Positions 1-64,000 of a stretch of DNA of 64,000 nucleotides are shown here, one piece after another. The stretch is from assembly GCA_025928515.1 (NCBI GenBank), contig JAICJI010000002.1, forward strand, positions 1 through 64,000. Reading direction: 5' to 3'. The first letter of the stretch is position 1, and each line of letters opens with the position of its first letter. This DNA is from Thermoleophilia bacterium. GTDB taxonomy: Bacteria; Actinomycetota; Thermoleophilia; Gaiellales; Gaiellaceae. The position numbers were made by a program, and so were the translations under genes. The notes beneath the pieces are model-generated. The model was not told the DNA's origin. It saw nothing but the letters and a program-made list of their open reading frames with translations, and searched no databases.

Positions 1-20
1 CACCGGTTGCTGACAACTTC

Positions 21-49
21 TTTACGAATTGGCGACGCGTGATTAGTAT
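21..49 (+). promoter_or_regulatory. Candidate sigma-70-type promoter for rpoD
   Basis: TTTACG at 21-26 and TAGTAT at 44-49 are 17 bp apart and match four of six consensus positions each. They lie about 100 bp before the sigma factor start. No other coding signal is seen in 1-106. This is pattern matching only. Confidence 0.35.
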
Positions 50-137
50 CCGCGGCGCGATTGAGGGAGGACCGAGGCAACGCCGGGGGACGGGCCGAGG
101 TCGGTTGTGGCAGTGCCGTTGTGCAACCAACTAGGCC

Positions 138-144
138 GGGAGGT
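138..144 (+). promoter_or_regulatory. Ribosome binding site deciding the rpoD start
   Basis: GGGAGGT lies 7 nt before the GTG at 152. The GTG at 107 opens the same frame but has no comparable Shine-Dalgarno and would add 15 residues (starting AVPLCNQ) that do not look like sigma sequence. Confidence 0.6.
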
Positions 145-151
145 AGGGGAC

Positions 152-1255
152 GTGCTGACCGTCGACATCGCGCTTCCTGACGTCGAAGAGCTCCACAAGC
201 TCGTCGCCGAAGGGAGAGAGAAAGGCTTCCTCTCCTACGACGAGATTGCGACGGGGCTCGACGACGTCGACCTGACGAAGGAGCAGGTCGAAGACTTCTA
301 CACGTACCTCATCGAGCACGGTGTCGACCTCGTCGAGGGCGAGCAGCACAAGGCGCCGCCCCATCAGGAGCCGCCGCCTGAGGACGAGAAGGCCGCCGTG
401 GCGCCGAAGCTCGACCTCACCGTCGAGCCCTCGCTCGACTCCCTCCGGCTCTACCTGCGCGAGATCGGCAAGGTGAACCTCCTGACCGCCGACCAGGAAG
501 TGACGCTCGCGAAGCGGATCGAGCGCGGCGACATGGGGGCGAAGAGGGCGATGATCGAGGCCAATCTCCGCCTCGTCGTCTCGATCGCGAAGGGCTATCT
601 CGGGCGCGGGCTCTCGTTTCTCGATCTGATCCAGGAAGGGTCGCTCGGCCTGATCCGGGCGGTGGAGAAGTTCGACTACCGCAAGGGCTACAAGTTCTCG
701 ACCTACGCGACGTGGTGGATCCGGCAGGCGGTGACGCGGGCGATCGCCGACAAGGCGCGCACGATCCGGATCCCCGTGCACATGGTCGAGAAGCTGAACA
801 AGGTCGTGCACATCGAGCGGCAGCTCGTGCAGCGGCTGGGGCGCGAGCCGAGCCCCGAGGAGATCGCCGAGGAGCTCGAGATGACGACCGAGGAGGTGCG
901 CGAGATCCTGCGCATGTCCCAGCTCCCCGTCTCGCTCGAGAAGCCGATCGGCGAGGAAGAGGACTCCTCGCTCGGAGACTTCGTCGAGGACGAGGCTGCG
1001 GAGTCGCCGTACGACACGGCGCAGCTGATGCTGCGCCGCGAGGACGTCACGAACGCGCTCAGCGCGCTACCGCGGCGCGAGCGCGAGGTGATCGAGCTTC
1101 GGTACGGGCTCCTCGGCGGCGAGCCGCGGACGCTCGAGGAGGTCGGTCGAGCGTTCGGCGTCACCCGCGAGCGGATCCGCCAGATCGAGAACAACACGCT
1201 GAAAAAGCTCGAGCACCTACCCGAGGCGCAGGCGCTCCGCGACGCCGTCAGCTAG
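152..1255 (+). CDS. rpoD: RNA polymerase sigma factor, RpoD/SigA-type
   Basis: Sigma-70 family factor of about 367 aa that directs core RNA polymerase to promoters. An acidic region 1.1-like segment ([19 protein letters not shown]) comes first, then an acidic linker, and region 1.2 beginning at [17 protein letters not shown]. Region 2 holds [18 protein letters not shown] and the promoter-melting segment [19 protein letters not shown]. Region 3 follows, and region 4 ends with the helix-turn-helix [19 protein letters not shown]. Regions 1.1 and 1.2 make it a group 1/2 (housekeeping-like) factor rather than ECF. Whether it is the sole primary sigma cannot be told from one window. The GTG start at 152 is preferred over 107 because of the Shine-Dalgarno at 138-144. 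Its stop overlaps the tail of a convergent zinc-ribbon gene. Confidence 0.9.
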
Positions 1256-1424
1256 CGGCGTCGCTTCCCGTCGCGCGCTGGAGCGGGACGAAGAGCTTGC
1301 AGTGCGGGCACTTGAAGCCGCGGTAGCGGGCCGCCCGGCCGCCGTCGATGCGCTCGCCGGCGAAGGTCTTGTGGCAGTGGGGACACTCGATGTCGTAGCT
1401 GTGCTCCTGAGTGACCCCGCTCAT
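1248..1424 (-). CDS. Small zinc-ribbon protein (58 aa)
   Basis: A 58-aa reading frame on the minus strand starts with ATG at 1424 and carries two CPHC knuckles ([11 protein letters not shown] and FKCPHCKLF) about 25 residues apart. This is a classic C2-C2 zinc ribbon, and almost nothing else is in the protein. Such mini-ribbons occur as stand-alone nucleic-acid- or protein-binding modules; no family name can be assigned. The 3' end overlaps the sigma factor gene by 8 bp (tail-to-tail). It is divergent from the aquaporin gene, so its promoter must lie in 1425-1510. The paired cysteines and a complete stop-bounded frame are the evidence that it is real. Confidence 0.7.
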
Positions 1425-1510
1425 GGTGCCCCGTGTACCCGGCCGCCTCAGTCCTCACGCATCGGCTACGTCCGACGCCGCTCGTAGCGTTCCGGCCCGT
1501 GGACCAGGAC

Positions 1511-2233
1511 ATGCTCCGCCGCGGCGTCGCCGAGTTCATCGGCGCGTTCACGCTGATCTTCGTGGGGGGCGGCGCCGGTATCGCGAGCGTCTACTACGGC
1601 AACAACATCGTCGCCGTTGCACTTGCGAACGGCCTCGCGATCGGGATCATGGTCACGAACCTCGGCCACATCTCGGGCGGCCATTTCAACCCCTCGATCA
1701 CGCTCGGCTTCCTGGTGACGCGCCGGATCACGCCGCGGCTCGCCGTGGTCTACTGGGCCTGCCAGCTGCTGGGCGCCGTCGTCGCGGCCTACATCCTCCG
1801 CTACCTCTTCGCGAAGGGGTCGGTCGGCGCGTTCGCCGCGCCCATCTCCCACACGACCGACGCGAAGGCCGTCGTGCTCGAGCTGATCATGACCGCCTTC
1901 CTCGTCTGGGCCGTGTGGGCGACCGCGGTCGATCCGCGTGGCGCCTTCAAGTCGATCGCCGGTCTCGCGATCGGGCTCACTATCACGATCGACGTGTTCG
2001 TCGGCGGACCCTTCACCGGTGCCGCCATGAACCCGGCGCGTGCCTTCGGCCCCGAGCTCGCCGGCAACATGTGGCACGGCTGGTGGATCTACTGGGTGGG
2101 GCCGGCAGCCGGTGCGCTGCTCGCGGCCCTCGTCTACGAGTACCTCTACCTTCGCCCCGCGCGGCCGCCCGTCGTCGGCACCCCCGAGTCCGGCGTCGAC
2201 GAGCCTCGACCGGGCGAGACGGCCACCTCCTAG
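1511..2233 (+). CDS. Aquaporin / MIP-family channel
   Basis: Six-helix major intrinsic protein of about 240 aa that should pass water or small neutral solutes across the inner membrane. The two pore half-helices are visible: GGHFNPSITLGF (first motif NPS instead of NPA) and AAMNPARAFGPEL (canonical NPA followed by Arg). The N-terminal helix is AEFIGAFTLIFVGGGAG. The frame is open from GTG 1433, but the leading 26 residues are not membrane-like. ATG 1511 or GTG 1499 fits the family's usual short N-terminus better. NPA-to-NPS changes occur in bacterial AqpZ/GlpF-like proteins and do not by themselves tell water from glycerol selectivity. The stop shares a CTAG with the convergent nitroreductase. 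Confidence 0.85.
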   Translation: MLRRGVAEFIGAFTLIFVGGGAGIASVYYGNNIVAVALANGLAIGIMVTNLGHISGGHFNPSITLGFLVTRRITPRLAVVYWACQLLGAVVAAYILRYLFAKGSVGAFAAPISHTTDAKAVVLELIMTAFLVWAVWATAVDPRGAFKSIAGLAIGLTITIDVFVGGPFTGAAMNPARAFGPELAGNMWHGWWIYWVGPAAGALLAALVYEYLYLRPARPPVVGTPESGVDEPRPGETATS

Positions 2234-2739
2234 GGCAGAAACTCGACGTAGGTCTCGACCGGCTCGCGCTCGCGCGGCGCGGGCTCTCGTTCGGCGCTCC
2301 CGAAGTGCAGGAGCCCGAGGAAGCGCTCGCCCGACGGGATCCCGACGGCCTCTCGGCCCGGCCGCGTGCGCAGGACGGCCGGAGTGCGCCAATAGGTCGC
2401 GATGTTGCGCTCGGTCGCCGCGAGCAGCACGAGCATGATCGCCGCGGCCGTTGCGCACACGTCCTCCTCGTCCATCACGAGGTCGCCGGTGAGGGCGACG
2501 GACGCGGCGACGAGCGTCGGCGCCCGACCGAGCTTCTGCGCCTCCTTGTCGCCCGCGGCGCGCTTCAGCGCGTCGAGCGTCTCCGGGCCGAGCACCCGGA
2601 AGCGCCATGGCTGATTGAGGTGATGGGTCGGTGCCAGCCGCGCCACGGAGAGAAGCTCGACCAACGTCCCGGGCGCGAGCGACTCAGGCCCGAACGCCTT
2701 GTGCGTCCGGCGCGCCGCAGCCAGCTCTTCGAGCTTCAC
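2230..2739 (-). CDS. Nitroreductase-family FMN oxidoreductase
   Basis: A compact (169 aa) nitroreductase-fold protein, expected to bind FMN and use NAD(P)H to reduce nitro groups, quinones or similar acceptors in the cytoplasm. It opens with the family's RRTHKAF segment (compare RRSxRxF), then LAPTHHLNQPWRFRVL, where the conserved S/T-x-x-N-x-QPW flavin-contact motif is visible. GERFLGLLHFG near the end matches the family C-terminus. The GTG start overlaps the OsmC-like gene's stop by 4 bp (GTGA), so the two are translationally coupled. With the OsmC-like and bicupin genes it forms a three-gene operon that looks oxidative-stress or detoxification related (inference). Confidence 0.85.
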   Translation of the reverse strand: MKLEELAAARRTHKAFGPESLAPGTLVELLSVARLAPTHHLNQPWRFRVLGPETLDALKRAAGDKEAQKLGRAPTLVAASVALTGDLVMDEEDVCATAAAIMLVLLAATERNIATYWRTPAVLRTRPGREAVGIPSGERFLGLLHFGSAEREPAPREREPVETYVEFLP

Positions 2740-3182
2740 CCGAGCCGTGCGGTGACGCTGACTTCTGCTCCGGCTCGCTCGAGCAACTGCGAGAACGGAC
2801 AGCTCGCGTGCGCCTGCGCGGCCGCGGCCTGCAGCGCGGCGTCGTCGACCCCGGCCACGCGCGCGACCATCTCGACTCTCGAGCCGACGATCTGGTGGCC
2901 CTGCCCTTCGACCTCGTCCATCACGATCGTGACGGCAGTGTCGAGCCGGCCCGGCGGCGTGCCGGCGGCGGTCAGCTCGCCGGCGAGGGACATCGTGATG
3001 CACCCTCCGTGGGCGGCCGCGAGCAACTCCTCGGGGCTCGTCTTGCCTCCGGCCTCCCCGATGCGCGAGGGCAGGGAGTAGGGCAGCATCGCGAACGCGC
3101 CGCTCGCGGCGTCGATCATCCCGGCCCCCCGCGCGAGGTTCCCATCCCAGCCGACATGCGCGGTCCGTTCGATATGCGGCAT
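2736..3182 (-). CDS. OsmC/Ohr-family peroxide-reducing protein
   Basis: A 148-aa OsmC-family protein. The two active cysteines are present: Cys61 in AAHGGCITMS and Cys128 in AHASCPFSQL, the pair that reduces organic hydroperoxides in this family. A conserved Gly-rich N-terminal strand (VGWDGNLARGAG) and SLPSRIGEAGGKTSPEELLAAA complete the family pattern. Its ATG overlaps the bicupin stop by one base (TAATG). It is the middle gene of a three-gene minus-strand operon. Whether the physiological substrate is an organic or lipid peroxide cannot be seen. Confidence 0.88.
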   Translation of the reverse strand: MPHIERTAHVGWDGNLARGAGMIDAASGAFAMLPYSLPSRIGEAGGKTSPEELLAAAHGGCITMSLAGELTAAGTPPGRLDTAVTIVMDEVEGQGHQIVGSRVEMVARVAGVDDAALQAAAAQAHASCPFSQLLERAGAEVSVTARLG

Positions 3183-3862
3183 TAACCCGCCGGGACGACG
3201 GCTGCGCTGCCGTCCGGGTAGTAGGCCTCGGCCGGCGAGCCCGCCGGCCGGAACACGCCGAGCACCTGCATCTCGCCGGGACCGTGGTTCTCGAGGCAAT
3301 GGACGAGGCCGGCGGGCAGGTGGACGCACGAGCCCGCGCGCAGTGGCGCGCTGTCGCCGTCGACGTGGAACGCACCTTCCCCAGAGAGGACGTAGACGAC
3401 CTCGTCGTAGCGGTGGAAGTGGTCGGGCGCGCGCCCAGGTGGGATGTAGCCCCGGAACTGGGTGACCGACTGGCAGCCGTTCTCCGGGTGGGCGAGTAGC
3501 GCGAACTCGCGGCCCGCCGTGGCCGACCCCCGCTCGGCGCTCTCGATCAGCGCATGTGGTGCCGTTGCGGGAAGCGGTGCCTCGATCAGCACAGAGAGGA
3601 GCTTCATTCCGTCCGCCGACTCGACCCGCCAGGGTGTGCCGCGCGCGACGAAGACGCCTGTCCCCGGCTCGAGTGCCTGCTTCTCGCCACCGACCGTCGC
3701 AATCCCGCTTCCTTCGAGCACGTAGAGCACCTCGTCGCGCTTGTCGTCGCGATGCTCCTCGCCGGCGCCGTCGAAGCGCAGCAAACGCTGCTGGAATTCG
3801 GGGACGGTGAAGAGCACCGTCACCGGCTCGCCCGTATCCTTGGCCTGCATGCAGTACTGCAC
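3182..3862 (-). CDS. Bicupin protein
   Basis: A 226-aa protein with two cupin domains, about residues 30-95 and 125-205. The first has EEHRDDKRDEVLYVLEGSG and a GTPWRV turn. The second has DHFHRYDEVVYVLSGEG with a downstream GLVHCLEN His, so the metal-binding His/Glu set is better preserved in the second domain. Bicupins include dioxygenases, isomerases and sugar-binding proteins, and nothing here picks one. It is first in the operon with the OsmC-like and nitroreductase genes and divergent from the ABC transporter operon across a 143-bp gap. Confidence 0.8.
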   Translation of the reverse strand: MQYCMQAKDTGEPVTVLFTVPEFQQRLLRFDGAGEEHRDDKRDEVLYVLEGSGIATVGGEKQALEPGTGVFVARGTPWRVESADGMKLLSVLIEAPLPATAPHALIESAERGSATAGREFALLAHPENGCQSVTQFRGYIPPGRAPDHFHRYDEVVYVLSGEGAFHVDGDSAPLRAGSCVHLPAGLVHCLENHGPGEMQVLGVFRPAGSPAEAYYPDGSAAVVPAG

Positions 3863-4005
3863 GGGGCGAGCCTATACGGGTCGACTCCTCTTCCTACGCG
3901 GTGTCGCGCGGAGTAGAGTCGCGAGCCAGGTCTCGCGCTGCGACGCAAACCTCGGGCGGAGGCGTGCGTCTTAGAAGTGAGGACGTACCAATAAGGAGGG
4001 CATGA
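3863..4005. promoter_or_regulatory. Divergent control region, bicupin versus importer operon
   Basis: A 143-bp gap between divergent starts. It holds an inverted repeat CGCGAG-N6-CTCGCG at 3920-3937 and, at 3994-4000, the strong Shine-Dalgarno AGGAGGG of the binding-protein gene. No convincing -35/-10 pair could be fixed by eye. As the only gap upstream of a 17-kb operon it probably carries that operon's main promoter. Confidence 0.4.
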
Positions 4006-5226
4006 ATGTTGAAGAAGGTTGGGGCAGTCGCGGCTTTCGCGGCTCTCGTCTCGGTCCTCGTCGCCACCACTGCTTGGGGCTCGGCCGCAGCGCCGCGGCA
4101 CCTCAGCGCGGCAGCGGCGAAGACCGTCAAGTGCGGCAAGAAAGTGACCATCGGAGTTGCTTACCCGGAGACGGGTCCAGCCGCCTCGCTCGGCGCGCCG
4201 CAGTGGGACTGGGCGAATTTTGCAAAGAAGCAGTGGAACAAGAGCCACAAGCTGAAGCTCGCCTTCGTTCGCGGCGACACGCAGCTCGCGGGCGCCAACC
4301 CGCAGGCCGTCCAGGTCGGGCACGCGTTCGCGTCGAACTCGAAAATCCTCGCGGTCACCGGCCCCGCCGGTAGCCAGGAGGTCGAGGACAGCATCTTGGC
4401 GTACAAGCACGGCGGCCTAGGTGTCGTGTCCGGTTCGGCGACGCGCATCTTCCTGACGAGGGCGGAGGGTGGTACCGCTCGGGAGACGCCCAAGGGCTCC
4501 TTCTTCCGCACAGTCCCGAACGACGGCCAGCAGGGCGACAACGTCGCGACGTTCATCCACAAGGTGCTGAAGAAGAAGAACGTCCGGATCATCGACGACG
4601 AAGAGGCCTACAGCCAGGGGCTGGCGGCCCAGGTGAAGGCCGACCTCGAGGCCACCGGCGCAACGGTGACCACGGACCACATCAGTCAGCAGAACCCGGA
4701 CTACAGCTCGGTGGTCGCTGGGATCCCGAACAACACACAGCTCGTCTACATCCCGTGGCAGGTTCCGTCGATGGCGCAGCAGTTCTTCACCCAGCTGCGT
4801 GCAAACGGGAAGAAGCAGATCGTCATGGGCTCGGACGGCACCGACGACCCGAGCACCTTCAAGGGTGCGGGCAGCTACGTGTCCGGCTTCCCCGTCGACA
4901 CCACCAGCCCCGCGCTGAAGGCGTTCCAGAGCGCGCATGGCGGCGATCCGGAGACGTTCGGCCTCCCGACCTACACGTCGGTCATGGTCAACGCCAAGGC
5001 AATCGCCGGCGCGTGCAAGGCGGGCCACGGCAAGACCACGCGGACTGCCATTCGCAAGCGCCTCCACAAGGTGACGCTGACCAAGACGGTCTCGCTGCTC
5101 GGCTTCCCCGTGGTGTTCCTGGGCAAGAACCAGGGCAAGTTCCAGGGCCCCGGCGACATGGGCGGAACGGCCGCCTTCGGCATCTACAAGATCCAGAAGA
5201 ACGGCACGTACGCGCGCGTCGGGTAA
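4006..5226 (+). CDS. ABC transporter substrate-binding protein, branched-chain amino acid type (1)
   Basis: Exported binding protein (406 aa) of the LivJ/LivK-like periplasmic-binding-protein type I fold. The signal peptide is residues 1 to about 27 (LKKVGAVAAFAALVSVLVAT, then Ala-rich). The mature part opens with KVTIGVAYPETGPAASLGAP, the typical first strand and ligand loop, and the second domain has NTQLVYIPWQVPSMAQQFF. The ATG at 4006 sits 5 nt after AGGAGGG; another ATG at 4002 is in a different frame. It is the first gene of the catabolic operon and is followed by a hairpin terminator before the permeases, usual where the binding protein must be made in excess. The ligand is not deducible; catabolic neighbours argue against plain leucine/valine uptake. 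Confidence 0.88.
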   Translation: MLKKVGAVAAFAALVSVLVATTAWGSAAAPRHLSAAAAKTVKCGKKVTIGVAYPETGPAASLGAPQWDWANFAKKQWNKSHKLKLAFVRGDTQLAGANPQAVQVGHAFASNSKILAVTGPAGSQEVEDSILAYKHGGLGVVSGSATRIFLTRAEGGTARETPKGSFFRTVPNDGQQGDNVATFIHKVLKKKNVRIIDDEEAYSQGLAAQVKADLEATGATVTTDHISQQNPDYSSVVAGIPNNTQLVYIPWQVPSMAQQFFTQLRANGKKQIVMGSDGTDDPSTFKGAGSYVSGFPVDTTSPALKAFQSAHGGDPETFGLPTYTSVMVNAKAIAGACKAGHGKTTRTAIRKRLHKVTLTKTVSLLGFPVVFLGKNQGKFQGPGDMGGTAAFGIYKIQKNGTYARVG

Positions 5227-5245
5227 CCGACCGCACGGATCCATG

Positions 5246-5281
5246 CGAGCGGCCCACCCCGGTGGGCCGCTCGTCTTTTCT
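5246..5281 (+). terminator. Rho-independent terminator/attenuator after binding-protein gene
   Basis: A 13-bp stem, CGAGCGGCCCACC pairing with GGTGGGCCGCTCG (5246-5273), is followed by a T-rich run TCTTTTCT. It lies 20 nt after the binding-protein stop and before the livH-type gene. It should drop transcript levels for the permease and enzyme genes relative to the binding protein. Confidence 0.8.
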
Positions 5282-5301
5282 GTGAGAAGCTAAGCGCGTC
5301 G

Positions 5302-6294
5302 ATGCACCACCTTCTCCTCTTCAACATCATCGACCAGATCCGTGCGCTCGGCTGGGGAGGCGCGTTCACCCTGCTGCGAAACGGGATCGTCCTGGGCAGT
5401 CTCTACTCGCTCATCGCCCTCGGGTACACCATGGTGTACGGGATCCTCAAGCTCCTGAACTTCGCCCACGGGGACGTCTTCATGATCGGCACGTTCATGG
5501 GCTACGGCGTCCTCATCGCGTTCGGCGGGGCGCTCGCGCCCACGATCCCGTTCATTCCGCTCATCCTCTTGATGTTCGCTGTCTCCATGGCCGGGTCGGG
5601 TGTGGTCGGCGTGGGGATCGAGCGCTTTGCCTACCGGCCGCTGCGCAACGCGCCGAGGATCGCGCCGTTGATCAGCGCGCTCGGCGTGGCGTTCTTCCTC
5701 GAGAACAGCGCACAGCTGCTCACCAACTCGGCGCACGAACTCTACAACGGCTATGCGCTCGGCGGTAAGAACGGCAACTTCGGGCCGCTCCTCAACCCGG
5801 TCTTCACGATCGACCAGGTTCCTGTCACGGTCATCATGGTGATCGTCGTCCTGACGGCGATTGCGTTGATGGCGGCCCTTGTTCTGATCGTCTACCGCAC
5901 GAAGCTCGGGAAGGCGATGCGAGCCACGTCCTTCGACCGCGAAGCGGCCTCGATGATGGGGATCGACACCGATCGGGTGATCTCGATGACGTTCTTCATC
6001 GGCTCGGTTCTCGCGGGGGCAGCCGGCGTGATGTACGGCCTGTACATCGGTGACGCCTATTTCTTCATCGGTTTCCTCTTTGGTCTGAAGGCGTTCACAG
6101 CTGCGGTGGTCGGCGGGATCGGCAGCCTGCCGGGCGCCATGCTCGGCGGCGTCTTGATCGGGGTCGTGGAGGCCTTCGCGACCGGCTACGCCGGGGGGCA
6201 GTGGTCCGAGATCGTCGTCTTCGGCATCCTCATCCTCTTCCTGCTCGTGCGTCCGACCGGCCTGCTCGGCTCGCCCGCCATCCAGAAGGTATGA
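5302..6294 (+). CDS. livH: Branched-chain-type ABC permease LivH (1)
   Basis: Inner-membrane permease of 330 aa with about eight hydrophobic segments. The LivH hallmark near the N-terminus is present (GSLYSLIALGYTMVYGILKL, then NFAHGDVFMIG). The coupling-loop region AMRATSFDREAASMMGID contacts the ATPase, and the C-terminus is the typical ILFLLVRPTGLLG. It pairs with the LivM-type permease that follows, whose ATG overlaps this stop by 4 bp. A 75-bp gap containing the terminator separates it from its binding protein. Confidence 0.9.
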   Translation: MHHLLLFNIIDQIRALGWGGAFTLLRNGIVLGSLYSLIALGYTMVYGILKLLNFAHGDVFMIGTFMGYGVLIAFGGALAPTIPFIPLILLMFAVSMAGSGVVGVGIERFAYRPLRNAPRIAPLISALGVAFFLENSAQLLTNSAHELYNGYALGGKNGNFGPLLNPVFTIDQVPVTVIMVIVVLTAIALMAALVLIVYRTKLGKAMRATSFDREAASMMGIDTDRVISMTFFIGSVLAGAAGVMYGLYIGDAYFFIGFLFGLKAFTAAVVGGIGSLPGAMLGGVLIGVVEAFATGYAGGQWSEIVVFGILILFLLVRPTGLLGSPAIQKV

Positions 6295-7793
6295 GCGACG
6301 CTTCCGACACCCCGGGCGTTCCCGAGCCGCCACCGGAGCCGGAGGCGCCCGAGGCGGAGCCCGGGTCGCGCATCGGGATCGACTCCTGGGTCGCCGAGGC
6401 GGACCAGCGCCGCGCGCGAGGGCGCGGCCCGCTCGGCCTGGCCGCGTGGGGCTGGGAGTCCGCCCCGGACTCCACCAAGCTCCTCGCCTTCGTCGCGATC
6501 GCGGCGAGCCTTCCGTTCTGGCTTCTGAAGAGCGAAGGCGATCTCTTCAACTTCGGGCTGTTCACCCTGATCTTCGTCGGCCTCGGGCTCGGGCTCCAGG
6601 TCGTCGTCGGCCTCGCGGGCCTGCTCGACCTCGGCTATGTCGCCTTTTACGGCATCGGCGCATATGCCTACGCCCTCCTCTCGTCCGGCTACTACGGGCA
6701 TCACTGGCCCGCCGAGGCAACGCTGCCCATCGCGATGGGCGCAGCGGTGATCCCCGCCGCGATCCTCGGTTTCGCAGCGCGCCGGCTGCTGGGCGACTAC
6801 CTCGCAATCGTGACGCTGTTCTTTGCCCAGGCGTTCCTGGTCTTCACGAACGTGACCAATCCCACGCTGTTCGGCAAGGGCATCACGGGAGGCGCCAACG
6901 GGATCCCCAATCTCGACCCGCTGACCTTCTTCGGCTACAAGCTCACGTCGACCAAGCAGCTGTACTTCTTCACCCTCGGCACCGTCGTCGTGGTCGCGGC
7001 GGCGATCTATCTCGCCAACCAGTCGCGCATCGGCCGCGCGTGGCGGGCTTCGCGGGAGGACCCGCTGGCCGCCGAGGTGATGAGCATCCCGGTCAACCGG
7101 CTCAAGATCCTCGCATTCATCTTCGGCTCCGCAGTGGCCGGGCTCCTCGGAGCGATCTACGCGGCGGTCAGCACGGCCGCCGTGTCGACCAACTTCAACA
7201 TCGGCGTGCTGATCATCCTCTACGCGATCGTCATCCTGGGCGGCTTCGGCAGCATCGCGGGAGTCTTCGTCGGGGCGATCGTGATCAACGTCTCCTTCGA
7301 ATTCCTCGAGCCGCAGACGGACTATCCGTCCTTCAAGCGCTGGCTCTTCTACGGGCTCATCATCTTCGTGATCGCAAGGCTGAAGCCCTGGTACCGGGCT
7401 GCGGTGATCCTGGCGGGGACGGTCGGGTTCGGCTTCGCCGTCCATGCCGTCGTCGCGGCCATGGCCGGGCACGCATGGACGACCGGTAAACCGATCTCGG
7501 GGGCGGGCTGGCTCACCCACTGGGTCGTGATCCCGCGCCTGAATCACGGGAATTTCGACAACTTCCTCTACATCGGGCTCGTGCTGGCAGTGATGCTCGT
7601 GGCGAGCCTCAAGGGGTGGTGGCGCACGATTGCGCTTGCGCCGACGCTCTACCTCACGGCCCTTGTTTGGGAGAACGTGCTGGTCACGAGCCCTGGGGTG
7701 ACCGCTCTGATCCTCTTCGGCGTCATGCTGATCGTGCTGATGGCGATTCGGCCGCAAGGGCTCCTCGGAACTTCCCGGGTGGAGATCGTCTGA
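6291..7793 (+). CDS. livM: Branched-chain-type ABC permease LivM with extra C-terminal membrane block (1)
   Basis: Second permease subunit, 500 aa, longer than usual for LivM (the paralogue at 28038 has 346 aa). It has a Pro/Glu-rich hydrophilic N-terminal extension of about 55 residues. The LivM core follows with GLQVVVGLAGLLDLGYVAFY and the coupling motif WRASREDPLAAEVMSI. After GLIIFVIARLKPW, where LivM proteins normally finish, there are roughly 130 more residues with three or four hydrophobic stretches before the normal-looking end LMAIRPQGLLG. The ATG overlaps the livH stop (ATGA) and the stop overlaps the livG start. Confidence 0.88.
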   Translation: MSDASDTPGVPEPPPEPEAPEAEPGSRIGIDSWVAEADQRRARGRGPLGLAAWGWESAPDSTKLLAFVAIAASLPFWLLKSEGDLFNFGLFTLIFVGLGLGLQVVVGLAGLLDLGYVAFYGIGAYAYALLSSGYYGHHWPAEATLPIAMGAAVIPAAILGFAARRLLGDYLAIVTLFFAQAFLVFTNVTNPTLFGKGITGGANGIPNLDPLTFFGYKLTSTKQLYFFTLGTVVVVAAAIYLANQSRIGRAWRASREDPLAAEVMSIPVNRLKILAFIFGSAVAGLLGAIYAAVSTAAVSTNFNIGVLIILYAIVILGGFGSIAGVFVGAIVINVSFEFLEPQTDYPSFKRWLFYGLIIFVIARLKPWYRAAVILAGTVGFGFAVHAVVAAMAGHAWTTGKPISGAGWLTHWVVIPRLNHGNFDNFLYIGLVLAVMLVASLKGWWRTIALAPTLYLTALVWENVLVTSPGVTALILFGVMLIVLMAIRPQGLLGTSRVEIV

Positions 7794-8596
7794 TGGCGGA
7801 GCCGGCGCGGAAGGCGCTGCTCGAGCTCAAGGATCTCTCGATGTCGTTCGGTGGCTTGAAGGTGATCGACGGACTCGACCTCACGGTGAACGGGCGGGAG
7901 GTCGTCAGCGTGATCGGGCCGAACGGCGCCGGCAAGACGACGCTGTTCAACCTGATCACCGGCATCTACCGGCCCGACGCCGGCGAGATCCTGCTCGAAG
8001 GCGGGAGCCTCGTCGGCCTACCGCCGTACAAGATCACGCAGCGCGGGGTCGCCCGCACGTTCCAGACGTTGCGGCTCTTCCTCAACATGAGCGTGATCGA
8101 GAACGTGATGGCGTCGCAGTACGGGCGGACGAAGGTGGACATCGTGCGCGCCATGCTCCGCACTCCTGGGATGCGGCGAGAGGAGCGCGAGATCCGCAGG
8201 TTCGCCGAGGAGAAACTCTCGTTCTTCGGCCAGCGCCTGATGGGCTACCGCTGGAACCAGCCTGCCTACTCGCTCTCGTACGCGAACCGGCGCCGGCTAG
8301 AGATTGCGCGCGCCATGGCGACCGATCCGAAGATCCTCCTCCTCGACGAGCCGGCCGCCGGCATGAACCCCGTCGAGACGCACGAGATCACCGAGCTGAT
8401 CGGGCAGCTGCGCGACGAGGGCGGCTTTACGATCCTCCTCATCGAGCACGACATGCACGTCGTCGAGGGCATCTCCGACCGGGTCATCGCGCTCGATCAC
8501 GGCGTCAAGATCTCGGAGGGGAGCTTCGAGCAGGTCGCGACCGACCCGAGGGTCGTCGAGGCGTATCTCGGTACGAAGGCGACGGTGACGAAGTGA
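7793..8596 (+). CDS. livG: Branched-chain-type ABC ATPase LivG (1)
   Basis: Nucleotide-binding subunit (267 aa) powering the LivHM permease pair. Walker A is GPNGAGKTT, the Q-loop region is FQTLRLFLNMSVIENVM, and the signature is the degenerate LSYANRRRLEIARA found in LivG-type ATPases. Walker B is ILLLDEPAAGMNP and the switch His lies in LIEHDMHVV. It starts with ATG overlapping the livM stop (TGATG) and its stop overlaps the livF GTG start (GTGA). Confidence 0.92.
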   Translation: MAEPARKALLELKDLSMSFGGLKVIDGLDLTVNGREVVSVIGPNGAGKTTLFNLITGIYRPDAGEILLEGGSLVGLPPYKITQRGVARTFQTLRLFLNMSVIENVMASQYGRTKVDIVRAMLRTPGMRREEREIRRFAEEKLSFFGQRLMGYRWNQPAYSLSYANRRRLEIARAMATDPKILLLDEPAAGMNPVETHEITELIGQLRDEGGFTILLIEHDMHVVEGISDRVIALDHGVKISEGSFEQVATDPRVVEAYLGTKATVTK

Positions 8597-9345
8597 CGGA
8601 CGTCGACGGCGAGCAGGACGCCGGGAACGGCGCCGCTCCTGAGCCGCTCCTGCGGCTCGACGCAGTGGACACGTTCTACGGGCCGATCCACATCCTTCAG
8701 GGCCTCAATCTCGAGGTCGGAGCTGGAGAGCTCGTGTGTCTGCTCGGCGGGAACGCCTCGGGCAAGTCGACGACGCTCAAGACAGTGCTCGGGATCGTGC
8801 GGCCGCGCAACGGGAGCGTCAGCTTCGAGGGCGAGGACATCACCAGCCGCTCGACGAGCTACCGCATCGGCAAGGGCATGGCGATCGTCCCCGAGAACCG
8901 GCGTCTGTTCGGCCCGATGACCGTGCTGGAGAACCTCGAGATGGGTGCGTATCTGCACGGCGGCGGTGCAAAGGAGGACTTCGACCGCGTCTACACACTC
9001 TTCCCGCTCCTGCATGAGCGCCGCAAGCAGCTCGCCGGGACGATGTCCGGCGGCGAGCAGCAGATGGTGGCGATGGGGCGTGCGCTGATGGCGAAGCCGA
9101 AGCTGCTGCTGATGGACGAGCCGTCGATGGGGCTCGCGCCGATCCTCGTCGAGAGGAGCTTCGAGATCATCAAGCAGGTCCACGAGTCGGGCGTCGCGAT
9201 GCTCGTGGTCGAGCAGAACGCGAACGTGTCGCTCTCGATCGCCGACCGCGGCTACGTGCTGTCGACGGGCCGTCTCGTCCTCGAGGGCCCGGCCGCCGAG
9301 CTGCGTGAGCACGAAGATCTCCGCAAGGCCTACCTCGGCCGCTAG
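8593..9345 (+). CDS. livF: Branched-chain-type ABC ATPase LivF (1)
   Basis: Second nucleotide-binding subunit (250 aa). Walker A reads GGNASGKST, an Ala-Ser version of the usual GxNGAGKT/S. The signature is TMSGGEQQMVAMGRALMA, Walker B LLLMDEPSMGLAP, and the switch region VVEQNANVSLSIADRGYVL is typical of LivF. A hydrophilic 20-residue lead precedes the domain. The GTG start is coupled to livG. It completes a five-gene importer (binding protein, H, M, G, F) feeding the enzymes downstream; only 10 bp separates it from the XdhC-like gene. Confidence 0.92.
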   Translation: MTDVDGEQDAGNGAAPEPLLRLDAVDTFYGPIHILQGLNLEVGAGELVCLLGGNASGKSTTLKTVLGIVRPRNGSVSFEGEDITSRSTSYRIGKGMAIVPENRRLFGPMTVLENLEMGAYLHGGGAKEDFDRVYTLFPLLHERRKQLAGTMSGGEQQMVAMGRALMAKPKLLLMDEPSMGLAPILVERSFEIIKQVHESGVAMLVVEQNANVSLSIADRGYVLSTGRLVLEGPAAELREHEDLRKAYLGR

Positions 9346-9355
9346 CTTGGCCGGC

Positions 9356-10333
9356 ATGGACGAGTCGCTGCAGCGAGCCGTGCGCTGGCGCGAGGTGGGG
9401 CGCAAAGTGGCCGTTGCCACCGTCGTGGCGACGCGCAACTCGGCGCCGCGCCCGGTCGGCTCGAAGCTCTTCGTCAGCGACAGCGGTGACCTCGAGGGCT
9501 CGGTCTCGGGCGGCTGTGTCGAGAGCGACGTGGTGCTCGCTGCGGAGGAGGTTCTCGCGGGCGGCCCGCCGCGGCTGCTCACGTACGGGATCACCGACGA
9601 GATGGCATTCGGCATCGGCCTCCCCTGTGGCGGCGAGATCGACGTCTTCGTCGAGGAGCTCACCGAGGTCGAGCAGCCGGATGTGACACTCATCGTCGTC
9701 GCCGGCGAGGGGGTCGGCGAACGGCTTCGCGACCCGGAGCTGGAGCTGACTGCGCGCCGGCGGGGCAGTAGTCATGTCATGGAGTTGGCCGGCCGCACGG
9801 TTCTCGCGGACGTCAATGCGCCGCCGCCGCGACTCTTCGTCTACGGCGCGGTCGACACGGCCGAGGCGTTGTGCCGCGCAGCGAAGCTCCTCGGCTGGCG
9901 GACGCTGGTCGCCGACGCACGGGCGAGCTTCGCGACGCCGGAGCGGATCCCGAGCGCCGACGAGCTCCTGCTCCTCTGGCCCGAGGAGGCGATGGCACAC
10001 GCTCAGCTCGATCTCGGGACCGCGGTCGTCGTTCTGACGCACGACGACAAGTTCGACCTGCCGCTGGTCCGCGGGGCGCTCGCCAGCGACGCGTTTTACG
10101 TCGGCTGGATCGGCTCGCGGCGCAATCAGGAGCGGCGGCGCGGCCTCCTGCTGGAGGACGGCGTGACGGACGACGAGCTCGACCGCATCTCCGGGCCGGC
10201 GGGCCTCGACATCGGCGCAGCGTCGCCCTCGGAGACCGCGATCTCGATCCTGGCCGAGATCCTTGCGGTACGCGCCGGCCGCGCCGGTGGGCGCCTGAAG
10301 GACGCCAAAACCCGCATTCACGCCGCTCTGTAG
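9356..10333 (+). CDS. xdhC: XdhC/CoxF-family molybdenum-cofactor maturation protein
   Basis: A 325-aa XdhC-family protein. Relatives bind molybdopterin cofactor, aid its sulfuration and load it into xanthine-dehydrogenase-type enzymes. N-terminal domain motifs ATRNSAPRPVGSKL, GSVSGGCVESDVV and GIGLPCGGEIDVFVE are all present. The C-terminal Rossmann-like domain has VLTHDDKFDLPLVRGAL and YVGWIGSRRNQERRR. The ATG at 9356 is preferred over an in-frame upstream start inside livF. The position directly before the hydroxylase subunits supports a dedicated maturation role. Confidence 0.88.
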   Translation: MDESLQRAVRWREVGRKVAVATVVATRNSAPRPVGSKLFVSDSGDLEGSVSGGCVESDVVLAAEEVLAGGPPRLLTYGITDEMAFGIGLPCGGEIDVFVEELTEVEQPDVTLIVVAGEGVGERLRDPELELTARRRGSSHVMELAGRTVLADVNAPPPRLFVYGAVDTAEALCRAAKLLGWRTLVADARASFATPERIPSADELLLLWPEEAMAHAQLDLGTAVVVLTHDDKFDLPLVRGALASDAFYVGWIGSRRNQERRRGLLLEDGVTDDELDRISGPAGLDIGAASPSETAISILAEILAVRAGRAGGRLKDAKTRIHAAL

Positions 10334-10343
10334 GATCGCCCTC

Positions 10344-11138
10344 GTGCTGTTGAGGGAGGTCGAGTACGCCAAACCAGGCTCCGTGGCCGAGGCCCTGGAG
10401 CTGCTCGCTGCGAACGACGGCGCGCGCGCGCTCGCCGGCGGCCAGACGCTGATCAACGTCATGAAGGCGCGGGCCGCGTCGCCGGACATGCTCGTCGACC
10501 TGAACGGGCTCGACGACCTGACGGGGATCGAGCTCGCAGGCGACGGGACGCTCACGATCGGCGCGATGACGACCTACACCGAACTCATGGGCTCGGCGGA
10601 GGCGAAGGCGCGGCCGATCCTCGGCGAGGTCTGCGCGACGATCGCCGACGTCCAGGTCCGCAACCGCGGCACGATCGGCGGCAACGTCTGCTCGAACGAC
10701 CCGACGAACCACTTGCCGCCGCTAATGGTCTCGGTCGGCGCACGAATGACGATCGCGGGTGCGGACGGCGAGCGTGAGGTCTCGGCGGAGGAGTTCTTCC
10801 TCGGCGTGTACCTCACGGCGGTCGGGCCGGGCGAGCTGCTCACGCGGATCTCAATCCCTGCCGGCAAGAAGGACGGCTTCGCAGCAGTCACGCTCGGCGC
10901 CGACGGCACATGCATCGCCAACGCCGCTGCGACCGTCAACGGCTCGGTCCGGGTCGCGCTCGGCTGTGTCGACGCCGTGCCGGTGATCGTCACCGCCGAA
11001 TCGGCGGACGGAGTCGCGGACGCAGTTCGCGCGGCGAACCTCGAGCCGCCGTCCGACGTCCACGCCTCGAGCGAGTACCGGACGCATCTCGCCGAGGTGC
11101 TCGCGACGCGCGCCGCGCAGGAGGCATCGGCCCGCTGA
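10344..11138 (+). CDS. Molybdenum hydroxylase FAD-binding subunit (CoxM/CutM-type)
   Basis: The medium subunit (264 aa) of a xanthine-dehydrogenase/CO-dehydrogenase-family enzyme; it binds FAD and passes electrons from the iron-sulfur clusters to the acceptor. The flavin-site motif ALAGGQTLINVMK matches the family AGGxxLxxxMK, and the second FAD motif is RNRGTIGGNVCSNDPTNH. The GTG at 10344 is chosen because the protein then begins right before the family's REVEYAKP segment. It is coupled to the small subunit by a TGATG overlap. Confidence 0.92.
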   Translation: MLLREVEYAKPGSVAEALELLAANDGARALAGGQTLINVMKARAASPDMLVDLNGLDDLTGIELAGDGTLTIGAMTTYTELMGSAEAKARPILGEVCATIADVQVRNRGTIGGNVCSNDPTNHLPPLMVSVGARMTIAGADGEREVSAEEFFLGVYLTAVGPGELLTRISIPAGKKDGFAAVTLGADGTCIANAAATVNGSVRVALGCVDAVPVIVTAESADGVADAVRAANLEPPSDVHASSEYRTHLAEVLATRAAQEASAR

Positions 11139-11590
11139 TGGACGTCACGGTCACCGTCAACGGGACGACGTACGAGCGGGACGTCGAGCCGCGCAAGCTC
11201 CTGATCCACTTCCTGCGCGACGACCTCGACCTGACCGGCAGCCACGTCGGCTGCGACACGGGCAACTGCGGCGCGTGCTCGGTGATCGTCGACGGCGTGC
11301 TCGTGAAGAGCTGCATGCTCCTCGCGGTCCAGGCGAACGGCGCGAGCATCGAGACGGTGGAAGGGCTCGCCGAGGGCGACGAGCTGACACCGCTGCAACT
11401 GGCGTTCAACGAGCACCACGCGCTGCAGTGCGGCTACTGCACGCCGGGGATGCTGATGAGCGCGACGGCTCTCCTGCGCGAGAACCCGAGCCCGTCCGAG
11501 GACGAGATCGCGAAGGCGCTGCAGGGCAACATCTGCCGCTGCACCGGCTACTGGAACATCGTCGAGGCCGTGAAGTCGGTGGCGAAGTGA
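11138..11590 (+). CDS. Molybdenum hydroxylase [2Fe-2S] subunit (CoxS/CutS-type)
   Basis: The small subunit (150 aa) carrying two [2Fe-2S] clusters. The plant-ferredoxin-like N-terminal half holds GCDTGNCGACSVIVDG plus the later KSC cysteine. The C-terminal helical half holds QCGYCTPGM and NICRCTGYW, so all eight cluster cysteines are present. It relays electrons from molybdopterin to FAD. Its stop overlaps the large-subunit GTG start by 4 bp. Confidence 0.95.
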   Translation: MDVTVTVNGTTYERDVEPRKLLIHFLRDDLDLTGSHVGCDTGNCGACSVIVDGVLVKSCMLLAVQANGASIETVEGLAEGDELTPLQLAFNEHHALQCGYCTPGMLMSATALLRENPSPSEDEIAKALQGNICRCTGYWNIVEAVKSVAK

Positions 11591-14019
11591 TCCAGTCCAG
11601 CGAGACGACGCTCGCGCCGGCGCCGGTCGAGGTGCAGAAGGGCTGGGGCGGCCAGAGCGTCAAGCGCAAGGAGGACAAGCGGCTCCTGCAGGGCGAGGGC
11701 GTCTTCGTCGACGACGTCAAGCGGCACGGGATGGGCTACCTCCACTTCGTTCGCAGCCCCTACGCGCACGCGCACATCACCCGCGTCGACGTGTCCGCGG
11801 CGGAGGCGATCGACGGCGTCTACGGGACGCTGACCGGCGAGGAGGTCGCGGCGCTCACCGACCCGTTCTTCCAGATCTCGAGCGTGCCGGGCGCCAACAT
11901 CAAAGACTTCTCGCTCGCGGTCGGCAAGGTGCGCTACGTCGGTGAGCCGGTCGTGGCGGTCGTCGCCGAGACGCGCGAGCTCGCGCGCGACGCGTCCGAG
12001 CTCGTCGAGGTCGACTACGAGCCGCTGGCGGCCGTCGTCGATGCGCGCGTGGCGCAGGACTCGGACACCCCGGTGCTCCACGACGACGCCGGCGGAAACC
12101 TCATGTGGTCTGGGCTCTACTCCTGGGGCGACCTCGACGCCGCGTTTGCGGAGGCTGACCGCGTCGTGAAGATCCCGGAGCTCCACTTCCACCGCTTCAA
12201 CTCGACGCCGCTCGAATGCGACGGCGCGCTCGTCGAGTACAACCGCGGCGTCTCGCAGTGGACGATCCACACGAACAACCAGTTCCCGGGCTTCGCCGCG
12301 ATCATGATGGGCCCGGCGATGAAGGTGGGGCTCGACAAGCTCCGCTTCGTCACCCAGGACATCGGCGGCGGATTCGGCAACAAGATCACGTCGCATCCGC
12401 AGCTCGTGGTGTGCTGCCTGCTCGCGCGCAAGCTCAACCGCCCGGTGCAGTGGACCGAGTGGCGCACCGACTTCCACCTCTCGATGTCGCACGGCAACGA
12501 GCGCTGGTTCCGCGATACCGAGGTCGCCGTCAAAGACGACGGCACGCTGCTCGGCTTCCGGACGAAGGCGCTCGACGACGCCGGTGCCTGGCTCCGCTAC
12601 GAGCCGCTCGGCGGCGTGATCTGGGCGCAGGTAACGCCGGGGATGTACCGCTGGAAGCACATCGAGCTCGAGTTCACCCAGGTCGCGACGAACAAGGCGC
12701 CCGTCTCCCCGAACCGCGGCTACTCGCGCATGCAGCACCTCTGGTTCACCGAGCGCGTGATCGACATCGTCGCGCGCGAGCTCGATCTCGACCCGGTCGA
12801 GGTGCGCAAGCGGAACTACGTCCGCGCCGAGGACATGCCCTACACGACCCCGAACGGCTGCGTCTACGACTCCGGCGACTACGCCGCGATGCTCGACCTC
12901 GCGCTCGGGCTCGTCGGCTACGACTCGATGGAGGCGAGACGCGCGGACGCGAAGGAGCGCGGCAAGCTGCTCGGCGTCGGGATCGGCTCCACCCTCGACT
13001 CCGGCACGAACAACTTCGGCCAGTCGCGGCTCATCAACCCGGAGCTCCAGTTCTCGGGCAACAACGAGGTCGCCACGGTCAAGCTCGACATCTTCGGCGA
13101 GATCGTCGTCACGCTCGGCACGACCCCGCAGGGTCAGGGCCACGAGACGACGGCCGCCCAGGTCGTCGCCGACATCCTCAACTGCTCGGTCGACGACGTC
13201 CACGTGCGCGCCGGCCATGACAGCTACTGGAACTCGCACGCGGGCTTCTCGGGCACGTACGCGAGCCAGTTCGCGGTCACCGGCCTCAGCGCGGTGAAGG
13301 GTGCGACCGAGATGCTCGCGGCCGAGATCAAGAAGCTCGCCGGCGCCGTGTTCGGCGGCGTGCCGGCGGAGGCGCTCGAGCTCGCCGACGGCGGCGTTCG
13401 CATCAAGGAGAGCCCCGACGCCTTCCTTCCCTTCATGGCGTGCGGCGCGATCATCAACGCGAACAACGCCGGGCTGCCGGAGGATCTCGACGTGACCCTC
13501 AACTGCCGCTACGTCTATCGCCCGCCGTTCGAGGTGCCCGACGTCGAGACGAAGATGGGCAACCTCACGCTCACGTACGCCTGCCAGGTGCACGTCGCCG
13601 TCGTCGAGGTCGATCCCGAGACCGGCGCTTACGAGATCGTCGACTACGCCGCCGTCGACGACTGCGGCAAGCGGATCAACCCGCAGATCGTCGAGGGCCA
13701 GGTGATGGGGGCGACCGCGCAGGCGATCGGCGCAGCCGTCCACGAGACGTACGAATACGACGAGGACGGGAACCTGTTGACTCCGAATTTCTACGACTAC
13801 CACGTACCGCACGCGCTCGACATGCCGCCGCTCGCGACCGGCGCGATCGAGAGCCCGTCGCCGTTCACGCCGCTCGGCACGAAGGGCATGGGCGAGGGCG
13901 GCGGCGCCGGCATTCACGCCGTGTGCGCCGCGATCCAGGACGCGACCGGGCAGATCGTGACCGACAGCCACAACCCGTACCAGCGCGTCTGGCGGCTGCT
14001 GCAGGAGGCAAAGGCGTGA
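11587..14019 (+). CDS. Molybdenum hydroxylase large (molybdopterin) subunit, CoxL-like, non-canonical active-site loop
   Basis: The catalytic subunit, 810 aa. It opens with SVKRKEDKRLLQGEGVFVDD, has TQDIGGGFGNKI in the Mo-cofactor region, and keeps the presumed base Glu770 in GTKGMGEGGGAG. The active-site loop that is AYxCSFR in true (form I) CO dehydrogenase and AYRGAGR in form II reads PNRGYSRMQ here (residues 375-383). It is therefore unlikely to oxidise CO and more likely hydroxylates an organic, probably N-heterocyclic or aldehyde, substrate; that is inference. It is GTG-started and coupled to the small subunit; the stop overlaps the CoxG-like GTG. Confidence 0.9.
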   Translation: MIQSSETTLAPAPVEVQKGWGGQSVKRKEDKRLLQGEGVFVDDVKRHGMGYLHFVRSPYAHAHITRVDVSAAEAIDGVYGTLTGEEVAALTDPFFQISSVPGANIKDFSLAVGKVRYVGEPVVAVVAETRELARDASELVEVDYEPLAAVVDARVAQDSDTPVLHDDAGGNLMWSGLYSWGDLDAAFAEADRVVKIPELHFHRFNSTPLECDGALVEYNRGVSQWTIHTNNQFPGFAAIMMGPAMKVGLDKLRFVTQDIGGGFGNKITSHPQLVVCCLLARKLNRPVQWTEWRTDFHLSMSHGNERWFRDTEVAVKDDGTLLGFRTKALDDAGAWLRYEPLGGVIWAQVTPGMYRWKHIELEFTQVATNKAPVSPNRGYSRMQHLWFTERVIDIVARELDLDPVEVRKRNYVRAEDMPYTTPNGCVYDSGDYAAMLDLALGLVGYDSMEARRADAKERGKLLGVGIGSTLDSGTNNFGQSRLINPELQFSGNNEVATVKLDIFGEIVVTLGTTPQGQGHETTAAQVVADILNCSVDDVHVRAGHDSYWNSHAGFSGTYASQFAVTGLSAVKGATEMLAAEIKKLAGAVFGGVPAEALELADGGVRIKESPDAFLPFMACGAIINANNAGLPEDLDVTLNCRYVYRPPFEVPDVETKMGNLTLTYACQVHVAVVEVDPETGAYEIVDYAAVDDCGKRINPQIVEGQVMGATAQAIGAAVHETYEYDEDGNLLTPNFYDYHVPHALDMPPLATGAIESPSPFTPLGTKGMGEGGGAGIHAVCAAIQDATGQIVTDSHNPYQRVWRLLQEAKA

Positions 14020-14474
14020 ACGTGTCCGGCGAGCGCACGTTCGCGGCTCCGCGCGCGACGGTCTGGCAGGTGCTGAACGACCCCGCGTCGATGGCGAAGA
14101 CGATGCCCGGGGTCGAGAGCTTCGACATCCACGACGACAAGCGCTGGACGGCGAACGTGAAGATCCCGCTCGGTCTCGGCGGCCTGAAGATGAAGGTCGA
14201 CATGGAGAAGATGGAGGAGCGGGAGCCGGAGTTCGCAAAGCTCTCGGTCAAGGGCAACGGCGTCGGTGCGATGATGAATATGGAGACGTCGTTCACCCTC
14301 TCCGACGCGCCCGAGGGCGGGACGGCGATGGCGTGGAGCGCCGACGTGAAGATCGCCGGGCCGGTGGGCTCGATGGGCCAGCGCGTCCTGCAGCCGATCG
14401 TGAACCAACAGGTGCAGCACGTCCTCACGGCGCTGGACGGCGAGGTGCAGGAGGCGATGGGGAAGACCGGCTGA
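14016..14474 (+). CDS. CoxG-like SRPBCC protein
   Basis: A 152-aa START/Bet v1-fold protein of the CO-dehydrogenase G family, usually encoded next to molybdenum hydroxylases. CoxG has been linked to membrane recruitment or partner binding of the enzyme. The start motif is ERTFAAPRATVWQVLNDP, then MAKTMPGVESFD, and a C-terminal helix VLQPIVNQQVQHVLTAL matches the family (compare LxxxxAxxxxxxF). It lacks the long Pro-rich tail some CoxG proteins have. GTG start overlaps coxL by 4 bp; the stop overlaps the next ATG. Confidence 0.85.
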   Translation: MNVSGERTFAAPRATVWQVLNDPASMAKTMPGVESFDIHDDKRWTANVKIPLGLGGLKMKVDMEKMEEREPEFAKLSVKGNGVGAMMNMETSFTLSDAPEGGTAMAWSADVKIAGPVGSMGQRVLQPIVNQQVQHVLTALDGEVQEAMGKTG

Positions 14475-15508
14475 TGGCGCCGCCACTTCGTTTCGGCGTC
14501 ATGCAGCTCACGATGGAGCCGCTCGACGAGATGCTCGCGTCGGCGCGCGCGATGGACGAGGCCGGTATGGACACGATCTGGCTCGCCGAGGCGTATCCGT
14601 GGTGGCGCAAGCACGGGATGGAGGCACGCTCGTCGACCGGCGTCGCGGCGCTCATGGGCCGCGAGACGAAGCGGCTGGCGATCGGCTGGGGGATCATCGC
14701 GGCGTCGACCAGGCATCCCGTGCAGGCGGCGATGGATGCGCGCGTCGTGCAGGAGGCGGCCGGTCCCGGGCGCTTCATCCTCGGCTTCGGGACTTCGAAG
14801 ATCTTCCTCAACAACACGAAGACGCAGACGAAGAAGACGCTCGGGCCGATGCGCGACGCGGTCACGATCGCGCGCGGCGTCCTCTCGGGCGAGCGGTTCG
14901 ACTACGACGGCGACACGTGGAGCGCGGACGTCCCTGCGCTCGCGGCTGACGCTCACGCGCCGCGCGAGGTGCCGCCGGTCTACGTCGCGGCGACCGCGCC
15001 GAAGATGCAGGCACTCGCGGGCGAGATCGCCGACGGCTGTCTCACGCCGTCGATCACGACTCCGCCGTTCGTCCGCTACACGCGCGAGAACGTCGGTGGC
15101 GAGATCGACGTCGGCTGCACCGTCGTCGCATCGATCCATGCGAGCGACCGCGACGCCGGCCGCGACGGCGCGCGTGAGATCGCCGGCATGTACCTCGCGA
15201 ACAAGGTGCAGAACATCCAGGGCGCCGCCGACACGCTGCTCGAGCTCGCGGGCATCGAGCAGGACGAGATCCGTCCGGTCGCCGAGGCGATGGAGCGGGG
15301 CGGGCGGCTCGCGGCCAAGGCCGAGGTCTCGGACGCGCTCCTCGACAAGTGCCGGCCGATCGCGGGCACTCCCGACGACTGCATCGCGGCGATCGAGGAG
15401 TACCGGGACGCGGGCTGCTCGCACATCATGCTCGAGCTGTGGGGCGCAGACCGCCACGAGCAGATCAGGCTCTTCGGCGAGCAGGTTCTCCCGCAGTTCC
15501 GCTCATGA
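14474..15508 (+). CDS. Luciferase-like (LLM) F420/FMN-dependent oxidoreductase (1)
   Basis: A 344-aa TIM-barrel enzyme of the bacterial-luciferase superfamily, resembling the actinobacterial methylene-tetrahydromethanopterin-reductase-like group. Visible family features are SARAMDEAGMDTIWLAEAYP near the N-terminus, RLAIGWGIIAASTRHPVQ, GRFILGFGTSKIF and the cofactor-side strand VPPVYVAATAPKMQALAGE. The cofactor (F420H2 or FMN) cannot be settled from sequence. Coupled upstream to coxG and downstream to the M20 gene by overlaps, it probably acts on the hydroxylase product or a later intermediate. Confidence 0.85.
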   Translation: MAPPLRFGVMQLTMEPLDEMLASARAMDEAGMDTIWLAEAYPWWRKHGMEARSSTGVAALMGRETKRLAIGWGIIAASTRHPVQAAMDARVVQEAAGPGRFILGFGTSKIFLNNTKTQTKKTLGPMRDAVTIARGVLSGERFDYDGDTWSADVPALAADAHAPREVPPVYVAATAPKMQALAGEIADGCLTPSITTPPFVRYTRENVGGEIDVGCTVVASIHASDRDAGRDGAREIAGMYLANKVQNIQGAADTLLELAGIEQDEIRPVAEAMERGGRLAAKAEVSDALLDKCRPIAGTPDDCIAAIEEYRDAGCSHIMLELWGADRHEQIRLFGEQVLPQFRS

Positions 15509-16725
15509 ACATCGACCGCGACCGCCTCGTCGAGACCGCCTCCCGTCTCGTCAACGTGCCGAGCTTCACCGGCGACGAGGAGAACGCCGCTCGGCTCATG
15601 GTCGAGCTCTTCGAGTCGCTCGGCCTGCAGGTGCAGTGGCAACAGGTCGAGGAGGGACGCGCGAACGCGCTCGGCACGTGGCGGGGCGCAGGCGGCGGGA
15701 AGTCGCTGATGTTCAACGGGCACATGGACACGTCGTACTCGGGCCGCGAGCCGTGGCTGCGCGGCGTTCCCGGCTTCCAGCCGCAGGCGTTCGAGCGCGA
15801 CGGCCGGCTCTACGGCCTCGGCATCTCGAACATGAAGGGCGCGCTCGCGTGTTACGTCGAGGCGGTGCGCGCGCTGCAGGACGCGGGCGTGAGGCTGCGC
15901 GGAGACGTGCTCATCGCCGCGGTCTGCGGCGAGATCGAGAAGACGCAGCAGGGCGAGGCGCAGGGCGCGCAGTACCGCGGGTATGCGGCCGGCACGCGTT
16001 ATCTCGTCTCGCACGGAGGCGTCGCAGACATGTGCCTGCTCGGCGAGCCGACCGAGGGCAAGGTCGTGCTCGGCCACTTCGGCGCGCTGTGGCTGCGGAT
16101 TCGCGTCCACGGCGACTTCATCCACACGGCATTCAGCGAGGGCCGGCGCGACCGCAACTCGATCCTGCGCGCGCGCGAGGTGCTCGACGCGGTGCTGGAC
16201 TGGATTCCGGCGTGGGAGGACGATCCGGCGAACGCGTACCGCGGCGCAAAGGCGATCGTCAACGTCGGCGCGGTCGAGGGGGGCTTCGGCTGGCGCGCCT
16301 CCCGCACCCCGCATCACACCGACCTCTTTCTCGACGTGCGCGTGCCGCCGACGAAGGCGATGGCGGTCGCGCGGCGCGAGGTGCTCGACATGGTGCGCGG
16401 CCTTGCGGATCGGTTCCCCGACTTCGGGATCGAGGGCGAGGTCTTCGTCACCGCGCCGGGCGCCGAGATCGAGGAGGGCCACGAGCTCGTCGCGGCGATC
16501 GACGCTGCGCACGCGGAGGTCTGGGGCGAGGCGCCGGGGCGCGACGTCACGCGCTGGTTCAGCGACGCCTCCGCCCTAACGCGCTACGGCGTGCCGACCG
16601 TCAACTACGGCACCTCGACCGGGCTGATGGACGTCGAGCTGGGCGAGAACCTCGAGATCGAGCCGCTCGTGAAGACGGCGGAGGTCTATGCGCGGGTCGC
16701 GATGGCGGTCTGCGGGACGGCATGA
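15505..16725 (+). CDS. M20-family metallohydrolase with altered metal ligands
   Basis: A 406-aa protein with the ArgE/DapE/CPG2 fold, whose relatives hydrolyse amide bonds of acylated amino acids using two metal ions. The first motif FNGHMDTS is intact and GEPTEGKV is kept. The bridging Asp motif, normally S-D-M-K-G, reads GISNMKGA (Asn for Asp), the catalytic EE region reads CGEIEKTQQG, and the C-terminal region that usually holds a metal His reads YGTSTGLMDVELGE. The dimerisation domain is present around RTPHHTDLFLDVRV. Either the subfamily uses a different metal set or the protein is no ordinary peptidase. Its ATG overlaps the luciferase-like gene's stop. Confidence 0.8.
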   Translation: MNIDRDRLVETASRLVNVPSFTGDEENAARLMVELFESLGLQVQWQQVEEGRANALGTWRGAGGGKSLMFNGHMDTSYSGREPWLRGVPGFQPQAFERDGRLYGLGISNMKGALACYVEAVRALQDAGVRLRGDVLIAAVCGEIEKTQQGEAQGAQYRGYAAGTRYLVSHGGVADMCLLGEPTEGKVVLGHFGALWLRIRVHGDFIHTAFSEGRRDRNSILRAREVLDAVLDWIPAWEDDPANAYRGAKAIVNVGAVEGGFGWRASRTPHHTDLFLDVRVPPTKAMAVARREVLDMVRGLADRFPDFGIEGEVFVTAPGAEIEEGHELVAAIDAAHAEVWGEAPGRDVTRWFSDASALTRYGVPTVNYGTSTGLMDVELGENLEIEPLVKTAEVYARVAMAVCGTA

Positions 16726-16727
16726 GC

Positions 16728-16770
16728 CAAGTCCAGAACACACACGGCCGGTGTCTGACATCTGGACAGG
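16728..16770. repeat. Inverted repeat in the M20/FAH gap
   Basis: The 67-bp gap holds GTCCAGA and TCTGGAC as outer arms of an imperfect inverted repeat, with GGTGTCTGACAT inside. It may be a degenerate copy of a dispersed palindromic element, an operator, or an mRNA structure. It is the largest gap inside the first catabolic operon after the terminator at 5246. Confidence 0.45.
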
Positions 16771-16792
16771 GCCTGTTCGGGCACGGTCAGGC

Positions 16793-17674
16793 GTGAAGCT
16801 CGTCACCTACGACGACGGAAAGGTCGGCTACCTCGACGGCGAGGAGATCGTCCGGCTCGACGTGCCGACCATGCGCGAGTACTTCGAGCGCGGCGGCGCG
16901 GACGAGACCGGCGGGCGGACGGCGCTCGCGGAGGCGAAGCTCCGCGCGCCGATCGTGCCGAAGAAGTTCTTCCACACGGCGGGCAACTTCCGCGAGCACG
17001 AGGAGGAGTCGAAGAACGTCAACTGGGCGCACCGGATCGCGCCGTGGATCAACTTCTTCCAGAACGTCGACGCGATCGTCGGCCCCGACGAGCCGATCGT
17101 CTATCCCGAGCACCTGACCGAGGAGCTCGACTACGAGCTCGAGCTCGCCGTCGTCCTCAAGAAAGCCGGCAAGTGGTTCTCGTCCGAGGAGGCCGAGGAC
17201 TACATCGGCGGCTACGTGATCTTCAACGACATCACGGCGCGCGACATCCAGCGCGGCGAGATGCGGTCGGGCGTGTTCAGCTTCTGCAAGGCGATCGACA
17301 CGTTCTGTCCGCTCGGGCCGTGGATCGTGACGCCGGACGAGATCCCCGACCCGCAAGACCTCGCGATGGAGCTGCGGGTCAACGGCGAGCCGCGGCAGGA
17401 GTCGCACTCGAGCCGGATGAGCGTGACGATCCCGCAGATCCTCAGCAACTTCTCGGCGCTCGGCTACAGCGCGGGCGACGTCCTCTCGACCGGCACCGTC
17501 GCGGGGGTCGCGGGCTTCAAGTCGGAGGAGGAGCGCCGGCTTCTCTACCTCAAGCCCGGCGACGTGATCGAGGCCGAGATCGAGCGGATCGGCGTGCTGC
17601 GCAACCCCGTCGTCTCGTGGCAGGAAGGTCGCGGCGAGCCCGCGCCGCCGCGCATCCGGCCCTGGGGCGACTGA
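16793..17674 (+). CDS. Fumarylacetoacetate hydrolase (FAH)-family protein
   Basis: A 293-aa FAH-family enzyme; relatives cleave C-C bonds of beta-dicarbonyl or acylpyruvate compounds, or hydrate/decarboxylate 2-oxo acids from aromatic ring cleavage, with Mg or Mn. The metal motif is ELDYELELAVVL (E-x-E plus downstream Asp), followed by GYVIFNDITARDIQRGEM. Substrate-side features are FCKAIDTFCPLGPWIV and LSTGTVAGVAGF. The GTG at 16793 is chosen because KLVTYDDGKVGYLDG is the usual N-terminal strand. The family's role in lower aromatic pathways supports a ring-degradation theme here. Confidence 0.88.
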   Translation: MKLVTYDDGKVGYLDGEEIVRLDVPTMREYFERGGADETGGRTALAEAKLRAPIVPKKFFHTAGNFREHEEESKNVNWAHRIAPWINFFQNVDAIVGPDEPIVYPEHLTEELDYELELAVVLKKAGKWFSSEEAEDYIGGYVIFNDITARDIQRGEMRSGVFSFCKAIDTFCPLGPWIVTPDEIPDPQDLAMELRVNGEPRQESHSSRMSVTIPQILSNFSALGYSAGDVLSTGTVAGVAGFKSEEERRLLYLKPGDVIEAEIERIGVLRNPVVSWQEGRGEPAPPRIRPWGD

Positions 17675-18837
17675 TGCCGTGGAACCGCGACGACGCGAAG
17701 CTCGACCGCGTCCGCGCGCTGATGGCCGAAGAGGAGCTCGACGTGCTCGTCGTCCGCGCGCCGGACAACGTCCTCTACCTCACGAACTTCTGGGGGATGA
17801 AGGGCTACGACGCGTGCGTCTTCCCGCGTGAGGGCGAGCCCGTGCTGATCACGCTCGAGGCCTCGGAGGGGGACGCCACGCGCACGGCGTGGACGAAGGA
17901 CGTGCGGCTGATCCGCGGCTACGACCCCGAGGATCCGCGTCCGCCGCTCTCACGCACGCTCGACGCCGTCGTCGCGGCCGCCCTGGACTACGAGCGCGTC
18001 GGTCTCGAGCTCTCGCTCGGCACCCAGGCCGCCGACCGGATGGTCGGCGAGCCCTCCACGTTCACAGCCGCCTGGTTCGACGCCTTCCGGGAGGCCGCCG
18101 ACGCGACCCCGCTCCTCGTCCGCGCGCGCTCGCGCAAGACCGGTCAAGAGCTCGAGCGGCTGCGGCTTGCGAACGAGATTGCGGCGGCGGCGATGGATCA
18201 CGTCCGGGAGCTGCTCCGTCCCGGGATGAGGGAGGCGCAGGCGGCTGCACTCTGGCAGGGCTTCGTGCACGCCGAGGGCACGGGCTACCACGGAGAGGTC
18301 GACCTTGCGCTCCCGTTCTCGCTCGTGTGGGCGGGTCGCGGGATCAAGACCTTCACCGCCACCGGAGACCTGCCGGTCGTCGAGGGCGAGCCCGTCCTGT
18401 TCGAGATCTGGGTCTGCGCCGACGGCTACTGGGCCGACCACACGAAGAACCTCGTCGTCGGCGAGCTGCGGCAGGACTACGCCGAGCTGGAGACTGCGCT
18501 CATGGACGTCTACGAGACCGCGCTCGACTCGATCCGGCCCGGCGCGCAGATGGCCGAGCTCGACCGGAGCGTGCGCGAAGGGATCGCCGCGATCGGCTAT
18601 GCCGGGCAGCCGACGCATCCGATCTGCCACGGCGTCGGCGCGCGGGCGCACGAGCCGCCCTATCCCCACCAAGCCGGCGGCGGCGAGTTCGAGGAGGGGA
18701 TGGTGCTCGCGGTCGAGCCCGGCGCGTACTGGCCCGGGGGCGGCGGTCTCCGCGTCGAGGACAACTTCCTCGTCATCGGCGACGGCGTCGAGAAGCTCTC
18801 CTCGTTCCCGGACGGAGTGGTGTCGTGTCAGACCTGA
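17674..18837 (+). CDS. M24-family (Xaa-Pro peptidase/creatinase fold) protein (1), metal site mostly intact
   Basis: A 387-aa pita-bread-fold protein with an N-terminal creatinase-like domain (DRVRALMAEEELDVLVVRAP) and a C-terminal M24 domain. Metal-site positions are recognisable: EIWVCADGYWADHT (first Asp replaced by Glu, second Asp kept), HPICHGVGARAHE (His), LAVEPGAYW (Glu) and LRVEDNFLV (Glu). A hydrolytic two-metal enzyme is plausible. The substrate may be a dipeptide-like or N-substituted glycine compound. Its ATG overlaps the FAH stop (TGATG). Confidence 0.85.
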   Translation: MPWNRDDAKLDRVRALMAEEELDVLVVRAPDNVLYLTNFWGMKGYDACVFPREGEPVLITLEASEGDATRTAWTKDVRLIRGYDPEDPRPPLSRTLDAVVAAALDYERVGLELSLGTQAADRMVGEPSTFTAAWFDAFREAADATPLLVRARSRKTGQELERLRLANEIAAAAMDHVRELLRPGMREAQAAALWQGFVHAEGTGYHGEVDLALPFSLVWAGRGIKTFTATGDLPVVEGEPVLFEIWVCADGYWADHTKNLVVGELRQDYAELETALMDVYETALDSIRPGAQMAELDRSVREGIAAIGYAGQPTHPICHGVGARAHEPPYPHQAGGGEFEEGMVLAVEPGAYWPGGGGLRVEDNFLVIGDGVEKLSSFPDGVVSCQT

Positions 18838-19979
18838 TCTGGACGGGATCGCTCAACGACGGCTACGCCATCCGCGGCCAGGTCGGTCTCTACGACACAA
18901 CGCTGCGCGACGGCGAGCAGACCGTCGGCGTCGTGCTCTCTCCCGAGGAGAAGCTCGAGATCGCGCAGCTGCTCGACGGGCTCGGGATCGAGCGGATCGA
19001 GGCCGGCTTCCCGCGCGTCTCGGAGGACGACCGGCGCGCGGTCGAGCTGATCGCCGGCGCGGGGCTACGAGCCGAGATCTGGGGCTTCTCACGTGCGGTT
19101 CCCGCAGATCTTGAGCTCCTCGTCGAGCTCGGCGTCGAGGCGGCGGTGATCGAGTCGCCCATCTCCGACCTGAAGCTCGACGCGATCGGTGTCTCGCGGG
19201 AGAAGATGCTCGACCGCATCGCGAACGCCATGCGCTTCGCGGCGGAGCACGGCATCCGGGCCGCGTTCTTCGGTGTCGACTCGACGCGCGCCGAGCCGGA
19301 CTTCTACCGGCAGGTGTACGAGACCGCGGTCGAAGCCGGCGCGCAGGAGGTCGCGGTCGTCGACACGCTCGGGATCGCCTCGCCCGAGGCGGTCACGGAT
19401 CTCGTCGGCGCCACCCTGCAGTACGTCGACGGGGCACCCGTGCACTTCCACGGGCACAACGACTTCGGCCTCGCCACTGCGTCCGCCGTCGCTGCCGTGC
19501 GGGCAGGCGCCACGTGGATCCACGGCACGATCAACGGGATGGGCGAGCGGGCGGGTAACGCGGACCTCGGCGAGATCGCGATCGCGCTGCGCGCGCTCTA
19601 CGGCGTCGAGACGGGCCTCCGCTTCGACCGCATCCGCGCAGCAGCCGATCGCATCCAGGAGCTGTCGGGCTACGGGCTCGCGCCGTGGAAGCCCGTCACC
19701 GGCGAGACGCTCTTCCGGCGGGAGTCGGGAGCCGTCGCGTCGCAGTTCCACGACCCGCCCTCGATCGAGCCGTACTCCTCCGAGCTCGTCGGCGCCGAGC
19801 GGGCGGTCGTGCTCGGCAAGAAAAGCGGTCTCGACTCGATCCGGATCAAGGTGGAGGAGCTCGGCCTCGACGTGCCCGAGGCTCGCTGGCCCGAGCTCCT
19901 GGCGAAGGTGAAGGAGCTCGGGACCCGCAAGCGCGGGCTCGTCACGGACGACGAGCTCCGAGAGCTCGCCAATGGCTGA
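18825..19979 (+). CDS. Homocitrate/isopropylmalate-synthase-like (HMGL family) enzyme
   Basis: A 384-aa DRE-TIM barrel protein. The signature is YDTTLRDGEQTVGV with the catalytic Arg-Asp pair, and the metal-binding HGHND motif is in PVHFHGHNDFGLATAS. NGMGERAGNADLGEIAIAL matches the homocitrate synthase/AksA/NifV branch. Such enzymes condense acetyl-CoA with a 2-oxo acid, and relatives cleave hydroxy-oxo acids. There is no long C-terminal regulatory (LeuA dimer) domain. Placed in a catabolic operon, it may condense or split the chain left after ring opening. The GTG at 18825 overlaps the M24 gene by 13 bp, and the stop overlaps the next start by 8 bp. Confidence 0.85.
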   Translation: MSDLIWTGSLNDGYAIRGQVGLYDTTLRDGEQTVGVVLSPEEKLEIAQLLDGLGIERIEAGFPRVSEDDRRAVELIAGAGLRAEIWGFSRAVPADLELLVELGVEAAVIESPISDLKLDAIGVSREKMLDRIANAMRFAAEHGIRAAFFGVDSTRAEPDFYRQVYETAVEAGAQEVAVVDTLGIASPEAVTDLVGATLQYVDGAPVHFHGHNDFGLATASAVAAVRAGATWIHGTINGMGERAGNADLGEIAIALRALYGVETGLRFDRIRAAADRIQELSGYGLAPWKPVTGETLFRRESGAVASQFHDPPSIEPYSSELVGAERAVVLGKKSGLDSIRIKVEELGLDVPEARWPELLAKVKELGTRKRGLVTDDELRELANG

Positions 19980-21582
19980 CTACGACGCTGTCGTCGTCGG
20001 GAGCGGAGTCAACTCGCTCGCCTGCGCCGCGCTCCTCGCGCGCGCCGACTGGCGCGTCTGCGTACTCGAGCGCAACGACTGGTTCGGCGGTGCGATCAAG
20101 ACCGAGGAGCTGACCGAGCCCGGGTTCGTCCACGACGTCTTCAGCGCCTGGCATCCGCTTTGGGTCGGCGGCGCGGCGCACGCGGAGCTCGGCGGAGATC
20201 TCGCGACACGCGGCCTCGAGTACCTCAACACCGACCTGCCAACTGCGACCGTCTTTCCGGACGGGGGCTCGGCCTTTCTCCTGCGCGACGCCGAAGGGAA
20301 CGCACAGGAGCTCGGCCCGGAGTGGCCGGACGTGCTCGAGCGCTTCTTCCCGAACGCCGACCTCGCATTCGGCGTGCTCGGCACCGAGCTCTGGTCCCCC
20401 GCGGGTCTCGCACTTGCCGCGAAAGCCGTGCGCCGGCTCGGTCGCGCTGGAGCGGCTGCCTTCCTCGGCGACGTCCTGCAGTCGAGTCGCGACTGGCTCG
20501 AGACGACGTTCGCTTCGGAGCGCGCGCACGGCGTGCTCGCGCCGTGGGTGCTGCACACCGGGCTCGGGCCCGACCAGGCCACGTCGGGCTTCATGACGCA
20601 GCTGATCGCGGTCGCGGTGCAGGAGGGTGGGATGCCGGTGCCGCGCGGCGGCGGTGCGAAGCTCGCCGACGCGCTCGTGCAACTCATCCGTGACCACGGT
20701 GGCGTGTGCGAGACCGACCGCGACGTCGAGCGCGTGCTCGTGCGCTCTGGTCGTGCGGTCGGCGTCCGGCTCACCGACGGGGAGACGATCGAGGCCGAGC
20801 AGGCCGTCGTCGCGAACGTGACCCCGACGCAGCTTCACGAGCGCCTGCTCGCCGACGTGGACGTGCCGGCCCCGGTGGCCGAGGCAGCTCGCCGCTTCCG
20901 CTACGGCCGAGCCGAGATGCAGATCCACTACGCGCTCTCCGAGCCGCCGCGCTGGGACGGCGACGACCGCCTGGCCGGGACGGCGATCGTCCACGTCACG
21001 CCCGGGCTCGATGGGGTCTCGCGGGCGGTGAACGAGGCCGCGCGCGGGCTGATCCCCGCCGAGGCGACCATCGTCGTCGGTCAGCCACTCGCGCTCGATC
21101 CCTCTCGGGCGCCGGAAGGTCGCGGACTCCTCTGGATCCAGCTCCAGGAGCTGCCGTGGCAGATCAAGGGGGATGCGAGCGGCACGCAGTACTACGGGCA
21201 CGGTGACTGGACCGACGCGCAGCGAGAGCTCTACGCCGACCGGATCCAGGCCCGACTCGCAAAGCACATCCCCAACCTCGAGTCGTCGATCTTGAAGCGG
21301 GTCGCAATCGGCCCGCACGACCTGCAGCGGGCGAACGTCAACCTCCGCCACGGCGACCCCTACGGTGGCTCGCTCGCGCTCGACCAGAACTTCCTCTGGC
21401 GTCCCTTCGGACGCAGTCCCGGCCATAAGACGCCGATCGAGCGCCTGTGGCAGATCGGGGCGAGCACGTGGCCCGGGCCGGGGCTCGGCGCCGGCTCCGG
21501 GACGATCGTCGCGCGGAAGCTCCTCGAGCCGCCGCTCACGCAGCGCGCGGTCGCGCGCGCCCGCGCTCTCGTGCGGCGCTAG
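19972..21582 (+). CDS. CrtI/phytoene-desaturase-like FAD oxidoreductase
   Basis: A 536-aa flavoprotein with an N-terminal Rossmann dinucleotide site (VVVGSGVNSLACAALLAR, acidic residue in VLERNDWFGG). PVPRGGGAKLADALVQLI is the usual second family motif. The C-terminal FAD motif is WQIGASTWPGPGLGAGSGT. Relatives include phytoene desaturases and many uncharacterised amine or alcohol oxidoreductases; the absence of other carotenoid genes argues for a catabolic redox step. Its start overlaps the HMGL gene. Its stop TAG shares a CTAG with the convergent amidinotransferase-like gene. Confidence 0.85.
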   Translation: MADYDAVVVGSGVNSLACAALLARADWRVCVLERNDWFGGAIKTEELTEPGFVHDVFSAWHPLWVGGAAHAELGGDLATRGLEYLNTDLPTATVFPDGGSAFLLRDAEGNAQELGPEWPDVLERFFPNADLAFGVLGTELWSPAGLALAAKAVRRLGRAGAAAFLGDVLQSSRDWLETTFASERAHGVLAPWVLHTGLGPDQATSGFMTQLIAVAVQEGGMPVPRGGGAKLADALVQLIRDHGGVCETDRDVERVLVRSGRAVGVRLTDGETIEAEQAVVANVTPTQLHERLLADVDVPAPVAEAARRFRYGRAEMQIHYALSEPPRWDGDDRLAGTAIVHVTPGLDGVSRAVNEAARGLIPAEATIVVGQPLALDPSRAPEGRGLLWIQLQELPWQIKGDASGTQYYGHGDWTDAQRELYADRIQARLAKHIPNLESSILKRVAIGPHDLQRANVNLRHGDPYGGSLALDQNFLWRPFGRSPGHKTPIERLWQIGASTWPGPGLGAGSGTIVARKLLEPPLTQRAVARARALVRR

Positions 21583-22736
21583 TCAGGCTGGTCTCGTACG
21601 AGCTCGAGCGTCGCGCAGTGCAGCCCCGCGATGGCGAACTTGTGGCTCTCCGAGAAGTCGACCTGGATCACCTCGACGCCGTGCTTCTCGAGAGCGCGGA
21701 GCACGGTCGGCGAGCCCGCGTTCATCACCATGCGTCCCGGTGAGAGCGTGACGCCGTTCAGCGCGAGATCCCAGTACTCCTCGACCGGAACCTCGATGAT
21801 CTCGTAGCCGCGCCGGATCAGCTCTCGCACGAAGCCGTAGTTGACGAGGTGCGGCGCGAGCAGCACCTTCCCGTGGTCGACGGTCAGCATGACCATGTCC
21901 ATGTGGGACGTACCGATGTTGCCGTGACCGGTCGTGTCGTACCAGCCGGGGCTGTGGGCGACGATCAGCTCGACGCCGAGCGTCGACAGCACGAACTCGA
22001 GCTGGCGAAGCCCCTCCTCGTTCGCAACCACTGACTCGTTGAAGACGAACGTCTTCTCGTCGAGCCAGCGGCCCGCGCCGGCCTCGCAGACGCCCGTGCC
22101 GTGGATCGTGTGGTAGACGGGCACCTGCAGCGCGGCGAGCACCTGCTGCCAGATCACCTCGCGGCCCTTCTGCCAGGAGCCGAGGCCGTAGCGGTGCACG
22201 ATCGCCCCGCCGTGGACGACGAGCCCGCCGCCGGCGAGCGTGACGAGGTTCTTGATCCAGCCGTAGGCGCCGATCGCGGGAACCGGCGGCTCGATGTAGT
22301 TGACGCGGACTCCTTGCTCGGCGAGCACCTCGTAGTACTCGTCGAACTGCGCCTGCAGCCGGCCGAGATCGGCGTTGCCGCCCGCGGACGAGTAGTAGTA
22401 CTGCCACTCCTCCGCGTACTCCGGCCGGATCTCGTTCTCGGTCGGACGGGAGACGAGCACCTCGCGCAACGTCCCGATCCCCTCGGCGCCCCAGCGCCGG
22501 CCCCACACCTGCTCGACCTCGTCGTAGAAGTCGGTTTCGTGGAGCATGTAGTTGCGCAGCGGCTTCCCCGGCTCGAACCACGGCAGCGCTTCCACGACGG
22601 TGACCTCGTCGTGCTCCTCGGCTGGTCTCGGAGACGAGTACTCGAGCTCGACCTCGCGGCCGTCCGCGGTGCGCACGCGGAACGGGACGAGCTCGCGGCC
22701 CGATTGCCCCTGGGACGGTTCCGACGTCGTAGCCAT
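21579..22736 (-). CDS. Guanidino-group-modifying enzyme (amidinotransferase/DDAH/arginine deiminase superfamily)
   Basis: A 385-aa beta/alpha-propeller enzyme. The superfamily catalytic set can be read: an acidic region CEAGAGRWLDEKTF, the His of GTSHMDMVMLTVD, and the nucleophilic Cys near residue 374 in AIAGLHCATLELV. Members attack guanidines (arginine, dimethylarginine, agmatine, creatine precursors) to give ureido or amidino-transfer products through a Cys-amidino intermediate. The extended N-terminal 75 residues are not explained. It lies on the minus strand inside the plus-strand cluster, 17 bp after the GntR gene and presumably co-transcribed with it. With two creatinase-fold proteins nearby, a guanidino compound is one candidate substrate class. 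Confidence 0.8.
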   Translation of the reverse strand: MATTSEPSQGQSGRELVPFRVRTADGREVELEYSSPRPAEEHDEVTVVEALPWFEPGKPLRNYMLHETDFYDEVEQVWGRRWGAEGIGTLREVLVSRPTENEIRPEYAEEWQYYYSSAGGNADLGRLQAQFDEYYEVLAEQGVRVNYIEPPVPAIGAYGWIKNLVTLAGGGLVVHGGAIVHRYGLGSWQKGREVIWQQVLAALQVPVYHTIHGTGVCEAGAGRWLDEKTFVFNESVVANEEGLRQLEFVLSTLGVELIVAHSPGWYDTTGHGNIGTSHMDMVMLTVDHGKVLLAPHLVNYGFVRELIRRGYEIIEVPVEEYWDLALNGVTLSPGRMVMNAGSPTVLRALEKHGVEVIQVDFSESHKFAIAGLHCATLELVRDQPD

Positions 22737-22753
22737 CTCTCTCCTCTCGTCTC

Positions 22754-23455
22754 CTAGAACGCGAAGATGCTTCGGCCCGCAAGCTCGACCGCGTAGATCT
22801 CGCTCGCGAGCTCGAGGTGGGCATGGAGTGCCGCGGCGGCGCGATCGGGATCGCGGGCGGCGCAGGCTTCCAGCAGCTCGTGGTCGAGCTCCGCATGCCG
22901 GTCCTGCGACGACCCGCCGGGCCCGAGCAGCACCGGCCGGTAGCGCTCGCAGCTGTCCCAGGCGGGACGGATGAGGCGCAGCAGCCAGGCGGACCGTGCC
23001 GCCTCGTAGAGCGCGAAGTGGAATGCGGTGTGCGCCCGCACCGCGGCGCGGGCGTCGCCGGCGCGGCGAGCGTTGTCGAGCTCGGCGAGGTGTGCGCGAG
23101 CCGCCCGCTCGTCCTCCTGGTCGAAGTGCGCTGCGGCCCGGCGCACCGCCATCGTCTCGAGCGCGAGCCGGATCGAGAAGAGCTCGCGCAACTCCTCGAT
23201 CTCGAGCCCCACGACCTTCGCGCCGTGGTGCGGCACGTGCTCCGCCAGGCCCAGCGCCTCGAGCTGGCGCACCGCTTCGCGGATCGGCGAGATGCTCGTT
23301 CCGAGGGAGCGCGCGAGATCCTCGAGCCGCAGCGGCGTTCCCGGGGTCAGCTCGCCGAGGATGATCGCCTCGCGCAGCCGCTCGAGCGCCGCCGCGGCCA
23401 TCGTCCTGTGGCGCACCGCCGTCTCGGGTTGCGAGAGCACCGACTCCTGTTTCAT
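22754..23455 (-). CDS. GntR-family transcriptional regulator with FCD domain
   Basis: A 233-aa regulator. The N-terminal winged helix-turn-helix is ALERLREAIILGELTPGT through SLGTSISPIREAVRQLEALG. The C-terminal FCD effector domain has the usual metal or ligand residues in AFHFALYEAARSAWLLRLI and DHELLEACAARDPDRA. FCD-GntR proteins are commonly released from DNA by carboxylated catabolic intermediates. It is divergent, across 41 bp, from the second catabolic operon and heads the minus-strand pair. It probably controls both directions and may control the first operon too. Confidence 0.92.
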   Translation of the reverse strand: MKQESVLSQPETAVRHRTMAAAALERLREAIILGELTPGTPLRLEDLARSLGTSISPIREAVRQLEALGLAEHVPHHGAKVVGLEIEELRELFSIRLALETMAVRRAAAHFDQEDERAARAHLAELDNARRAGDARAAVRAHTAFHFALYEAARSAWLLRLIRPAWDSCERYRPVLLGPGGSSQDRHAELDHELLEACAARDPDRAAAALHAHLELASEIYAVELAGRSIFAF

Positions 23456-23477
23456 GAGGATCGAGCGTGAACCACAC

Positions 23478-23492
23478 TTGATCAGATGTCAA
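23478..23492. promoter_or_regulatory. Candidate GntR/FCD operator
   Basis: TTGATCAGATGTCAA shows TTGA-N7-TCAA dyad symmetry (with TGATCA inside) in the 41-bp gap between the divergent GntR and isomerase-like genes. An autoregulatory operator is expected in exactly this place for FCD-GntR regulators. A single site is visible, so no consensus can be derived. Confidence 0.4.
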
Positions 23493-23496
23493 ACCC

Positions 23497-24429
23497 GTGA
23501 GACGATCACGGCTCCGGGTGTCGAGGGACACGAAACAAACGCCGCCGTTCTCGATCTCGCAGGTGAGCACGCTCGCCGCGAGCTTCGCCGACGACCTGCG
23601 CGCCTACGCGGACGCCGGCGTCGACGGGATCGGGATCTGGGAGCTGAAGCTCGGCGAAGGATCCGATGCCGAAGCGCTCGAGCAGCTCGCGGCGAGTGGG
23701 CTCGGCTCGGCAACCGCCGTGCCCGCCGTTCCGTCGATCCTGCCCCTCCCGCTCCTGTCCGGGCCCGAGGAGCCGCAGCAGCGGATCGCGTCGCTTTGCG
23801 CCTCGGTGCACCGGCTCGCGGCATTCAGGCCCGCCGCCCTGCTCTGCTTCACCGGCCCCGCGGGCGACCGTGACCCCGAGGAGGCTCGCGCGACCGCCGT
23901 CGACGGCCTGCGCGCCCTGGCCCGCGAGGCCGAGAGCGCGGGCGTGCGGCTTGCTCTCGAGCCGTTCCAGCGCGAAGGAATCGAGGACTGGTCGCTGATC
24001 GGATCGCTCGACGAGGCCGCGGAGCTGATCGATGAGGTCGGCAGCGACTCGATCGGAATCCAGTTCGACGTCTGGCACCTATGGAACTCCGACGTGCTGG
24101 AGCAGCTCCCGCGCCACGCCCACCTGATCGCCGGAGTTCACGTGAACGACTGGCGGGAGCCGACGCGGGGCTGGGCCGATCGCGTGCTTCCCGGCGACGG
24201 CGCAGCAGACTTACCGGCCATCCTCGGCGTCTTAGACGAAGTGGGGTGGAACGGCTTCTACGACCTCGAGGTCTTCTCGGACAACGGCGCTTTCGGTAAC
24301 GCGTATCCCGACTCGCTCTGGGATCTCGACGCTGCCGGGCTCGCACGCCGGGGCCGCGAGGCATTCACACGTTGTTGGTCGGAACGGAGGGTCCCGGCTG
24401 AAGCCGCGGGCCGGAGAGGAGAGACATGA
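23497..24429 (+). CDS. Sugar-phosphate isomerase/epimerase-like TIM-barrel protein (AP endonuclease 2 fold)
   Basis: A protein of up to 310 aa of the xylose-isomerase-like TIM-barrel family. Metal-ligand strands can be read: RLALEPF (Glu), GIQFDVWHLW (Asp and His), IAGVHVNDWREP (His), and FYDLEVFSDNG (Glu). Family members isomerise or epimerise sugars, inosose or hydroxy-oxo acids. The start is uncertain: GTG 23497 gives the full frame, but the first 20 residues (Arg-rich) look non-native and a GTG at 23518 is also possible. It is the first gene of the second catabolic operon; its stop overlaps the next ATG (ATGA). Confidence 0.8.
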   Translation: MRRSRLRVSRDTKQTPPFSISQVSTLAASFADDLRAYADAGVDGIGIWELKLGEGSDAEALEQLAASGLGSATAVPAVPSILPLPLLSGPEEPQQRIASLCASVHRLAAFRPAALLCFTGPAGDRDPEEARATAVDGLRALAREAESAGVRLALEPFQREGIEDWSLIGSLDEAAELIDEVGSDSIGIQFDVWHLWNSDVLEQLPRHAHLIAGVHVNDWREPTRGWADRVLPGDGAADLPAILGVLDEVGWNGFYDLEVFSDNGAFGNAYPDSLWDLDAAGLARRGREAFTRCWSERRVPAEAAGRRGET

Positions 24430-25649
24430 GAGTAAGCAAGCGGGCGCGCTGGGCGCTCGTGATCGTTGCTGCTGCGGCTCTCGCCCTCGCGGCGACGGCG
24501 GCGGCTCGGACACACTCGTCATCGTCCAAGAAGCCGATCGTCATCGGCTGGGCGCACGACAGCACCGGTGCGATGGCTAACTTCGACGGGCCGGCACTCG
24601 CGGCCGCGCAGGTCGAGGTGAAGAAGGTCAACAAGAAGGGCGTGAACGGCCGCAAGATCGTGATCAAGACCTGCGACACGCAGGGCAACGACTCGTCGGC
24701 GGCCAAGGCGTGCGCTGACCAGCTCATCAGTCAGGGCGCCAAGATCATCTTCACGACGTGTGACGTGAACTACGCCTCACCGGTCATCCAGGAGTCGGCG
24801 ACCAAGAACCACCTGCTCACGGTCGCACCGTGCATCGGCACCGATCAGATGTCGCCGAAGTTCACGTTCTGCGGTGGAACGAAGCTCTGCTTCAGCTTCG
24901 GCAACGTCGCGCAGGACGAGGGGTCGGCCATGGCCCAGGTCGCCTGGAACCACGGCTGGAAGACCGCCGACCTCGCGAAGGACAACACGATCATCTACTT
25001 CGACGCCGTCGTCAACGCGTTCAAGGCGCGCTTCAAGCAGCTCGGCGGCAAGATCAAGTTCGAGACGACGTACCAGGATCCCACAGTCCATCCCGGCTCG
25101 GTCAACTACCACGCGGCGGCCGCGGCGCTGATCGCGCACCCCGCGAAGGTCTTCGTCACGGCGACCGCCGGCGCGTACGGGGCTCTCGGCCCGATGATGG
25201 ACGACCTGCGGACGGCGAACAACCACACGCCGGTGCTCAACTCCTGGGCCGGCGACGGGACGTACTGGACGGATCAGAACGTCACGAACTACTGGTTCGT
25301 CACGTACGCGAATGCGTTCGGCCACGACCCGAGCAAGGCCGTGAACAAGCTCGCGAAGGCGCTGAATCCGGCTCCCGGGACGGGCGGGTTCATCACCGGG
25401 CCGGCCGCCATCGACGGCGTCGTCCTGGCCATCAAGCGGGCCAACGGCTCGCTCGTCGGCTCGAAGCTCGCGAACGTGATGCAGAAGTTCCATCACGTGC
25501 CCACGATCTCGGGCAAGGTCAGCTTCTCGAAGAGACTCCACTCGGTGTTCGGTCGCGCCTACCGCGTGATCGAGCTCCACAACAAGACGGCGATCGCGAA
25601 GGGCACGATCGTCGCGAAGAAGGTCCCGCACAGCCCGGATCAGCCGTAG
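24426..25649 (+). CDS. ABC transporter substrate-binding protein, branched-chain amino acid type (2)
   Basis: Exported binding protein, 407 aa. The signal peptide has an N-terminal KRAR and a long Ala/Leu core ending near residue 28. The mature part begins PIVIGWAHDSTGAMANFDGP, the LivJ/LivK-like first strand. It has six Cys, including DTQGNDSSAAKACADQLI and the close group CIGTDQMSPKFTFCGGTKLC, which may form extracellular disulfides. It is only distantly like the first binding protein, so the two importers probably take different ligands. Shine-Dalgarno GGAGAGGAG precedes the ATG. No terminator separates it from the ATPase gene that follows. Confidence 0.88.
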   Translation: MRVSKRARWALVIVAAAALALAATAAARTHSSSSKKPIVIGWAHDSTGAMANFDGPALAAAQVEVKKVNKKGVNGRKIVIKTCDTQGNDSSAAKACADQLISQGAKIIFTTCDVNYASPVIQESATKNHLLTVAPCIGTDQMSPKFTFCGGTKLCFSFGNVAQDEGSAMAQVAWNHGWKTADLAKDNTIIYFDAVVNAFKARFKQLGGKIKFETTYQDPTVHPGSVNYHAAAAALIAHPAKVFVTATAGAYGALGPMMDDLRTANNHTPVLNSWAGDGTYWTDQNVTNYWFVTYANAFGHDPSKAVNKLAKALNPAPGTGGFITGPAAIDGVVLAIKRANGSLVGSKLANVMQKFHHVPTISGKVSFSKRLHSVFGRAYRVIELHNKTAIAKGTIVAKKVPHSPDQP

Positions 25650-25652
25650 GGC

Positions 25653-26426
25653 TTGGCGGCGGTCTCTCAGACCGAGACGAAGGGGAGGCCCGGAGGATCG
25701 CTCCGGGCCTCCTCCGTCTCCCGTTCATTCGCGGGCGTCGAGGCGCTGCGCGACGTCTCGCTCGAGCTGCGGCAGGGTGAGGTCGTCGGGCTGATCGGGC
25801 CGAACGGCGCGGGCAAGTCGACGCTCGTCAACATCCTCAGCGGCTTCGACCGGCCGACCCGGGGCCGCGTGTTGCTCGAGGACAGGGACGTGACCCGCTG
25901 GCCCGCCTTCCGACGCGGCCGGCGAGGGCTCGCACGCACGTTCCAGCACAGCCACGCCTTCGGCGGCCTCACGGTGCGGGAGAACGTCGAGGTCTCGGCG
26001 CTCGGGGTCGGCGCTTCCCAGCGGGAAGCCAGGAGACGCACGAAGGAGCTTCTCGGCTTGCTCGGGCTCGCCGACTACGCCGACCAGCCCGCCTCCTCGC
26101 TCCCGCACGGAGACGAGCGGAGGCTGGGCGTGGCCCGGGCCCTGGCGACGGAGCCGCGCTTCGTGCTGATGGACGAGCCCGCGGCCGGCCTCCCCGAGGT
26201 GGAGATTCCCCGGTTCGCAACCGCGGTCGGCACCGTCCGCGAGCACGGCGCCGGGGTGCTGCTCGTCGACCACAACGTCGCTCTCGTCCTCGAGGTGTGC
26301 GAACGGATCCATGTGCTCGACCAGGGGACGACGCTCGCCGAGGGCACCCCGAAGGAGATCCGCGCCCATCTCGGAGTGGCCGCCGCCTACCTCGGCGAGA
26401 GCGCGGCCGCGGAGGACATCGAGTGA
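25653..26426 (+). CDS. livG: Branched-chain-type ABC ATPase LivG (2)
   Basis: A 257-aa ATPase. Walker A is GPNGAGKST, the Q-loop segment is ARTFQHSHAFGGLTVRENV, the signature is the degenerate LPHGDERRLGVARAL, Walker B is FVLMDEPAAGLPEV, and the switch His is in LLVDHNVALVLEVC. The frame opens with TTG at 25653, three bases after the binding-protein stop; no ATG or GTG lies between there and the conserved domain, so a TTG start is likely. In this importer the order is binding protein, G, F, H, M, unlike H, M, G, F in the first. Confidence 0.88.
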   Translation: MAAVSQTETKGRPGGSLRASSVSRSFAGVEALRDVSLELRQGEVVGLIGPNGAGKSTLVNILSGFDRPTRGRVLLEDRDVTRWPAFRRGRRGLARTFQHSHAFGGLTVRENVEVSALGVGASQREARRRTKELLGLLGLADYADQPASSLPHGDERRLGVARALATEPRFVLMDEPAAGLPEVEIPRFATAVGTVREHGAGVLLVDHNVALVLEVCERIHVLDQGTTLAEGTPKEIRAHLGVAAAYLGESAAAEDIE

Positions 26427-27127
26427 CCGGGCTGGAAGTCGAGAATCTTTCAGTCCGCTACGGAGCGGTCGAGGCCGTGCGCGGCCTGTCGCTCGAGGTG
26501 CGGCCCGGGCAGATTGTCGGCCTGATTGGGCCGAACGGCGCGGGGAAGTCGTCGACGCTGCACGCCATCATGGGCTCTGCTCCGATCACCGGCGGCGATG
26601 TCCGGCTCGACGGCACGTCGATCGTCGGGCGCCGGCCGGAGGAGGTCGCACGGCGCGGCGTCGCGCTCGTGCCCGAGGGCCGGCGCATCTTCGGCGAGCT
26701 CACGGTGGACGAGAACCTCCGTCTCGGCCTCGCCGGCAGGAGCGCGCGCACGAACGGCGACGGCCTCGCGCGAGCCCACGAGCTCTTCCCGATCCTGCGC
26801 GAGTTCCGCTCGCGCCAGGCGGGCGTCCTCTCGGGCGGCCAGCAGCAGCAGCTCGCGATCGGACGCGCACTGGCCGCCGACCCTGAAATCCTCTTGCTCG
26901 ACGAGCCGTCGCTCGGGCTGGCGCCGAAGATCGTCGACATCGTGTTCGAGGCGCTGACGCAGATCAGGGACGCCGGCCTCGCCGTCCTGCTCGTGGAGCA
27001 GCGCGCACAGCGGACCGTCGCGCTCGCCGACGTGTCGCACGTGCTCGCGAATGGCGAGCTCCGCCTGACTCTTGGCTCGAAGGACGCGGCCGATACCGAG
27101 CGCCTCGTGGCCGCGTATCTCGCATGA
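26423..27127 (+). CDS. livF: Branched-chain-type ABC ATPase LivF (2)
   Basis: A 234-aa ATPase partner. Walker A is GPNGAGKSS, the LivF-type segment is ALVPEGRRIFGELTVDENL, the signature is LSGGQQQQLAIGRAL, Walker B is ILLLDEPSLGLAP, and the switch region is LLVEQRAQRTVALAD. GTG start overlaps the previous stop (GTGA) and the stop overlaps the permease ATG. Confidence 0.92.
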   Translation: MTGLEVENLSVRYGAVEAVRGLSLEVRPGQIVGLIGPNGAGKSSTLHAIMGSAPITGGDVRLDGTSIVGRRPEEVARRGVALVPEGRRIFGELTVDENLRLGLAGRSARTNGDGLARAHELFPILREFRSRQAGVLSGGQQQQLAIGRALAADPEILLLDEPSLGLAPKIVDIVFEALTQIRDAGLAVLLVEQRAQRTVALADVSHVLANGELRLTLGSKDAADTERLVAAYLA

Positions 27128-28041
27128 TCCTCGGGATCCTCAGCCTCCAGCCTTTGACGTGGCCCACGGTCGCCACCGCTCTGGCGCTCGGCGGCGTCTA
27201 CGCGCTCATGGCAGTGGGGATCGGCCTCGTCTTCGGCGTGCTCCGGCTCGTCAACTTCGCCTACGGCCAGCTGATCATGGCCGGCGGCTACGCCCTTGCG
27301 TACGGCTCGCTCTGGAACTTTGCGACGTGGCAGTCGATCCTGCTCTGCTTCGGCGTCGTCCTCGTGCTGACGGTTCTCATGGACAGGCTCGTCTTCCGGC
27401 CACTGCGGACGAGCTCTCCCACCGTGATGCTCGTGGCGACGTTCGCCGTCGCGTTCCTGCTCCAGAACATCGCTTTGCTGAAGTTCGGCCCGCTGTCGAA
27501 GAACGTCGGCTCGCTCGCGCAGCTCAACGCGCCCTGGGACATCTTCGGCGTGCAGATCAAGGAGATCGCGGTGCTCGCGGTGGTCACCGCGCTCGGCTGC
27601 CTCTTCATCCTCCAGCTCTTGCTCACGCGCACGCCGCTCGGGCTGCACATGCGGGCCGCGGCGATGGACTTCCGGACGGCCCGGCTGCTCGGCGTCCGCG
27701 CGAACCGCGTGATCGGGGCGGCCGTGATCATCTCGGGGCTGCTCGCCGCCACCTCGGCGGTGTTCCTGAGCGTGCAGGAGAACAGCATCTCGTCCACGTT
27801 CGGCCTCCAGGACACGATCATCGTGCTCGCCGGCGTGGTGGTCGGCGGGATGAACCGGCCGATCCCGGCGACGCTCGGCGGTTTCTCGATCGGTTTCGCC
27901 ACGGGGATCCTCGGCGGCGTGCTGCCCGCGGACAAGACCCAGTACCTGACGAGCTTCATCTTCGCGGCCGTGATCGTCGTGTTGCTCGTGCGGCCGAACG
28001 GTCTCTTCACTCGCGGCGGGGGCGCGGTGGAGCGCGTATGA
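27124..28041 (+). CDS. livH: Branched-chain-type ABC permease LivH (2)
   Basis: A 305-aa permease with the LivH hallmark ALGGVYALMAVGIGLVFGVL then NFAYGQLIMAGGYALAYG. The coupling region is HMRAAAMDFRTARLLGVRAN and the C-terminus is VLLVRPNGLFTRGG. It pairs with the LivM-type permease directly downstream (ATGA overlap). Confidence 0.9.
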   Translation: MILGILSLQPLTWPTVATALALGGVYALMAVGIGLVFGVLRLVNFAYGQLIMAGGYALAYGSLWNFATWQSILLCFGVVLVLTVLMDRLVFRPLRTSSPTVMLVATFAVAFLLQNIALLKFGPLSKNVGSLAQLNAPWDIFGVQIKEIAVLAVVTALGCLFILQLLLTRTPLGLHMRAAAMDFRTARLLGVRANRVIGAAVIISGLLAATSAVFLSVQENSISSTFGLQDTIIVLAGVVVGGMNRPIPATLGGFSIGFATGILGGVLPADKTQYLTSFIFAAVIVVLLVRPNGLFTRGGGAVERV

Positions 28042-29078
28042 GCGTCGCTCGGCGGCTACCTGAGGTGCTGGTCCCGGCGCTGCTCGTCGTGGCGACCGCG
28101 CTGCTCGGGCTCGCGGTCTCGAACTACCTCGAGGGGTACTTCGTCAACACGCTGGTCAAGGTCGCGATCGTCGTCGGGCTCTACGTCTTCATCGGGAACT
28201 CGGGCGTCCTGTCGTTCGGGCAGATCAGCTTCGTCGCCGTAGGCGCGTGGACAGCCGGAGTGCTCACCGTGCCGAGGGCCGACAAGCCGATCGCCTTCCC
28301 GGGCATCGCCCATTTCCTCGCCACGACGAACGTCGGCAATAGCGCGTCGCTCGCGCTCGCCGCCGTCGTCGGCGGTGTGTTCGCATTCGCGGTCGGGCTG
28401 CCGCTGATGCGGCTCTCGGGCCTCGCCGCCGGGATCGCCACTTTCGCCGTGCTCGAGATCACGAACAACGTGCTCGGCTACGAGGGGCTGATCGGCCCGG
28501 CGCTGAACGGCTTCTCGTCGGTTCCTCCGACGACCGGGATCTGGCAGGCGACGATCGGCTGCCTCATCTGCATCGCCGTGGCCTATGCCTACCAGCGCAC
28601 GCGCTTCGGCAGGATGCTGCGCGCGACGCGGGAGGATCCGGCGGCCGCGGCGGCGGCCGGGATCTCGATCCACCGGCAGCGGCTGGTCGCCTTCACGCTT
28701 GCCGGCGCGCTCGCGGGCTTCGCCGGCGGCCTCTACGTCCACCTGCAGCCGCTGGCGGCAAACGACCTGTTCCTCGATCTGACGTTCATCACGCTCGCGA
28801 TGCTGGTCGTCGGGGGCTCCGGAAGCCTGCTCGGCGCGGTCGTCGGCGCGCTCGCCGTCAACGGCATCTACACCTTCTTCACCGCTGCGGTGAACACCGT
28901 CGACGTCTTCGGGTGGCACCTGCACGTTCGGGCCGGGACGGCGGAGATCGTGCTCGGCGTGCTGATGGTGCTCGTGCTCATCCTCCGGCCGAGCGGTCTC
29001 ACCGGCGGCCGCGAGCTGTCCTTGCCACGGCGCCGTCGCGCCCTGGCCGATCTCGAGAAAGCGAGGGCCACCACATGA
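28038..29078 (+). CDS. livM: Branched-chain-type ABC permease LivM (2)
   Basis: A 346-aa permease of ordinary LivM length. It has FIGNSGVLSFGQISFVAVGA, the conserved LivM segment after the first helices, the coupling motif MLRATREDPAAAAAAGI, and the end VLILRPSGLTGG followed by a basic tail. It serves as a normal-length comparison for the enlarged LivM at 6291. Its stop overlaps the next ATG. Confidence 0.9.
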   Translation: MSVARRLPEVLVPALLVVATALLGLAVSNYLEGYFVNTLVKVAIVVGLYVFIGNSGVLSFGQISFVAVGAWTAGVLTVPRADKPIAFPGIAHFLATTNVGNSASLALAAVVGGVFAFAVGLPLMRLSGLAAGIATFAVLEITNNVLGYEGLIGPALNGFSSVPPTTGIWQATIGCLICIAVAYAYQRTRFGRMLRATREDPAAAAAAGISIHRQRLVAFTLAGALAGFAGGLYVHLQPLAANDLFLDLTFITLAMLVVGGSGSLLGAVVGALAVNGIYTFFTAAVNTVDVFGWHLHVRAGTAEIVLGVLMVLVLILRPSGLTGGRELSLPRRRRALADLEKARATT

Positions 29079-30157
29079 GGTTCAGCATCTACAGCGAGCT
29101 TCAGAGCTGGCCGGGGAAGTCGTACGACCGGCTCTACGGAGAGGTGCTCGAGCAGATCGAGAACGCCGACCGGCTCGGCTACGAGGCCTACGCCGCGGTC
29201 GAGCACCTCTTCTTCCCGAAGTTCTCGGCGTCGGCCAACCCCTTCGGCCTGTTCGGGATGGCCGCCGCGCGGACGCGCCGGATCAACTTCCGGACGATGC
29301 TCCACATCCTCCCGTACCACAACCCGCTCGTCCTGGCGGCCATGATCCACGAGTTCTCGCTGCTCAGCGGCGGCCGCTACGAGTTCGGCGTCGGGCGCGG
29401 CCACGGCTGGATCCCGTTGCCCGCGGGGATGCCGCTCGACGAGACGTCGCGGCCGCGCTACGAGGAGGCGCTTGACCTCTTCGTCGAGGCGCTGCACTCC
29501 GACGTCGTCAGCTTCGAGGGCGACTACTGGAACGTGAAGGAGAGCCAGGTGATCCCGTTCAGCGGGCACAAGTTCCGCCTCGTCCTGGGCGGCACTTCCG
29601 ACCGCACGTACGACCTCGCGGCCAAGCACGGCTGGTCGGTCGCCGTGCCGCCGCTCCTGCCGTACGCCGCGCTCAAGGAGCAGCTCGACCTCTACCGCGC
29701 GAAATGCGCGGAGTACGGCACGACGCCGGACATCATCTGGATCCACGCCTGCTACATCGACGACGACGCCGACCTCGCGCGACGGGAGGCGGAGCAGCAC
29801 ATGCGCGGCTTCCTCGAGGGCAACGCCTCGCCGCTGACCGAGCATCCGGTGCCGCCGGTCGACGCGCTCAACGCCGCCGGCTACGGCTTCTACGCGTCGG
29901 GGATCATGGAGAAGCTCGCCGCGACGCCGTACGACGAGATGATCGCGGGCGACATCGTCTGGGTCGGCACGCCCGACGACGTGATCCAGCGGATCCGAGA
30001 GACGATCGAGGTCTGCGAGGGGCTGACCGAGATCGCGATCACGACGAACCCCGGCGGCGTCGAGCACTGGAAGGCGATCAAGGCGCAGGAGCTCTTTGCC
30101 GATCACGTCATCCCGGTCATCCAGCGGGAGACGGGGGCGGTCGCGGTCGAGGCGTGA
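29075..30157 (+). CDS. Luciferase-like (LLM) flavin-dependent oxidoreductase (2)
   Basis: A 360-aa luciferase-superfamily protein, closer to the two-component flavin monooxygenase type (LuxA, limonene or alkanal monooxygenase-like). Family features: IENADRLGYEAYAAVEHLF, RTMLHILPYHNPLVLAAMI, GGRYEFGVGRGHGW, and the late substrate-side segment GDIVWVGTPDDVIQRI. It is not a close copy of the LLM at 14474. Coupled upstream to livM and downstream to the first reductase by 4-bp overlaps. Probably an FMNH2- or F420-dependent oxygenation or hydride-transfer step on the imported compound. Confidence 0.85.
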   Translation: MRFSIYSELQSWPGKSYDRLYGEVLEQIENADRLGYEAYAAVEHLFFPKFSASANPFGLFGMAAARTRRINFRTMLHILPYHNPLVLAAMIHEFSLLSGGRYEFGVGRGHGWIPLPAGMPLDETSRPRYEEALDLFVEALHSDVVSFEGDYWNVKESQVIPFSGHKFRLVLGGTSDRTYDLAAKHGWSVAVPPLLPYAALKEQLDLYRAKCAEYGTTPDIIWIHACYIDDDADLARREAEQHMRGFLEGNASPLTEHPVPPVDALNAAGYGFYASGIMEKLAATPYDEMIAGDIVWVGTPDDVIQRIRETIEVCEGLTEIAITTNPGGVEHWKAIKAQELFADHVIPVIQRETGAVAVEA

Positions 30158-31077
30158 CGTCCGTCGTCGTCGCCGGAGCCGGCTCGATCGGCTCACTGCT
30201 CGCTGCGCACCTCGCGCAGGTCGCCGACGTCACGGTGCTGACGCGGCGCGAGGAGCACGCCGTCGCGCTGCGCGAGCGGGGGCTCCGCGTATCCGGCCGC
30301 GGCGACTTCATCGCGCAGCTCGGGGCAACCGCGGATCCCGCCGCTCTGCCGGACGACGCCGAGCTGGCGGTCATTGCGTGCAAGAGCACCGACCTCGAGC
30401 CGCTGGCGGCGCGGCTGGAAGGGGCGCTCGCGGGTGCGACGGTGATGACGATCCAGAACGGGCTCGGCGCCGAGGAGATCGTCGCGGCGCACGGCGACTG
30501 GCCGCTCCTCTCGGCCGTGACGTTTATGAGCGGCACGCGCCACGGCGACGCGCACGTCGAGTACGTCCTCGACACCGCGACCTGGATCGGGCCGTATCGG
30601 GGGACGACGGAGGACGACGCCCGCCGCGTCGCCGAGCTCATCGAGGCCGGAGGCCTGAAGGCGCAGGCGTTTCCCGACCTGCGGCCGGCGCAGTGGTCGA
30701 AGCTCGTCTTCAACGCTACGGTCAACGGCGTCGCCGCGCTCACGGGCCTCCCGCACGACTTCCACTTCGCGCAGACCGACCAGCTGTCCGATCTCGGCCG
30801 CCTCGTGTGCGATCTGGTGGACGAGGGCAAGGCGGTCGCCGCCGCGGCGGGTGTCGAGCTCCACGACGACCCGTGGGAGATGAACGTCCTCGCGACGCAG
30901 CGCGGCCACCGGCACTTCCCCTCGATGCTCGAGGACGTCGAGGCCCAGCGGCCCACGGAGGTCGAGCTCATCAACGGCGCGCTCGTGCGCGAGGCCGAGC
31001 GGCACGGTGTATCCGTTCCCCTGCAGACGGCCGTCTATAGGCTCGTCAAGGCGAGGGAGGCGAGCTACTCGGAGTGA
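30154..31077 (+). CDS. Ketopantoate reductase (PanE/ApbA)-family protein (1)
   Basis: A 307-aa NADP-dependent 2-oxo-acid reductase-like protein. The nucleotide site is VVVAGAGSIGSLLAAHLA, the substrate-domain motif with catalytic Lys is KLVFNATVNGVAALTGLP (Lys in QWSKLVFN), and the C-terminal substrate loop is FPSMLEDVEAQRPTEVELI. A genuine pantothenate role is unlikely given the catabolic context and the adjacent paralogue; reduction or oxidation of a hydroxy/oxo acid intermediate is more likely. GTG start coupled to the luciferase-like gene (GTGA). Confidence 0.85.
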   Translation: MTSVVVAGAGSIGSLLAAHLAQVADVTVLTRREEHAVALRERGLRVSGRGDFIAQLGATADPAALPDDAELAVIACKSTDLEPLAARLEGALAGATVMTIQNGLGAEEIVAAHGDWPLLSAVTFMSGTRHGDAHVEYVLDTATWIGPYRGTTEDDARRVAELIEAGGLKAQAFPDLRPAQWSKLVFNATVNGVAALTGLPHDFHFAQTDQLSDLGRLVCDLVDEGKAVAAAAGVELHDDPWEMNVLATQRGHRHFPSMLEDVEAQRPTEVELINGALVREAERHGVSVPLQTAVYRLVKAREASYSE

Positions 31078-31101
31078 GCATCTGCGTCGTGTGCGCGAGA
31101 C

Positions 31102-31116
31102 CGGTACGACGTACCG
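31102..31116. promoter_or_regulatory. Palindrome before second ketopantoate-reductase-like gene
   Basis: CGGTAC-GAC-GTACCG is a 6-3-6 perfect inverted repeat in the 61-bp gap before 31139, one of few gaps in this operon. It may be an operator or a short RNA hairpin. No clear promoter hexamers were recognised around it. Confidence 0.35.
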
Positions 31117-31138
31117 TCAAGGGAGCGTCACGCCGGTC

Positions 31139-32059
31139 GTGAGGATCTGCGTGGTGGGCTGTGGGGCGGTCGGGTCGCTGTTTGCGGCCAACCTGTCGTT
31201 GCTCGAGGACGTCGAGGTCTGGGCGTTCGACCTCAACGAGCTGCACGTGGCCGCGATGAACCGCGACGGGCTGCGGCTCTCGGGCGCCGGCGAGGTGGTC
31301 GGGCGCCCCCGCGCGACGAGCGACCCGGCGAAGCTTCCGCCCTGCGACTTCGGCCTCGTCGCCACGAAGGCGATGCACACCGAGCCGGCGATCGAAGCCA
31401 CTGCGCACGCCTTCGTGGACGGCTACGTCGCGACCGTCCAGAACGGGCTCGGCAACGAGGAGACTCTCGCGCGGCACGTCGAGCGCGTGATCCGCGGCAC
31501 GACCTTCCCCGCCGGCAAGCTCCTCGAGCCGGGGCACGTGCAGTGGGACGTGCAGGGCGACACGACGCTCGGCCCGTACGACGAGCGCGTGCCACTTGCC
31601 GAGGTCGAGCGGCTCGCCGACGCGTGCACGCGCGCCGGAATGCCGGCCGAGGCGGTCGAGGACGCGCGCGGCCCGCAGTGGCGCAAGGTCATCTTCAACG
31701 CCTCGACGAACCCGATCGGCGCGCTCACCGGTCTCACGCACGGCCGCGTCTGCGAGCGGCCCGACCTGCGCACGCTCGTCACGGGCCTCGTCGACGAGGG
31801 CAAGGCGGTCGCGGCCGCGCAGGGGATCGAGCTCGACGCCGATCCCGAGGAGCTGATCGACCACGCCGCAAAGCCCGAGGTCGCGTACGACCACAAGGCG
31901 TCGATGCTCCAGGACATCGAGGCGCGGCGCACGACCGAGGTCGACTACCTCAACGGCGGCATCGTCCACTTCGGTGGCGAGCACGGCGTGCCCACGCCGC
32001 TCAACGCTGCCATCCGGGCGCTCGTGAAAGGAGTGGAGGCCTCGTGGACGCAGAGCTGA
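31139..32059 (+). CDS. Ketopantoate reductase (PanE/ApbA)-family protein (2)
   Basis: A 306-aa paralogue of the preceding gene: RICVVGCGAVGSLFAANLSL (nucleotide site), WRKVIFNASTNPIGALTGL (catalytic Lys and Asn), LVDEGKAVAAAQGIEL (shared almost word for word with the neighbour), and ASMLQDIEARRTTEVDYLN. The GTG at 31139 begins right at the Rossmann strand. The first 15 or so bases of the next gene overlap its 3' end. A tandem pair suggests either a heteromeric enzyme or two sequential or stereospecific reductions. Confidence 0.85.
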   Translation: MRICVVGCGAVGSLFAANLSLLEDVEVWAFDLNELHVAAMNRDGLRLSGAGEVVGRPRATSDPAKLPPCDFGLVATKAMHTEPAIEATAHAFVDGYVATVQNGLGNEETLARHVERVIRGTTFPAGKLLEPGHVQWDVQGDTTLGPYDERVPLAEVERLADACTRAGMPAEAVEDARGPQWRKVIFNASTNPIGALTGLTHGRVCERPDLRTLVTGLVDEGKAVAAAQGIELDADPEELIDHAAKPEVAYDHKASMLQDIEARRTTEVDYLNGGIVHFGGEHGVPTPLNAAIRALVKGVEASWTQS

Positions 32060-33108
32060 CCGCACGGCACACCCGCATACGCGAGGCGCTCGAGCGCGAC
32101 GGGCTCGACGCGGCGCTCGTCTGCGGCTCCGAGTACACGGGCTTCGAGGGCGCCGTCACGTACCTCTCCGGTTTCCAGGTCGTCCACCGGTACGCGTATG
32201 TCGTGCTGCCGCGAGAGGGCGAGCCGGCGATCGTCTTCCCGGCGGAGGCGCGGTACGTCGGCGAGCACGGCGACTCGCAAATCGAGGACCAGGTCTTCGC
32301 GGACCGGCCGGGAGAGTGGCTCGCCGACCGGCTCCGCGGCCGCCGCGTCGGGGTCTACGGGCTCGACTACGTGATGACGGTGCGCGATTACGCGCCGCTC
32401 GCCGCGGGCGCCGAGCTCGTCCCGTGGGACGAGCAGTTCGACCTCGCGCGCGCCGTGAAGTCGGAGGCCGAGCTCGCGTCGGTGCGCGAGAGCGTCGAGA
32501 TCAACGCCGCGGGGTTCCATGCGTTCCGCGAGGCCTGGGCACCCGGCCGCAACGCCGCCGAGGTGCTCGCACCGGCGGAGGAGCTGTTCGTCGAGCGCGG
32601 CTGCGGCCGGCTGACGATGAACATGGTGCTCGTCGGCGCCGAGTTCGCCATCGCGCGCGACGAAACCGTCTTCGGCGACTTCACCGTCCCGTCCCTCGAG
32701 ATCGCCGGCCCGGGCGGACACTGGGTCGAGGTGTCGCGCGCGCTCGGGACGCCGAGCGACGAGGTGAAGCGGATGCTCGAGGCGTACGAGGAGTACTACG
32801 AGGTCGCGCCTTCGGCGCTCCGCGCAGGCGCGACGGCCCACGATGTCCACCGCGCCGTCTCGGCCGGATTCACGAAGCGCGGCTACCACCTCGGCCACGT
32901 GACGGGCCATTCGATCGGGATGACGATGATCGAGCACCCGAAGATTGGAGAGGGGGTCGAGACCGAGCTCGCGGTGAACATGGTCTTCTCGATGCACCCG
33001 CACGCGATCTCGGCCGATGGCCGAGAATGTCTCTATATGCAGGACACATGGCTCGTCACCGAAGACGGCGGTGTTCCGCTCGCCGGCCTGGAGATGCGGA
33101 TCTGGTGA
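32044..33108 (+). CDS. Creatinase-like M24-fold protein (2) lacking metal ligands
   Basis: A 354-aa protein of the M24/creatinase fold (N-terminal domain with LERDGLDAALVCGSEYTG). The positions that bind two metals in aminopeptidase P are lost: the two Asp segment reads EIAGPGGHWVEVSRAL, the first Glu segment reads VFSMHPHAIS, and the last Glu segment reads YMQDTWLVTEDG. The fold's central His is kept in GHVTGHSIGMTMIEHP. Creatinase itself works without metal, so an amidinohydrolase- or other metal-free role is plausible, not proven. The GTG at 32044 overlaps the reductase gene by 16 bp; the stop overlaps the next GTG. Confidence 0.82.
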   Translation: MDAELTARHTRIREALERDGLDAALVCGSEYTGFEGAVTYLSGFQVVHRYAYVVLPREGEPAIVFPAEARYVGEHGDSQIEDQVFADRPGEWLADRLRGRRVGVYGLDYVMTVRDYAPLAAGAELVPWDEQFDLARAVKSEAELASVRESVEINAAGFHAFREAWAPGRNAAEVLAPAEELFVERGCGRLTMNMVLVGAEFAIARDETVFGDFTVPSLEIAGPGGHWVEVSRALGTPSDEVKRMLEAYEEYYEVAPSALRAGATAHDVHRAVSAGFTKRGYHLGHVTGHSIGMTMIEHPKIGEGVETELAVNMVFSMHPHAISADGRECLYMQDTWLVTEDGGVPLAGLEMRIW

Positions 33109-33818
33109 GCGCTCCGAACGCCGACGAGTTCGCCCCGATCCTCGAGGGACCGGGCGCCAGCGACTACGAGCGCTACCTCCGCACCGACGAGCTGCTTGCC
33201 CTCCAGAAGGGGCCGGACGAGTGGGTGCACCGCGACGAGCTCCTCTTCCAGACGGTCCACCAGTCGTCCGAGCTCTTCCTGAAGCACGCGTGGACGGAGG
33301 TGGAAGAGGGGACGCGCCTGATCGAGGCACGCGACGTCGCGGGCGCGCTGCGGCTGCTCTGGCGCGCGAACCGGGCGATCCGTTACGTCGTCTCGTTCCT
33401 GGAGCACCTCGAGCTGATGTCGCCGTGGGAGTACCAGGAGGTGCGCCGCGTGCTCGGTCACGGCTCGGGCTTCGACTCGCCAGGCTTCCGTGGCATCCGT
33501 GAGGTTTCGCCGGGTCTCTACGCGGCGTTCGACGCGCTCCGCCGCGAGCGGGGGCTGTCGCTGCTCGAGGTCTACACCCAGGGCCGCGAACACGAGGACC
33601 TGTACCAGCTCGCCGAGGCGCTGATCGACTGGGACGAGCAGGTCGGTGTCTGGCGCTCCCGCCACGTGAAGATGGTCGGCCGCGTGATCGGTGAGGACGT
33701 GATGGGGACGCAGGGCACGCCGGTCGAGCTACTCGCGGGGCTGCTCAAGCACAAGATGTTCCCCGAGCTCTGGACGGTGCGGACCGAGCTCACCGAGCTG
33801 GCGAAGCAGTCGGACTAG
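33105..33818 (+). CDS. Tryptophan 2,3-dioxygenase-family protein
   Basis: A 237-aa protein of the haem tryptophan 2,3-dioxygenase family, somewhat shorter than usual. Recognisable blocks: YERYLRTDELLALQKG, DELLFQTVHQSSELFLKHAW, GHGSGFDSPGFRGI (compare GSGFQSPGFR), and WRSRHVKMVGRVIGEDVMGT, whose His is the expected haem ligand. The signature after it, GTQGTPVELL, departs from the usual GTGGSSG of the substrate loop, so the substrate could be a related indole or another aromatic. GTG start coupled to the creatinase-like gene; the next gene begins immediately after its stop. Confidence 0.85.
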   Translation: MSAPNADEFAPILEGPGASDYERYLRTDELLALQKGPDEWVHRDELLFQTVHQSSELFLKHAWTEVEEGTRLIEARDVAGALRLLWRANRAIRYVVSFLEHLELMSPWEYQEVRRVLGHGSGFDSPGFRGIREVSPGLYAAFDALRRERGLSLLEVYTQGREHEDLYQLAEALIDWDEQVGVWRSRHVKMVGRVIGEDVMGTQGTPVELLAGLLKHKMFPELWTVRTELTELAKQSD

Positions 33819-34748
33819 GTGATCTCGCTCGACGAGATCCGCCGGGCGCGCGAGCGGATCGGCGACGACGTGCTGCGCACGCCGCTCGTTCCGTTGGGGA
33901 CGGATGCCCGGATCCGGCTCAAGCTCGAGTGCCTGCAGCCGGTCGGCTCGTTCAAGCTGCGCGGCGCGCTCTCGGCCGTGCGCGCCGCATCGCGCGCTGA
34001 GCTCGCGGCGGGCGTCGTCACGGCGAGCGCCGGGAACATGGCGCAGGGCGTCGCCTGGGCTGCGCGCGAGGCCGGCGTGCCGGCGCGCGTGATCTGCCCG
34101 GACAGCGCGCCGCGCGCGAAGCTCGACCGGATCGAGGCGCTCGGCGGCAAGGTGGTTCCCGTCCCGCATGAGGAGTGGTGGCAGGCGATGCTCGACCGCG
34201 GCCGCGACGGCGTCGACGGCTTCTTCGTGCACCCGGTTGCGGACGAGGCCGTGATGGCCGGCAACGGGACGATCGGGCTCGAGCTCGCGGAGGACGCGCC
34301 GCAGTTCGACACGGTCATCATCCCCTGGGGCGGCGGCGGGCTGGCGACCGGAATCGCCAGTGCCGTCAAGGCGCTTCGTCCCAACGTGCGTGTGGTCACG
34401 GCGGAGCCCGACACTGCGGCCCCGCTCGCTGCGGCGTTCGCGGCGGGCGAGCCGAGCGAGATCGAGTTCACGTCGTCGTGGATCGACGGCGCGGGCGGGC
34501 CGGCGCTGCTGCCCGGGATGTGGGAGCACGCGCGGGGGCTCGTCGACGAGGCCGTCGCGCTGCCGCTCGCCGAGGTGGAAGAAGCTGTCCGGCTCCTCTC
34601 GTCGCGCGCGCACGTCGTCGCCGAGGGTGCGGGTGCGCTCGCGCTGGCGGCCGCCCTGCGGCGCGAAGACCGTTGCGTCTGCATCGTCAGCGGCGGGAAC
34701 ATCGACCCGGACGTGCTCGCACGGATCCTCGGCGCTACGCTCGCCTGA
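33819..34748 (+). CDS. PLP-dependent threonine/serine dehydratase-like enzyme
   Basis: A 309-aa fold-type II PLP enzyme. The cofactor lysine is in QPVGSFKLRGALSAV, the Asn/Gly substrate loop is TASAGNMAQGVAWAA (compare TASAGNHAQG), and the glycine-rich phosphate clamp is IIPWGGGGLATGIA. The catalytic domain resembles IlvA/serine racemase without the regulatory ACT domain. It likely removes ammonia from a beta-hydroxy amino acid released in the pathway. The GTG start directly follows the dioxygenase TAG. Confidence 0.88.
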   Translation: MISLDEIRRARERIGDDVLRTPLVPLGTDARIRLKLECLQPVGSFKLRGALSAVRAASRAELAAGVVTASAGNMAQGVAWAAREAGVPARVICPDSAPRAKLDRIEALGGKVVPVPHEEWWQAMLDRGRDGVDGFFVHPVADEAVMAGNGTIGLELAEDAPQFDTVIIPWGGGGLATGIASAVKALRPNVRVVTAEPDTAAPLAAAFAAGEPSEIEFTSSWIDGAGGPALLPGMWEHARGLVDEAVALPLAEVEEAVRLLSSRAHVVAEGAGALALAAALRREDRCVCIVSGGNIDPDVLARILGATLA

Positions 34749-34766
34749 GCGAAACAAGGAGGCAAC

Positions 34767-35051
34767 ATGGCCGAGCGGCATGGTTTCACGGCGGAGGAAG
34801 CCCGCTCGTACGGCGAGGCCGTGGGCATCGACTGGAGCAGGTCACCGTTCGACGTCGACGAGTTCCGCAACGGCATGGGCGTCGAGCTGGAGCACGGGCT
34901 CCACGACTCGCAGACGAACGTGACCGGCGACGACCCGCACGTCACGGCGCGGATCGCGTGGGCGCATCTCAAGGAGTTCCCGGACTACTACACGCGGCTC
35001 GAGCGGATGGAGGAAGAGGCGCGCGACTACTGGTCGTCACGGGGCGGCTGA
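34767..35051 (+). CDS. DUF5661-type small protein
   Basis: A 94-aa cytoplasmic protein whose pattern (SPFDVDEFRNGMGVELEHG, then DSQTNVTGDDPHVTAR and LKEFPDYYTRLERMEEEA) matches the family I know as DUF5661. Function unknown. A strong Shine-Dalgarno AAGGAGG precedes the ATG. It follows the dehydratase-like gene by 18 bp and may be the last gene of the second operon or a separately translated stress protein. Convergent with dinB across 14 bp. Confidence 0.75.
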   Translation: MAERHGFTAEEARSYGEAVGIDWSRSPFDVDEFRNGMGVELEHGLHDSQTNVTGDDPHVTARIAWAHLKEFPDYYTRLERMEEEARDYWSSRGG

Positions 35052-35065
35052 CCAGGCGTATTCGA

Positions 35066-36232
35066 TCAGTCCGGCAACAGTGGCATCGAGAAGCCGGGAT
35101 CGCGGCCGAGGAGCACGGCGCGCGTGATCGCCGCGCTCCCGAAGCGATCGCGGATCGTGTCGACGGCGGCGTCGACTGCTTCGTCCGGACCGAGGAGCAG
35201 CTGGCGCGTCCGGTCCTCCTCGAGTAGCGCGACGGAGCAGCCGATCAGCGTGATGCCGCGCCGCTCGATCGACGGCATGGCGGTCGCGAGCAGGGCACGC
35301 GCCGTGACGAGGACTGCCTGCGTGCTCGCCGTCGCAAACGGGAGGTTGTGGGACCGCGTCGCGCGCTCGAAGTCCCCGAAGCGAAGGTGCAGCACGACGG
35401 TCCGGCCGACGCGGCGCGCCGCGCGCAGGCGCCGCGTGATCCGGTCGACGATGCCGACGAGCGTCGCGTCGATCGTCTCCGCCGAGTGGCGGCCGCGGCC
35501 GAGCGCGCGCTGCGAGCCGATCGAGCCGCGTCGGCGGCCGGTCTCGACGCGCCGGAAGTCGCGGTTGTGCGCGAGCGCGTTGAGGTGACGGCCGGCCGCC
35601 CGGCCGAGCATCGCGACGAGCGTCTCCTCCGAGAGCGCGGCGAGCTGGCCGACCGTCCGCACGTTCCACGCGTGCAGCCGCCGCGCCGTCGCGGGGCCGA
35701 CGCCCCAGACGCACTCGACGGGCAGCGGATGCAGGAACGCGAGCTCGCGGTCGGGAGGGACGACGACCAGCCCGTCGGGCTTGCCGACTCCGCTGGCGAC
35801 CTTGGCGAGGAACTTCGTGCGGGCAACTCCCACGGTGACCGGTAGCCCGACGCGCTCGCGCACCGCTCCGCGCAGCCGCACGGCGATCTGGGCGGGCGTG
35901 CCGGCGATCCGCTCCATCCCGCGCACGTCGATGAATGCCTCGTCGATCGAGAGACCTTCGACGACGGGCGACGTGTCCTCGAAGACGGCGAACATGGCGC
36001 GACTCGCCTCGGTGTAGGCCGAGAACCGCGGCGGGACGACGACGGCGTGGGGGCAGAGCCTGCGCGCTTGCCGCCCGCCCATCGCGGTGCGGATGCCGTA
36101 CGCCTTCGCCTCGTAGCTCGCGGCCAGCACGACGCCGCCGCCGACGATCACGGGCCGGTCGCGAAGCCGCGGGTCGTCCCGCTGCTCGACCGACGCGAAG
36201 AACGCGTCCGCGTCCGCATGGAGCACGAACAT
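35066..36232 (-). CDS. dinB: DNA polymerase IV (Y-family translesion polymerase)
   Basis: A 388-aa Y-family polymerase. The catalytic residues are visible: the N-terminal HADADAFFASVEQ (acidic pair), and VVEGLSIDEAFIDVRG with the conserved S-x-DE. The helix-hairpin-helix region is PLPVECVWGVGPATARRL. The C-terminal little-finger domain runs from about residue 235 to 340. It makes error-prone bypass past lesions. The ATG at 36232 gives the usual Y-family start, and no good Shine-Dalgarno precedes it. A perfect LexA-type palindrome covers the start codon, so damage-inducible expression is expected. Confidence 0.95.
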   Translation of the reverse strand: MFVLHADADAFFASVEQRDDPRLRDRPVIVGGGVVLAASYEAKAYGIRTAMGGRQARRLCPHAVVVPPRFSAYTEASRAMFAVFEDTSPVVEGLSIDEAFIDVRGMERIAGTPAQIAVRLRGAVRERVGLPVTVGVARTKFLAKVASGVGKPDGLVVVPPDRELAFLHPLPVECVWGVGPATARRLHAWNVRTVGQLAALSEETLVAMLGRAAGRHLNALAHNRDFRRVETGRRRGSIGSQRALGRGRHSAETIDATLVGIVDRITRRLRAARRVGRTVVLHLRFGDFERATRSHNLPFATASTQAVLVTARALLATAMPSIERRGITLIGCSVALLEEDRTRQLLLGPDEAVDAAVDTIRDRFGSAAITRAVLLGRDPGFSMPLLPD

Positions 36233-36240
36233 ATGTTCGT
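36225..36240. promoter_or_regulatory. SOS box (LexA operator) overlapping the dinB start codon
   Basis: ACGAACATATGTTCGT is a perfect 16-bp palindrome containing the actinobacterial LexA core CGAAC-N4-GTTCG. It includes the dinB ATG (36232-36230 on the minus strand). On that strand TTCAAC, 18 bp, TAGTAC just upstream form a weak promoter whose start site would fall at or very near the ATG, compatible with a leaderless or near-leaderless mRNA (inference). Confidence 0.85.
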
Positions 36241-36246
36241 AAGGTA

Positions 36247-37416
36247 CTAAAGCCGAGCGAGCGCCGCGTTGAACCGGTCGATCTCGTCCGGGGTGTTGTA
36301 GTGGATGAGACCGACGCGGATTGCGCTGTCCGGGTACGGGAGCTTCTCGCGTAGCCCGAGGGAGAACCAGTTGTCGTGCGCCCACACGCCGAAGCCCTCG
36401 TCGGCGAGCCGCTTCGCCGCGCCGACGGCGTCCACGCCCTCTAGGTTGAGCAGGAACGTGGCGACGCGACCGTCCATCGTCTGCAGCCCGTAGACGGTCG
36501 CGGCGTCCGGCAGGCCGTCGAGGAAGCGCTGCCCGAGCTCGTGCTCGTAGGCGGCGATCGCCTCCATGCCGCCGATCGACTCGAGGTACGCAATCGTCGC
36601 CGAGAAGCCCGCGAGGAGCTCGTACGGTGCGGTGCCGACCTCGAAGCGGCGGCCGACCGGCTCCGACGCGGCCGGACGCGCCTTGTAGGGACGCCACGAC
36701 TCGAGCAAGTCGTGCCGGCCGTATGCGAGCCCGATGTGCGGCCCGCAGAACTTGTACGCGGAGGTGATGAAGACGTCGCAGCCGAGCGCCTCCACGTCGA
36801 CCGGCTCGTGCGCGGCGTACTGGACGGCGTCGACCCAGCACAGCGCGCCGACTTCGTGTGCGAGCTCGGACACCCGTGCGACGTCGATGATCGTGCCGAC
36901 TGCGTTCGAGGACGCGACGCAGGCGACGACCCGCACGCGCTCGTCGAGCCGGTTAGCGAGGTCGTCGTAGTCGAGCCGCAGATCCTCCGTCACGTTCACC
37001 CACTCGACCTCGAAGCCGCGGTCGGCCGCGAGCTCCACCCAGGGCGCGACGCCGCCGTCGTGGTCGAGGCGCGAGACGAGGATCCGGTCGCCTTCCTTCC
37101 AGTCCCGCGACGCGGTGCGTGAGAGCGCGAAGTCGAGCCAGGTCATGTTCGTCCCGAACACGACGTCGTCGGACGAGCAGCCGAGGAAGCGGGCGCCGTC
37201 CTCGCGCGCGGTCGCGAGGATCCCCTCGACGCGCTTGCTCGTCTCGTAGTTCGCGCCGATGTTGGCGCTTGCCTCGCGCAGCGTCCGCGCGATCGCGTCG
37301 CCGACCTCGTCGGGCACCTGCGAGCCGCCCGGAGCGTCAAGGAAGACGAAGCGGTCCTCGCGCAGCGACGAGAAGCGCGAGCGCACGGCTTCGACGTCCA
37401 ATAGGGTCGCCGCCAT
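36247..37416 (-). CDS. Cysteine-desulfurase-like PLP aminotransferase (class V)
   Basis: A 389-aa class V aminotransferase-fold protein of the desulfurase-like subgroup. N-terminal FVFLDAPGGSQVPDEV, cofactor-binding VDAVQYAAHEPVDVEALGCD (the PLP Asp and Gln/His), and the Schiff-base lysine in ITSAYKFCGPHIGLAYG. C-terminal VGLIHYNTPDEIDRF is typical. No clear persulfide-Cys loop is recognised, so sulfur mobilisation is uncertain; selenocysteine-lyase or kynureninase-like chemistry is an alternative. Its start codon overlaps that of the divergent aldo/keto reductase. Confidence 0.82.
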   Translation of the reverse strand: MAATLLDVEAVRSRFSSLREDRFVFLDAPGGSQVPDEVGDAIARTLREASANIGANYETSKRVEGILATAREDGARFLGCSSDDVVFGTNMTWLDFALSRTASRDWKEGDRILVSRLDHDGGVAPWVELAADRGFEVEWVNVTEDLRLDYDDLANRLDERVRVVACVASSNAVGTIIDVARVSELAHEVGALCWVDAVQYAAHEPVDVEALGCDVFITSAYKFCGPHIGLAYGRHDLLESWRPYKARPAASEPVGRRFEVGTAPYELLAGFSATIAYLESIGGMEAIAAYEHELGQRFLDGLPDAATVYGLQTMDGRVATFLLNLEGVDAVGAAKRLADEGFGVWAHDNWFSLGLREKLPYPDSAIRVGLIHYNTPDEIDRFNAALARL

Positions 37417-38335
37417 GGAACGAGCCTACCCGCGTCTCATCCTCGGTTGTGGCAACTTCGGCGGCATCGGCTCGGCGCCCGCCTTCTTCGGCCAGGGCGA
37501 GACGCTCGAGCAGGCGCTCGAGCTGATGGACGCGGCCTGGGCGGCGGGCATCACCTGGTTCGACACCGCCGACGCGTATGGCGGCGGCCGTAGCGAGACG
37601 TACGTCGGCGAATGGATCCGCTCGCGCCGCCCGGACGGGCTCCGCCTCACGACCAAGACGTTCAACCCCATGGCCGAGGGCGAGGATCGCGGCCTCGCGC
37701 CGGCGCGCGTGCGGCGCCAGATCGAGACGAGTCTCCAGCGGCTCGGTGTCGAGCGCGTCGACCTCTATCTCGCGCACGCGTGGGACACGGACGTTCCCGT
37801 CGCCGAGCTCGCGGGGGTTTTCGAGGAGCTCGTCACCGCGGGCAAGGTCGGCGCCTACGGCGTCAGCAACGTCGACGGCCCGCAGCTGCGGGAGGCGCTC
37901 GGCGCCGGCTCGTTCGCCGCCGTTCAGAACTCGTACTCCCTGCTCGACCGCGGGGTGGAGGACGAGATCCTGCCGTTGTGCACGGAACAGGGGCTCTGGT
38001 TCCAGGTGCACTCCCCGCTGATGGGCGGCTGGCTCACCGGGAAGTACCGCCGCGATTCGCCGGCGCCCGAGGGCTCGCGGATGACCCTCCGGTCGGCTCC
38101 GTACGAGCACTTCCGCAACGACCGCGTGTACGACGCCATCGAGGGGCTCGAACGCCGCGGCGATCCCACGACGCTCGCCTTCGCCTGGTTGCTCGGCGAC
38201 GAGCGGGTCTCGGTCGTGGTCGGCCCGCGGCGCGCCGAGCACCTCGAGCCGGCACTCGTCGCGCTCGCGAATCCGCTCGCTCCAGACGAGCGCGACACGC
38301 TCTCCGCTGAGTTTCGGCTCGTTCCCGAGTCTTGA
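37415..38335 (+). CDS. Aldo/keto reductase
   Basis: A 306-aa (alpha/beta)8 NADPH oxidoreductase. The catalytic tetrad can be read: Asp in WFDTADAYGGGRSE with Tyr in DAYGGG, Lys in RLTTKTFNP, His in DLYLAHAWDTD. Further family motifs are VGAYGVSNVDGPQLREAL and TTLAFAWLLGDERVSVVVG. Closest to the AKR11/12-like bacterial group by pattern. ATG 37415 overlaps the start codon of the minus-strand desulfurase-like gene within CCATGG, leaving no intergenic DNA upstream. The physiological carbonyl substrate is unknown. Confidence 0.9.
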   Translation: MERAYPRLILGCGNFGGIGSAPAFFGQGETLEQALELMDAAWAAGITWFDTADAYGGGRSETYVGEWIRSRRPDGLRLTTKTFNPMAEGEDRGLAPARVRRQIETSLQRLGVERVDLYLAHAWDTDVPVAELAGVFEELVTAGKVGAYGVSNVDGPQLREALGAGSFAAVQNSYSLLDRGVEDEILPLCTEQGLWFQVHSPLMGGWLTGKYRRDSPAPEGSRMTLRSAPYEHFRNDRVYDAIEGLERRGDPTTLAFAWLLGDERVSVVVGPRRAEHLEPALVALANPLAPDERDTLSAEFRLVPES

Positions 38336-38354
38336 GAACGACAGCGACGAAAGG

Positions 38355-38771
38355 ATGATCGTGGAAGAGATGCTCGCTGCATATGCCGCCGCCGTGCGGG
38401 CCAAGGACGTCGATACCTTCGTCGGCCTCTACGCCGACGACGTCCGCACGTTCGACCTCTGGGGTGTGTGGTCGTACGACGGCAAGGGGGCGCTGCACGA
38501 GATGGTGGCCGAATGGTTCGGCTCGCTCCCCGACGACGAGGTCGTGGCCGTGGAGTTCGACGACGTGCGCACGCAGACAGGTGCGGACGTGGCTGCAGTC
38601 AGCGCCTTCACCACCTTCGCGGCCGTTTCTCAGGACGGCACGGAGCTCCGGTCGATGAACAACCGGCTCACGTGGGTGCTCCGCAAGGACGCCGACGGCG
38701 CCTGGAAGATCGCGCACGAGCACACGTCCGCCCCCGCGAACGACGAGGGGAAGGTGCAGCTCCGGCGCTAG
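38355..38771 (+). CDS. NTF2-like (SnoaL/DUF4440-type) protein
   Basis: A 138-aa cone-shaped NTF2-fold protein. It begins MLAAYAAAVRAKDVDTFVGL with YADDVRTFDL, and ends with WVLRKDADGAWKIAHEHTS, the usual last two strands of DUF4440/SnoaL-like proteins. Function in such stand-alone proteins is generally unknown (ligand binding or isomerisation). ATG 38355 or GTG 38361 are both possible; AAAGG at 38349-38353 spaces better for the GTG. The stop shares CTAG with convergent gltA. Confidence 0.78.
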   Translation: MIVEEMLAAYAAAVRAKDVDTFVGLYADDVRTFDLWGVWSYDGKGALHEMVAEWFGSLPDDEVVAVEFDDVRTQTGADVAAVSAFTTFAAVSQDGTELRSMNNRLTWVLRKDADGAWKIAHEHTSAPANDEGKVQLRR

Positions 38772-40030
38772 CGCTGCGCGAGCGGGACGAACTCGCGCTC
38801 GTCGTAGCCCGTGTAGATCTGTCGCGGCCGCGCGATCTTCTGCTCCGGGTCGGAGAGCATCTCCTCCCACTGCGCGAGCCAGCCCGGCAGTCGGCCGAGC
38901 GCGAACAGCACCGTGAAGTAGTCCGTCGGATAGCCCATCGCCTGGTAGATGAGCCCCGAGTAGAAGTCGACGTTCGGATAGAGCTTCCGCGAGACGAAGT
39001 AGTCGTCCTCGAGCGCGATCCGCTCCAGCTCGAGCGCGATCTCGAGCTTCGGGTTGAGGCCGGTCTGCGCGAAGACGTCGTCGGCGACGCGCTTGATCAG
39101 CTTCGCGCGTGGGTCGTAGCTCTTGTACACGCGATGGCCGAAGCCCATCAGCCGTCCGTGCCCGGCTTTGACGCTCTCGATGAACTCCGGCACGCGCTCG
39201 ACCGTCCCGATCTCGTCGAGCATCCGCAGCACCGCCTCGTTCGCGCCACCGTGCAGCGGCCCGTAGAGCGCCGCGATTCCCGCCGAGACGGCCGAGAAGG
39301 GATCGACCTGCGTCGAGCCCACGCCGCGCACCGCGTTCGTCGATGCGTTCTGCTCGTGGTCGGCGTGGAGGATCAGCAGGATCTCGAGCGCCCGCTGTAG
39401 CACGGGATTCGGCTCGTGTTGCCCGCCGATCTCGAAGGTCATGTTGACGAAGTTGCCGATGTAGCCGAGGTCGTTGCGCGGGAAGACGTACGGGAGGCCT
39501 CGGCTGTGGCGGAAGACCCAGGCGGCGATCGTGGGGAACTTCGCGACGAGGCGCACGCGCTGCAGGCGCCGGCTCTCGGCGTCGCCGATCTCCTTCGCGT
39601 CGGGGTAGAAGGTCGAGAGCGCCGCGATCGCCCCGAGCAGCATCCCCATCGGATGCGCGTCGTGGCGGAAACCGTCGAGGAACTGCGTCACGTTCGTATG
39701 CACGTAGGTGTGGAGGCGAACCTCGCCCTCCCACGCCTCGAGCTCGGCGCGCGTCGGCAGCTCGCCCTCGAAGAGGAGCCACGCCGTCTCGAGGAAGCTC
39801 GCGTGCTCGGCGAGCTGCTCGATCGGGTAGCCGCGGTAGCGCAGGATGCCCGCGTCACCGTCGATGTAGGTGATCCCGCTCCGCGTCGAGGCGGTGTTGA
39901 GGAAGGCCGGGTCGTACGACATCAACCCCAGCTGGCGGAGGTCGGTCGCGTGGATCGTGCCGTCCGTGATCGGCACCTCGACCTCGGTTCCCGTGCGGTT
40001 GTCCCGGATGCTCAGCGTCTCGTCAGGCAC
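38768..40030 (-). CDS. gltA: Citrate synthase
   Basis: A 420-aa type II-like citrate synthase condensing acetyl-CoA and oxaloacetate for the TCA cycle. Active-site motifs: HADHEQNASTNAVRGV, GPLHGGANEAVLRML (His), GFGHRVYKSYDPRA (His and Arg), and the catalytic Asp in NVDFYSGLIYQAMGYP. The N-terminal TYIDGDAGILRYRGYPIEQL is typical. It is a single-gene unit divergent from the DUF892 gene. 2-methylcitrate synthase is a possible alternative, but the length and N-terminal beta-rich domain favour gltA. Confidence 0.95.
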   Translation of the reverse strand: MPDETLSIRDNRTGTEVEVPITDGTIHATDLRQLGLMSYDPAFLNTASTRSGITYIDGDAGILRYRGYPIEQLAEHASFLETAWLLFEGELPTRAELEAWEGEVRLHTYVHTNVTQFLDGFRHDAHPMGMLLGAIAALSTFYPDAKEIGDAESRRLQRVRLVAKFPTIAAWVFRHSRGLPYVFPRNDLGYIGNFVNMTFEIGGQHEPNPVLQRALEILLILHADHEQNASTNAVRGVGSTQVDPFSAVSAGIAALYGPLHGGANEAVLRMLDEIGTVERVPEFIESVKAGHGRLMGFGHRVYKSYDPRAKLIKRVADDVFAQTGLNPKLEIALELERIALEDDYFVSRKLYPNVDFYSGLIYQAMGYPTDYFTVLFALGRLPGWLAQWEEMLSDPEQKIARPRQIYTGYDEREFVPLAQR

Positions 40031-40119
40031 CGCGGCACCTTAACGGCGGTTCCTCGGTTTGCAGTTCGACAAGCGCGGAACCAGGAGGTCTGAATACGAC
40101 TTGAAAAGGAGATGAGAAC

Positions 40120-40626
40120 ATGGGCTTCCATTCACTCAACGACGTCCTGCAGGAGCAGCTCGAGGACCTGCACAGCGCCGAGACGCAGCTGATCGATGCG
40201 CTCCCGAAGATGGTGCAGGCAGCGCACCACGACCAGCTTCGCGAGGCGTTCGAGCATCACCTCGACGAGACGCGCGACCACCTGAAGCGGGTCAAAGAGG
40301 CGCTCGGCGAGCTCGGTGTCCCGAGCCCGACGGAGGTCTGCATGGGGATGAAGGGCCTCATCACCGAGGGTGAGGAGATGATCAAGATGGGCGGCGATCC
40401 GATGGCGAGCGACGCCGCGCTGATCGCTGCCGCGCAGCGCATCGAGCACTATGAGATCGCGGCCTACGGCACGGCTCGGCAGCTCGCCGGCGACTGCGGC
40501 TTCGACGGGATCAGGGACCTGATGGAGCAGACGCTCGACGAGGAGTCCCAGGCCGACAAGCTCCTGACGAAGATCGCCACCGGCGGTATGTTCAAGGCGG
40601 GGATCAACCAGCACGCAACGGCCTAG
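40120..40626 (+). CDS. DUF892 (YciE/YciF-like) ferritin-like protein
   Basis: A 168-aa four-helix-bundle protein. Possible di-iron ligands are seen in QLEDLHSAETQLIDALPKM and EHHLDETRDHLKRV (first helix pair), and in RIEHYEIAAYGTARQLA and LDEESQADKLL (second pair). Members are induced by general or osmotic stress and bind metal; the exact reaction is unknown. Shine-Dalgarno AAAAGGAG precedes ATG 40120. It is divergent from gltA across 89 bp and followed at 40653 by a very strong hairpin. Confidence 0.88.
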   Translation: MGFHSLNDVLQEQLEDLHSAETQLIDALPKMVQAAHHDQLREAFEHHLDETRDHLKRVKEALGELGVPSPTEVCMGMKGLITEGEEMIKMGGDPMASDAALIAAAQRIEHYEIAAYGTARQLAGDCGFDGIRDLMEQTLDEESQADKLLTKIATGGMFKAGINQHATA

Positions 40627-40652
40627 CCAGAGCGTCCGATCGACGCGGAAGT

Positions 40653-40687
40653 ACGATCGGCGGCGTGGCCTCCACGCCGCCGATCGT
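40653..40687 (+). promoter_or_regulatory. 16-bp perfect hairpin that encloses the acetoacetyl-CoA synthetase start codon
   Basis: ACGATCGGCGGCGTGG (40653-40668) and its exact complement (40672-40687) are separated by a CCT loop. The GTG start codon (40665-40667) is inside the stem and codons 2-7 make up the other arm. There is no T tract, so it is not a standard intrinsic terminator for the DUF892 gene. It would hide the start from ribosomes unless opened. Confidence 0.6.
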
Positions 40688-42596
40688 CTGGACCCCGAGC
40701 CCTGAGCGGGTCGAAGCCGCGACGCTGACGCGCTATCGCGAGTGGCTCAACGAGACGCGAAGCCTCCACCTCGAGGGCTACGCCGACCTCTGGCAGTGGT
40801 CGGTCGACGAGCTCGAGGGCTTCTGGGCCTCGATCTGGGAGTTCTTCGACGTCACGGCGAGCGAGCCGTACGAGCGGGTGCTCACCACCCACGAGATGCC
40901 CGGTGCCGAGTGGTTCCCGGGCGCGAAGCTCAGCTACGCCGAGCACGTCTTCCGCGGCCGGAACGACGACGAGGTCGCGATCCGGCACGCGTCGGAGCTG
41001 CGTCCGCTCGGCGAATGGACGTGGGGAGAGCTGCGCGCACAGGCGGGGGCGGTCGCGGCGGCGCTCCGCGAGGCGGGCGTGGTGGCCGGGGATCGCGTCG
41101 CCGCCTACCTCCCGAACATCCCCGAGACGGTCGCCGCCTTCCTCGGCTGCGCGAGCATCGGCGCCACGTGGTCGAGCTGCGCGCCGGAGTTCGGCGTCCG
41201 CAGCGTCGTCGACCGGTTTGCCCAGATCGAGCCGAAGGTGCTGCTCGCCGTCGACGGCTACCGCTACGGCGGCAAGGACTTCGACCGGGCCGACACGATC
41301 GCGGCGCTGCAGCAGGAGCTGCCGACGGTCGAGCGCACGCTCGTCGTCCCGTATCTCGACGGTGGAAAGTGGGAGCTGCCGTCCGCCGAGCTCGAGCTCG
41401 CCCAGCTTCCGTTCGACCATCCGCTCTGGGTGCTGTACAGCTCGGGCACGACCGGCCTGCCGAAGGCGATCGTCCACGGCCAGGGCGGGATCCTGCTCGA
41501 GCACCTGAAGAAGCTGCGCCTCCACGTCGACGCTCGGGCGGGCGACCGGCTCTTCTGGTTCACGACGACCGGCTGGATGATGTGGAACTTCCTCCTCGGC
41601 GGCCTGCTCTCCGACGCTTCGATCGTCCTCTTCGACGGCAATCCGGCGTATCCGGACCTCGGGACGCTCTGGGACCTCGCCGACGCCGCCGAGATCACGT
41701 GCTTCGGCACGAGCGCCGGTTACATCACTTCCTGCCAGAAAGCGGGGCTCGCGCCTCGAGCGGGCCGAGATCTCTCCAGGCTCGACAGGGTCGGCTCGAC
41801 CGGCTCGCCGCTCGCGCCGGAGGGCTTCGACTGGGTACGCGACAATCTCGGCGAGGACGTCTGGCTCTTCTCCACCTCGGGCGGCACCGACGCTTGCACT
41901 GCGTTCGTCGGCGGCGTGCCGACGCTGCCGGTCTACCGCGGCGAGCTGCAGGCGCGTGCGCTCGGCACGAAGGTCGAGGCCTGGAGCGACGACGGCCGTC
42001 CCCTCGTCAACGAGGTCGGTGAGCTCGTGATCACCGAGCCGATGCCGTCGATGCCTCTCTATCTGTGGGGCGACGAGGACGGCTCGCGCTATCGCGAGAG
42101 CTATTTCTCCACGTTCCCCGGCGTCTGGCGGCACGGCGACTGGATCGAGATCACCGACCGCGGCACGGCGATCATCACCGGCCGCTCCGACGCGACGATC
42201 AACCGCGGCGGCGTGCGGATGGGGACGAGCGAGCTCTATCGCAGCGTGCTCGCGCTCGCCGAGGTGACCGACGCGCTCGTCGTCGACATCTCGGAGGGCG
42301 ACGAGCTCCGCATGTCCCTGTTCGTCGTGTTGCGCGACGGCGAGGAGCTCGACGACGCGCTCGCCGCGGAGATACGCCGTCGGATTCGCGAGGACTGCTC
42401 GCCGCGGCACGTTCCCGACGAGATCGTCGTCGCGCCGCAGATCCCGCGCACGCTCTCGGGCAAGATCCTCGAGGTGCCGGTGAAGCGGCTCCTGATGGGC
42501 GCTTCGATCGAAGAGGTGGCGAGCCGCGAGTCGCTCGCGAATCCGGAGGCGCTCGACTGGTTCGATCGACTTGCGGCCGAAGGGCCGGGTTCCTAA
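40665..42596 (+). CDS. Acetoacetyl-CoA synthetase
   Basis: A 643-aa ANL-superfamily ligase that activates acetoacetate through an acyl-adenylate. N-terminal WTPSPERVEAATLTRYREWL and WQWSVDELEGFWASIWEFFD are characteristic of acetoacetyl-CoA synthetases. The P-loop is LYSSGTTGLPKAIVHGQGG, the adenylate motif region includes RGGVRMGTSELYR, and the C-terminal catalytic lysine is in LSGKILEVPVKRLLMG. The GTG at 40665 is needed because the conserved WTPSPER begins only eight residues later. It sits in a perfect hairpin and lacks a well-spaced Shine-Dalgarno. Links to ketone-body or leucine-type carbon entry. Confidence 0.92.
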   Translation: MASTPPIVWTPSPERVEAATLTRYREWLNETRSLHLEGYADLWQWSVDELEGFWASIWEFFDVTASEPYERVLTTHEMPGAEWFPGAKLSYAEHVFRGRNDDEVAIRHASELRPLGEWTWGELRAQAGAVAAALREAGVVAGDRVAAYLPNIPETVAAFLGCASIGATWSSCAPEFGVRSVVDRFAQIEPKVLLAVDGYRYGGKDFDRADTIAALQQELPTVERTLVVPYLDGGKWELPSAELELAQLPFDHPLWVLYSSGTTGLPKAIVHGQGGILLEHLKKLRLHVDARAGDRLFWFTTTGWMMWNFLLGGLLSDASIVLFDGNPAYPDLGTLWDLADAAEITCFGTSAGYITSCQKAGLAPRAGRDLSRLDRVGSTGSPLAPEGFDWVRDNLGEDVWLFSTSGGTDACTAFVGGVPTLPVYRGELQARALGTKVEAWSDDGRPLVNEVGELVITEPMPSMPLYLWGDEDGSRYRESYFSTFPGVWRHGDWIEITDRGTAIITGRSDATINRGGVRMGTSELYRSVLALAEVTDALVVDISEGDELRMSLFVVLRDGEELDDALAAEIRRRIREDCSPRHVPDEIVVAPQIPRTLSGKILEVPVKRLLMGASIEEVASRESLANPEALDWFDRLAAEGPGS

Positions 42597-42635
42597 CTTT
42601 CCCGGCAGTAGTCCGTCACAAGCTTTCGAGGAGAA

Positions 42636-43076
42636 GTGTCTTTCTTGGCCACAGATTGTGCTCGCGCACGCGAGTCTGTTTCGGTTCAGCTCGACGGTGA
42701 GCTGCCGGAGCTCGAGCTGGACCGCCTCGAGACCCACCTTCGGATCTGCCCGGAATGCTCGGCCTGGGCGGGTCAGGTGCGGGACATAACGCAGCAACTC
42801 CGGGGGGCCGCTCTCGAGGTGCCGGCGGAGAGCTGCGTGCTGCCGCAGCGCTCACGGAGATGGGCAGTGAGCTCCGCAGTGGCGCTCGCCTCGGCGGCGG
42901 CTGTGGTCGCGACGATGTTCGTCACGCCCGGACGGCACGCGTCCGTGGTGCCCTATCGCACGTCGCCGGTGACGCGGCTCGCAACCCAGCGTCTCGTCAT
43001 CAGCCGCGTAGTGCGGCTCGAAGACGGCATCTATGCCCCGTCGAGCGCGACGCCCAGCGGCTTCCAGCCCATTTGA
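42636..43076 (+). CDS. Zinc-containing anti-sigma-like membrane protein (zf-HC2), orphan
   Basis: A 146-aa protein with an N-terminal putative zinc finger of the anti-sigma type: LETHLRICPECSAWAGQV supplies H-x3-C-x2-C. One transmembrane segment (SSAVALASAAAVVATMFV, about residues 79-97) follows, then a roughly 50-residue extracytoplasmic tail. Proteins of this design hold ECF sigma factors at the membrane. No sigma gene is adjacent; the ECF gene in this window is 13 kb away. GTG start with GAGGAG upstream. Confidence 0.75.
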   Translation: MSFLATDCARARESVSVQLDGELPELELDRLETHLRICPECSAWAGQVRDITQQLRGAALEVPAESCVLPQRSRRWAVSSAVALASAAAVVATMFVTPGRHASVVPYRTSPVTRLATQRLVISRVVRLEDGIYAPSSATPSGFQPI

Positions 43077-43222
43077 CCGCCCGCGCGCTCGCGTTCTTAG
43101 CGACTTCTAACTAAGCTCCCCGCCGGTCGTCTAAAGCACTTGACGGGCGCTCCATGGAGCGTCGGAGCGAGTTGGCGCCGCCGTCCAGGCTCCCGGCGCG
43201 CACCGAACGGAGGGTAAACCTA
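43077..43222. promoter_or_regulatory. Control region before the peptide importer operon, with 14-bp palindrome
   Basis: A 146-bp gap. TTGACG at 43140-43145 could be a -35 element. CGCTCCATGGAGCG at 43148-43161 is a perfect palindrome lying in what would be the spacer, a classic place for a repressor site. GGAGGG about 10 nt before ATG 43223 is the ribosome site. Confidence 0.4.
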
Positions 43223-44965
43223 ATGCATAGACGGGTCTGGTTCCTCGCGGCTGCTGCCGCCGGCGTGCTTGCACTGGCCGGCTCCGCTGCCGCGATGACG
43301 GTCTCGAAGCCGAGCTCGGTCCACCGGGCTTCGGTGTTGGCCCCATTGGCCGGCGTTCCGCGCACACCCGCGGCGCGCGCGGCCAAGAAGACCATGGTCT
43401 TCGGCCTCGAGCAGACTGTCACCGGCTTCAACACTCTCGAAGCCGACGAGAACGCGTACTACGCCGCCATCGTGGCTGGGTACCCGATTATCCGCGGCAC
43501 CTACCTGGTCGACCAGAACGGCAACTACCACTTCGACCTGGCGTCGAAGGTGAAGGCGACCAGCAAGTACCTCAAGATCTGGATCAGGAAGAACGCCAAC
43601 TGGAACTGGCTTGGCCACAAGGCCCGCCCGGTCACTTCGGCGGACTTCATCTACACGTGGAAGCAGATCATGGACCCGCACAACAATCCGGCGTCCACGA
43701 CCGGCTACTCGAACATCCTGCGGGCCAAGGCCAACGGTAAGAAGGCCGTGACCTTCTTCTGGAAGAAGGGCCAGCCGTTCGCCGATTACCGCGACCTGTT
43801 CAGTGAGATCCTGCCGGGCTTCGCGCTGAAGGGCCAGGCGTTCAACGACTACTGGCACAACTGCGTGTGCGGTAACGACGGTCATCCGGTCTCGGACGGC
43901 CCGTTCTATATGTCCGGCTACCACCAGGATCAGGACATCACGCTGAAGCAGAACCCGAAGTGGTACGGCAAGAAGTCGGGTCTCACTTCGATCGTGTTCC
44001 GGATCATCACCGACACGAACTCCGAGATTCAGGCGATGCGCGGCGGCGAGGTCGACGCGATCAACCCGTCTCCGGAGTCGGCTCTGTCGACGCTCGTGCA
44101 TCAGAAGAACCTGGCGTACAGCGCCGTCCCGGGCTTCACGCAGGAGCACTGGGATCTCGAGGTCGGCCCGCAGGGCGCGCCTCTGCTGAAGAAGCAGTTC
44201 GTTCGGGCCGCGATCGCTGAGGGCATGAACCGGCAGTCGCTGATCAAGGCGCTGTACGGCTCGATCGCTCCCGGCCTCAAGCCGCTGGACAACCCTGAGT
44301 ACGAGATCGGCACGAACGCCACCGGCAAGTTCGCGTACTTCCACAAGTACAACTTCAACCCGAAGAACGCGATCAAGCTGATGAAGGCCCACGGGTGCAC
44401 GGGTGGCCCGTCTGCCCCGAGTAGCAGCAACACGAAGATCTGGACCTGCGGCGGCCAGAAGGCCGAGTTCCGCTTCGGCACGACTACTCGCGCGTCCCGC
44501 GTGACGAGCAGCCAGATCTTCCAGCAGCAGCTGTTGGCCGTCGGGATCAAGATCGACCCGAACATCCAGGATCCCGCGACGTTCTTCGGCACCTATCTGC
44601 CGAACGCCAACTTCGACATCGGCGAGTACGCCTGGATCGGTGGCCCGGATCCGTCCGGTTTCGACGCCATCTACCAGTGCTTCAACTCGGCGAAGAACCT
44701 TGGCGGCTCGAACTACAAGCGCTACTGCAACCACAAGGTCGACAAGCTCATCCGGAAGGCCGATGTCAACCTGAACGCGACGACGCGGACGGCCCAGTAC
44801 CAGGCGGCCGCCAAGCTCATCGCGAATCAGATCGCGGTCATCCCGCTGTACGCGAGCCCGTCGATCTTCGTGTACAAGAAGGCGATCAAGGGCGCGGCTG
44901 CGTCGAACAACCCGACGAACGAGGGTCCGACGTGGAACGTCCAGAACTGGAAGTGGAGTTCGTAA
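43223..44965 (+). CDS. ABC transporter substrate-binding protein, family 5 (peptide/opine/nickel type)
   Basis: Exported solute-binding protein, 580 aa. Signal peptide MHRRVWFLAAAAAGVLALAG, with cleavage expected near residues 24-26. The family 5 profile is seen in the early YLVDQNGNYHFDLASKVKA, then ARPVTSADFIYTWKQIMDP (compare the usual P-L-T-A-e-D-v-x-y-S/T-w-x-r). The C-terminal part has LIANQIAVIPLYASPSIFVY. The ATG at 43223 is preferred over GTG/ATG at 43154 because of the signal peptide and GGAGGG. Followed by a long hairpin before the permease genes. The ligand is probably an oligopeptide or small peptide-like compound. Confidence 0.9.
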   Translation: MHRRVWFLAAAAAGVLALAGSAAAMTVSKPSSVHRASVLAPLAGVPRTPAARAAKKTMVFGLEQTVTGFNTLEADENAYYAAIVAGYPIIRGTYLVDQNGNYHFDLASKVKATSKYLKIWIRKNANWNWLGHKARPVTSADFIYTWKQIMDPHNNPASTTGYSNILRAKANGKKAVTFFWKKGQPFADYRDLFSEILPGFALKGQAFNDYWHNCVCGNDGHPVSDGPFYMSGYHQDQDITLKQNPKWYGKKSGLTSIVFRIITDTNSEIQAMRGGEVDAINPSPESALSTLVHQKNLAYSAVPGFTQEHWDLEVGPQGAPLLKKQFVRAAIAEGMNRQSLIKALYGSIAPGLKPLDNPEYEIGTNATGKFAYFHKYNFNPKNAIKLMKAHGCTGGPSAPSSSNTKIWTCGGQKAEFRFGTTTRASRVTSSQIFQQQLLAVGIKIDPNIQDPATFFGTYLPNANFDIGEYAWIGGPDPSGFDAIYQCFNSAKNLGGSNYKRYCNHKVDKLIRKADVNLNATTRTAQYQAAAKLIANQIAVIPLYASPSIFVYKKAIKGAAASNNPTNEGPTWNVQNWKWSS

Positions 44966-44984
44966 CCACTAGGTAGGGAACCAC

Positions 44985-45046
44985 AGAGCGACAACGAATC
45001 CGGATCCGCGCCCGCTCCGGCGGGCGCGGATCCGGTGTCGCTCTTT
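44985..45046 (+). terminator. Long hairpin terminator/attenuator after family 5 binding-protein gene
   Basis: An inner stem CGGATCCGCGCCCGC pairs with its complement around a TCCG loop (45001-45034). It is extended by outer arms AGAGCGACA and TGTCGCTCT, then CTCTTTC. It lies between the binding-protein and dppB-like genes, as at 5246, and would lower permease transcript relative to the binding protein. Confidence 0.75.
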
Positions 45047-45069
45047 CACCAACCGGAAGAGAGAATCCG

Positions 45070-46038
45070 ATGCTCACGTACATCGCCAGGCGGGTGCTCT
45101 ACAGCATTCCTGTCCTGCTCCTCTCCTCGTTTCTCAGCTTCCTCTTCGTCTCCTACGCCGGGAACCCGATCGCGCTCTTGCGGCAGAACCCACGGGTCTC
45201 GCACCAGACGCTGATCAATCTGACTCACCAGATGCATCTGGATAAGCCGGTGATCGTGCGCTACTTCTATTGGCTGCACGATGTTTTCGCCGACAAGCTC
45301 GGCAATTCCCTCATCACGCTGCAGCCGATCTGGCCTCAGATCACGCGGACGATGAGCCATACGGCGCAGGTGATCATCATCTCGGAGGGTCTCGCGATCA
45401 TGCTCGGCATCGCGGTCGGGATCTACTCCGCGATCCGCCAGTACTCGATCTTCGACTACATGTTCACGTCGATCAGCTTCTTCGGCTTCGCATTGCCGAC
45501 GTTCTGGCTCGCGCTCCTGCTGCAGATCGCGTTCACGGACATCTTCCTGCACTGGAACGTCCGGATCTTCTACACGTCGGGCCTGAACAGCAATCCCGGC
45601 GGGTCTGCGTGGTCGATCGACCGGCTGCAGCACATCGCGCTGCCGGTGATGACCCTCCTCATCATCAGCTTCGCGCTCTACAGCCGCTACATGCGCGCTT
45701 CGATGCTCGACGTGATCAACAGCGACTACGTGCGAACCGCGCGCGCGAAAGGCGTGCCGGAGTGGAAGGTGATCATGCGTCACGTCTTCCGCAACGCGCT
45801 CATACCCATCACGACCGTGACGGCGCTCAACATCGGCGGTCTGCTCGGCGGCGCGATCGTCACCGAGACCGTCTTCTCGCTGGACGGCATCGGCTTCTGG
45901 TTCGTGCAGGCGCTCAACGCCAAGGATCTCTACGAGGTGATGGCCTATCTCGTCGTCACGTCGGTCATAATCGTGCTCTTCAACCTGATCGCGGACGTCA
46001 CGTACGGCTTCCTCGATCCGCGCATCCGTTATGACTGA
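45070..46038 (+). CDS. dppB: Dipeptide/oligopeptide ABC permease DppB-like
   Basis: A 322-aa permease with six membrane spans. N-terminal MLTYIARRVLYSIPVLLL is typical, as is QMHLDKPVIVRYFYWLHDV before the second helix. The EAA coupling loop is DYVRTARAKGVPEWKVIMRH, followed by NALIPITTVTALNIGGLLGG and C-terminal LIADVTYGFLDPRIRYD. Its Shine-Dalgarno GGAAGAGAG is just upstream; the end overlaps dppC by 8 bp. Confidence 0.92.
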   Translation: MLTYIARRVLYSIPVLLLSSFLSFLFVSYAGNPIALLRQNPRVSHQTLINLTHQMHLDKPVIVRYFYWLHDVFADKLGNSLITLQPIWPQITRTMSHTAQVIIISEGLAIMLGIAVGIYSAIRQYSIFDYMFTSISFFGFALPTFWLALLLQIAFTDIFLHWNVRIFYTSGLNSNPGGSAWSIDRLQHIALPVMTLLIISFALYSRYMRASMLDVINSDYVRTARAKGVPEWKVIMRHVFRNALIPITTVTALNIGGLLGGAIVTETVFSLDGIGFWFVQALNAKDLYEVMAYLVVTSVIIVLFNLIADVTYGFLDPRIRYD

Positions 46039-47008
46039 GTCGAGTCTTCCGTCTTCCCCGACACCACCGAGCTCGACGCCGGCGCGCGATCCGGTCGCGC
46101 CGCCGTCGGGGCCGGTCGAGGGGACGCTCGAGGCGGGACTCCAGCTCAAGGTTCGCAGCCAGTGGTCGTACGCACGCATGCGCTTCTTCCGGCACCGCCT
46201 CGCGCTGCTTGGGCTCTTCGGTTTGGTGGTGATCTTCGGCGCCGGCATCTTCGCGAACTACATTGCGCCGGGCGGGTTCTCCGCGATCAACCTCGCCGAC
46301 AGTCAGCTCCTCGCGCATCCGTCCTCGGCGCATCTCTTCGGCACGGACGAGATCGGCCGCAATGAGTTCAACCGCGTCATCTGGGGGATCAGGACCTCGA
46401 TGGAGGTCGGCGTCTTCGTCGCTGCCGTCTCGTCGCTGATCGGGTTGTTCGTCGGGGCGGTCGCCGGCTACTACGGGGGCTGGATCGACAACCTCCTCAT
46501 GCGACTCACCGACCTCGTGCTCACGCTTCCCGCGCTCGCCATCCTGCTCACGGCTTCCGCGCTACTCGGTCAGGGGAGCCAGTGGCGCATCTCGGGCATC
46601 CTCGTCGCCTTCTTCTGGACGGGCATCGCCCGTGTCGTCCGAGGTGTCTACCTCTCGTTACGCGAGAAGGAGTACGTGGAAGCCGCGAAGGCATCCGGCG
46701 CCGGCGACATGCGCCTGATGTTCAGGCACATCCTCCCGAACACGCTCGGCCCGATCATCGTCAACGGGACGCTCGCCGTCGGCACGGCGATCCTGGTCGA
46801 GGCGGCACTCTCCTTCCTCAACCTCGGGATCAAGCCGCCGACGCCGTCCCTCGGCGGGCTCATCAACGCCGCTCAGGCGTACCCGCAGCAGTGGTGGCTG
46901 ACCATCTTCCCCGGCGTCACGATCGTCCTCATCGTGCTCTGCGTCAATTTCGTCGGAGACGGCCTCCGGGACGCACTCGATCCGACCCAGAGGAGGGTGC
47001 GTGCCTGA
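46031..47008 (+). CDS. dppC: Dipeptide/oligopeptide ABC permease DppC-like
   Basis: A 325-aa partner permease. A Pro/Ser-rich cytoplasmic lead of about 40 residues precedes RMRFFRHRLALLGLFGLV. The typical periplasmic FGTDEIGRNEFNRVIWGI and the EAA loop EYVEAAKASGAGDMRLMFRH are present, then ILPNTLGPIIVNGTLAVGTA. C-terminal NFVGDGLRDALDPTQRR is the family ending. Overlaps dppB and dppD by 8 bp each. Confidence 0.92.
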   Translation: MTESSLPSSPTPPSSTPARDPVAPPSGPVEGTLEAGLQLKVRSQWSYARMRFFRHRLALLGLFGLVVIFGAGIFANYIAPGGFSAINLADSQLLAHPSSAHLFGTDEIGRNEFNRVIWGIRTSMEVGVFVAAVSSLIGLFVGAVAGYYGGWIDNLLMRLTDLVLTLPALAILLTASALLGQGSQWRISGILVAFFWTGIARVVRGVYLSLREKEYVEAAKASGAGDMRLMFRHILPNTLGPIIVNGTLAVGTAILVEAALSFLNLGIKPPTPSLGGLINAAQAYPQQWWLTIFPGVTIVLIVLCVNFVGDGLRDALDPTQRRVRA

Positions 47009-48020
47009 TCCGGTGCTCTCGATCCGAGATCTCGTCGTCGAGTTCAAGACCGAGGACGGCATCGTCCACGCCGTGGACGGCGTCTCCTACGATCTCTTCC
47101 CCGGCGAGACCCTCGGGATCGTCGGCGAGTCCGGGTCAGGCAAGAGCGTCTCGACGCTCGCTCTGCTCGGGCTGATCCCACAGCCGCCCGGGCGGATCGT
47201 CAGCGGCACCGCGGATTTCAAGGGCCGCGACTTGCTGAAGCTCAAGAAGAAGGAGCTGCGCCGCGTTCGCGGGAACGAGGTCGCGATGGTCTTCCAGGAT
47301 CCGATGACGTCGCTCAACCCGGTCCTGACGGTCGGCAACCAGCTCGGCGAGTCGATCAGGACGCACTTTCCGGACGAGAAGAAAGAGGTCGTGAAAGAGC
47401 GCGTCATCGACCTGTTGAAGCTCGTGGGAGTCCCCAACGCGGAGACGCGCTACGCCCAGTACCCGCACGAGTTCTCGGGCGGTATGCGGCAGCGCGCGAT
47501 GATCGCGATGTCGATCACGAACTCGCCGGCGCTACTGATCGCCGACGAGCCCACCACTGCGCTCGACGTGACGATTCAGGCGCAGGTGCTCGAGGTGCTC
47601 AGGCGCGTGCAGGCCGAGACCCATGCGGCGACGATCCTGATCACGCACGACCTCGGCATCGTCGCCGAGATGTGCGACCGCGTCCTCGTCATGTACGCCG
47701 GTCACATCGTCGAATCGGGTGACGTTGAGACGATCTTCCGAGCGCCGCGGCACCCGTACACGATCGGCCTCATGGACAGCCTGCCGAAGGTGACGGAGGA
47801 CGAGGAGTGGCTGCGTCCGATCACCGGGTCGCCCCCCTCGCTCATCGACCTCCCGCCGGGTTGCCCGTTTCACCCGCGCTGCTTCCTCGCCCGTGAGCGC
47901 TGCCGGCAGGAGAATCCGCCGCTCGCGCCGGTCGAGGGCTCCGCGCACCAGAGCGCGTGTCACTTCTCGGACGAGCTGATCGGCCACAAGTCCAAGTTCT
48001 CGCAGGAGGCCGTGGCGTGA
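47001..48020 (+). CDS. dppD: Dipeptide/oligopeptide ABC ATPase DppD-like
   Basis: A 339-aa ATPase. Walker A GESGSGKSVSTLAL, Q-loop AMVFQDPMTSLNPVLTVG, signature EFSGGMRQRAMIAMS, Walker B LLIADEPTTALDV, H-loop LITHDLGIVAEMC. The C-terminal oligopeptide-family extension with Cys residues (PPGCPFHPRCFLARERCRQE, later SACHF) can hold an Fe-S cluster in some homologues. GTG start inside the dppC end. Confidence 0.94.
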   Translation: MPDPVLSIRDLVVEFKTEDGIVHAVDGVSYDLFPGETLGIVGESGSGKSVSTLALLGLIPQPPGRIVSGTADFKGRDLLKLKKKELRRVRGNEVAMVFQDPMTSLNPVLTVGNQLGESIRTHFPDEKKEVVKERVIDLLKLVGVPNAETRYAQYPHEFSGGMRQRAMIAMSITNSPALLIADEPTTALDVTIQAQVLEVLRRVQAETHAATILITHDLGIVAEMCDRVLVMYAGHIVESGDVETIFRAPRHPYTIGLMDSLPKVTEDEEWLRPITGSPPSLIDLPPGCPFHPRCFLARERCRQENPPLAPVEGSAHQSACHFSDELIGHKSKFSQEAVA

Positions 48021-49090
48021 GCGCCGAGGCTGCGGCGATCCATCAGCGGGCGGACCAGGGCGAGGAGATCCTCCGCGTCGAGTCGCTCGTCAAATACTTC
48101 CCCATCCACGCCGGGATCTTCAAGAGCACGGTCGGGCACATCCACGCCGTCGACGGCGTCGACCTGACGGTGAAGGCAGGCGAGACCCTCGGGCTCGTCG
48201 GCGAGTCCGGCTGCGGCAAGACGACGCTCTCGCGGACCCTGATCAAGCTGACCGAGCCCACCAAAGGCAAGATCATCTTCAACGGTCGCGACATCACGGG
48301 GCTGTCGCGCCGCCAGATGCGCGAGGTCCGGAGTGAGATGCAGATCGTCTTCCAGGACCCGTACGCGTCGCTCAACCCACGCATGACCGTCCGTGACATC
48401 GTCAGCGAGCCGCTCCGGATTCACGGTCGGCACAGCGGCGCCCAGGGGAAGTCACGGGTGGACGAGCTGCTGCGCGTCGTCGGGCTGTCGCCCGAGCACG
48501 CGAACCGCTTCCCACACGAGTTCTCGGGCGGTCAGCGGCAGCGCATCGGTGTCGCGCGTGCGCTTGCGCTCAACCCGCAGCTGATCATCCTCGACGAGCC
48601 CGTCTCGGCGCTCGACGTCTCGATTCGCGCGCAGGTGGTCAACCTGCTCGAGTCGCTGCAGCGCGACTTCGGCCTGACCTACATCTTCGTCGCGCACGAC
48701 CTGTCCGTCGTGCGGCACGTCTCCGACCGCGTGGCCGTGATGTACCTCGGCAAGGTGGTCGAGATCGGCACGAAGCACGACATCTACGAGCGGCCCTCGC
48801 ATCCGTACACGCAGGCGCTGCTGTCGGCGGTTCCCATCGAGGAGCCGGGCCAGCGTGGGAAGCGCGAGCGGATCGTGCTCGAGGGCGACGTCCCGAGTCC
48901 GGCCAACCCGCCGTCGGGTTGCCGCTTCCGCACGCGCTGCTGGAAGGCGCAGGCGATCTGCGCGGAGCAGGAGCCGGAGCTCGTCGACCGCGGCACGGGC
49001 CACCCGACCGCGTGTCACTTCGCCGAGGTCGTGAAGCCGCTCGACCTCGTCGCAGCGACGCCGGCATCTTCCGCGCCAGCCGAGAGCTAG
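48017..49090 (+). CDS. dppF: Dipeptide/oligopeptide ABC ATPase DppF-like
   Basis: A 357-aa ATPase. Walker [16 protein letters not shown]-loop [16 protein letters not shown], signature [16 protein letters not shown], Walker [16 protein letters not shown]-loop [14 protein letters not shown]. The C-terminal Cys-bearing extension is [23 protein letters not shown] start overlaps dppD by 4 bp. Last gene of the five-gene importer; convergent with a small minus-strand gene one base after its stop. Confidence 0.94.
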
Positions 49091-49291
49091 TTAGGGCGCG
49101 GCGACGTCCGGCACGCCGGCTGCCACCGCGGCGTCGGCAGTCATGGCTGCGTCCGCGGCCAGGGCCGCATCTGCGGCATGCGCACGCTCGGACTCCTTCT
49201 GAGCCCGCACGAGTAGCTCGTGCTCTACGCAATACGTACTGAGCGTGAAGGTCGAGCACCCCGGAAAAGCACAGCCGTGCAGCATCGGCAT
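49091..49291 (-). CDS. Small Cys/His protein with Ala-Asp repeat tail (66 aa)
   Basis: A 66-aa frame beginning MPMLHGCAFPGCSTFTLSTY and continuing CVEHELLVRAQ. It has C-x4-C, then a Cys-x2-His nine residues on, a probable single zinc site. The rest is a low-complexity tail of ADAALAADAAMTADAAVAAG type. No named family is recognised. The ATG at 49291 lies in a TTAAC direct-repeat region shared with the divergent lipoprotein gene. It might simply be an open frame; the clustered Cys/His residues favour a real gene. Confidence 0.55.
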   Translation of the reverse strand: MPMLHGCAFPGCSTFTLSTYCVEHELLVRAQKESERAHAADAALAADAAMTADAAVAAGVPDVAAP

Positions 49292-49306
49292 TAACAGGAG
49301 CTTAAC
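49291..49306. promoter_or_regulatory. TTAAC direct repeats in the divergent gap
   Basis: TTAAC occurs at 49291-49295 and 49302-49306, an 11-bp period, in unusually AT-rich sequence between divergent genes. Eleven-bp direct repeats are typical of OmpR/PhoB-family binding sites. With only two copies this stays a suggestion. Confidence 0.25.
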
Positions 49307-49343
49307 GGTTTTGGCCTCGCATTGCGAGGCTACGTTGGGCCGG

Positions 49344-49766
49344 ATGGCGGGTAGGGGAGTGAAGGTGTTGAGGATCGTCCTTGCGGTTGCCGTGCTCTCG
49401 GTCGTCGCGGCCGGTTGCGGTGGTGCTTCCCGTCCGCCGAGATCCGTCGACCGTGGAGTGCCGCCGGCGCTCGCGCGAGGTTGGGCGGCGCAGGCGGCGG
49501 CGATCGAGGCAGCCGCCGCCGGAGGGAACGATTGCAGCGCCCTGCGGCTCGCGAATGCTCTGCGCACCCAGGTCGTCGCGACGGAGCAAAAGGTGCCTCT
49601 TCGCCTCCGTTCTCCGCTCGTCACGGGTGTGAATGCGCTCGCTGCCCGCATCACGTGCACGCCGCCGACCGTGAAGAAGCCACCGAAGCCACCGAAGCCG
49701 CCGGACAAGCACGGCAAGCACGACCACCACGGTCACGGCCCCGGCGGGGACGGGAACGACCAGTGA
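49344..49766 (+). CDS. Putative lipoprotein with His/Pro/Lys-rich tail
   Basis: About 140 aa. The N-terminus VKVLRIVLAVAVLSVVAAGC forms a lipoprotein signal with a lipobox ending Ala-Ala-Gly-Cys. The mature part has a short helical region with two Cys (GGNDCSALRLANALRT and AARITCTPP), probably one disulfide. The tail KKPPKPPKPPDKHGKHDHHG is Pro/Lys then His/Gly rich and could bind metal or cell wall. ATG 49344 or GTG 49359 are possible starts. Its stop overlaps the kinase GTG by 4 bp, so a sensor or ligand role for the kinase is an inference from coupling. Confidence 0.7.
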   Translation: MAGRGVKVLRIVLAVAVLSVVAAGCGGASRPPRSVDRGVPPALARGWAAQAAAIEAAAAGGNDCSALRLANALRTQVVATEQKVPLRLRSPLVTGVNALAARITCTPPTVKKPPKPPKPPDKHGKHDHHGHGPGGDGNDQ

Positions 49767-50878
49767 GCGCGACGACGCGGATTGCCGGGCGCTACGAGAT
49801 CGTCCGGCCTCTGGGACACGGAGCGATGGCGACCGTCGACCTCGCGCAAGACGTGGAGCTCGACCGGCCGATCGCGCTGAAGCGGCTTGCCGAGAACCTC
49901 GCGCGCGACGACGAGTTACGGCGCCGGTTCCTCCGCGAGCCACGCTTGGCAGCCCGGCTCTCACATCCGAACGTCGTTCGCGTCTTCGACGTCGGCGAGG
50001 ACGACGGCCGTCCTTTCATCGCGATGGAGTACGTGGACGGAGAGACGCTCGCCGACCTCGTCGCCCGGCGAGGACGGCTGCCGGCGGCCGAAGCCGCAAC
50101 GCTCGGGGTGCAGATGTGCGCCGGCCTTGCCGCGGCCCATGCCGCAGGCCTCGTCCACCGCGACGTCAAGCCACAGAATCTCCTCCTCGGCACCGACGGC
50201 GTCCTCAAGCTCGGTGACTTTGGGATCGCGGTCGGTCACGAGGGAACGAAGCTCACGCTGGCCGGCACCGTGCTCGGCACTGCGGGGTACCTCGCGCCCG
50301 AGCAGGCCCGCGGCGAGCAGGTCACGGCGGCTGCCGACGTTTACGGGGTCGGTGCCGTGCTCTACGAGCTCCTCGCGGGAGAGACGTCCCGGCGTGGCGC
50401 CTCGCTCGCCGAGCACGGAGGCGAGAACGGCTTCCGTCCTCCCGATCTCGCGGCTCGCGCTCCCGACGCCCCGCCCGAGCTCATCGCGGCGATCGCCTCC
50501 TGCCTTGCGCTCCGGCCCGAGGACAGGCCTCCCTCCGCGGCGGCGCTCGCGCGGCTGCTTGCCCCGATGGCGTCGGAGGCGGACACGCTGTCGCTGCCGG
50601 CGGATCCGGCGCGGCGTGCAACCGAGATCCTCGCCCCGCGGGTTGCCCCGCCCTCGAGGCGCCGGACGCGGCGGCGATTGGCTGCTGCCGTAGCCCTCGT
50701 CGCTGCTGCGGCTGCCGGGCTGGCTGTCGCGATAGTGCTGACGAGCGGGGGTGGCCGGTCGCCAGGCCGAACGTCGGGATCGCGTACCGTCGCTCCGCCC
50801 GCCGTCGGCTCGAACGTCGCCGACCAGGCGCGCAATTTGGAGAACTGGCTTCGCATCCACGCGCAAACCTCTCCCTGA
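49763..50878 (+). CDS. Ser/Thr protein kinase, PknB-like, membrane-anchored
   Basis: A 371-aa Hanks-type kinase. Glycine loop LGHGAMATV, catalytic lysine in IALKRLAEN, catalytic loop HRDVKPQN (His132, Asp134), DFGIA, and activation-segment end GTAGYLAPEQARG with APE. One transmembrane segment (about residues 305-327, LAAAVALVAAAAAGLAVAIV) is followed by a 40-residue outside tail with no PASTA domains. Expected to phosphorylate cytoplasmic partners. Coupled to the lipoprotein upstream and 22 bp before the subtilase. Confidence 0.92.
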   Translation: MSATTRIAGRYEIVRPLGHGAMATVDLAQDVELDRPIALKRLAENLARDDELRRRFLREPRLAARLSHPNVVRVFDVGEDDGRPFIAMEYVDGETLADLVARRGRLPAAEAATLGVQMCAGLAAAHAAGLVHRDVKPQNLLLGTDGVLKLGDFGIAVGHEGTKLTLAGTVLGTAGYLAPEQARGEQVTAAADVYGVGAVLYELLAGETSRRGASLAEHGGENGFRPPDLAARAPDAPPELIAAIASCLALRPEDRPPSAAALARLLAPMASEADTLSLPADPARRATEILAPRVAPPSRRRTRRRLAAAVALVAAAAAGLAVAIVLTSGGGRSPGRTSGSRTVAPPAVGSNVADQARNLENWLRIHAQTSP

Positions 50879-50900
50879 GCTGTGCGATGATCGGCGTCCG

Positions 50901-51752
50901 ATGAGCGTCGCCGTCGAGCTGCACGAGCACGAGGAAGAGGAGGCACTCCCAGCCTGGAGCCTGCCGGCAGAGTCCGTCGACCGCATCCGCGTGCCGGTCA
51001 CCCTGCCCGACCAGGTGACGCGCGACTGGGCGTGGGGCGGCTCGACCGGCGCCGGCGTCCGGGTCTGCATTCTCGACAGCGGGATCGAGCTCGACCACCC
51101 GCTCGTCGGCCGGGTCGACCACTCCGTGGCCGTGATTCGCGACGACGACGGCGAGCTGCAGGTCGTCGAGGACGACGCCGGAGACCTCTGCGGTCACGGC
51201 ACCGCCTGCGCAGGTGTCGTGCGCGCGCTCGCGCCCGACGTCGAGCTGACGAGCATCCGCGTGCTCGGTGCCGGCTACACCGGCGGCGGCGAGATCATGC
51301 TGCGCGGGTTGGCATGGGCGATCGAGCAGGGGTTCCAGATCGTGAACATGAGCCTCTCGACGACGCGGACGAAGTACGTGGAGCGGCTGCACGAGCTCGC
51401 CGACCGCGCCTACTTCCGGCGTGTCCTGCTCGTCGCCTCGGCCCACAACATGCCGGTGGAGAGCTTCCCGTGGCGCTTCGCGAGCGTGATCTCGGTCGGC
51501 AGCCACGAGGAGCCCGACCCGCTGACCTTCTATTACAACCCCTCGCCGCCGGTCGAGTTCTTCGGCCGCGGCCTCGACCTCGACGTCGCCTGGCTGGGCG
51601 GCGGCACGCTCCGCTGCACGGGCAACAGCTTCGCGACGCCACACATCGCCGGGATCTGCGCGCTCATCATGGGCAAGCATCCCGAGCTGACGCCGTTCCA
51701 GCTCAAGAGCGTCCTCTACCAGACGGCCTCGAACGCGAAGGACGCCGCATGA
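50901..51752 (+). CDS. Cytoplasmic subtilisin-like serine protease (S8)
   Basis: A 283-aa S8 peptidase with no signal peptide or membrane span. The triad is complete: Asp in VCILDSGIELDHP, His in LCGHGTACAGVV, Ser in GNSFATPHIAGICA, with the oxyanion Asn in VASAHNMP. An acidic 40-residue N-terminal segment (ELHEHEEEEALP) could be a short propeptide. Intracellular subtilases process specific partners or peptide precursors; a general digestive role is unlikely inside the cell. It overlaps the GAF gene by 4 bp and follows a kinase, suggesting a regulated proteolytic module. Confidence 0.9.
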   Translation: MSVAVELHEHEEEEALPAWSLPAESVDRIRVPVTLPDQVTRDWAWGGSTGAGVRVCILDSGIELDHPLVGRVDHSVAVIRDDDGELQVVEDDAGDLCGHGTACAGVVRALAPDVELTSIRVLGAGYTGGGEIMLRGLAWAIEQGFQIVNMSLSTTRTKYVERLHELADRAYFRRVLLVASAHNMPVESFPWRFASVISVGSHEEPDPLTFYYNPSPPVEFFGRGLDLDVAWLGGGTLRCTGNSFATPHIAGICALIMGKHPELTPFQLKSVLYQTASNAKDAA

Positions 51753-52381
51753 GCGATCTCGAAGCCGCTGTCGCCGCGGGCGTCCTCGGGGCCGACGAGG
51801 CCCACCGCGCGCTGCTGCAGGCGACGGTGGAGGTGGCGCGCGCGATCTTCGGCGCCAAGGCTGCGTCCGTGTTCCTCCTCGACGAGGAGGCGGAGGAGCT
51901 CGTCTTCGAGGCGGTCGCCGGAGAGGGGGAGGGCGAGCTGATCGGGATGCGGTTCCCGGCCGGCAACGGGATCGCCGGCTGGGTGCTCACGACCCGGCAG
52001 CCCCTCGTGGTCGACGATCTCAGCGCCGACACGCGCTGGTCGCGCACCCAGGCCGAGTCGACCGGCTACGTGCCGAAGAGCATGATGTCCGTGCCGCTCC
52101 TCGTCGAGGAACGTGCCCTGGGCGTACTCCAGGTGCTCGACCGGCCGCCGGATACGCGGGTGCGGCTCGCCGAGGTCGACCTACTCGGGCTGTTCGCGAA
52201 CCAGGCTGCGATCGCGCTCGATCTGCTGCAGCGGGCGCGCCGGGCGCGCGAGGCGCTCGCGGGCGAAGGTCGGCTGGCCCCGCTCGCACGTGTCGCCGCG
52301 CGGCTCGAAGAGGGCGAGCGGGACGCTGCCTTCGAGCTCCTACGCGCGTTCGAGCGCGTGCTCGTCGAAACCAGGGACTAA
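51749..52381 (+). CDS. GAF-domain protein
   Basis: A 210-aa protein with a single GAF domain (about residues 20-165): ASVFLLDEEAEELVFEAVAG, GNGIAGWVLTTRQPLVVDDL and SMMSVPLLVEERALGVLQVL are the standard strands. An Arg/Ala/Glu-rich helical tail follows. No output domain is attached, so it probably senses a small ligand or redox state and acts on a partner, plausibly the co-translated subtilase or kinase. Convergent stop overlap with the MFS-cNMP gene. Confidence 0.85.
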   Translation: MSDLEAAVAAGVLGADEAHRALLQATVEVARAIFGAKAASVFLLDEEAEELVFEAVAGEGEGELIGMRFPAGNGIAGWVLTTRQPLVVDDLSADTRWSRTQAESTGYVPKSMMSVPLLVEERALGVLQVLDRPPDTRVRLAEVDLLGLFANQAAIALDLLQRARRAREALAGEGRLAPLARVAARLEEGERDAAFELLRAFERVLVETRD

Positions 52382-54021
52382 CCGAGCGCGCCGGCGGCGA
52401 GGCGCGAGGTCACGACGCCCTCCACCGCCTCGAACGTCGCCGTGTGGCCCGTCACGGCGGCGATGAACTCGTCGCGCTCCACCGTGTAGAGCCGGAGCGG
52501 CTCGACCGCACGGACGGTTGCGGTCCGTGGCACGTCTCGCAGGAGGGCGATCTCGCCGAAGTGGTCGCCGGGACCGAGCTCGCGCGACTCTGCGTCGTCG
52601 ATCTCCACCGCAGCCCGTCCCTCGGCGATGACGTAGAACAGGTGGCTGCCCATCTCGCCTTGGGTCACCACGGGCTGGAACGGAGCCACTGTGACGGCTT
52701 CCGCGCCGGCAGCGAGCCGCTCGAGCGCCGGTTCCGGCAGCAGTGCGAAGAAGCCGATCTGCCGCAGCAGCTCGAGCGGCTCCGCGGCGATCGCCGCTTC
52801 GTCGTCGATTCTCCGCAGGCTCGACCAGACCCAGACGAGCAGCACTGGCAGGAGCGCTCCTGTCGCGATCAGGGCTCCGCGGCTGCCGAGCCAGCTGACG
52901 AGGCCGGGAGCCGCGATCGACCCGACGGCCATCCCTCCCATGATCAAGCTCTCCAGGACGGCGAAGACGCGGCCCATCACCTCGTTCTCGGCCGAGCGCT
53001 GCAGCAACGTCACGCTGTTGACCTGGACGAAGATCGTGCCGACGCCGAGCGCGCCGGCGAGGACGAGGTCCGGGCCGAGCGAGGACACGCCGGCCATGGC
53101 CACGAGCGGCAGGGCAGAGAGCAAGAGCCCGATCGCGAAGCCTCCCGCCAGCCTGCGGCGGGTGGCGAGGACGGCGACGACGAGCGCGCCGCCGATGCTG
53201 CCGACGCCGATCGCGGTGTTCAGCCAGCCGAGGCTCGCGTTGTTGCCGCCGTGCAGCAGCCGGAGCGCGATCACGACGAGGAGCACCTCCATCGCGCCGT
53301 CCACGATCGACTGCGCAGTGCTCAGCCCGATCACGACCCGGAGCGCCGGCCGGCGAAGCACCGTCGAGAACCCGGTCGTCAGCTCGGCGAGGAAATGCGA
53401 CCGCTCTCCCGGATCGGGCGGCTCGTCGCGCGGCACCCGGAGGACGAACGCCGCCGACCAGAGCGTGAGGCCGCCGGTCAGTGCGAAGACCGCCGAGGGT
53501 CCGCTGAGCGCGAGCAGGACGCCGCCGAGGGCCGGGCCGGCGAACATCCCCACGCTCGAGATCGTGTTGCCAACGACGTTCGCGGCGGCGAGCTCCTCGG
53601 GCGTATTCACCAGCGAAGGCATCAAAGCTGCCTGCGCAGGCGCATACGAGACGGAGATCACGGTCGACGCCACGGCGAGGACGTAGACGGCGTACGCATT
53701 GCCGCCGGTGCTCGCGACCGCGGTCATGCCGGCGAAGATCGCGCAGCGCGAGAGATCCGAGGTGAGCATCACGCGGCGGCGAGACCAGCGGTCGGCGATG
53801 ACGCCGATCCACGGCCCGGAGAGCGCCCCGAGCCCCAGGCGCACGAAGAACAGGAGGCCGACCGCGCGCGTGCCTCCCGAGTGGTACGCGTAGACCGGGA
53901 GCGCGACCCCGTACGCCCAGGTTCCCAGCGTCGAGCCCGCCCCTGCGAGCTGGACGTTGCGGACGCGAGGGTTCGAGAAGACCCTCCTGAAAGCCTGGAG
54001 CGAAGCGGCGAAGCGGCTCAC
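52378..54021 (-). CDS. MFS transporter fused to a cyclic-nucleotide-binding domain
   Basis: A 547-aa fusion. Residues 1 to about 405 form an MFS (MFS_3, efflux-like) transporter with the loop motif IGVIADRWSRRRVMLTSDL between helices 2 and 3. Residues 410-545 form a cNMP-binding domain with the phosphate-binding cassette FGEIALLRDVPRTATVRAVE, including the Glu and Arg that contact the nucleotide. The GTG at 54021 is the best available start but has no Shine-Dalgarno. The domain may gate transport by cAMP or cGMP. It is divergent from the repeat-peptide cassettes at 54146, which makes it a candidate exporter for them (inference). Confidence 0.85.
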   Translation of the reverse strand: MSRFAASLQAFRRVFSNPRVRNVQLAGAGSTLGTWAYGVALPVYAYHSGGTRAVGLLFFVRLGLGALSGPWIGVIADRWSRRRVMLTSDLSRCAIFAGMTAVASTGGNAYAVYVLAVASTVISVSYAPAQAALMPSLVNTPEELAAANVVGNTISSVGMFAGPALGGVLLALSGPSAVFALTGGLTLWSAAFVLRVPRDEPPDPGERSHFLAELTTGFSTVLRRPALRVVIGLSTAQSIVDGAMEVLLVVIALRLLHGGNNASLGWLNTAIGVGSIGGALVVAVLATRRRLAGGFAIGLLLSALPLVAMAGVSSLGPDLVLAGALGVGTIFVQVNSVTLLQRSAENEVMGRVFAVLESLIMGGMAVGSIAAPGLVSWLGSRGALIATGALLPVLLVWVWSSLRRIDDEAAIAAEPLELLRQIGFFALLPEPALERLAAGAEAVTVAPFQPVVTQGEMGSHLFYVIAEGRAAVEIDDAESRELGPGDHFGEIALLRDVPRTATVRAVEPLRLYTVERDEFIAAVTGHTATFEAVEGVVTSRLAAGALG

Positions 54022-54105
54022 GCGAAGGAGGATCGCAGGCGCAGTTGCGAATTTGAAGGGTCGGTGGGAAGATTTGTCTGCCCAGGCACGTCTAGAGGGT
54101 TGACA

Positions 54106-54122
54106 GCGCCCGAACGAGGCGC
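54106..54122 (+). promoter_or_regulatory. Conserved inverted repeat of peptide cassette 1
   Basis: GCGCC-N7-GGCGC, preceded by TTGACA at 54100-54105 and ending 23 nt before ATG 54146. The same arms, spacing and distance recur before the second cassette. Operator or 5' UTR hairpin. Confidence 0.6.
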
Positions 54123-54145
54123 AGAGGCTTCTAAAAGGAGGAGCA

Positions 54146-54280
54146 ATGTCGGACGAGCAGCGCAACGAAGAGGAGATCGAGGTCGAGGGCCATATCCACC
54201 GCGCCGGTGCGAACGACGAGCCGCGTGAGGATGCAGAGACCGATGACGAGGTCGAGGGCCACATCCATCGGGCCGGCTGA
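54146..54280 (+). CDS. Tiny acidic repeat peptide 1 (44 aa)
   Basis: A 44-aa peptide with a strong ribosome site (AAAAGGAGG) before its ATG. It opens MSDEQRNEEEIEVEGHIHRA and contains two copies of the unit VEGHIHRAG, the second one exactly at the C-terminus, separated by an acidic spacer (NDEPREDAETDDE). There is no signal peptide, Cys or membrane segment. The H-x-H pairs could bind metal, or the units could be cores cut from a precursor. I do not recognise a named family. The next cassette encodes a clear paralogue, which argues strongly that both are real genes. Followed by its own terminator. Confidence 0.75.
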   Translation: MSDEQRNEEEIEVEGHIHRAGANDEPREDAETDDEVEGHIHRAG

Positions 54281-54302
54281 TCTCCAGCCAGCAGTAGCTT
54301 CC

Positions 54303-54334
54303 AAGGGCCCGGCACACGCCGGGCCCTTTTCTTT
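54303..54334 (+). terminator. Intrinsic terminator after repeat peptide 1
   Basis: AAGGGCCCGGC pairs with GCCGGGCCCTT around ACAC, followed by TTTTCTTT. CTTCCAA and TTGGAAG form weak outer arms. A well-formed terminator 22 nt after the stop. Confidence 0.9.
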
Positions 54335-54373
54335 GGAAGATCCCGAGGTCGACGCGCGTCTTGATAGGTGAGA

Positions 54374-54390
54374 GCGCCTCCACCGGGCGC
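54374..54390 (+). promoter_or_regulatory. Conserved inverted repeat of peptide cassette 2
   Basis: GCGCC-N7-GGCGC again, ending 23 nt before ATG 54414, with TTGATA at 54361-54366 upstream. The spacer bases differ from those of the first copy while arms and distances match, as expected for a constrained site. Confidence 0.6.
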
Positions 54391-54413
54391 AGGGCGAGAG
54401 CAAGGAGCGAGAA

Positions 54414-54617
54414 ATGTCAGACGAGCAGCGCAGGGACGAAGAGACCGAGATCGAGGCCCATACGCACCGTGCCGGCGCGACGGACGAGCCTATGGACGAG
54501 GGCGAGATCGAGGCGCATACGCACCGTGCCGGCGCCAACGACGAGGCCGACGACGAGATCGAAGCGCACGTGCACAGAGTTGCCAACGTGCGGATGGATT
54601 CGCCCAGCAACACCTAG
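54414..54617 (+). CDS. Tiny acidic repeat peptide 2 (67 aa)
   Basis: A paralogue of the 54146 peptide: the same MSDEQR start, then three repeat units (EIEAHTHRAGA, EIEAHTHRAGA, EIEAHVHRVAN) separated by acidic spacers such as TDEPMDEG and NDEADD, and a short non-repeat end VRMDSPSNT. The Shine-Dalgarno is AAGGAG. Very acidic, His-bearing, without Cys, membrane or signal segments. Either a multi-core peptide precursor, a metal- or proton-buffering protein, or a partner for a binding protein; no function can be assigned. Confidence 0.75.
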   Translation: MSDEQRRDEETEIEAHTHRAGATDEPMDEGEIEAHTHRAGANDEADDEIEAHVHRVANVRMDSPSNT

Positions 54618-54647
54618 TACGACCTGACCTGACCCGTCACGTGGGAG

Positions 54648-54675
54648 GGCCCGGCCGACCGCCGGGCCTTCTTGC
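54648..54675. terminator. Terminator after repeat peptide 2
   Basis: GGCCCGGC pairs with GCCGGGCC around CGACC, followed by TTCTT on the plus strand. It lies in the convergent gap and may also serve the cyclodeaminase-like gene on the minus strand. Confidence 0.7.
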
Positions 54676-54688
54676 GTGCCAGCGTTTC

Positions 54689-55255
54689 CTACAGCGACTT
54701 CGCCGCTGCTTCCGCGGCGGCAACGAGGCGATCGACCTCCTCGACCCGCGCGTCGCCGGGCAGAGCAGTGAGGTTCACCGCGACGAGCTCCCGCGCGCCA
54801 CGGGTGACGGCGACCGCGAGCGCAGCCGCCGCCGCGACGTCGGCATGTACGCGCGGCTCGACGCGCGCTCCGGCCGCGGCGCAGAGCGCGGCCAAGTCGG
54901 CCGCGAGACGCGCGAGCGCGAGGGGAGGCTCAGCGGCTGCGGACGTGACGTTGCCCAGCGCCCAATCTCGTTGCTCGGGCCGTGCGGGCTTGTCCGCTAC
55001 GTCCCGCGCCTCGAGCGCTTTCCGGTACGCGTCGGCGTCTTCGTCGACGAGCTGCGCAGCGCGCTCGCGCAAGGCGTCGGCCTGGGCGGCCACTCCCGAA
55101 GCATCGGCCCAGCTGGCAGGCGAGAGGCGCGCGGCCATCTGCACGACCGCCGCGGCCAGCGCGAGCGCCGCCGCTAGTGCCGAGCCGGCGCCCGGAGCTT
55201 CACGCGGCGACGCCAGCTCCTCGAGAAGCGCGGGGAGGGAGAGGCCGGTGAGCAC
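54689..55255 (-). CDS. Cyclodeaminase/cyclohydrolase-family protein (FTCD C-terminal-like)
   Basis: A 188-aa all-helical protein. LPALLEELASPREAPGAGSA followed by an Ala-rich helix and QMAARLS is the family start (usual PGGGSxAA). The Ala-rich helices continue to EEVDRLVAAAEAAAKSL. Relatives act on 5-formimino- or 5,10-methenyl-tetrahydrofolate; others are uncharacterised. The Gly-rich loop PGAGSA is near canonical. Last gene of the minus-strand operon that starts at 58323. Confidence 0.82.
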   Translation of the reverse strand: MLTGLSLPALLEELASPREAPGAGSALAAALALAAAVVQMAARLSPASWADASGVAAQADALRERAAQLVDEDADAYRKALEARDVADKPARPEQRDWALGNVTSAAAEPPLALARLAADLAALCAAAGARVEPRVHADVAAAAALAVAVTRGARELVAVNLTALPGDARVEEVDRLVAAAEAAAKSL

Positions 55256-55292
55256 CGCTGCAGTGTCTCAGCCGGCGCACGTTCCGCGCTGA

Positions 55293-55559
55293 TCAGACCG
55301 CCTCGAGGAGTTGGCGCAACCGGGAGACGATGAACGGTGAGGGCTCGTAACCGGCGGCGGCGACTGCGCGTTCGAGGTCGGCTTGGAGCTGAAGCCGGAA
55401 CGCGGCATCCTGCTCGGCCCGCGCGACGAGCTCGTCGAGGGCCGCCCGCGCGGCCGGAAGCTCCTGAGCAGCGCGCACCCATCCCTCGGGTGCGGGCGGA
55501 AGGAGGCGTAGGAGCCGGCCGATCTGTTCCCCATCGAATTCGTTCATCTCAATACTCAT
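55293..55559 (-). CDS. Small hypothetical protein downstream of ECF sigma (88 aa)
   Basis: An 88-aa protein overlapping the sigma gene's stop by 4 bp, so translationally coupled to it. Mostly helical by composition: EQIGRLLRLLPPAPEGWVRA, then ARAALDELVARAEQD, ending IVSRLRQLLEAV. No Cys/His zinc finger or membrane span, so it is not a classical anti-sigma. The PPAPEGWVRAAQELP segment resembles a small-domain pattern I have seen after ECF sigma genes but cannot name. A modulator of the sigma factor is an inference from coupling. Confidence 0.65.
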   Translation of the reverse strand: MSIEMNEFDGEQIGRLLRLLPPAPEGWVRAAQELPAARAALDELVARAEQDAAFRLQLQADLERAVAAAGYEPSPFIVSRLRQLLEAV

Positions 55560-56107
55560 GACGGGCGAGAGGCCCGACTCCTTCCATCGAGTTCTGCACG
55601 AACTTTTTCGAGGCAGCGCGAGATCCGGCTCGCGATCGTCCCGGCTGGGATGTCGAGCATGTCGCCGATCGTGTGGTAGCTCTCGTCGCGGCAGAAAAAA
55701 CGGTCGAGGATCTCACGGCACGGGTCGCCGACCTTGTCGAGCGCAGCCCGCACGGTCATCGCGTCGTCGAGCGTCGCGAGCACGTCCTCGACCTCCTGCT
55801 CGTCGGGGTCCGTCTCGGAAGGTGCGTCACGAGCGAGGAGCCGCAACCGGTCGATGGACAGCCGCCGCGTGAGCTGCGCGAGCCACGGGCGCACGGCGTC
55901 GTCACTGCGGAGGTCGTGGAGCCGCTCGAACGCCCGGGCGAAAACCTCCTGGAAGACGTCCTCGGCGTCCTGTTGCGGCAGACGGAAGCCGCGGCCACAG
56001 ATCGCGTAGACGTAGCGCGAGAAGCGCTCGACGAACTCGTTCCAGGCCCCGGGATCGCCCGAACGGCAACGGGAGACGAGCTGAGCGTCGGTCTGCTCGA
56101 CGGCCAT
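55556..56107 (-). CDS. ECF-type RNA polymerase sigma factor
   Basis: A 183-aa sigma factor with regions 2 and 4 only. Region 2: AWNEFVERFSRYVYAICGRG and QQDAEDVFQEVFARAFERLH, then PWLAQLTRRLSIDRLRLL. Region 4: CREILDRFFCRDESYHTIGD and LDIPAGTIASRISRCLEKVR with the recognition helix. It sits between the kinase/aminotransferase fusion (17 bp upstream) and the 88-aa protein. Its anti-sigma is not obvious nearby. Confidence 0.9.
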   Translation of the reverse strand: MAVEQTDAQLVSRCRSGDPGAWNEFVERFSRYVYAICGRGFRLPQQDAEDVFQEVFARAFERLHDLRSDDAVRPWLAQLTRRLSIDRLRLLARDAPSETDPDEQEVEDVLATLDDAMTVRAALDKVGDPCREILDRFFCRDESYHTIGDMLDIPAGTIASRISRCLEKVRAELDGRSRASRPS

Positions 56108-56124
56108 CAGTGGACCATAAAGCC

Positions 56125-58323
56125 CTACAGGAGCAAATCGAGCGCTCGGACGAGCAGTTCGACGTGCTCGTCCTCGAAGACGAGCGGGGGTCGGACCTTG
56201 AGCACGTCCCCGTCCTTGCCGGTGCGACCCACGAGGATTCCGTTCTCGCGGAGCTTCTCGGCGACGGTCCCGGCGAGCTCGCCGCTGGAGAGCTGGACGC
56301 CGGCGAGGATTCCGCGCCCGCGCACCTCGACGATGTCGCCCTTCCCGAGATCCACAATCGCGGCTCGCAGCCTCTTACCGACTTGCGCCGCCCTCTGCGG
56401 CAGCCGCTCGTCCTCGAGCACGTCGAGCACAGCGAGCGCGGCGCTCGCGGCGACCGGGTTGCCGCCGAAGGTGGAGAACGTCCGGCCGGCGTACGGGAAA
56501 CGCTCCGAGAGCTCCCGCCTCGTCACGACCGCGGCGACGGGATAGCCGTTGCCCATCGGCTTGCCGAGCGTCACGACATCCGGCGCGACCCCGTGCCGCG
56601 CAAACGACCAGAGCTCGGGCCCGAGCCGCCCGTGGCCGGCCTGAACCTCGTCAGCGACATACAGGCCTCCGGCGGCGTGCGTCCGTTCCACGAGCAGGCG
56701 CAGCTCGGCCGTCTCGGGCACATGGATCCCGTCGCTCATGAGCGACCCGTCGAGGAACGTCGCGGCCAGACCGCCGTCGAGCTCCTCGAGTGCGCCGGCG
56801 AGCGCGGACTCGAGGTCGCAGCCGCTGCCGGGTGGCGGGATCCGGGCGATGCTGCCGGGACTCGTCCGTTCCGGCCAATCCTCCGGCGAGAGCGCGGTGC
56901 TCGCGGCGGTGACTCCGTGGTAAGCGTGCTCCGTCACGATCGCGCCGTCTCGTCCGGTCGTTCCCGTGGCGAGCCGCCAGGCGAGGTCGTTCGCCTCGCT
57001 GCCGGAGTTGACGAGCAGCACGGTGTCGAGCGCCGCTTCCGGCGGGAAGGTCGCGAGCAGGCGTTCGGCCAGGTCGACGAGCGGCTGCGCGAGGTAGCGC
57101 GCGTTCGTCGCGGCAAGCCGGGTCTGGCGGACGATCGCCTCGGCGACTCGCGGGTGGCAGTGCCCGACGACGGGGACGTTGTTGTAGGCGTCGAGCAGCC
57201 GATGTCCGTCGGGCTCGTAGATCCAGACGCCCTCGGCGCGAACCGCGTGGACCGGGCGCCGGTAGGTGAGTGGCGTCAGGAGGCCGCCGAACGCGTCTTC
57301 ACGCCGCCGGGCGAGCTCCTGCGTCGCGGTCCTGGGCGGGCGCGCGCCGAGCTCGTTAGCGGTCTCCTCGGGAGCAAGCCCGTCGAGGAACTCGAGCAGG
57401 CGCCACGAGTCCTCGTCCCACGCCTCGATGTAGGCCGTGTTCTCGGGGAAGCGGCGGGACCGCCAAGCGCTGATCGAGACGATCGCGGCGAGCCGAGCGG
57501 CGACGAGGTCGCCCAGCAGCTCGAGCTCGAGCTCCTCGAGCGGGAGCCGGGAGGCGAAGCCGTCCAGCGCGATCCGGGCGACCCGGAACGAATCGTCGAC
57601 AGGCCGGCCGCGGAGGATCGACGCCAGTGCGATCGCGACGTCGGCCGCGAGCGCCGTGTGGCAGCAGTCCCCGAAGTCGAGGATCCCGGTCACGCGGCCA
57701 CGCTCGTCGACGAAAAGGTTGTCGAGGTTGAAGTCGCCGTGTGCAACCTGGGCACGTAGCCGCTCCCACCGAGGCCGGACACGCTCGTCGTAGCGGTCGA
57801 GCGTTCGCTCGACGAGCGCCCGCCTGCCGGGCTCTTCGATCTCCGCGAGCAGCGGGCGGAGCTCTGGGGTCGCGCGGATGTTCCACAGCAGCTCGCGGCC
57901 GGCCGCCGGATGGAAGAACGAGCGCAGGGCGAGGCAGACACGGGCATGCGTCTCGGCGAGACCACGCACGGCCGAATCCTCGAGCTCCGGCCCCGCCTTC
58001 AGTCCGTGGCGCCGCTCGAACAGCCGCACCTGATGACCGTCGAAGGCCGCCCTCGGCGCGAGAGGCCGCGCGACCGGCAAGTCCGCATCGACCGCCGCGA
58101 TGTGCGCGATCGCGGCCTCCTCCAGGTCGAGCGCCGCTCCGTCCTCGCCGGAGTTCGAGATCTTGAGCACGCCGCCCGTCTCGCCGTCGTCGAGGAGGAA
58201 CGCCTGGTCGCGCTCGCTGCCGAGCGCGGAGGCGGTCGCCTGCAGGCCGAACAACTCCGCGGCGATCCGCGCAGCGTCCTCGACCGAGAACCGCGGTGGC
58301 GCCGAATCGAGGACCGAGCTCAT
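56125..58323 (-). CDS. Aminoglycoside-phosphotransferase-fold kinase fused to class III aminotransferase
   Basis: A 732-aa bifunctional protein. Residues 1 to about 315 form a small-molecule kinase: nucleotide-site LKISNSGEDGAALDLEEAAI, catalytic HGDFNLDNLFVDE and metal-binding ILDFGDCCHTALAADVAIAL. Residues 340-732 form a PLP enzyme: SGSEANDLAWRLATGTTG, ADEVQAGHGR and the lysine in VTLGKPMGNGYPVAAVV. In animals hydroxylysine kinase and 5-phosphohydroxylysine or phosphoethanolamine phospho-lyase are separate members of the same two families; the fusion suggests phosphorylation of an amino alcohol, then PLP-dependent elimination of phosphate. Substrate unproven. First gene of its operon. Confidence 0.88.
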   Translation of the reverse strand: MSSVLDSAPPRFSVEDAARIAAELFGLQATASALGSERDQAFLLDDGETGGVLKISNSGEDGAALDLEEAAIAHIAAVDADLPVARPLAPRAAFDGHQVRLFERRHGLKAGPELEDSAVRGLAETHARVCLALRSFFHPAAGRELLWNIRATPELRPLLAEIEEPGRRALVERTLDRYDERVRPRWERLRAQVAHGDFNLDNLFVDERGRVTGILDFGDCCHTALAADVAIALASILRGRPVDDSFRVARIALDGFASRLPLEELELELLGDLVAARLAAIVSISAWRSRRFPENTAYIEAWDEDSWRLLEFLDGLAPEETANELGARPPRTATQELARRREDAFGGLLTPLTYRRPVHAVRAEGVWIYEPDGHRLLDAYNNVPVVGHCHPRVAEAIVRQTRLAATNARYLAQPLVDLAERLLATFPPEAALDTVLLVNSGSEANDLAWRLATGTTGRDGAIVTEHAYHGVTAASTALSPEDWPERTSPGSIARIPPPGSGCDLESALAGALEELDGGLAATFLDGSLMSDGIHVPETAELRLLVERTHAAGGLYVADEVQAGHGRLGPELWSFARHGVAPDVVTLGKPMGNGYPVAAVVTRRELSERFPYAGRTFSTFGGNPVAASAALAVLDVLEDERLPQRAAQVGKRLRAAIVDLGKGDIVEVRGRGILAGVQLSSGELAGTVAEKLRENGILVGRTGKDGDVLKVRPPLVFEDEHVELLVRALDLLL

Positions 58324-58489
58324 GACTTCCGATGCTATGCGGCGGCGTTCAAGATCCCTCGACTGAGCGAAACTTCTCCCCCTTTCGCGGGAGGTTTCGC
58401 ATCGGACGCCGACCTACGTTGCGCCCACTGATTGGCGGCTACTGCGGCTCGTTCTGCGGCACAGAGCGGTCGCGATAAGGAGGTAGAAG
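58324..58489. promoter_or_regulatory. Divergent gap between the fusion enzyme and subtilase, with inverted repeat
   Basis: A 166-bp gap. GCGAAAC (58367-58373) and GTTTCGC (58394-58400) are arms of an imperfect inverted repeat whose inner part (CTCCC/GGGAG) also pairs. AAGGAGGT at 58477-58484 is the ribosome site that fixes the TTG start of the subtilase. No clear promoter hexamers found. Confidence 0.4.
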
Positions 58490-60013
58490 TTGGGGGCTGA
58501 CCTCATCTCGCGCGACGGTTTTCGTCTTCGTACCTGGCAGGTAGGTCTGCTGGCACTCGTGATCGCGCTCGTCCTCGGCGGGATGCGCTCGGGTGCCTCC
58601 TGGGGCTCCTCCGGCTACGACCCGGCCGCCGATCCCTATTCGATGCAGAACATCACGGCCGGCGACGGCGCGCAGGCATGGTGGAACGCCGGCTACAGCG
58701 GCAAGGGTGTCGGCGTCGCGCTCATCGACACGGGCGTCTCGCCTGTGGCGGGCCTGGACGGATCCGGCAAGGTCACGTACGGCCCAGACCTCTCGCTCGA
58801 CTCCCAGGCCCCGAGCCTGCAGAACCTCGATGAGAACGGTCATGGGACGTTCATGGCGGGTCTCATCGCCGGCAACGACGGCCAGCCGGGCGGCTACCGC
58901 GGCGTGGCGCCCGACGCCAACCTCGTCTCGCTCAAGGTCGGCGTCGCCGACGGCGGTGCCGACGTGAGCCAGGTCATCGCGGCGATCGATTGGGTCGTGC
59001 AACACCGGAACGACAACGGGATGAACATCCGCGTGCTCAATCTCTCCTTCGGCACGAACTCGACGCAGGCGTATCAGATCGACCCGCTCGCGTACGCGGT
59101 CGAGCAGGCGTGGAAGGCCGGAATCGTCGTCGTCGCAGCCACCGGGAACTCCGGTTACCAGACCGGCGCGAGCGCGCAGGGGCTCGCCGATCCCGCGTAC
59201 GACCCGCAGATCCTCGCCGTCGGCGCAGCCGACACCGGGGGGACGTTGACGGCGTGGGGCGACCGCGTCGCCCCCTTCTCGGCGAACGCCGCCAGCTGCA
59301 GCGTCGCCTGCCGCCCGCCCGACGTGACCGCCCCTGGGACGCACATGCAGGGGCTCCGTGTCCCCGGCTCGTACATCGACCAGAGCAACCCGACGGGCAT
59401 CCTGAGCGACCGCTACTTCCGCGGAAGCGGCACGTCGGAAGCGGCTGCCTTCGTCTCCGGCGCGGTCGCCGACCTCTATCAGCGCTACCCGCAGCTGACG
59501 CCGGACCAGGTGAAGGCGATGCTGACGTCCAGCTGCGACAGGCTCACTGCTGCGAACTGGAAGCGGCAAGGGTGCGGCGAGCTCAACATGAGCACGCTCC
59601 TGAACGCCCCGGTGCCCTCGGTCCTCGCGTCGCAGCAGACCAACGCCTCCTCGACCGGCACCGGGTCGCTCGAGGCCTCGCGCGGCACCGATCACATCTC
59701 GCAGAACGGCGTCGTGCTTCAGGGCGAAAGAGACATCTTCGGCCAGCCGTTCGACTCGAGCGCGATCGCCGCGCTCGAGGCCGCGGGCCACAGCTGGTCG
59801 GGCGGCATGTGGAACGGCTCGTCCTGGTCTGGGAGTTCCTGGAGTGGCTCGAGCTGGAGCGGCTCGAGCTGGAGCGGATCCTCGTGGTCGGGCAACTCGT
59901 GGAGCGGCTCGTCCTGGTCCGGCAGCTCGTGGAGCGGATCGAGCTGGAGCGGCTCGAGCTGGAGCGGCAGCAGTTGGTCGGGCGGGTCATGGCTCGGTGC
60001 CAGCTGGGGCTGA
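58490..60013 (+). CDS. Membrane-anchored subtilase with Ser-Gly-Ser-Ser-Trp repeat tail
   Basis: A 507-aa S8 peptidase. A TTG start is supported by AAGGAGGT five nt upstream. The N-terminal hydrophobic segment VGLLALVIALVLGGM (about residues 18-35) should export or anchor it. The triad is complete: Asp in VALIDTGVSPVAG, His in NGHGTFMAGLIAG, Ser in GSGTSEAAAFVSGAV. From residue 435 to the end run 14 five-residue units, mostly SWSGS, finishing SWG. The tail is rich in Trp, Ser and Gly, without charges, and may form a beta-solenoid, wall-binding or self-assembling segment. Confidence 0.9.
   Translation: MGADLISRDGFRLRTWQVGLLALVIALVLGGMRSGASWGSSGYDPAADPYSMQNITAGDGAQAWWNAGYSGKGVGVALIDTGVSPVAGLDGSGKVTYGPDLSLDSQAPSLQNLDENGHGTFMAGLIAGNDGQPGGYRGVAPDANLVSLKVGVADGGADVSQVIAAIDWVVQHRNDNGMNIRVLNLSFGTNSTQAYQIDPLAYAVEQAWKAGIVVVAATGNSGYQTGASAQGLADPAYDPQILAVGAADTGGTLTAWGDRVAPFSANAASCSVACRPPDVTAPGTHMQGLRVPGSYIDQSNPTGILSDRYFRGSGTSEAAAFVSGAVADLYQRYPQLTPDQVKAMLTSSCDRLTAANWKRQGCGELNMSTLLNAPVPSVLASQQTNASSTGTGSLEASRGTDHISQNGVVLQGERDIFGQPFDSSAIAALEAAGHSWSGGMWNGSSWSGSSWSGSSWSGSSWSGSSWSGNSWSGSSWSGSSWSGSSWSGSSWSGSSWSGGSWLGASWG
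59792..60010 (+). repeat. 15-bp tandem repeat coding Ser-Gly-Ser-Ser-Trp pentads
   Basis: Fourteen 15-bp units plus a remnant, coding SWSGG/MWNGS/SWSGS and similar. Several neighbouring units are near-identical (AGCTGGAGCGGCTCG), others use different Ser codons, so recent slippage and older divergence are both present. In frame throughout, inside the subtilase gene. Confidence 0.95.
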
Positions 60014-60032
60014 TGGATAGCGGGGGCGCCGG

Positions 60033-62654
60033 GTGATCGCCCGGCCCCTCACCCAGTCGCGTCGCGCGCCGAGCGAGCCGTTGCGTCCGCTCGGCGCAGC
60101 TGTGCGTGAGGCGCTTCGCGCGCCTCGCCGTGTCTGGGCCTTTAACGGGGTGCTCGCGCTCGCGTGCGCGGGTGTCTGGGCGATCCTGGTCAGCGGCCTC
60201 AACGCTCCGGCGTTCGGGCGGGGGCCGGTCCTGGCGTGGTACTGGCTCGCACTGGCGTTCTACCTCGCCGAGGTGCTCGTCGTGCACCTGCAGTTCCGCA
60301 AGCAGGCACACACGCTCTCGCTGACGGAGATCGGCCTCACGCTCGGCCTCCTGCTCGGCGCGCCGTCGTCGCTCTTGATCGGACAGCTCGCGGGCACGCT
60401 CGTCGCGCTCGTCGTCAACCGGCGCCGAAGCCAGCTGCGCCAGCTCGCGAAGTTCGCGTTCAACCTCGCCGAGCTGCCGCTCTGCAGCGGCATCGCCCTC
60501 CTCGTCTTCCGCGCGCTCGCCGATACGGGCGACTCGTCGCCGCATCTGTGGGTCCTCGTCCTCGTCGCCTGCGCCGTCGCCCACATCGTCGGCATGTTGC
60601 TCGTCTCCACGGTGATCGCAATCGCGGAGGAGCGCTTCCAGGCGCCTCAGCTCGGCCGGACGATCGTGACGTCGACCTTCGGTGCGCTCGCAACTGCGTC
60701 GCTCGGCCTCGCCGTCGTCACGCTTCTCGACGTGCGGCCGCTCGCCGTCCTCCTGCTCGTCGTCCCGGTCCTCGCGTGCGTCGCGGCCTTCCGCGGTTAC
60801 ATGGAGCAGCGCGAGCAGCGCGAGCACGTGGAGTTCCTGTACGAGTCGATGCGCGCCACGCAGGGCGCGCCGGAGTTCGGTCTGGCAGTCGGGCAGCTTC
60901 TGGTTGCCGCTCGCCGGCTGCTCCGGGCCGAGTACGCCGAGATCCTGTTACTCCCGCTCTCCGACGACGAGGGGCCGTTGCGGAGCGTCAGCGGTGCCGA
61001 GGGCGAGTTGCTCATGCATCCGGAGGAGCGGTTCGCGTCCGAAGACGCGGCAGCCTTCGCGGAGATCACCTCCGCGGGCTCCGCGACGCTGCTCACCCAG
61101 AGGCGCGCGAGCTTCACGTTCGACTCGTTCCTGCGTTCGCGGGACCTCGAGGACGCGATCGTCGCGCCGCTACGCGGCGAGGATCGGACATTCGGGTTGC
61201 TCATCGTCGGCGAGCGGCTAGGCGACGTCAGCACGTTCACCGAGGCCGACGTGGAGCTCCTCGGCACGTTCGCCGGCCACGCGAGCATCCTGCTCGAGAA
61301 CGGCCGGCTCGAGCATTCGCTGGCCCAGGTCACCGAGCTCAAGGAGCAGCTGCGCCACCAGGCGTACCACGATGCGCTGACCGGTCTGCCCAACCGGCCG
61401 CACCTGCTGGAGGCCGTGGAGCAGGAGCTCGCGAAAGGATCCGGCTCGACCGCCGTCCTCTACCTCGACCTTGATCGTTTCAAGGCCGTCAACGACACGT
61501 GGGGGCACAGCGCGGGCGACGAGCTGCTCTCGGAGTTCGCGTCCAGGCTCCAGGGCTCGGTCCGCGGTCAGGATCTCGCGGCGCGCATCGGCGGCGACGA
61601 GTTCGCCGTGCTCGTCCGCGACGCCGACGCCGACGCTGCGGTCAACACGGCGCGGCGGATGCTCGACGCGATCGACGGGACCTACGTGCTCGGCTGCGGA
61701 GACGTCGCCTGCCACGTGAGCGTCGGCATCGCCGTCGGAGCAGGGGACATCACGCGCGGCGAAGATCTCATCCGGAACGCGGACATCGCGATGTACAGCG
61801 TGAAGCGCTCCGAACGCGCGTACACGTTGTACGAGGCCGACCTGCACGAGAAGCTGCGGGCGCAGCGTCAGCTCGGCCTCGATCTCGAAGCGGCGATCGA
61901 GCGGCGCGAGATCCTCGTCCACTTCCAGCCCGTCGTCCGCCTGGAGGACACGCAGATCGAAGGCTTCGAGGTCCTTGCGCGCTGGCCCCACCCGACGCGC
62001 GGGCTTCTCACTGCGGCCGACTTCCTCCCGGCCGCCGAGGAGGCGGGGTTGACCGTCGAGCTCGGGCGACTCGTGCTCGAGCAGGCTCTCGAGGCCGCCC
62101 GCCGCTGGCCGGAGAGGCTCAGCATCTGGCTCAACCTCGCTGCTGCCGAGCTCGCGAACGAGCGGCTGGTCGACACTCTCGCCGAGGCCCTCAAGGGATA
62201 CGCCGTCGATCCGAGCAGGCTCGTGCTCGAGGTCACGGAATCCGGCGTCATCCAGGGCAGTGACGGCGCGCTCGTCGCGATGCAGCGGCTGCGCGAGCTC
62301 GGCGTCAGCCTGACGATCGACGACTTCGGCACGGGCTACTCGTCGCTGAGCCGTCTCGCCGAGTTCCCGATCGAGTCGGTGAAGATCCCGAAGCCGTTCG
62401 TCGATAGGCTCGTCGGCGAGGACGTGGACGAAGCGTTCGTCGACGCGATCCTCCGGCTCGGCGACTCGCTTGGTCTCGCGGCGGTGGCCGAAGGCATCGA
62501 GCAGCCGGCGCAAGCCGAGCGGCTCAGGCAGATGGGCTGCCGTTACGGCCAGGGCTATCTCTTCGGCCGCCCCGCGCCGGCGGAAGAAGTCGAGCGGCTC
62601 CTCTACAAGGAGCCTCCGCCTCGCCTGAAGAGCGTCGCTCTTCGGGCGATCTAG
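60033..62654 (+). CDS. Membrane GAF-GGDEF-EAL c-di-GMP signalling protein
   Basis: An 873-aa protein. About eight hydrophobic segments fill residues 35-250, a GAF-like domain spans roughly 275-420, GGDEF 445-605 and EAL 615-865. The cyclase motif is intact (RIGGDEF, Gly520-Phe524). In the phosphodiesterase half, the signature reads GFEVLARW (EVL for EAL), with EVTESG, DDFGTGYSSL and VAEGIEQ kept, while the usual K-I-D reads SVKIPKPFV. Cyclase activity is likely; phosphodiesterase activity is possible but altered. GTG start 19 bp after the subtilase, probably co-transcribed. Confidence 0.92.
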   Translation: MIARPLTQSRRAPSEPLRPLGAAVREALRAPRRVWAFNGVLALACAGVWAILVSGLNAPAFGRGPVLAWYWLALAFYLAEVLVVHLQFRKQAHTLSLTEIGLTLGLLLGAPSSLLIGQLAGTLVALVVNRRRSQLRQLAKFAFNLAELPLCSGIALLVFRALADTGDSSPHLWVLVLVACAVAHIVGMLLVSTVIAIAEERFQAPQLGRTIVTSTFGALATASLGLAVVTLLDVRPLAVLLLVVPVLACVAAFRGYMEQREQREHVEFLYESMRATQGAPEFGLAVGQLLVAARRLLRAEYAEILLLPLSDDEGPLRSVSGAEGELLMHPEERFASEDAAAFAEITSAGSATLLTQRRASFTFDSFLRSRDLEDAIVAPLRGEDRTFGLLIVGERLGDVSTFTEADVELLGTFAGHASILLENGRLEHSLAQVTELKEQLRHQAYHDALTGLPNRPHLLEAVEQELAKGSGSTAVLYLDLDRFKAVNDTWGHSAGDELLSEFASRLQGSVRGQDLAARIGGDEFAVLVRDADADAAVNTARRMLDAIDGTYVLGCGDVACHVSVGIAVGAGDITRGEDLIRNADIAMYSVKRSERAYTLYEADLHEKLRAQRQLGLDLEAAIERREILVHFQPVVRLEDTQIEGFEVLARWPHPTRGLLTAADFLPAAEEAGLTVELGRLVLEQALEAARRWPERLSIWLNLAAAELANERLVDTLAEALKGYAVDPSRLVLEVTESGVIQGSDGALVAMQRLRELGVSLTIDDFGTGYSSLSRLAEFPIESVKIPKPFVDRLVGEDVDEAFVDAILRLGDSLGLAAVAEGIEQPAQAERLRQMGCRYGQGYLFGRPAPAEEVERLLYKEPPPRLKSVALRAI

Positions 62655-62657
62655 AAC

Positions 62658-62702
62658 GGAACTGCGCGGACGGGAGACGCGGTCTCCCGTGGGCGCAGTT
62701 CC
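62658..62702. other. Two-part hairpin after the GGDEF/EAL gene
   Basis: GGAACTGCGC pairs with GCGCAGTTCC, and inside it CGGGAGAC pairs with GTCTCCCG around GCG, with a small internal loop. It starts 3 nt after the GGDEF/EAL stop. There is no T run on either side, so it is not a standard terminator. Confidence 0.6.
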
Positions 62703-62742
62703 TCCAACTCTGATCGGGTGACGCAGCACCGGATCAGGCTCT

Positions 62743-62779
62743 AAAAGAAAGCGGCGGGCAAAGCCCGCCGCTTTCAAAA
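62743..62779. terminator. Bidirectional terminator-like stem, stronger for the minus strand
   Basis: GAAAGCGGCGGGC pairs exactly with GCCCGCCGCTTTC around AAA (62747-62775). On the minus strand the stem is followed by TTTT, on the plus strand by AAAAC. It could stop minus-strand transcripts running in from beyond 63393 as well as the plus-strand signalling operon. Confidence 0.7.
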
Positions 62780-62902
62780 CTCCGCCGCAGAGTTGTTGCC
62801 GTCAGCCCCGAGCGGGAGTCAAGACCGATCATCTCGCGCGTTCGTCCTGCCCGGCCTCCCCCTTTTGGGGGATCTGCGCGCGGCGCCCGATCCTGATCTA
62901 GA

Positions 62903-63385
62903 GTGACGGCAGTGCGTAGGTCGGTGACTCCGCTTCGGATCGGCTTGCTCGGCGCTCTCGCGGCGGCGCTCGTCGTCGCGGGCGGATCGTCTGCCGCGCC
63001 GTCGAGCGTGCGTCACGTCACGAAGGCGGCGACGGTGCACACGCGCACGATCAAGAAGCTCGGCACCGTGCTCGTCAACAGCAAGGGCCTGACGCTCTAC
63101 ATGTTCAAGCCCGACCATCAGAAGCGGGTGACGTGCAAGGGCACGTGCGCGGTCGCCTGGCCGCCGCTGAAGGTGAAGAAGGGACAGAAGCCCACGGCCG
63201 GAGGGGCTGCGAAGAAGAAGTTGCTGGGCCTCGACGGACGCGTCGTCACGTACAACCACTGGCCGCTCTACCGCTACATCGGTGACTCGAAGCCGGGTCA
63301 GGCGAATGGGCAGGCGACGAATCTCAACGGCGGTCTCTGGTACGTCCTCTCGCCCTCGGGCAAGATCATCAAGACGAAGCCGTAA
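62903..63385 (+). CDS. Secreted-repeat (PF03640-type) protein
   Basis: A 160-aa exported protein. The signal peptide has a Leu/Ala core (RIGLLGALAAALVVAGG), cleaved near residue 31. Two family repeats are seen: LGTVLVNSKGLTLYMFKPD and VVTYNHWPLYRYIGD, with VTCKGTCAVAWPPL in between and GGLWYVLSPSGK at the end, the usual layout of the PF03640 secreted repeat. Function unknown; homologues occur in redox- and metal-related surface contexts. GTG 62903 or GTG 62912 may be the start. Confidence 0.88.
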   Translation: MTAVRRSVTPLRIGLLGALAAALVVAGGSSAAPSSVRHVTKAATVHTRTIKKLGTVLVNSKGLTLYMFKPDHQKRVTCKGTCAVAWPPLKVKKGQKPTAGGAAKKKLLGLDGRVVTYNHWPLYRYIGDSKPGQANGQATNLNGGLWYVLSPSGKIIKTKP

Positions 63386-63392
63386 GCGTTCG

Positions 63393-64000
63393 TCAGCGGG
63401 CGACGAGGCTGGTCGCCTTCGAAAGCGCGCTCCCGGTGCCCGACGTCGTGTGGGCGGTGACGAGGAAGCGGTACCGCTTGCCGAGCCGGTTGGGCTCGAG
63501 CTTCAGGGTCTGCTTCGACGCGCCGGGGACGGGCTTGCACGCGTTCCCGTGCACGTTGCAGGCGAGCCACTGGAACGTGTAGCTCGTTGGCTCGTCGCCG
63601 TACCAGGTGCCCTTGGTCCCGGTGAGGCGGTGTCCGATCCGAGCCACGCCTTCGATCTTCGGCCTCGTCTTCGCGGTCGGGAGAATCGCCAGCTTGGACT
63701 TGCTCTGCACCTGTTTGAGAGGCGAGGCGACCACGACCGGGCCGGTTTGCGCGCGGGCAGGGACCGTGACCACGAGCTTGTTGTCGCCGAAGATCTTGAA
63801 GCGTGCCTTCGCATCTCCGAAGCTGACCGTAGTCGCGGCGGCAAGGCCCTTGCCGCGCAGTGTGATGCGGGAGCCGACTCTCGCCCGCCGCGGCGCCAGC
63901 TTCTTGAGGATCAGCGGCTCGACGAAGTGGTAGACGTGGACGTCCCATTGGTTGAAGTGGTCGCTCAGGGCTCCCTTGGCAGCCGTGACCATGCGGTTCT
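63393..64000 (-). CDS. IPT/TIG-domain secreted or surface protein (N-terminus outside the window)
   Basis: At least 199 residues; the frame stays open to the right edge, so the ATG at 63992 is not necessarily the start. An IPT/TIG-like immunoglobulin fold is visible in the first third (PLILKKLAPRRARVGSRITL, RGKGLAAATTVSFG, then LVVTVPARAQTGPVVV). The second half has a repeat-like beta domain: VARIGHRLTGTKGTWYGDEP, TFQWLACNVHGNACKPV, RYRFLVTAHTTSGTG, with two Cys likely in a disulfide, similar to Ig-like repeats common on actinobacterial surface proteins. Convergent with the secreted-repeat gene across 7 bp. Confidence 0.75.
   Translation of the reverse strand, partial: NRMVTAAKGALSDHFNQWDVHVYHFVEPLILKKLAPRRARVGSRITLRGKGLAAATTVSFGDAKARFKIFGDNKLVVTVPARAQTGPVVVASPLKQVQSKSKLAILPTAKTRPKIEGVARIGHRLTGTKGTWYGDEPTSYTFQWLACNVHGNACKPVPGASKQTLKLEPNRLGKRYRFLVTAHTTSGTGSALSKATSLVAR

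Follow-up and report, generated by a model that had tools for sequence, protein, structure and literature searches.

Duplicated repeat-peptide cassettes with an ECF-type promoter beside an S8 protease-GAF gene pair in Gaiellaceae: candidate multi-copy peptide precursors

The window, a 64-kb stretch of DNA (64,000 nucleotides) from a soil bacterium, carries a duplicated cassette for tiny acidic peptides at 54100-54675, and this anatomy was confirmed in the sequence. The cassettes lie between an S8 protease-GAF-MFS gene group and a gene for an ECF sigma factor, with the following features.

50901-51752, plus strand: S8 subtilisin-like protease (profiles; catalytic triad invariant in 29 relatives)
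51740-52381, plus strand: GAF-domain protein, constant partner of the S8 protease (profiles; loci survey)
52378-54018, minus strand: MFS transporter with a C-terminal cNMP-binding domain, divergent from the cassettes (Pfam)
54067-54095, plus strand: ECF-type promoter of cassette 1, GGAAGAT-N15-CGTCTAG (exact match; elements and spacing the same in relatives)
54106-54122, plus strand: dyad GCGCC-N7-GGCGC of cassette 1, probable 5'-UTR hairpin (sequence; fold p=0.05; lineage-limited)
54146-54280, plus strand: repeat peptide 1, 44 aa, two VEGH units
54303-54328, plus strand: intrinsic terminator of cassette 1 (terminator scan)
54335-54363, plus strand: ECF-type promoter of cassette 2, GGAAGAT-N15-CGTCTTG (sequence match)
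54374-54390, plus strand: dyad GCGCC-N7-GGCGC of cassette 2 (UTR folds no better than shuffles, p=0.41)
54414-54617, plus strand: repeat peptide 2, 67 aa, three IEAH units
54646-54670, plus strand: probable terminator of cassette 2 (GC hairpin, weak T tail)
54689-55255, minus strand: FTCD_C (cyclodeaminase-like) protein (in 22/49 loci)
55293-55559, minus strand: NHLP88, small NHLP-clan protein lacking a core region (matches to NF038399 and PF14407 under the cut-offs)
55556-56107, minus strand: ECF sigma factor, candidate reader of the promoter (profile searches; co-occurrence)

Both open reading frames described in the earlier note were found at these coordinates and share the N-terminal start MSDEQR; peptide 1 reads MSDEQRNEEEIEVEGHIHRAGANDEPREDAETDDEVEGHIHRAG and peptide 2 reads MSDEQRRDEETEIEAHTHRAGATDEPMDEGEIEAHTHRAGANDEADDEIEAHVHRVANVRMDSPSNT. 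Over 103 nt the cassettes share 77% identity, and no other close copies were found in their own genome (assembly of 2.0 Mb, 79% complete). Of the terminators proposed for each cassette, the first was recovered by the scan, and the second is a similar hairpin with a weak T tail that the strict scan missed. The cassettes are not a chance arrangement, because same-genus relatives carry syntenic ones and the order-level relatives bring the total to 53.

The promoter is not the TTGA[C/T]A that the earlier note listed in both cassettes. TTGACA was rejected as a -35 element: a sigma-70 scan found no promoter there, relatives do not conserve the hexamer, and the two copies (TTGACA at 54100-54105, TTGATA at ~54359) are not in equivalent positions, the latter overlapping the true -10 element of cassette 2. 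The promoter is the upstream GGAAGAT-N15-CGTCTAG (CGTCTTG in cassette 2); exact matches in the genome number two, one for each cassette. GGAAGA(T/A)-N15-CGTC was present in 53/53 order-level cassettes, a set whose collection required this spacing; a looser scan allowing spacings of 13-17 returned 15 only. Three more cassettes outside the 53, from genus g10, have GGTCTAG or GGTCTTG as the -10 element at the same spacing. A GGAA-type -35 and a CGTC-type -10 element at fixed spacing are what characterizes ECF-dependent promoters, for which sigma-E targets served as the comparison (PMC6767563). The T-extended form occurred in 34/54 genomes with the ECF ortholog and in 5/245 without it (p=2e-25), three of these five being incomplete genomes that hold cassettes. 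The ECF factor encoded at 55556-56107 probably reads the cassette promoters. In three same-genus genomes, a promoter-like GGAAGAT-N15-CGTC was also seen within the 3' end of the ECF gene, immediately before NHLP88 (L086:7414, L090:6891, L092:7206). The same promoter form precedes another gene close to ECF/NHLP88 (L145:9700, minus strand; G008), whose product is probably secreted and which the sigma factor may also transcribe.

The dyad ends exactly 23 nt before the ATG in both cassettes, as the earlier note had it. Its proposed role as an operator did not hold up, nor did the TTGACA promoter to which it was coupled, since the promoter is of the upstream ECF type and the dyad lies downstream of it and is not conserved. 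The window's genus and one other genus have dyads with differing arms, and several other genera have none. Being positioned just past the expected start site, the dyad would be a 5'-UTR hairpin. As a conserved hairpin it was likewise rejected: only 9/55 UTRs folded better than shuffles at p 0.05, the UTR alignment was too gapped for a base-pair count, and an Rfam search returned sub-threshold matches only.

A repeat-profile search of the Thermoleophilia, which the earlier note had suggested, matched 24/299 genomes of the class. A promoter-only search, blind to the peptide, recovered extra cassettes whose peptides are too diverged for the profile, and inspection of S8 loci added yet more; a single window peptide used as query against genome contigs found no relative. 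In total, 55 promoter-linked cassettes were collected from Gaiellaceae and other Thermoleophilia, 53 of them at the order level. Four same-genus genomes carry one to three cassettes in the same place, beside the divergent MFS gene, and these precede FTCD_C wherever the contig continues. Pfam and NCBIfam searches with both window peptides gave no significant family, in agreement with the earlier statement that the family had no name, and the leader domain of aroma-sacti precursors (NF045560) had no NCBIfam match in them. The peptide family is new, previously unnamed and widespread, with a stress-type promoter of its own. Its dN/dS (median 0.57, within genus, whole peptide) is not near 1, which bears out the selection claimed before; the whole peptide is under moderate purifying selection at the genus level.

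The conserved part of the repeat is a five-residue island, [DE]-[VF]-E-[AG]-H, present mostly in two to five copies per peptide and followed by variable sequence. The longer unit first described, E-[IV]-E-[GA]-H-[ITV]-H-R-A-G, extends too far: HRAG and H-x-H are local to the window genome, and even there the third unit of peptide 2 reads HRVA. When 125 units were aligned on the His, D/E occupied P5 in 124, V/F/I P4 in 124, E P3 in 119 and A/G/L P2 in 124, with H at P1. The search pattern fixed H and the residues allowed at P4-P2 and left P5 unconstrained; therefore, the residue frequencies inside the island are informative, and not H itself. Acidic residues lie upstream of the island and lineage-variable sequence, often with short repeats of its own, lies downstream, the spacing from unit to unit being mostly 18-30 residues. 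Some terminal segments are two to four residues long (KV, KR, RMK). The earlier suggestion of a metal- or proton-binding His peptide is very improbable for the family. Each unit does place one His beside acidic residues, and some members contain HRHRHRH runs (L089), as such a role would have it, but an H-x-H buffer is unsupported because His recurs at +2 in just 23/125 units. There is also no Cys in the 3322 residues of the family peptides, the family keeps V at P4 and A/G at P2 though metal binding needs neither, and no metal gene was found among the conserved neighbours tested. Two repeat proteins with TEAH/TQAH units (L143:548, plus strand, and 16787, minus strand) form a distant family with a shared C-terminal SDVRLK-x-x-IRAV.

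A survey of 49 loci links the peptide family to the MFS, S8 and GAF genes. The MFS transporter adjoins the peptide gene in 48/49 loci and is divergent in 47/49; the S8 gene was found in 45, GAF in 46, ECF and NHLP88 together in 34 and FTCD_C in 22, many of the absences being contig ends. The cNMP domain is present on the window MFS, and most ortholog alignments extend through it. S8 orthologs occurred in 23/24 profile-positive genomes and in 28/275 others (p=3e-19); co-occurrence over the full set gave p 7e-46, but that set was gathered partly via S8 loci, so the profile-only test is the fairer one. NHLP88 belongs by profile to the NHLP clan, which is RiPP-leader-like, at scores below the curated cut-offs (33.5 against 40 for NF038399; 28.5 against 48 for PF14407). 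A kinase upstream of S8 was left out of the module because its conservation is limited to the genus, save for a cyclase-kinase protein in L143. In L091 (9283) and L126 (9848), a second peptide-MFS pair with the same promoter has no S8 nearby.

These neighbours also bear on a feedback or anti-sigma role, in which the peptide would target the ECF sigma factor. An ECF-type promoter, an acidic peptide and the co-occurrence of the ECF ortholog with the peptide (p=3e-38) would suit it, but the conserved neighbours are MFS, S8 and GAF, with ECF in 34/49 loci (many of the others cut by contig ends), and the motif recurs beside S8-GAF pairs with no ECF ortholog detected within 6 kb. We regard such a role as improbable.

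The S8 protein has the Asp-His-Ser triad and subtilisin fold of a subtilase; the triad is invariant in 29 relatives and the AlphaFold model is confident (pLDDT 87). No signal peptide was evident by eye, and the protease appears cytoplasmic. Its match to the QhpE profile (E=3e-27) reached 95.3 bits, under the cut-off of 165, and that to the PatA/PatG family 34.2 bits, far short of its cut-off of 421. A VxAH-like motif also lies close to the N-terminus in several of the S8 proteins (window AVELH, L139 AIEAH, L150 EVAAH, L143 EVEAH; also L149 and L085). It may mark a site of self-processing and is missing from many other S8 proteins. At L164, an S8-GAF-MFS locus that is more distantly related, the repeats read EDDTEGQ, Q replacing H, and the S8 protease is different in AHNxPVESxPWRF, a segment mostly retained by VxAH-linked proteases; both observations come from this single case.

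Orthologous S8-GAF pairs were found in cultured Streptomyces, Kitasatospora, Nonomuraea and Rhodococcus rhodnii, among others. Of the 51 loci surveyed for this pair, which include a few thermoleophilian ones, all 51 had GAF with S8, 44 a cyclase-AAA-TPR protein and 19 an aroma-sacti radical SAM gene. Small ORFs with a ribosome-binding site contained [DE]VxAH in 26/46 non-Gaiellaceae loci, a count that includes a few ORFs resembling ordinary proteins and not precursors. The other 119 permutations of the motif reached at most 5 loci (median 1), and the reversed-DNA control gave 1/51 loci. The motif sits near the leader/core junction of radical-SAM (sactipeptide-like) and other RiPP-like precursors, for example ...AVEPEVQAH SVVAGAALF and ...ETPEVEAH VANILDLQ..., and in a multi-copy precursor, ...DVIAH SAGADDDSAPCGVQLGKQAA. 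A literature search for the motif, covering few subscription papers and no preprints, gave nothing relevant.

In layout, the putative tag [DE]VxAH matches the published S8 recognition motifs of ElxP, (D/E-5)-(L/V-4)-X2-(Q-1), and PatA, which cleaves after G(L/V)E(A/P)S (PMC10885120). The tag spacing and the acidic and Val positions are those of the ElxP tag, and ElxP is also cytoplasmic; however, H and not Q stands at -1, and no lanthipeptide genes were seen at the Gaiellaceae locus. Cyanobactin precursors hold several variable cores behind copies of the short S8 tag (PMC10885120, PMC4663559), a likeness to the multiple variable segments found here, whereas the Gaiellaceae tag terminates in H and no PatG/YcaO-type genes were recognised. 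QhpE is a cytoplasmic S8 protease, encoded next to its substrate gene, that removes a leader in quinohemoprotein amine dehydrogenase maturation (PMC7876137); the window S8 appears to be of this cytoplasmic type, but no qhp genes were seen. The aroma-sacti (StsA-related) radical SAM clusters have the orthologous S8-GAF pair, with 58-62% identity between the S8 proteins, and their precursor has EPEVQAH closing the leader domain ahead of the core. These clusters differ in their radical SAM, haem-oxygenase-like and cyclase genes, none of which was recognised in the Gaiellaceae locus, and in precursors that usually have a single core where the Gaiellaceae peptides are repeated. Os1348, which affects antibiotic activity (PMC7726476), and Frankia_peptide are NHLP-clan relatives of NHLP88, which is a neighbour of the repeat peptide and not the repeat peptide itself.

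We somewhat favour the reading that the cassettes encode ECF-controlled multi-copy ribosomal peptide precursors, which the S8 protease would cleave after the H; the multi-core precursor was one of three roles offered in the earlier note and is the one the data support. From the gene order and motifs we infer that the ECF sigma factor, probably the 55556-56107 product, would transcribe each cassette from GGAAGAT-N15-CGTCTAG, yielding a chain of acidic spacers that each close with [DE]-[VF]-E-[AG]-H and are followed by a variable segment. The apparently cytoplasmic S8 protease, with its GAF partner, would recognise the motif and cut after H, and the variable segments thus freed would leave the cell through the divergent MFS transporter, for which the cNMP domain suggests cyclic-nucleotide gating. 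The released segments could finally serve as signal or antagonistic peptides. In combining a conserved tag with a variable core, the short peptide is as expected of a RiPP precursor; against this reading, searches of the Gaiellaceae locus genes recognised no modifying enzyme, the S8 protease scores under the curated cut-offs of QhpE and PatA, and the second peptide-MFS pairs of L091 and L126 have no adjoining S8. The shortest last segments are also short for a bioactive product. To our knowledge, peptides of 20 residues are not typical cargo for MFS transporters to export, which counts against the export step.

The main rival holds that the repeats are decoys or propeptide-like regulators, the motif docking in the S8 active site to hold or titrate a protease whose real target lies elsewhere. 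The VxAH-like motif near the N-terminus of several S8 proteins points that way, and very short last segments suit a binding tag better than a product. This role is nonetheless unlikely: in the Streptomyces-type loci the motif stands between leader and core of RiPP-like precursors, where a cut is expected, the N-terminal motif is missing from many S8 proteins, and a regulator would not need the divergent transporter. Returning to the precursor reading, we tentatively extend it, with less confidence: S8-GAF would serve actinobacteria in general as a maturation module with [DE]VxAH as its recognition tag, and the Gaiellaceae peptides would be a new multi-copy and perhaps unmodified class, switched on by a dedicated ECF factor and exported by a cNMP-gated MFS transporter. 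If so, one tag would unite peptide families that are now unconnected, provide a handle for more of them across Actinomycetota, predict where products start, and offer a setting for studying the GAF partner and the cNMP-domain MFS transporters. The tag, the protease and the promoter are all open to direct tests, in Gaiellaceae as well as in Streptomyces and Kitasatospora cultures.

Three further genes or gene pairs lie near the window locus. A second S8 protease (58490-60013, plus strand), with SSW(S/N)G repeats at its C-terminus, stands beside the locus only within the genus, as does, at full length, a fusion of an APH-type phosphotransferase and a class III aminotransferase (56125-58323, minus strand). 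Two adjacent genes at 47001-49090 (plus strand) resemble, by eye, OppD and OppF of an oligopeptide ABC importer; related pairs lie ~10 kb or less from the locus in L017, L124, L125, L127 and L128, so a link to peptide uptake is possible.
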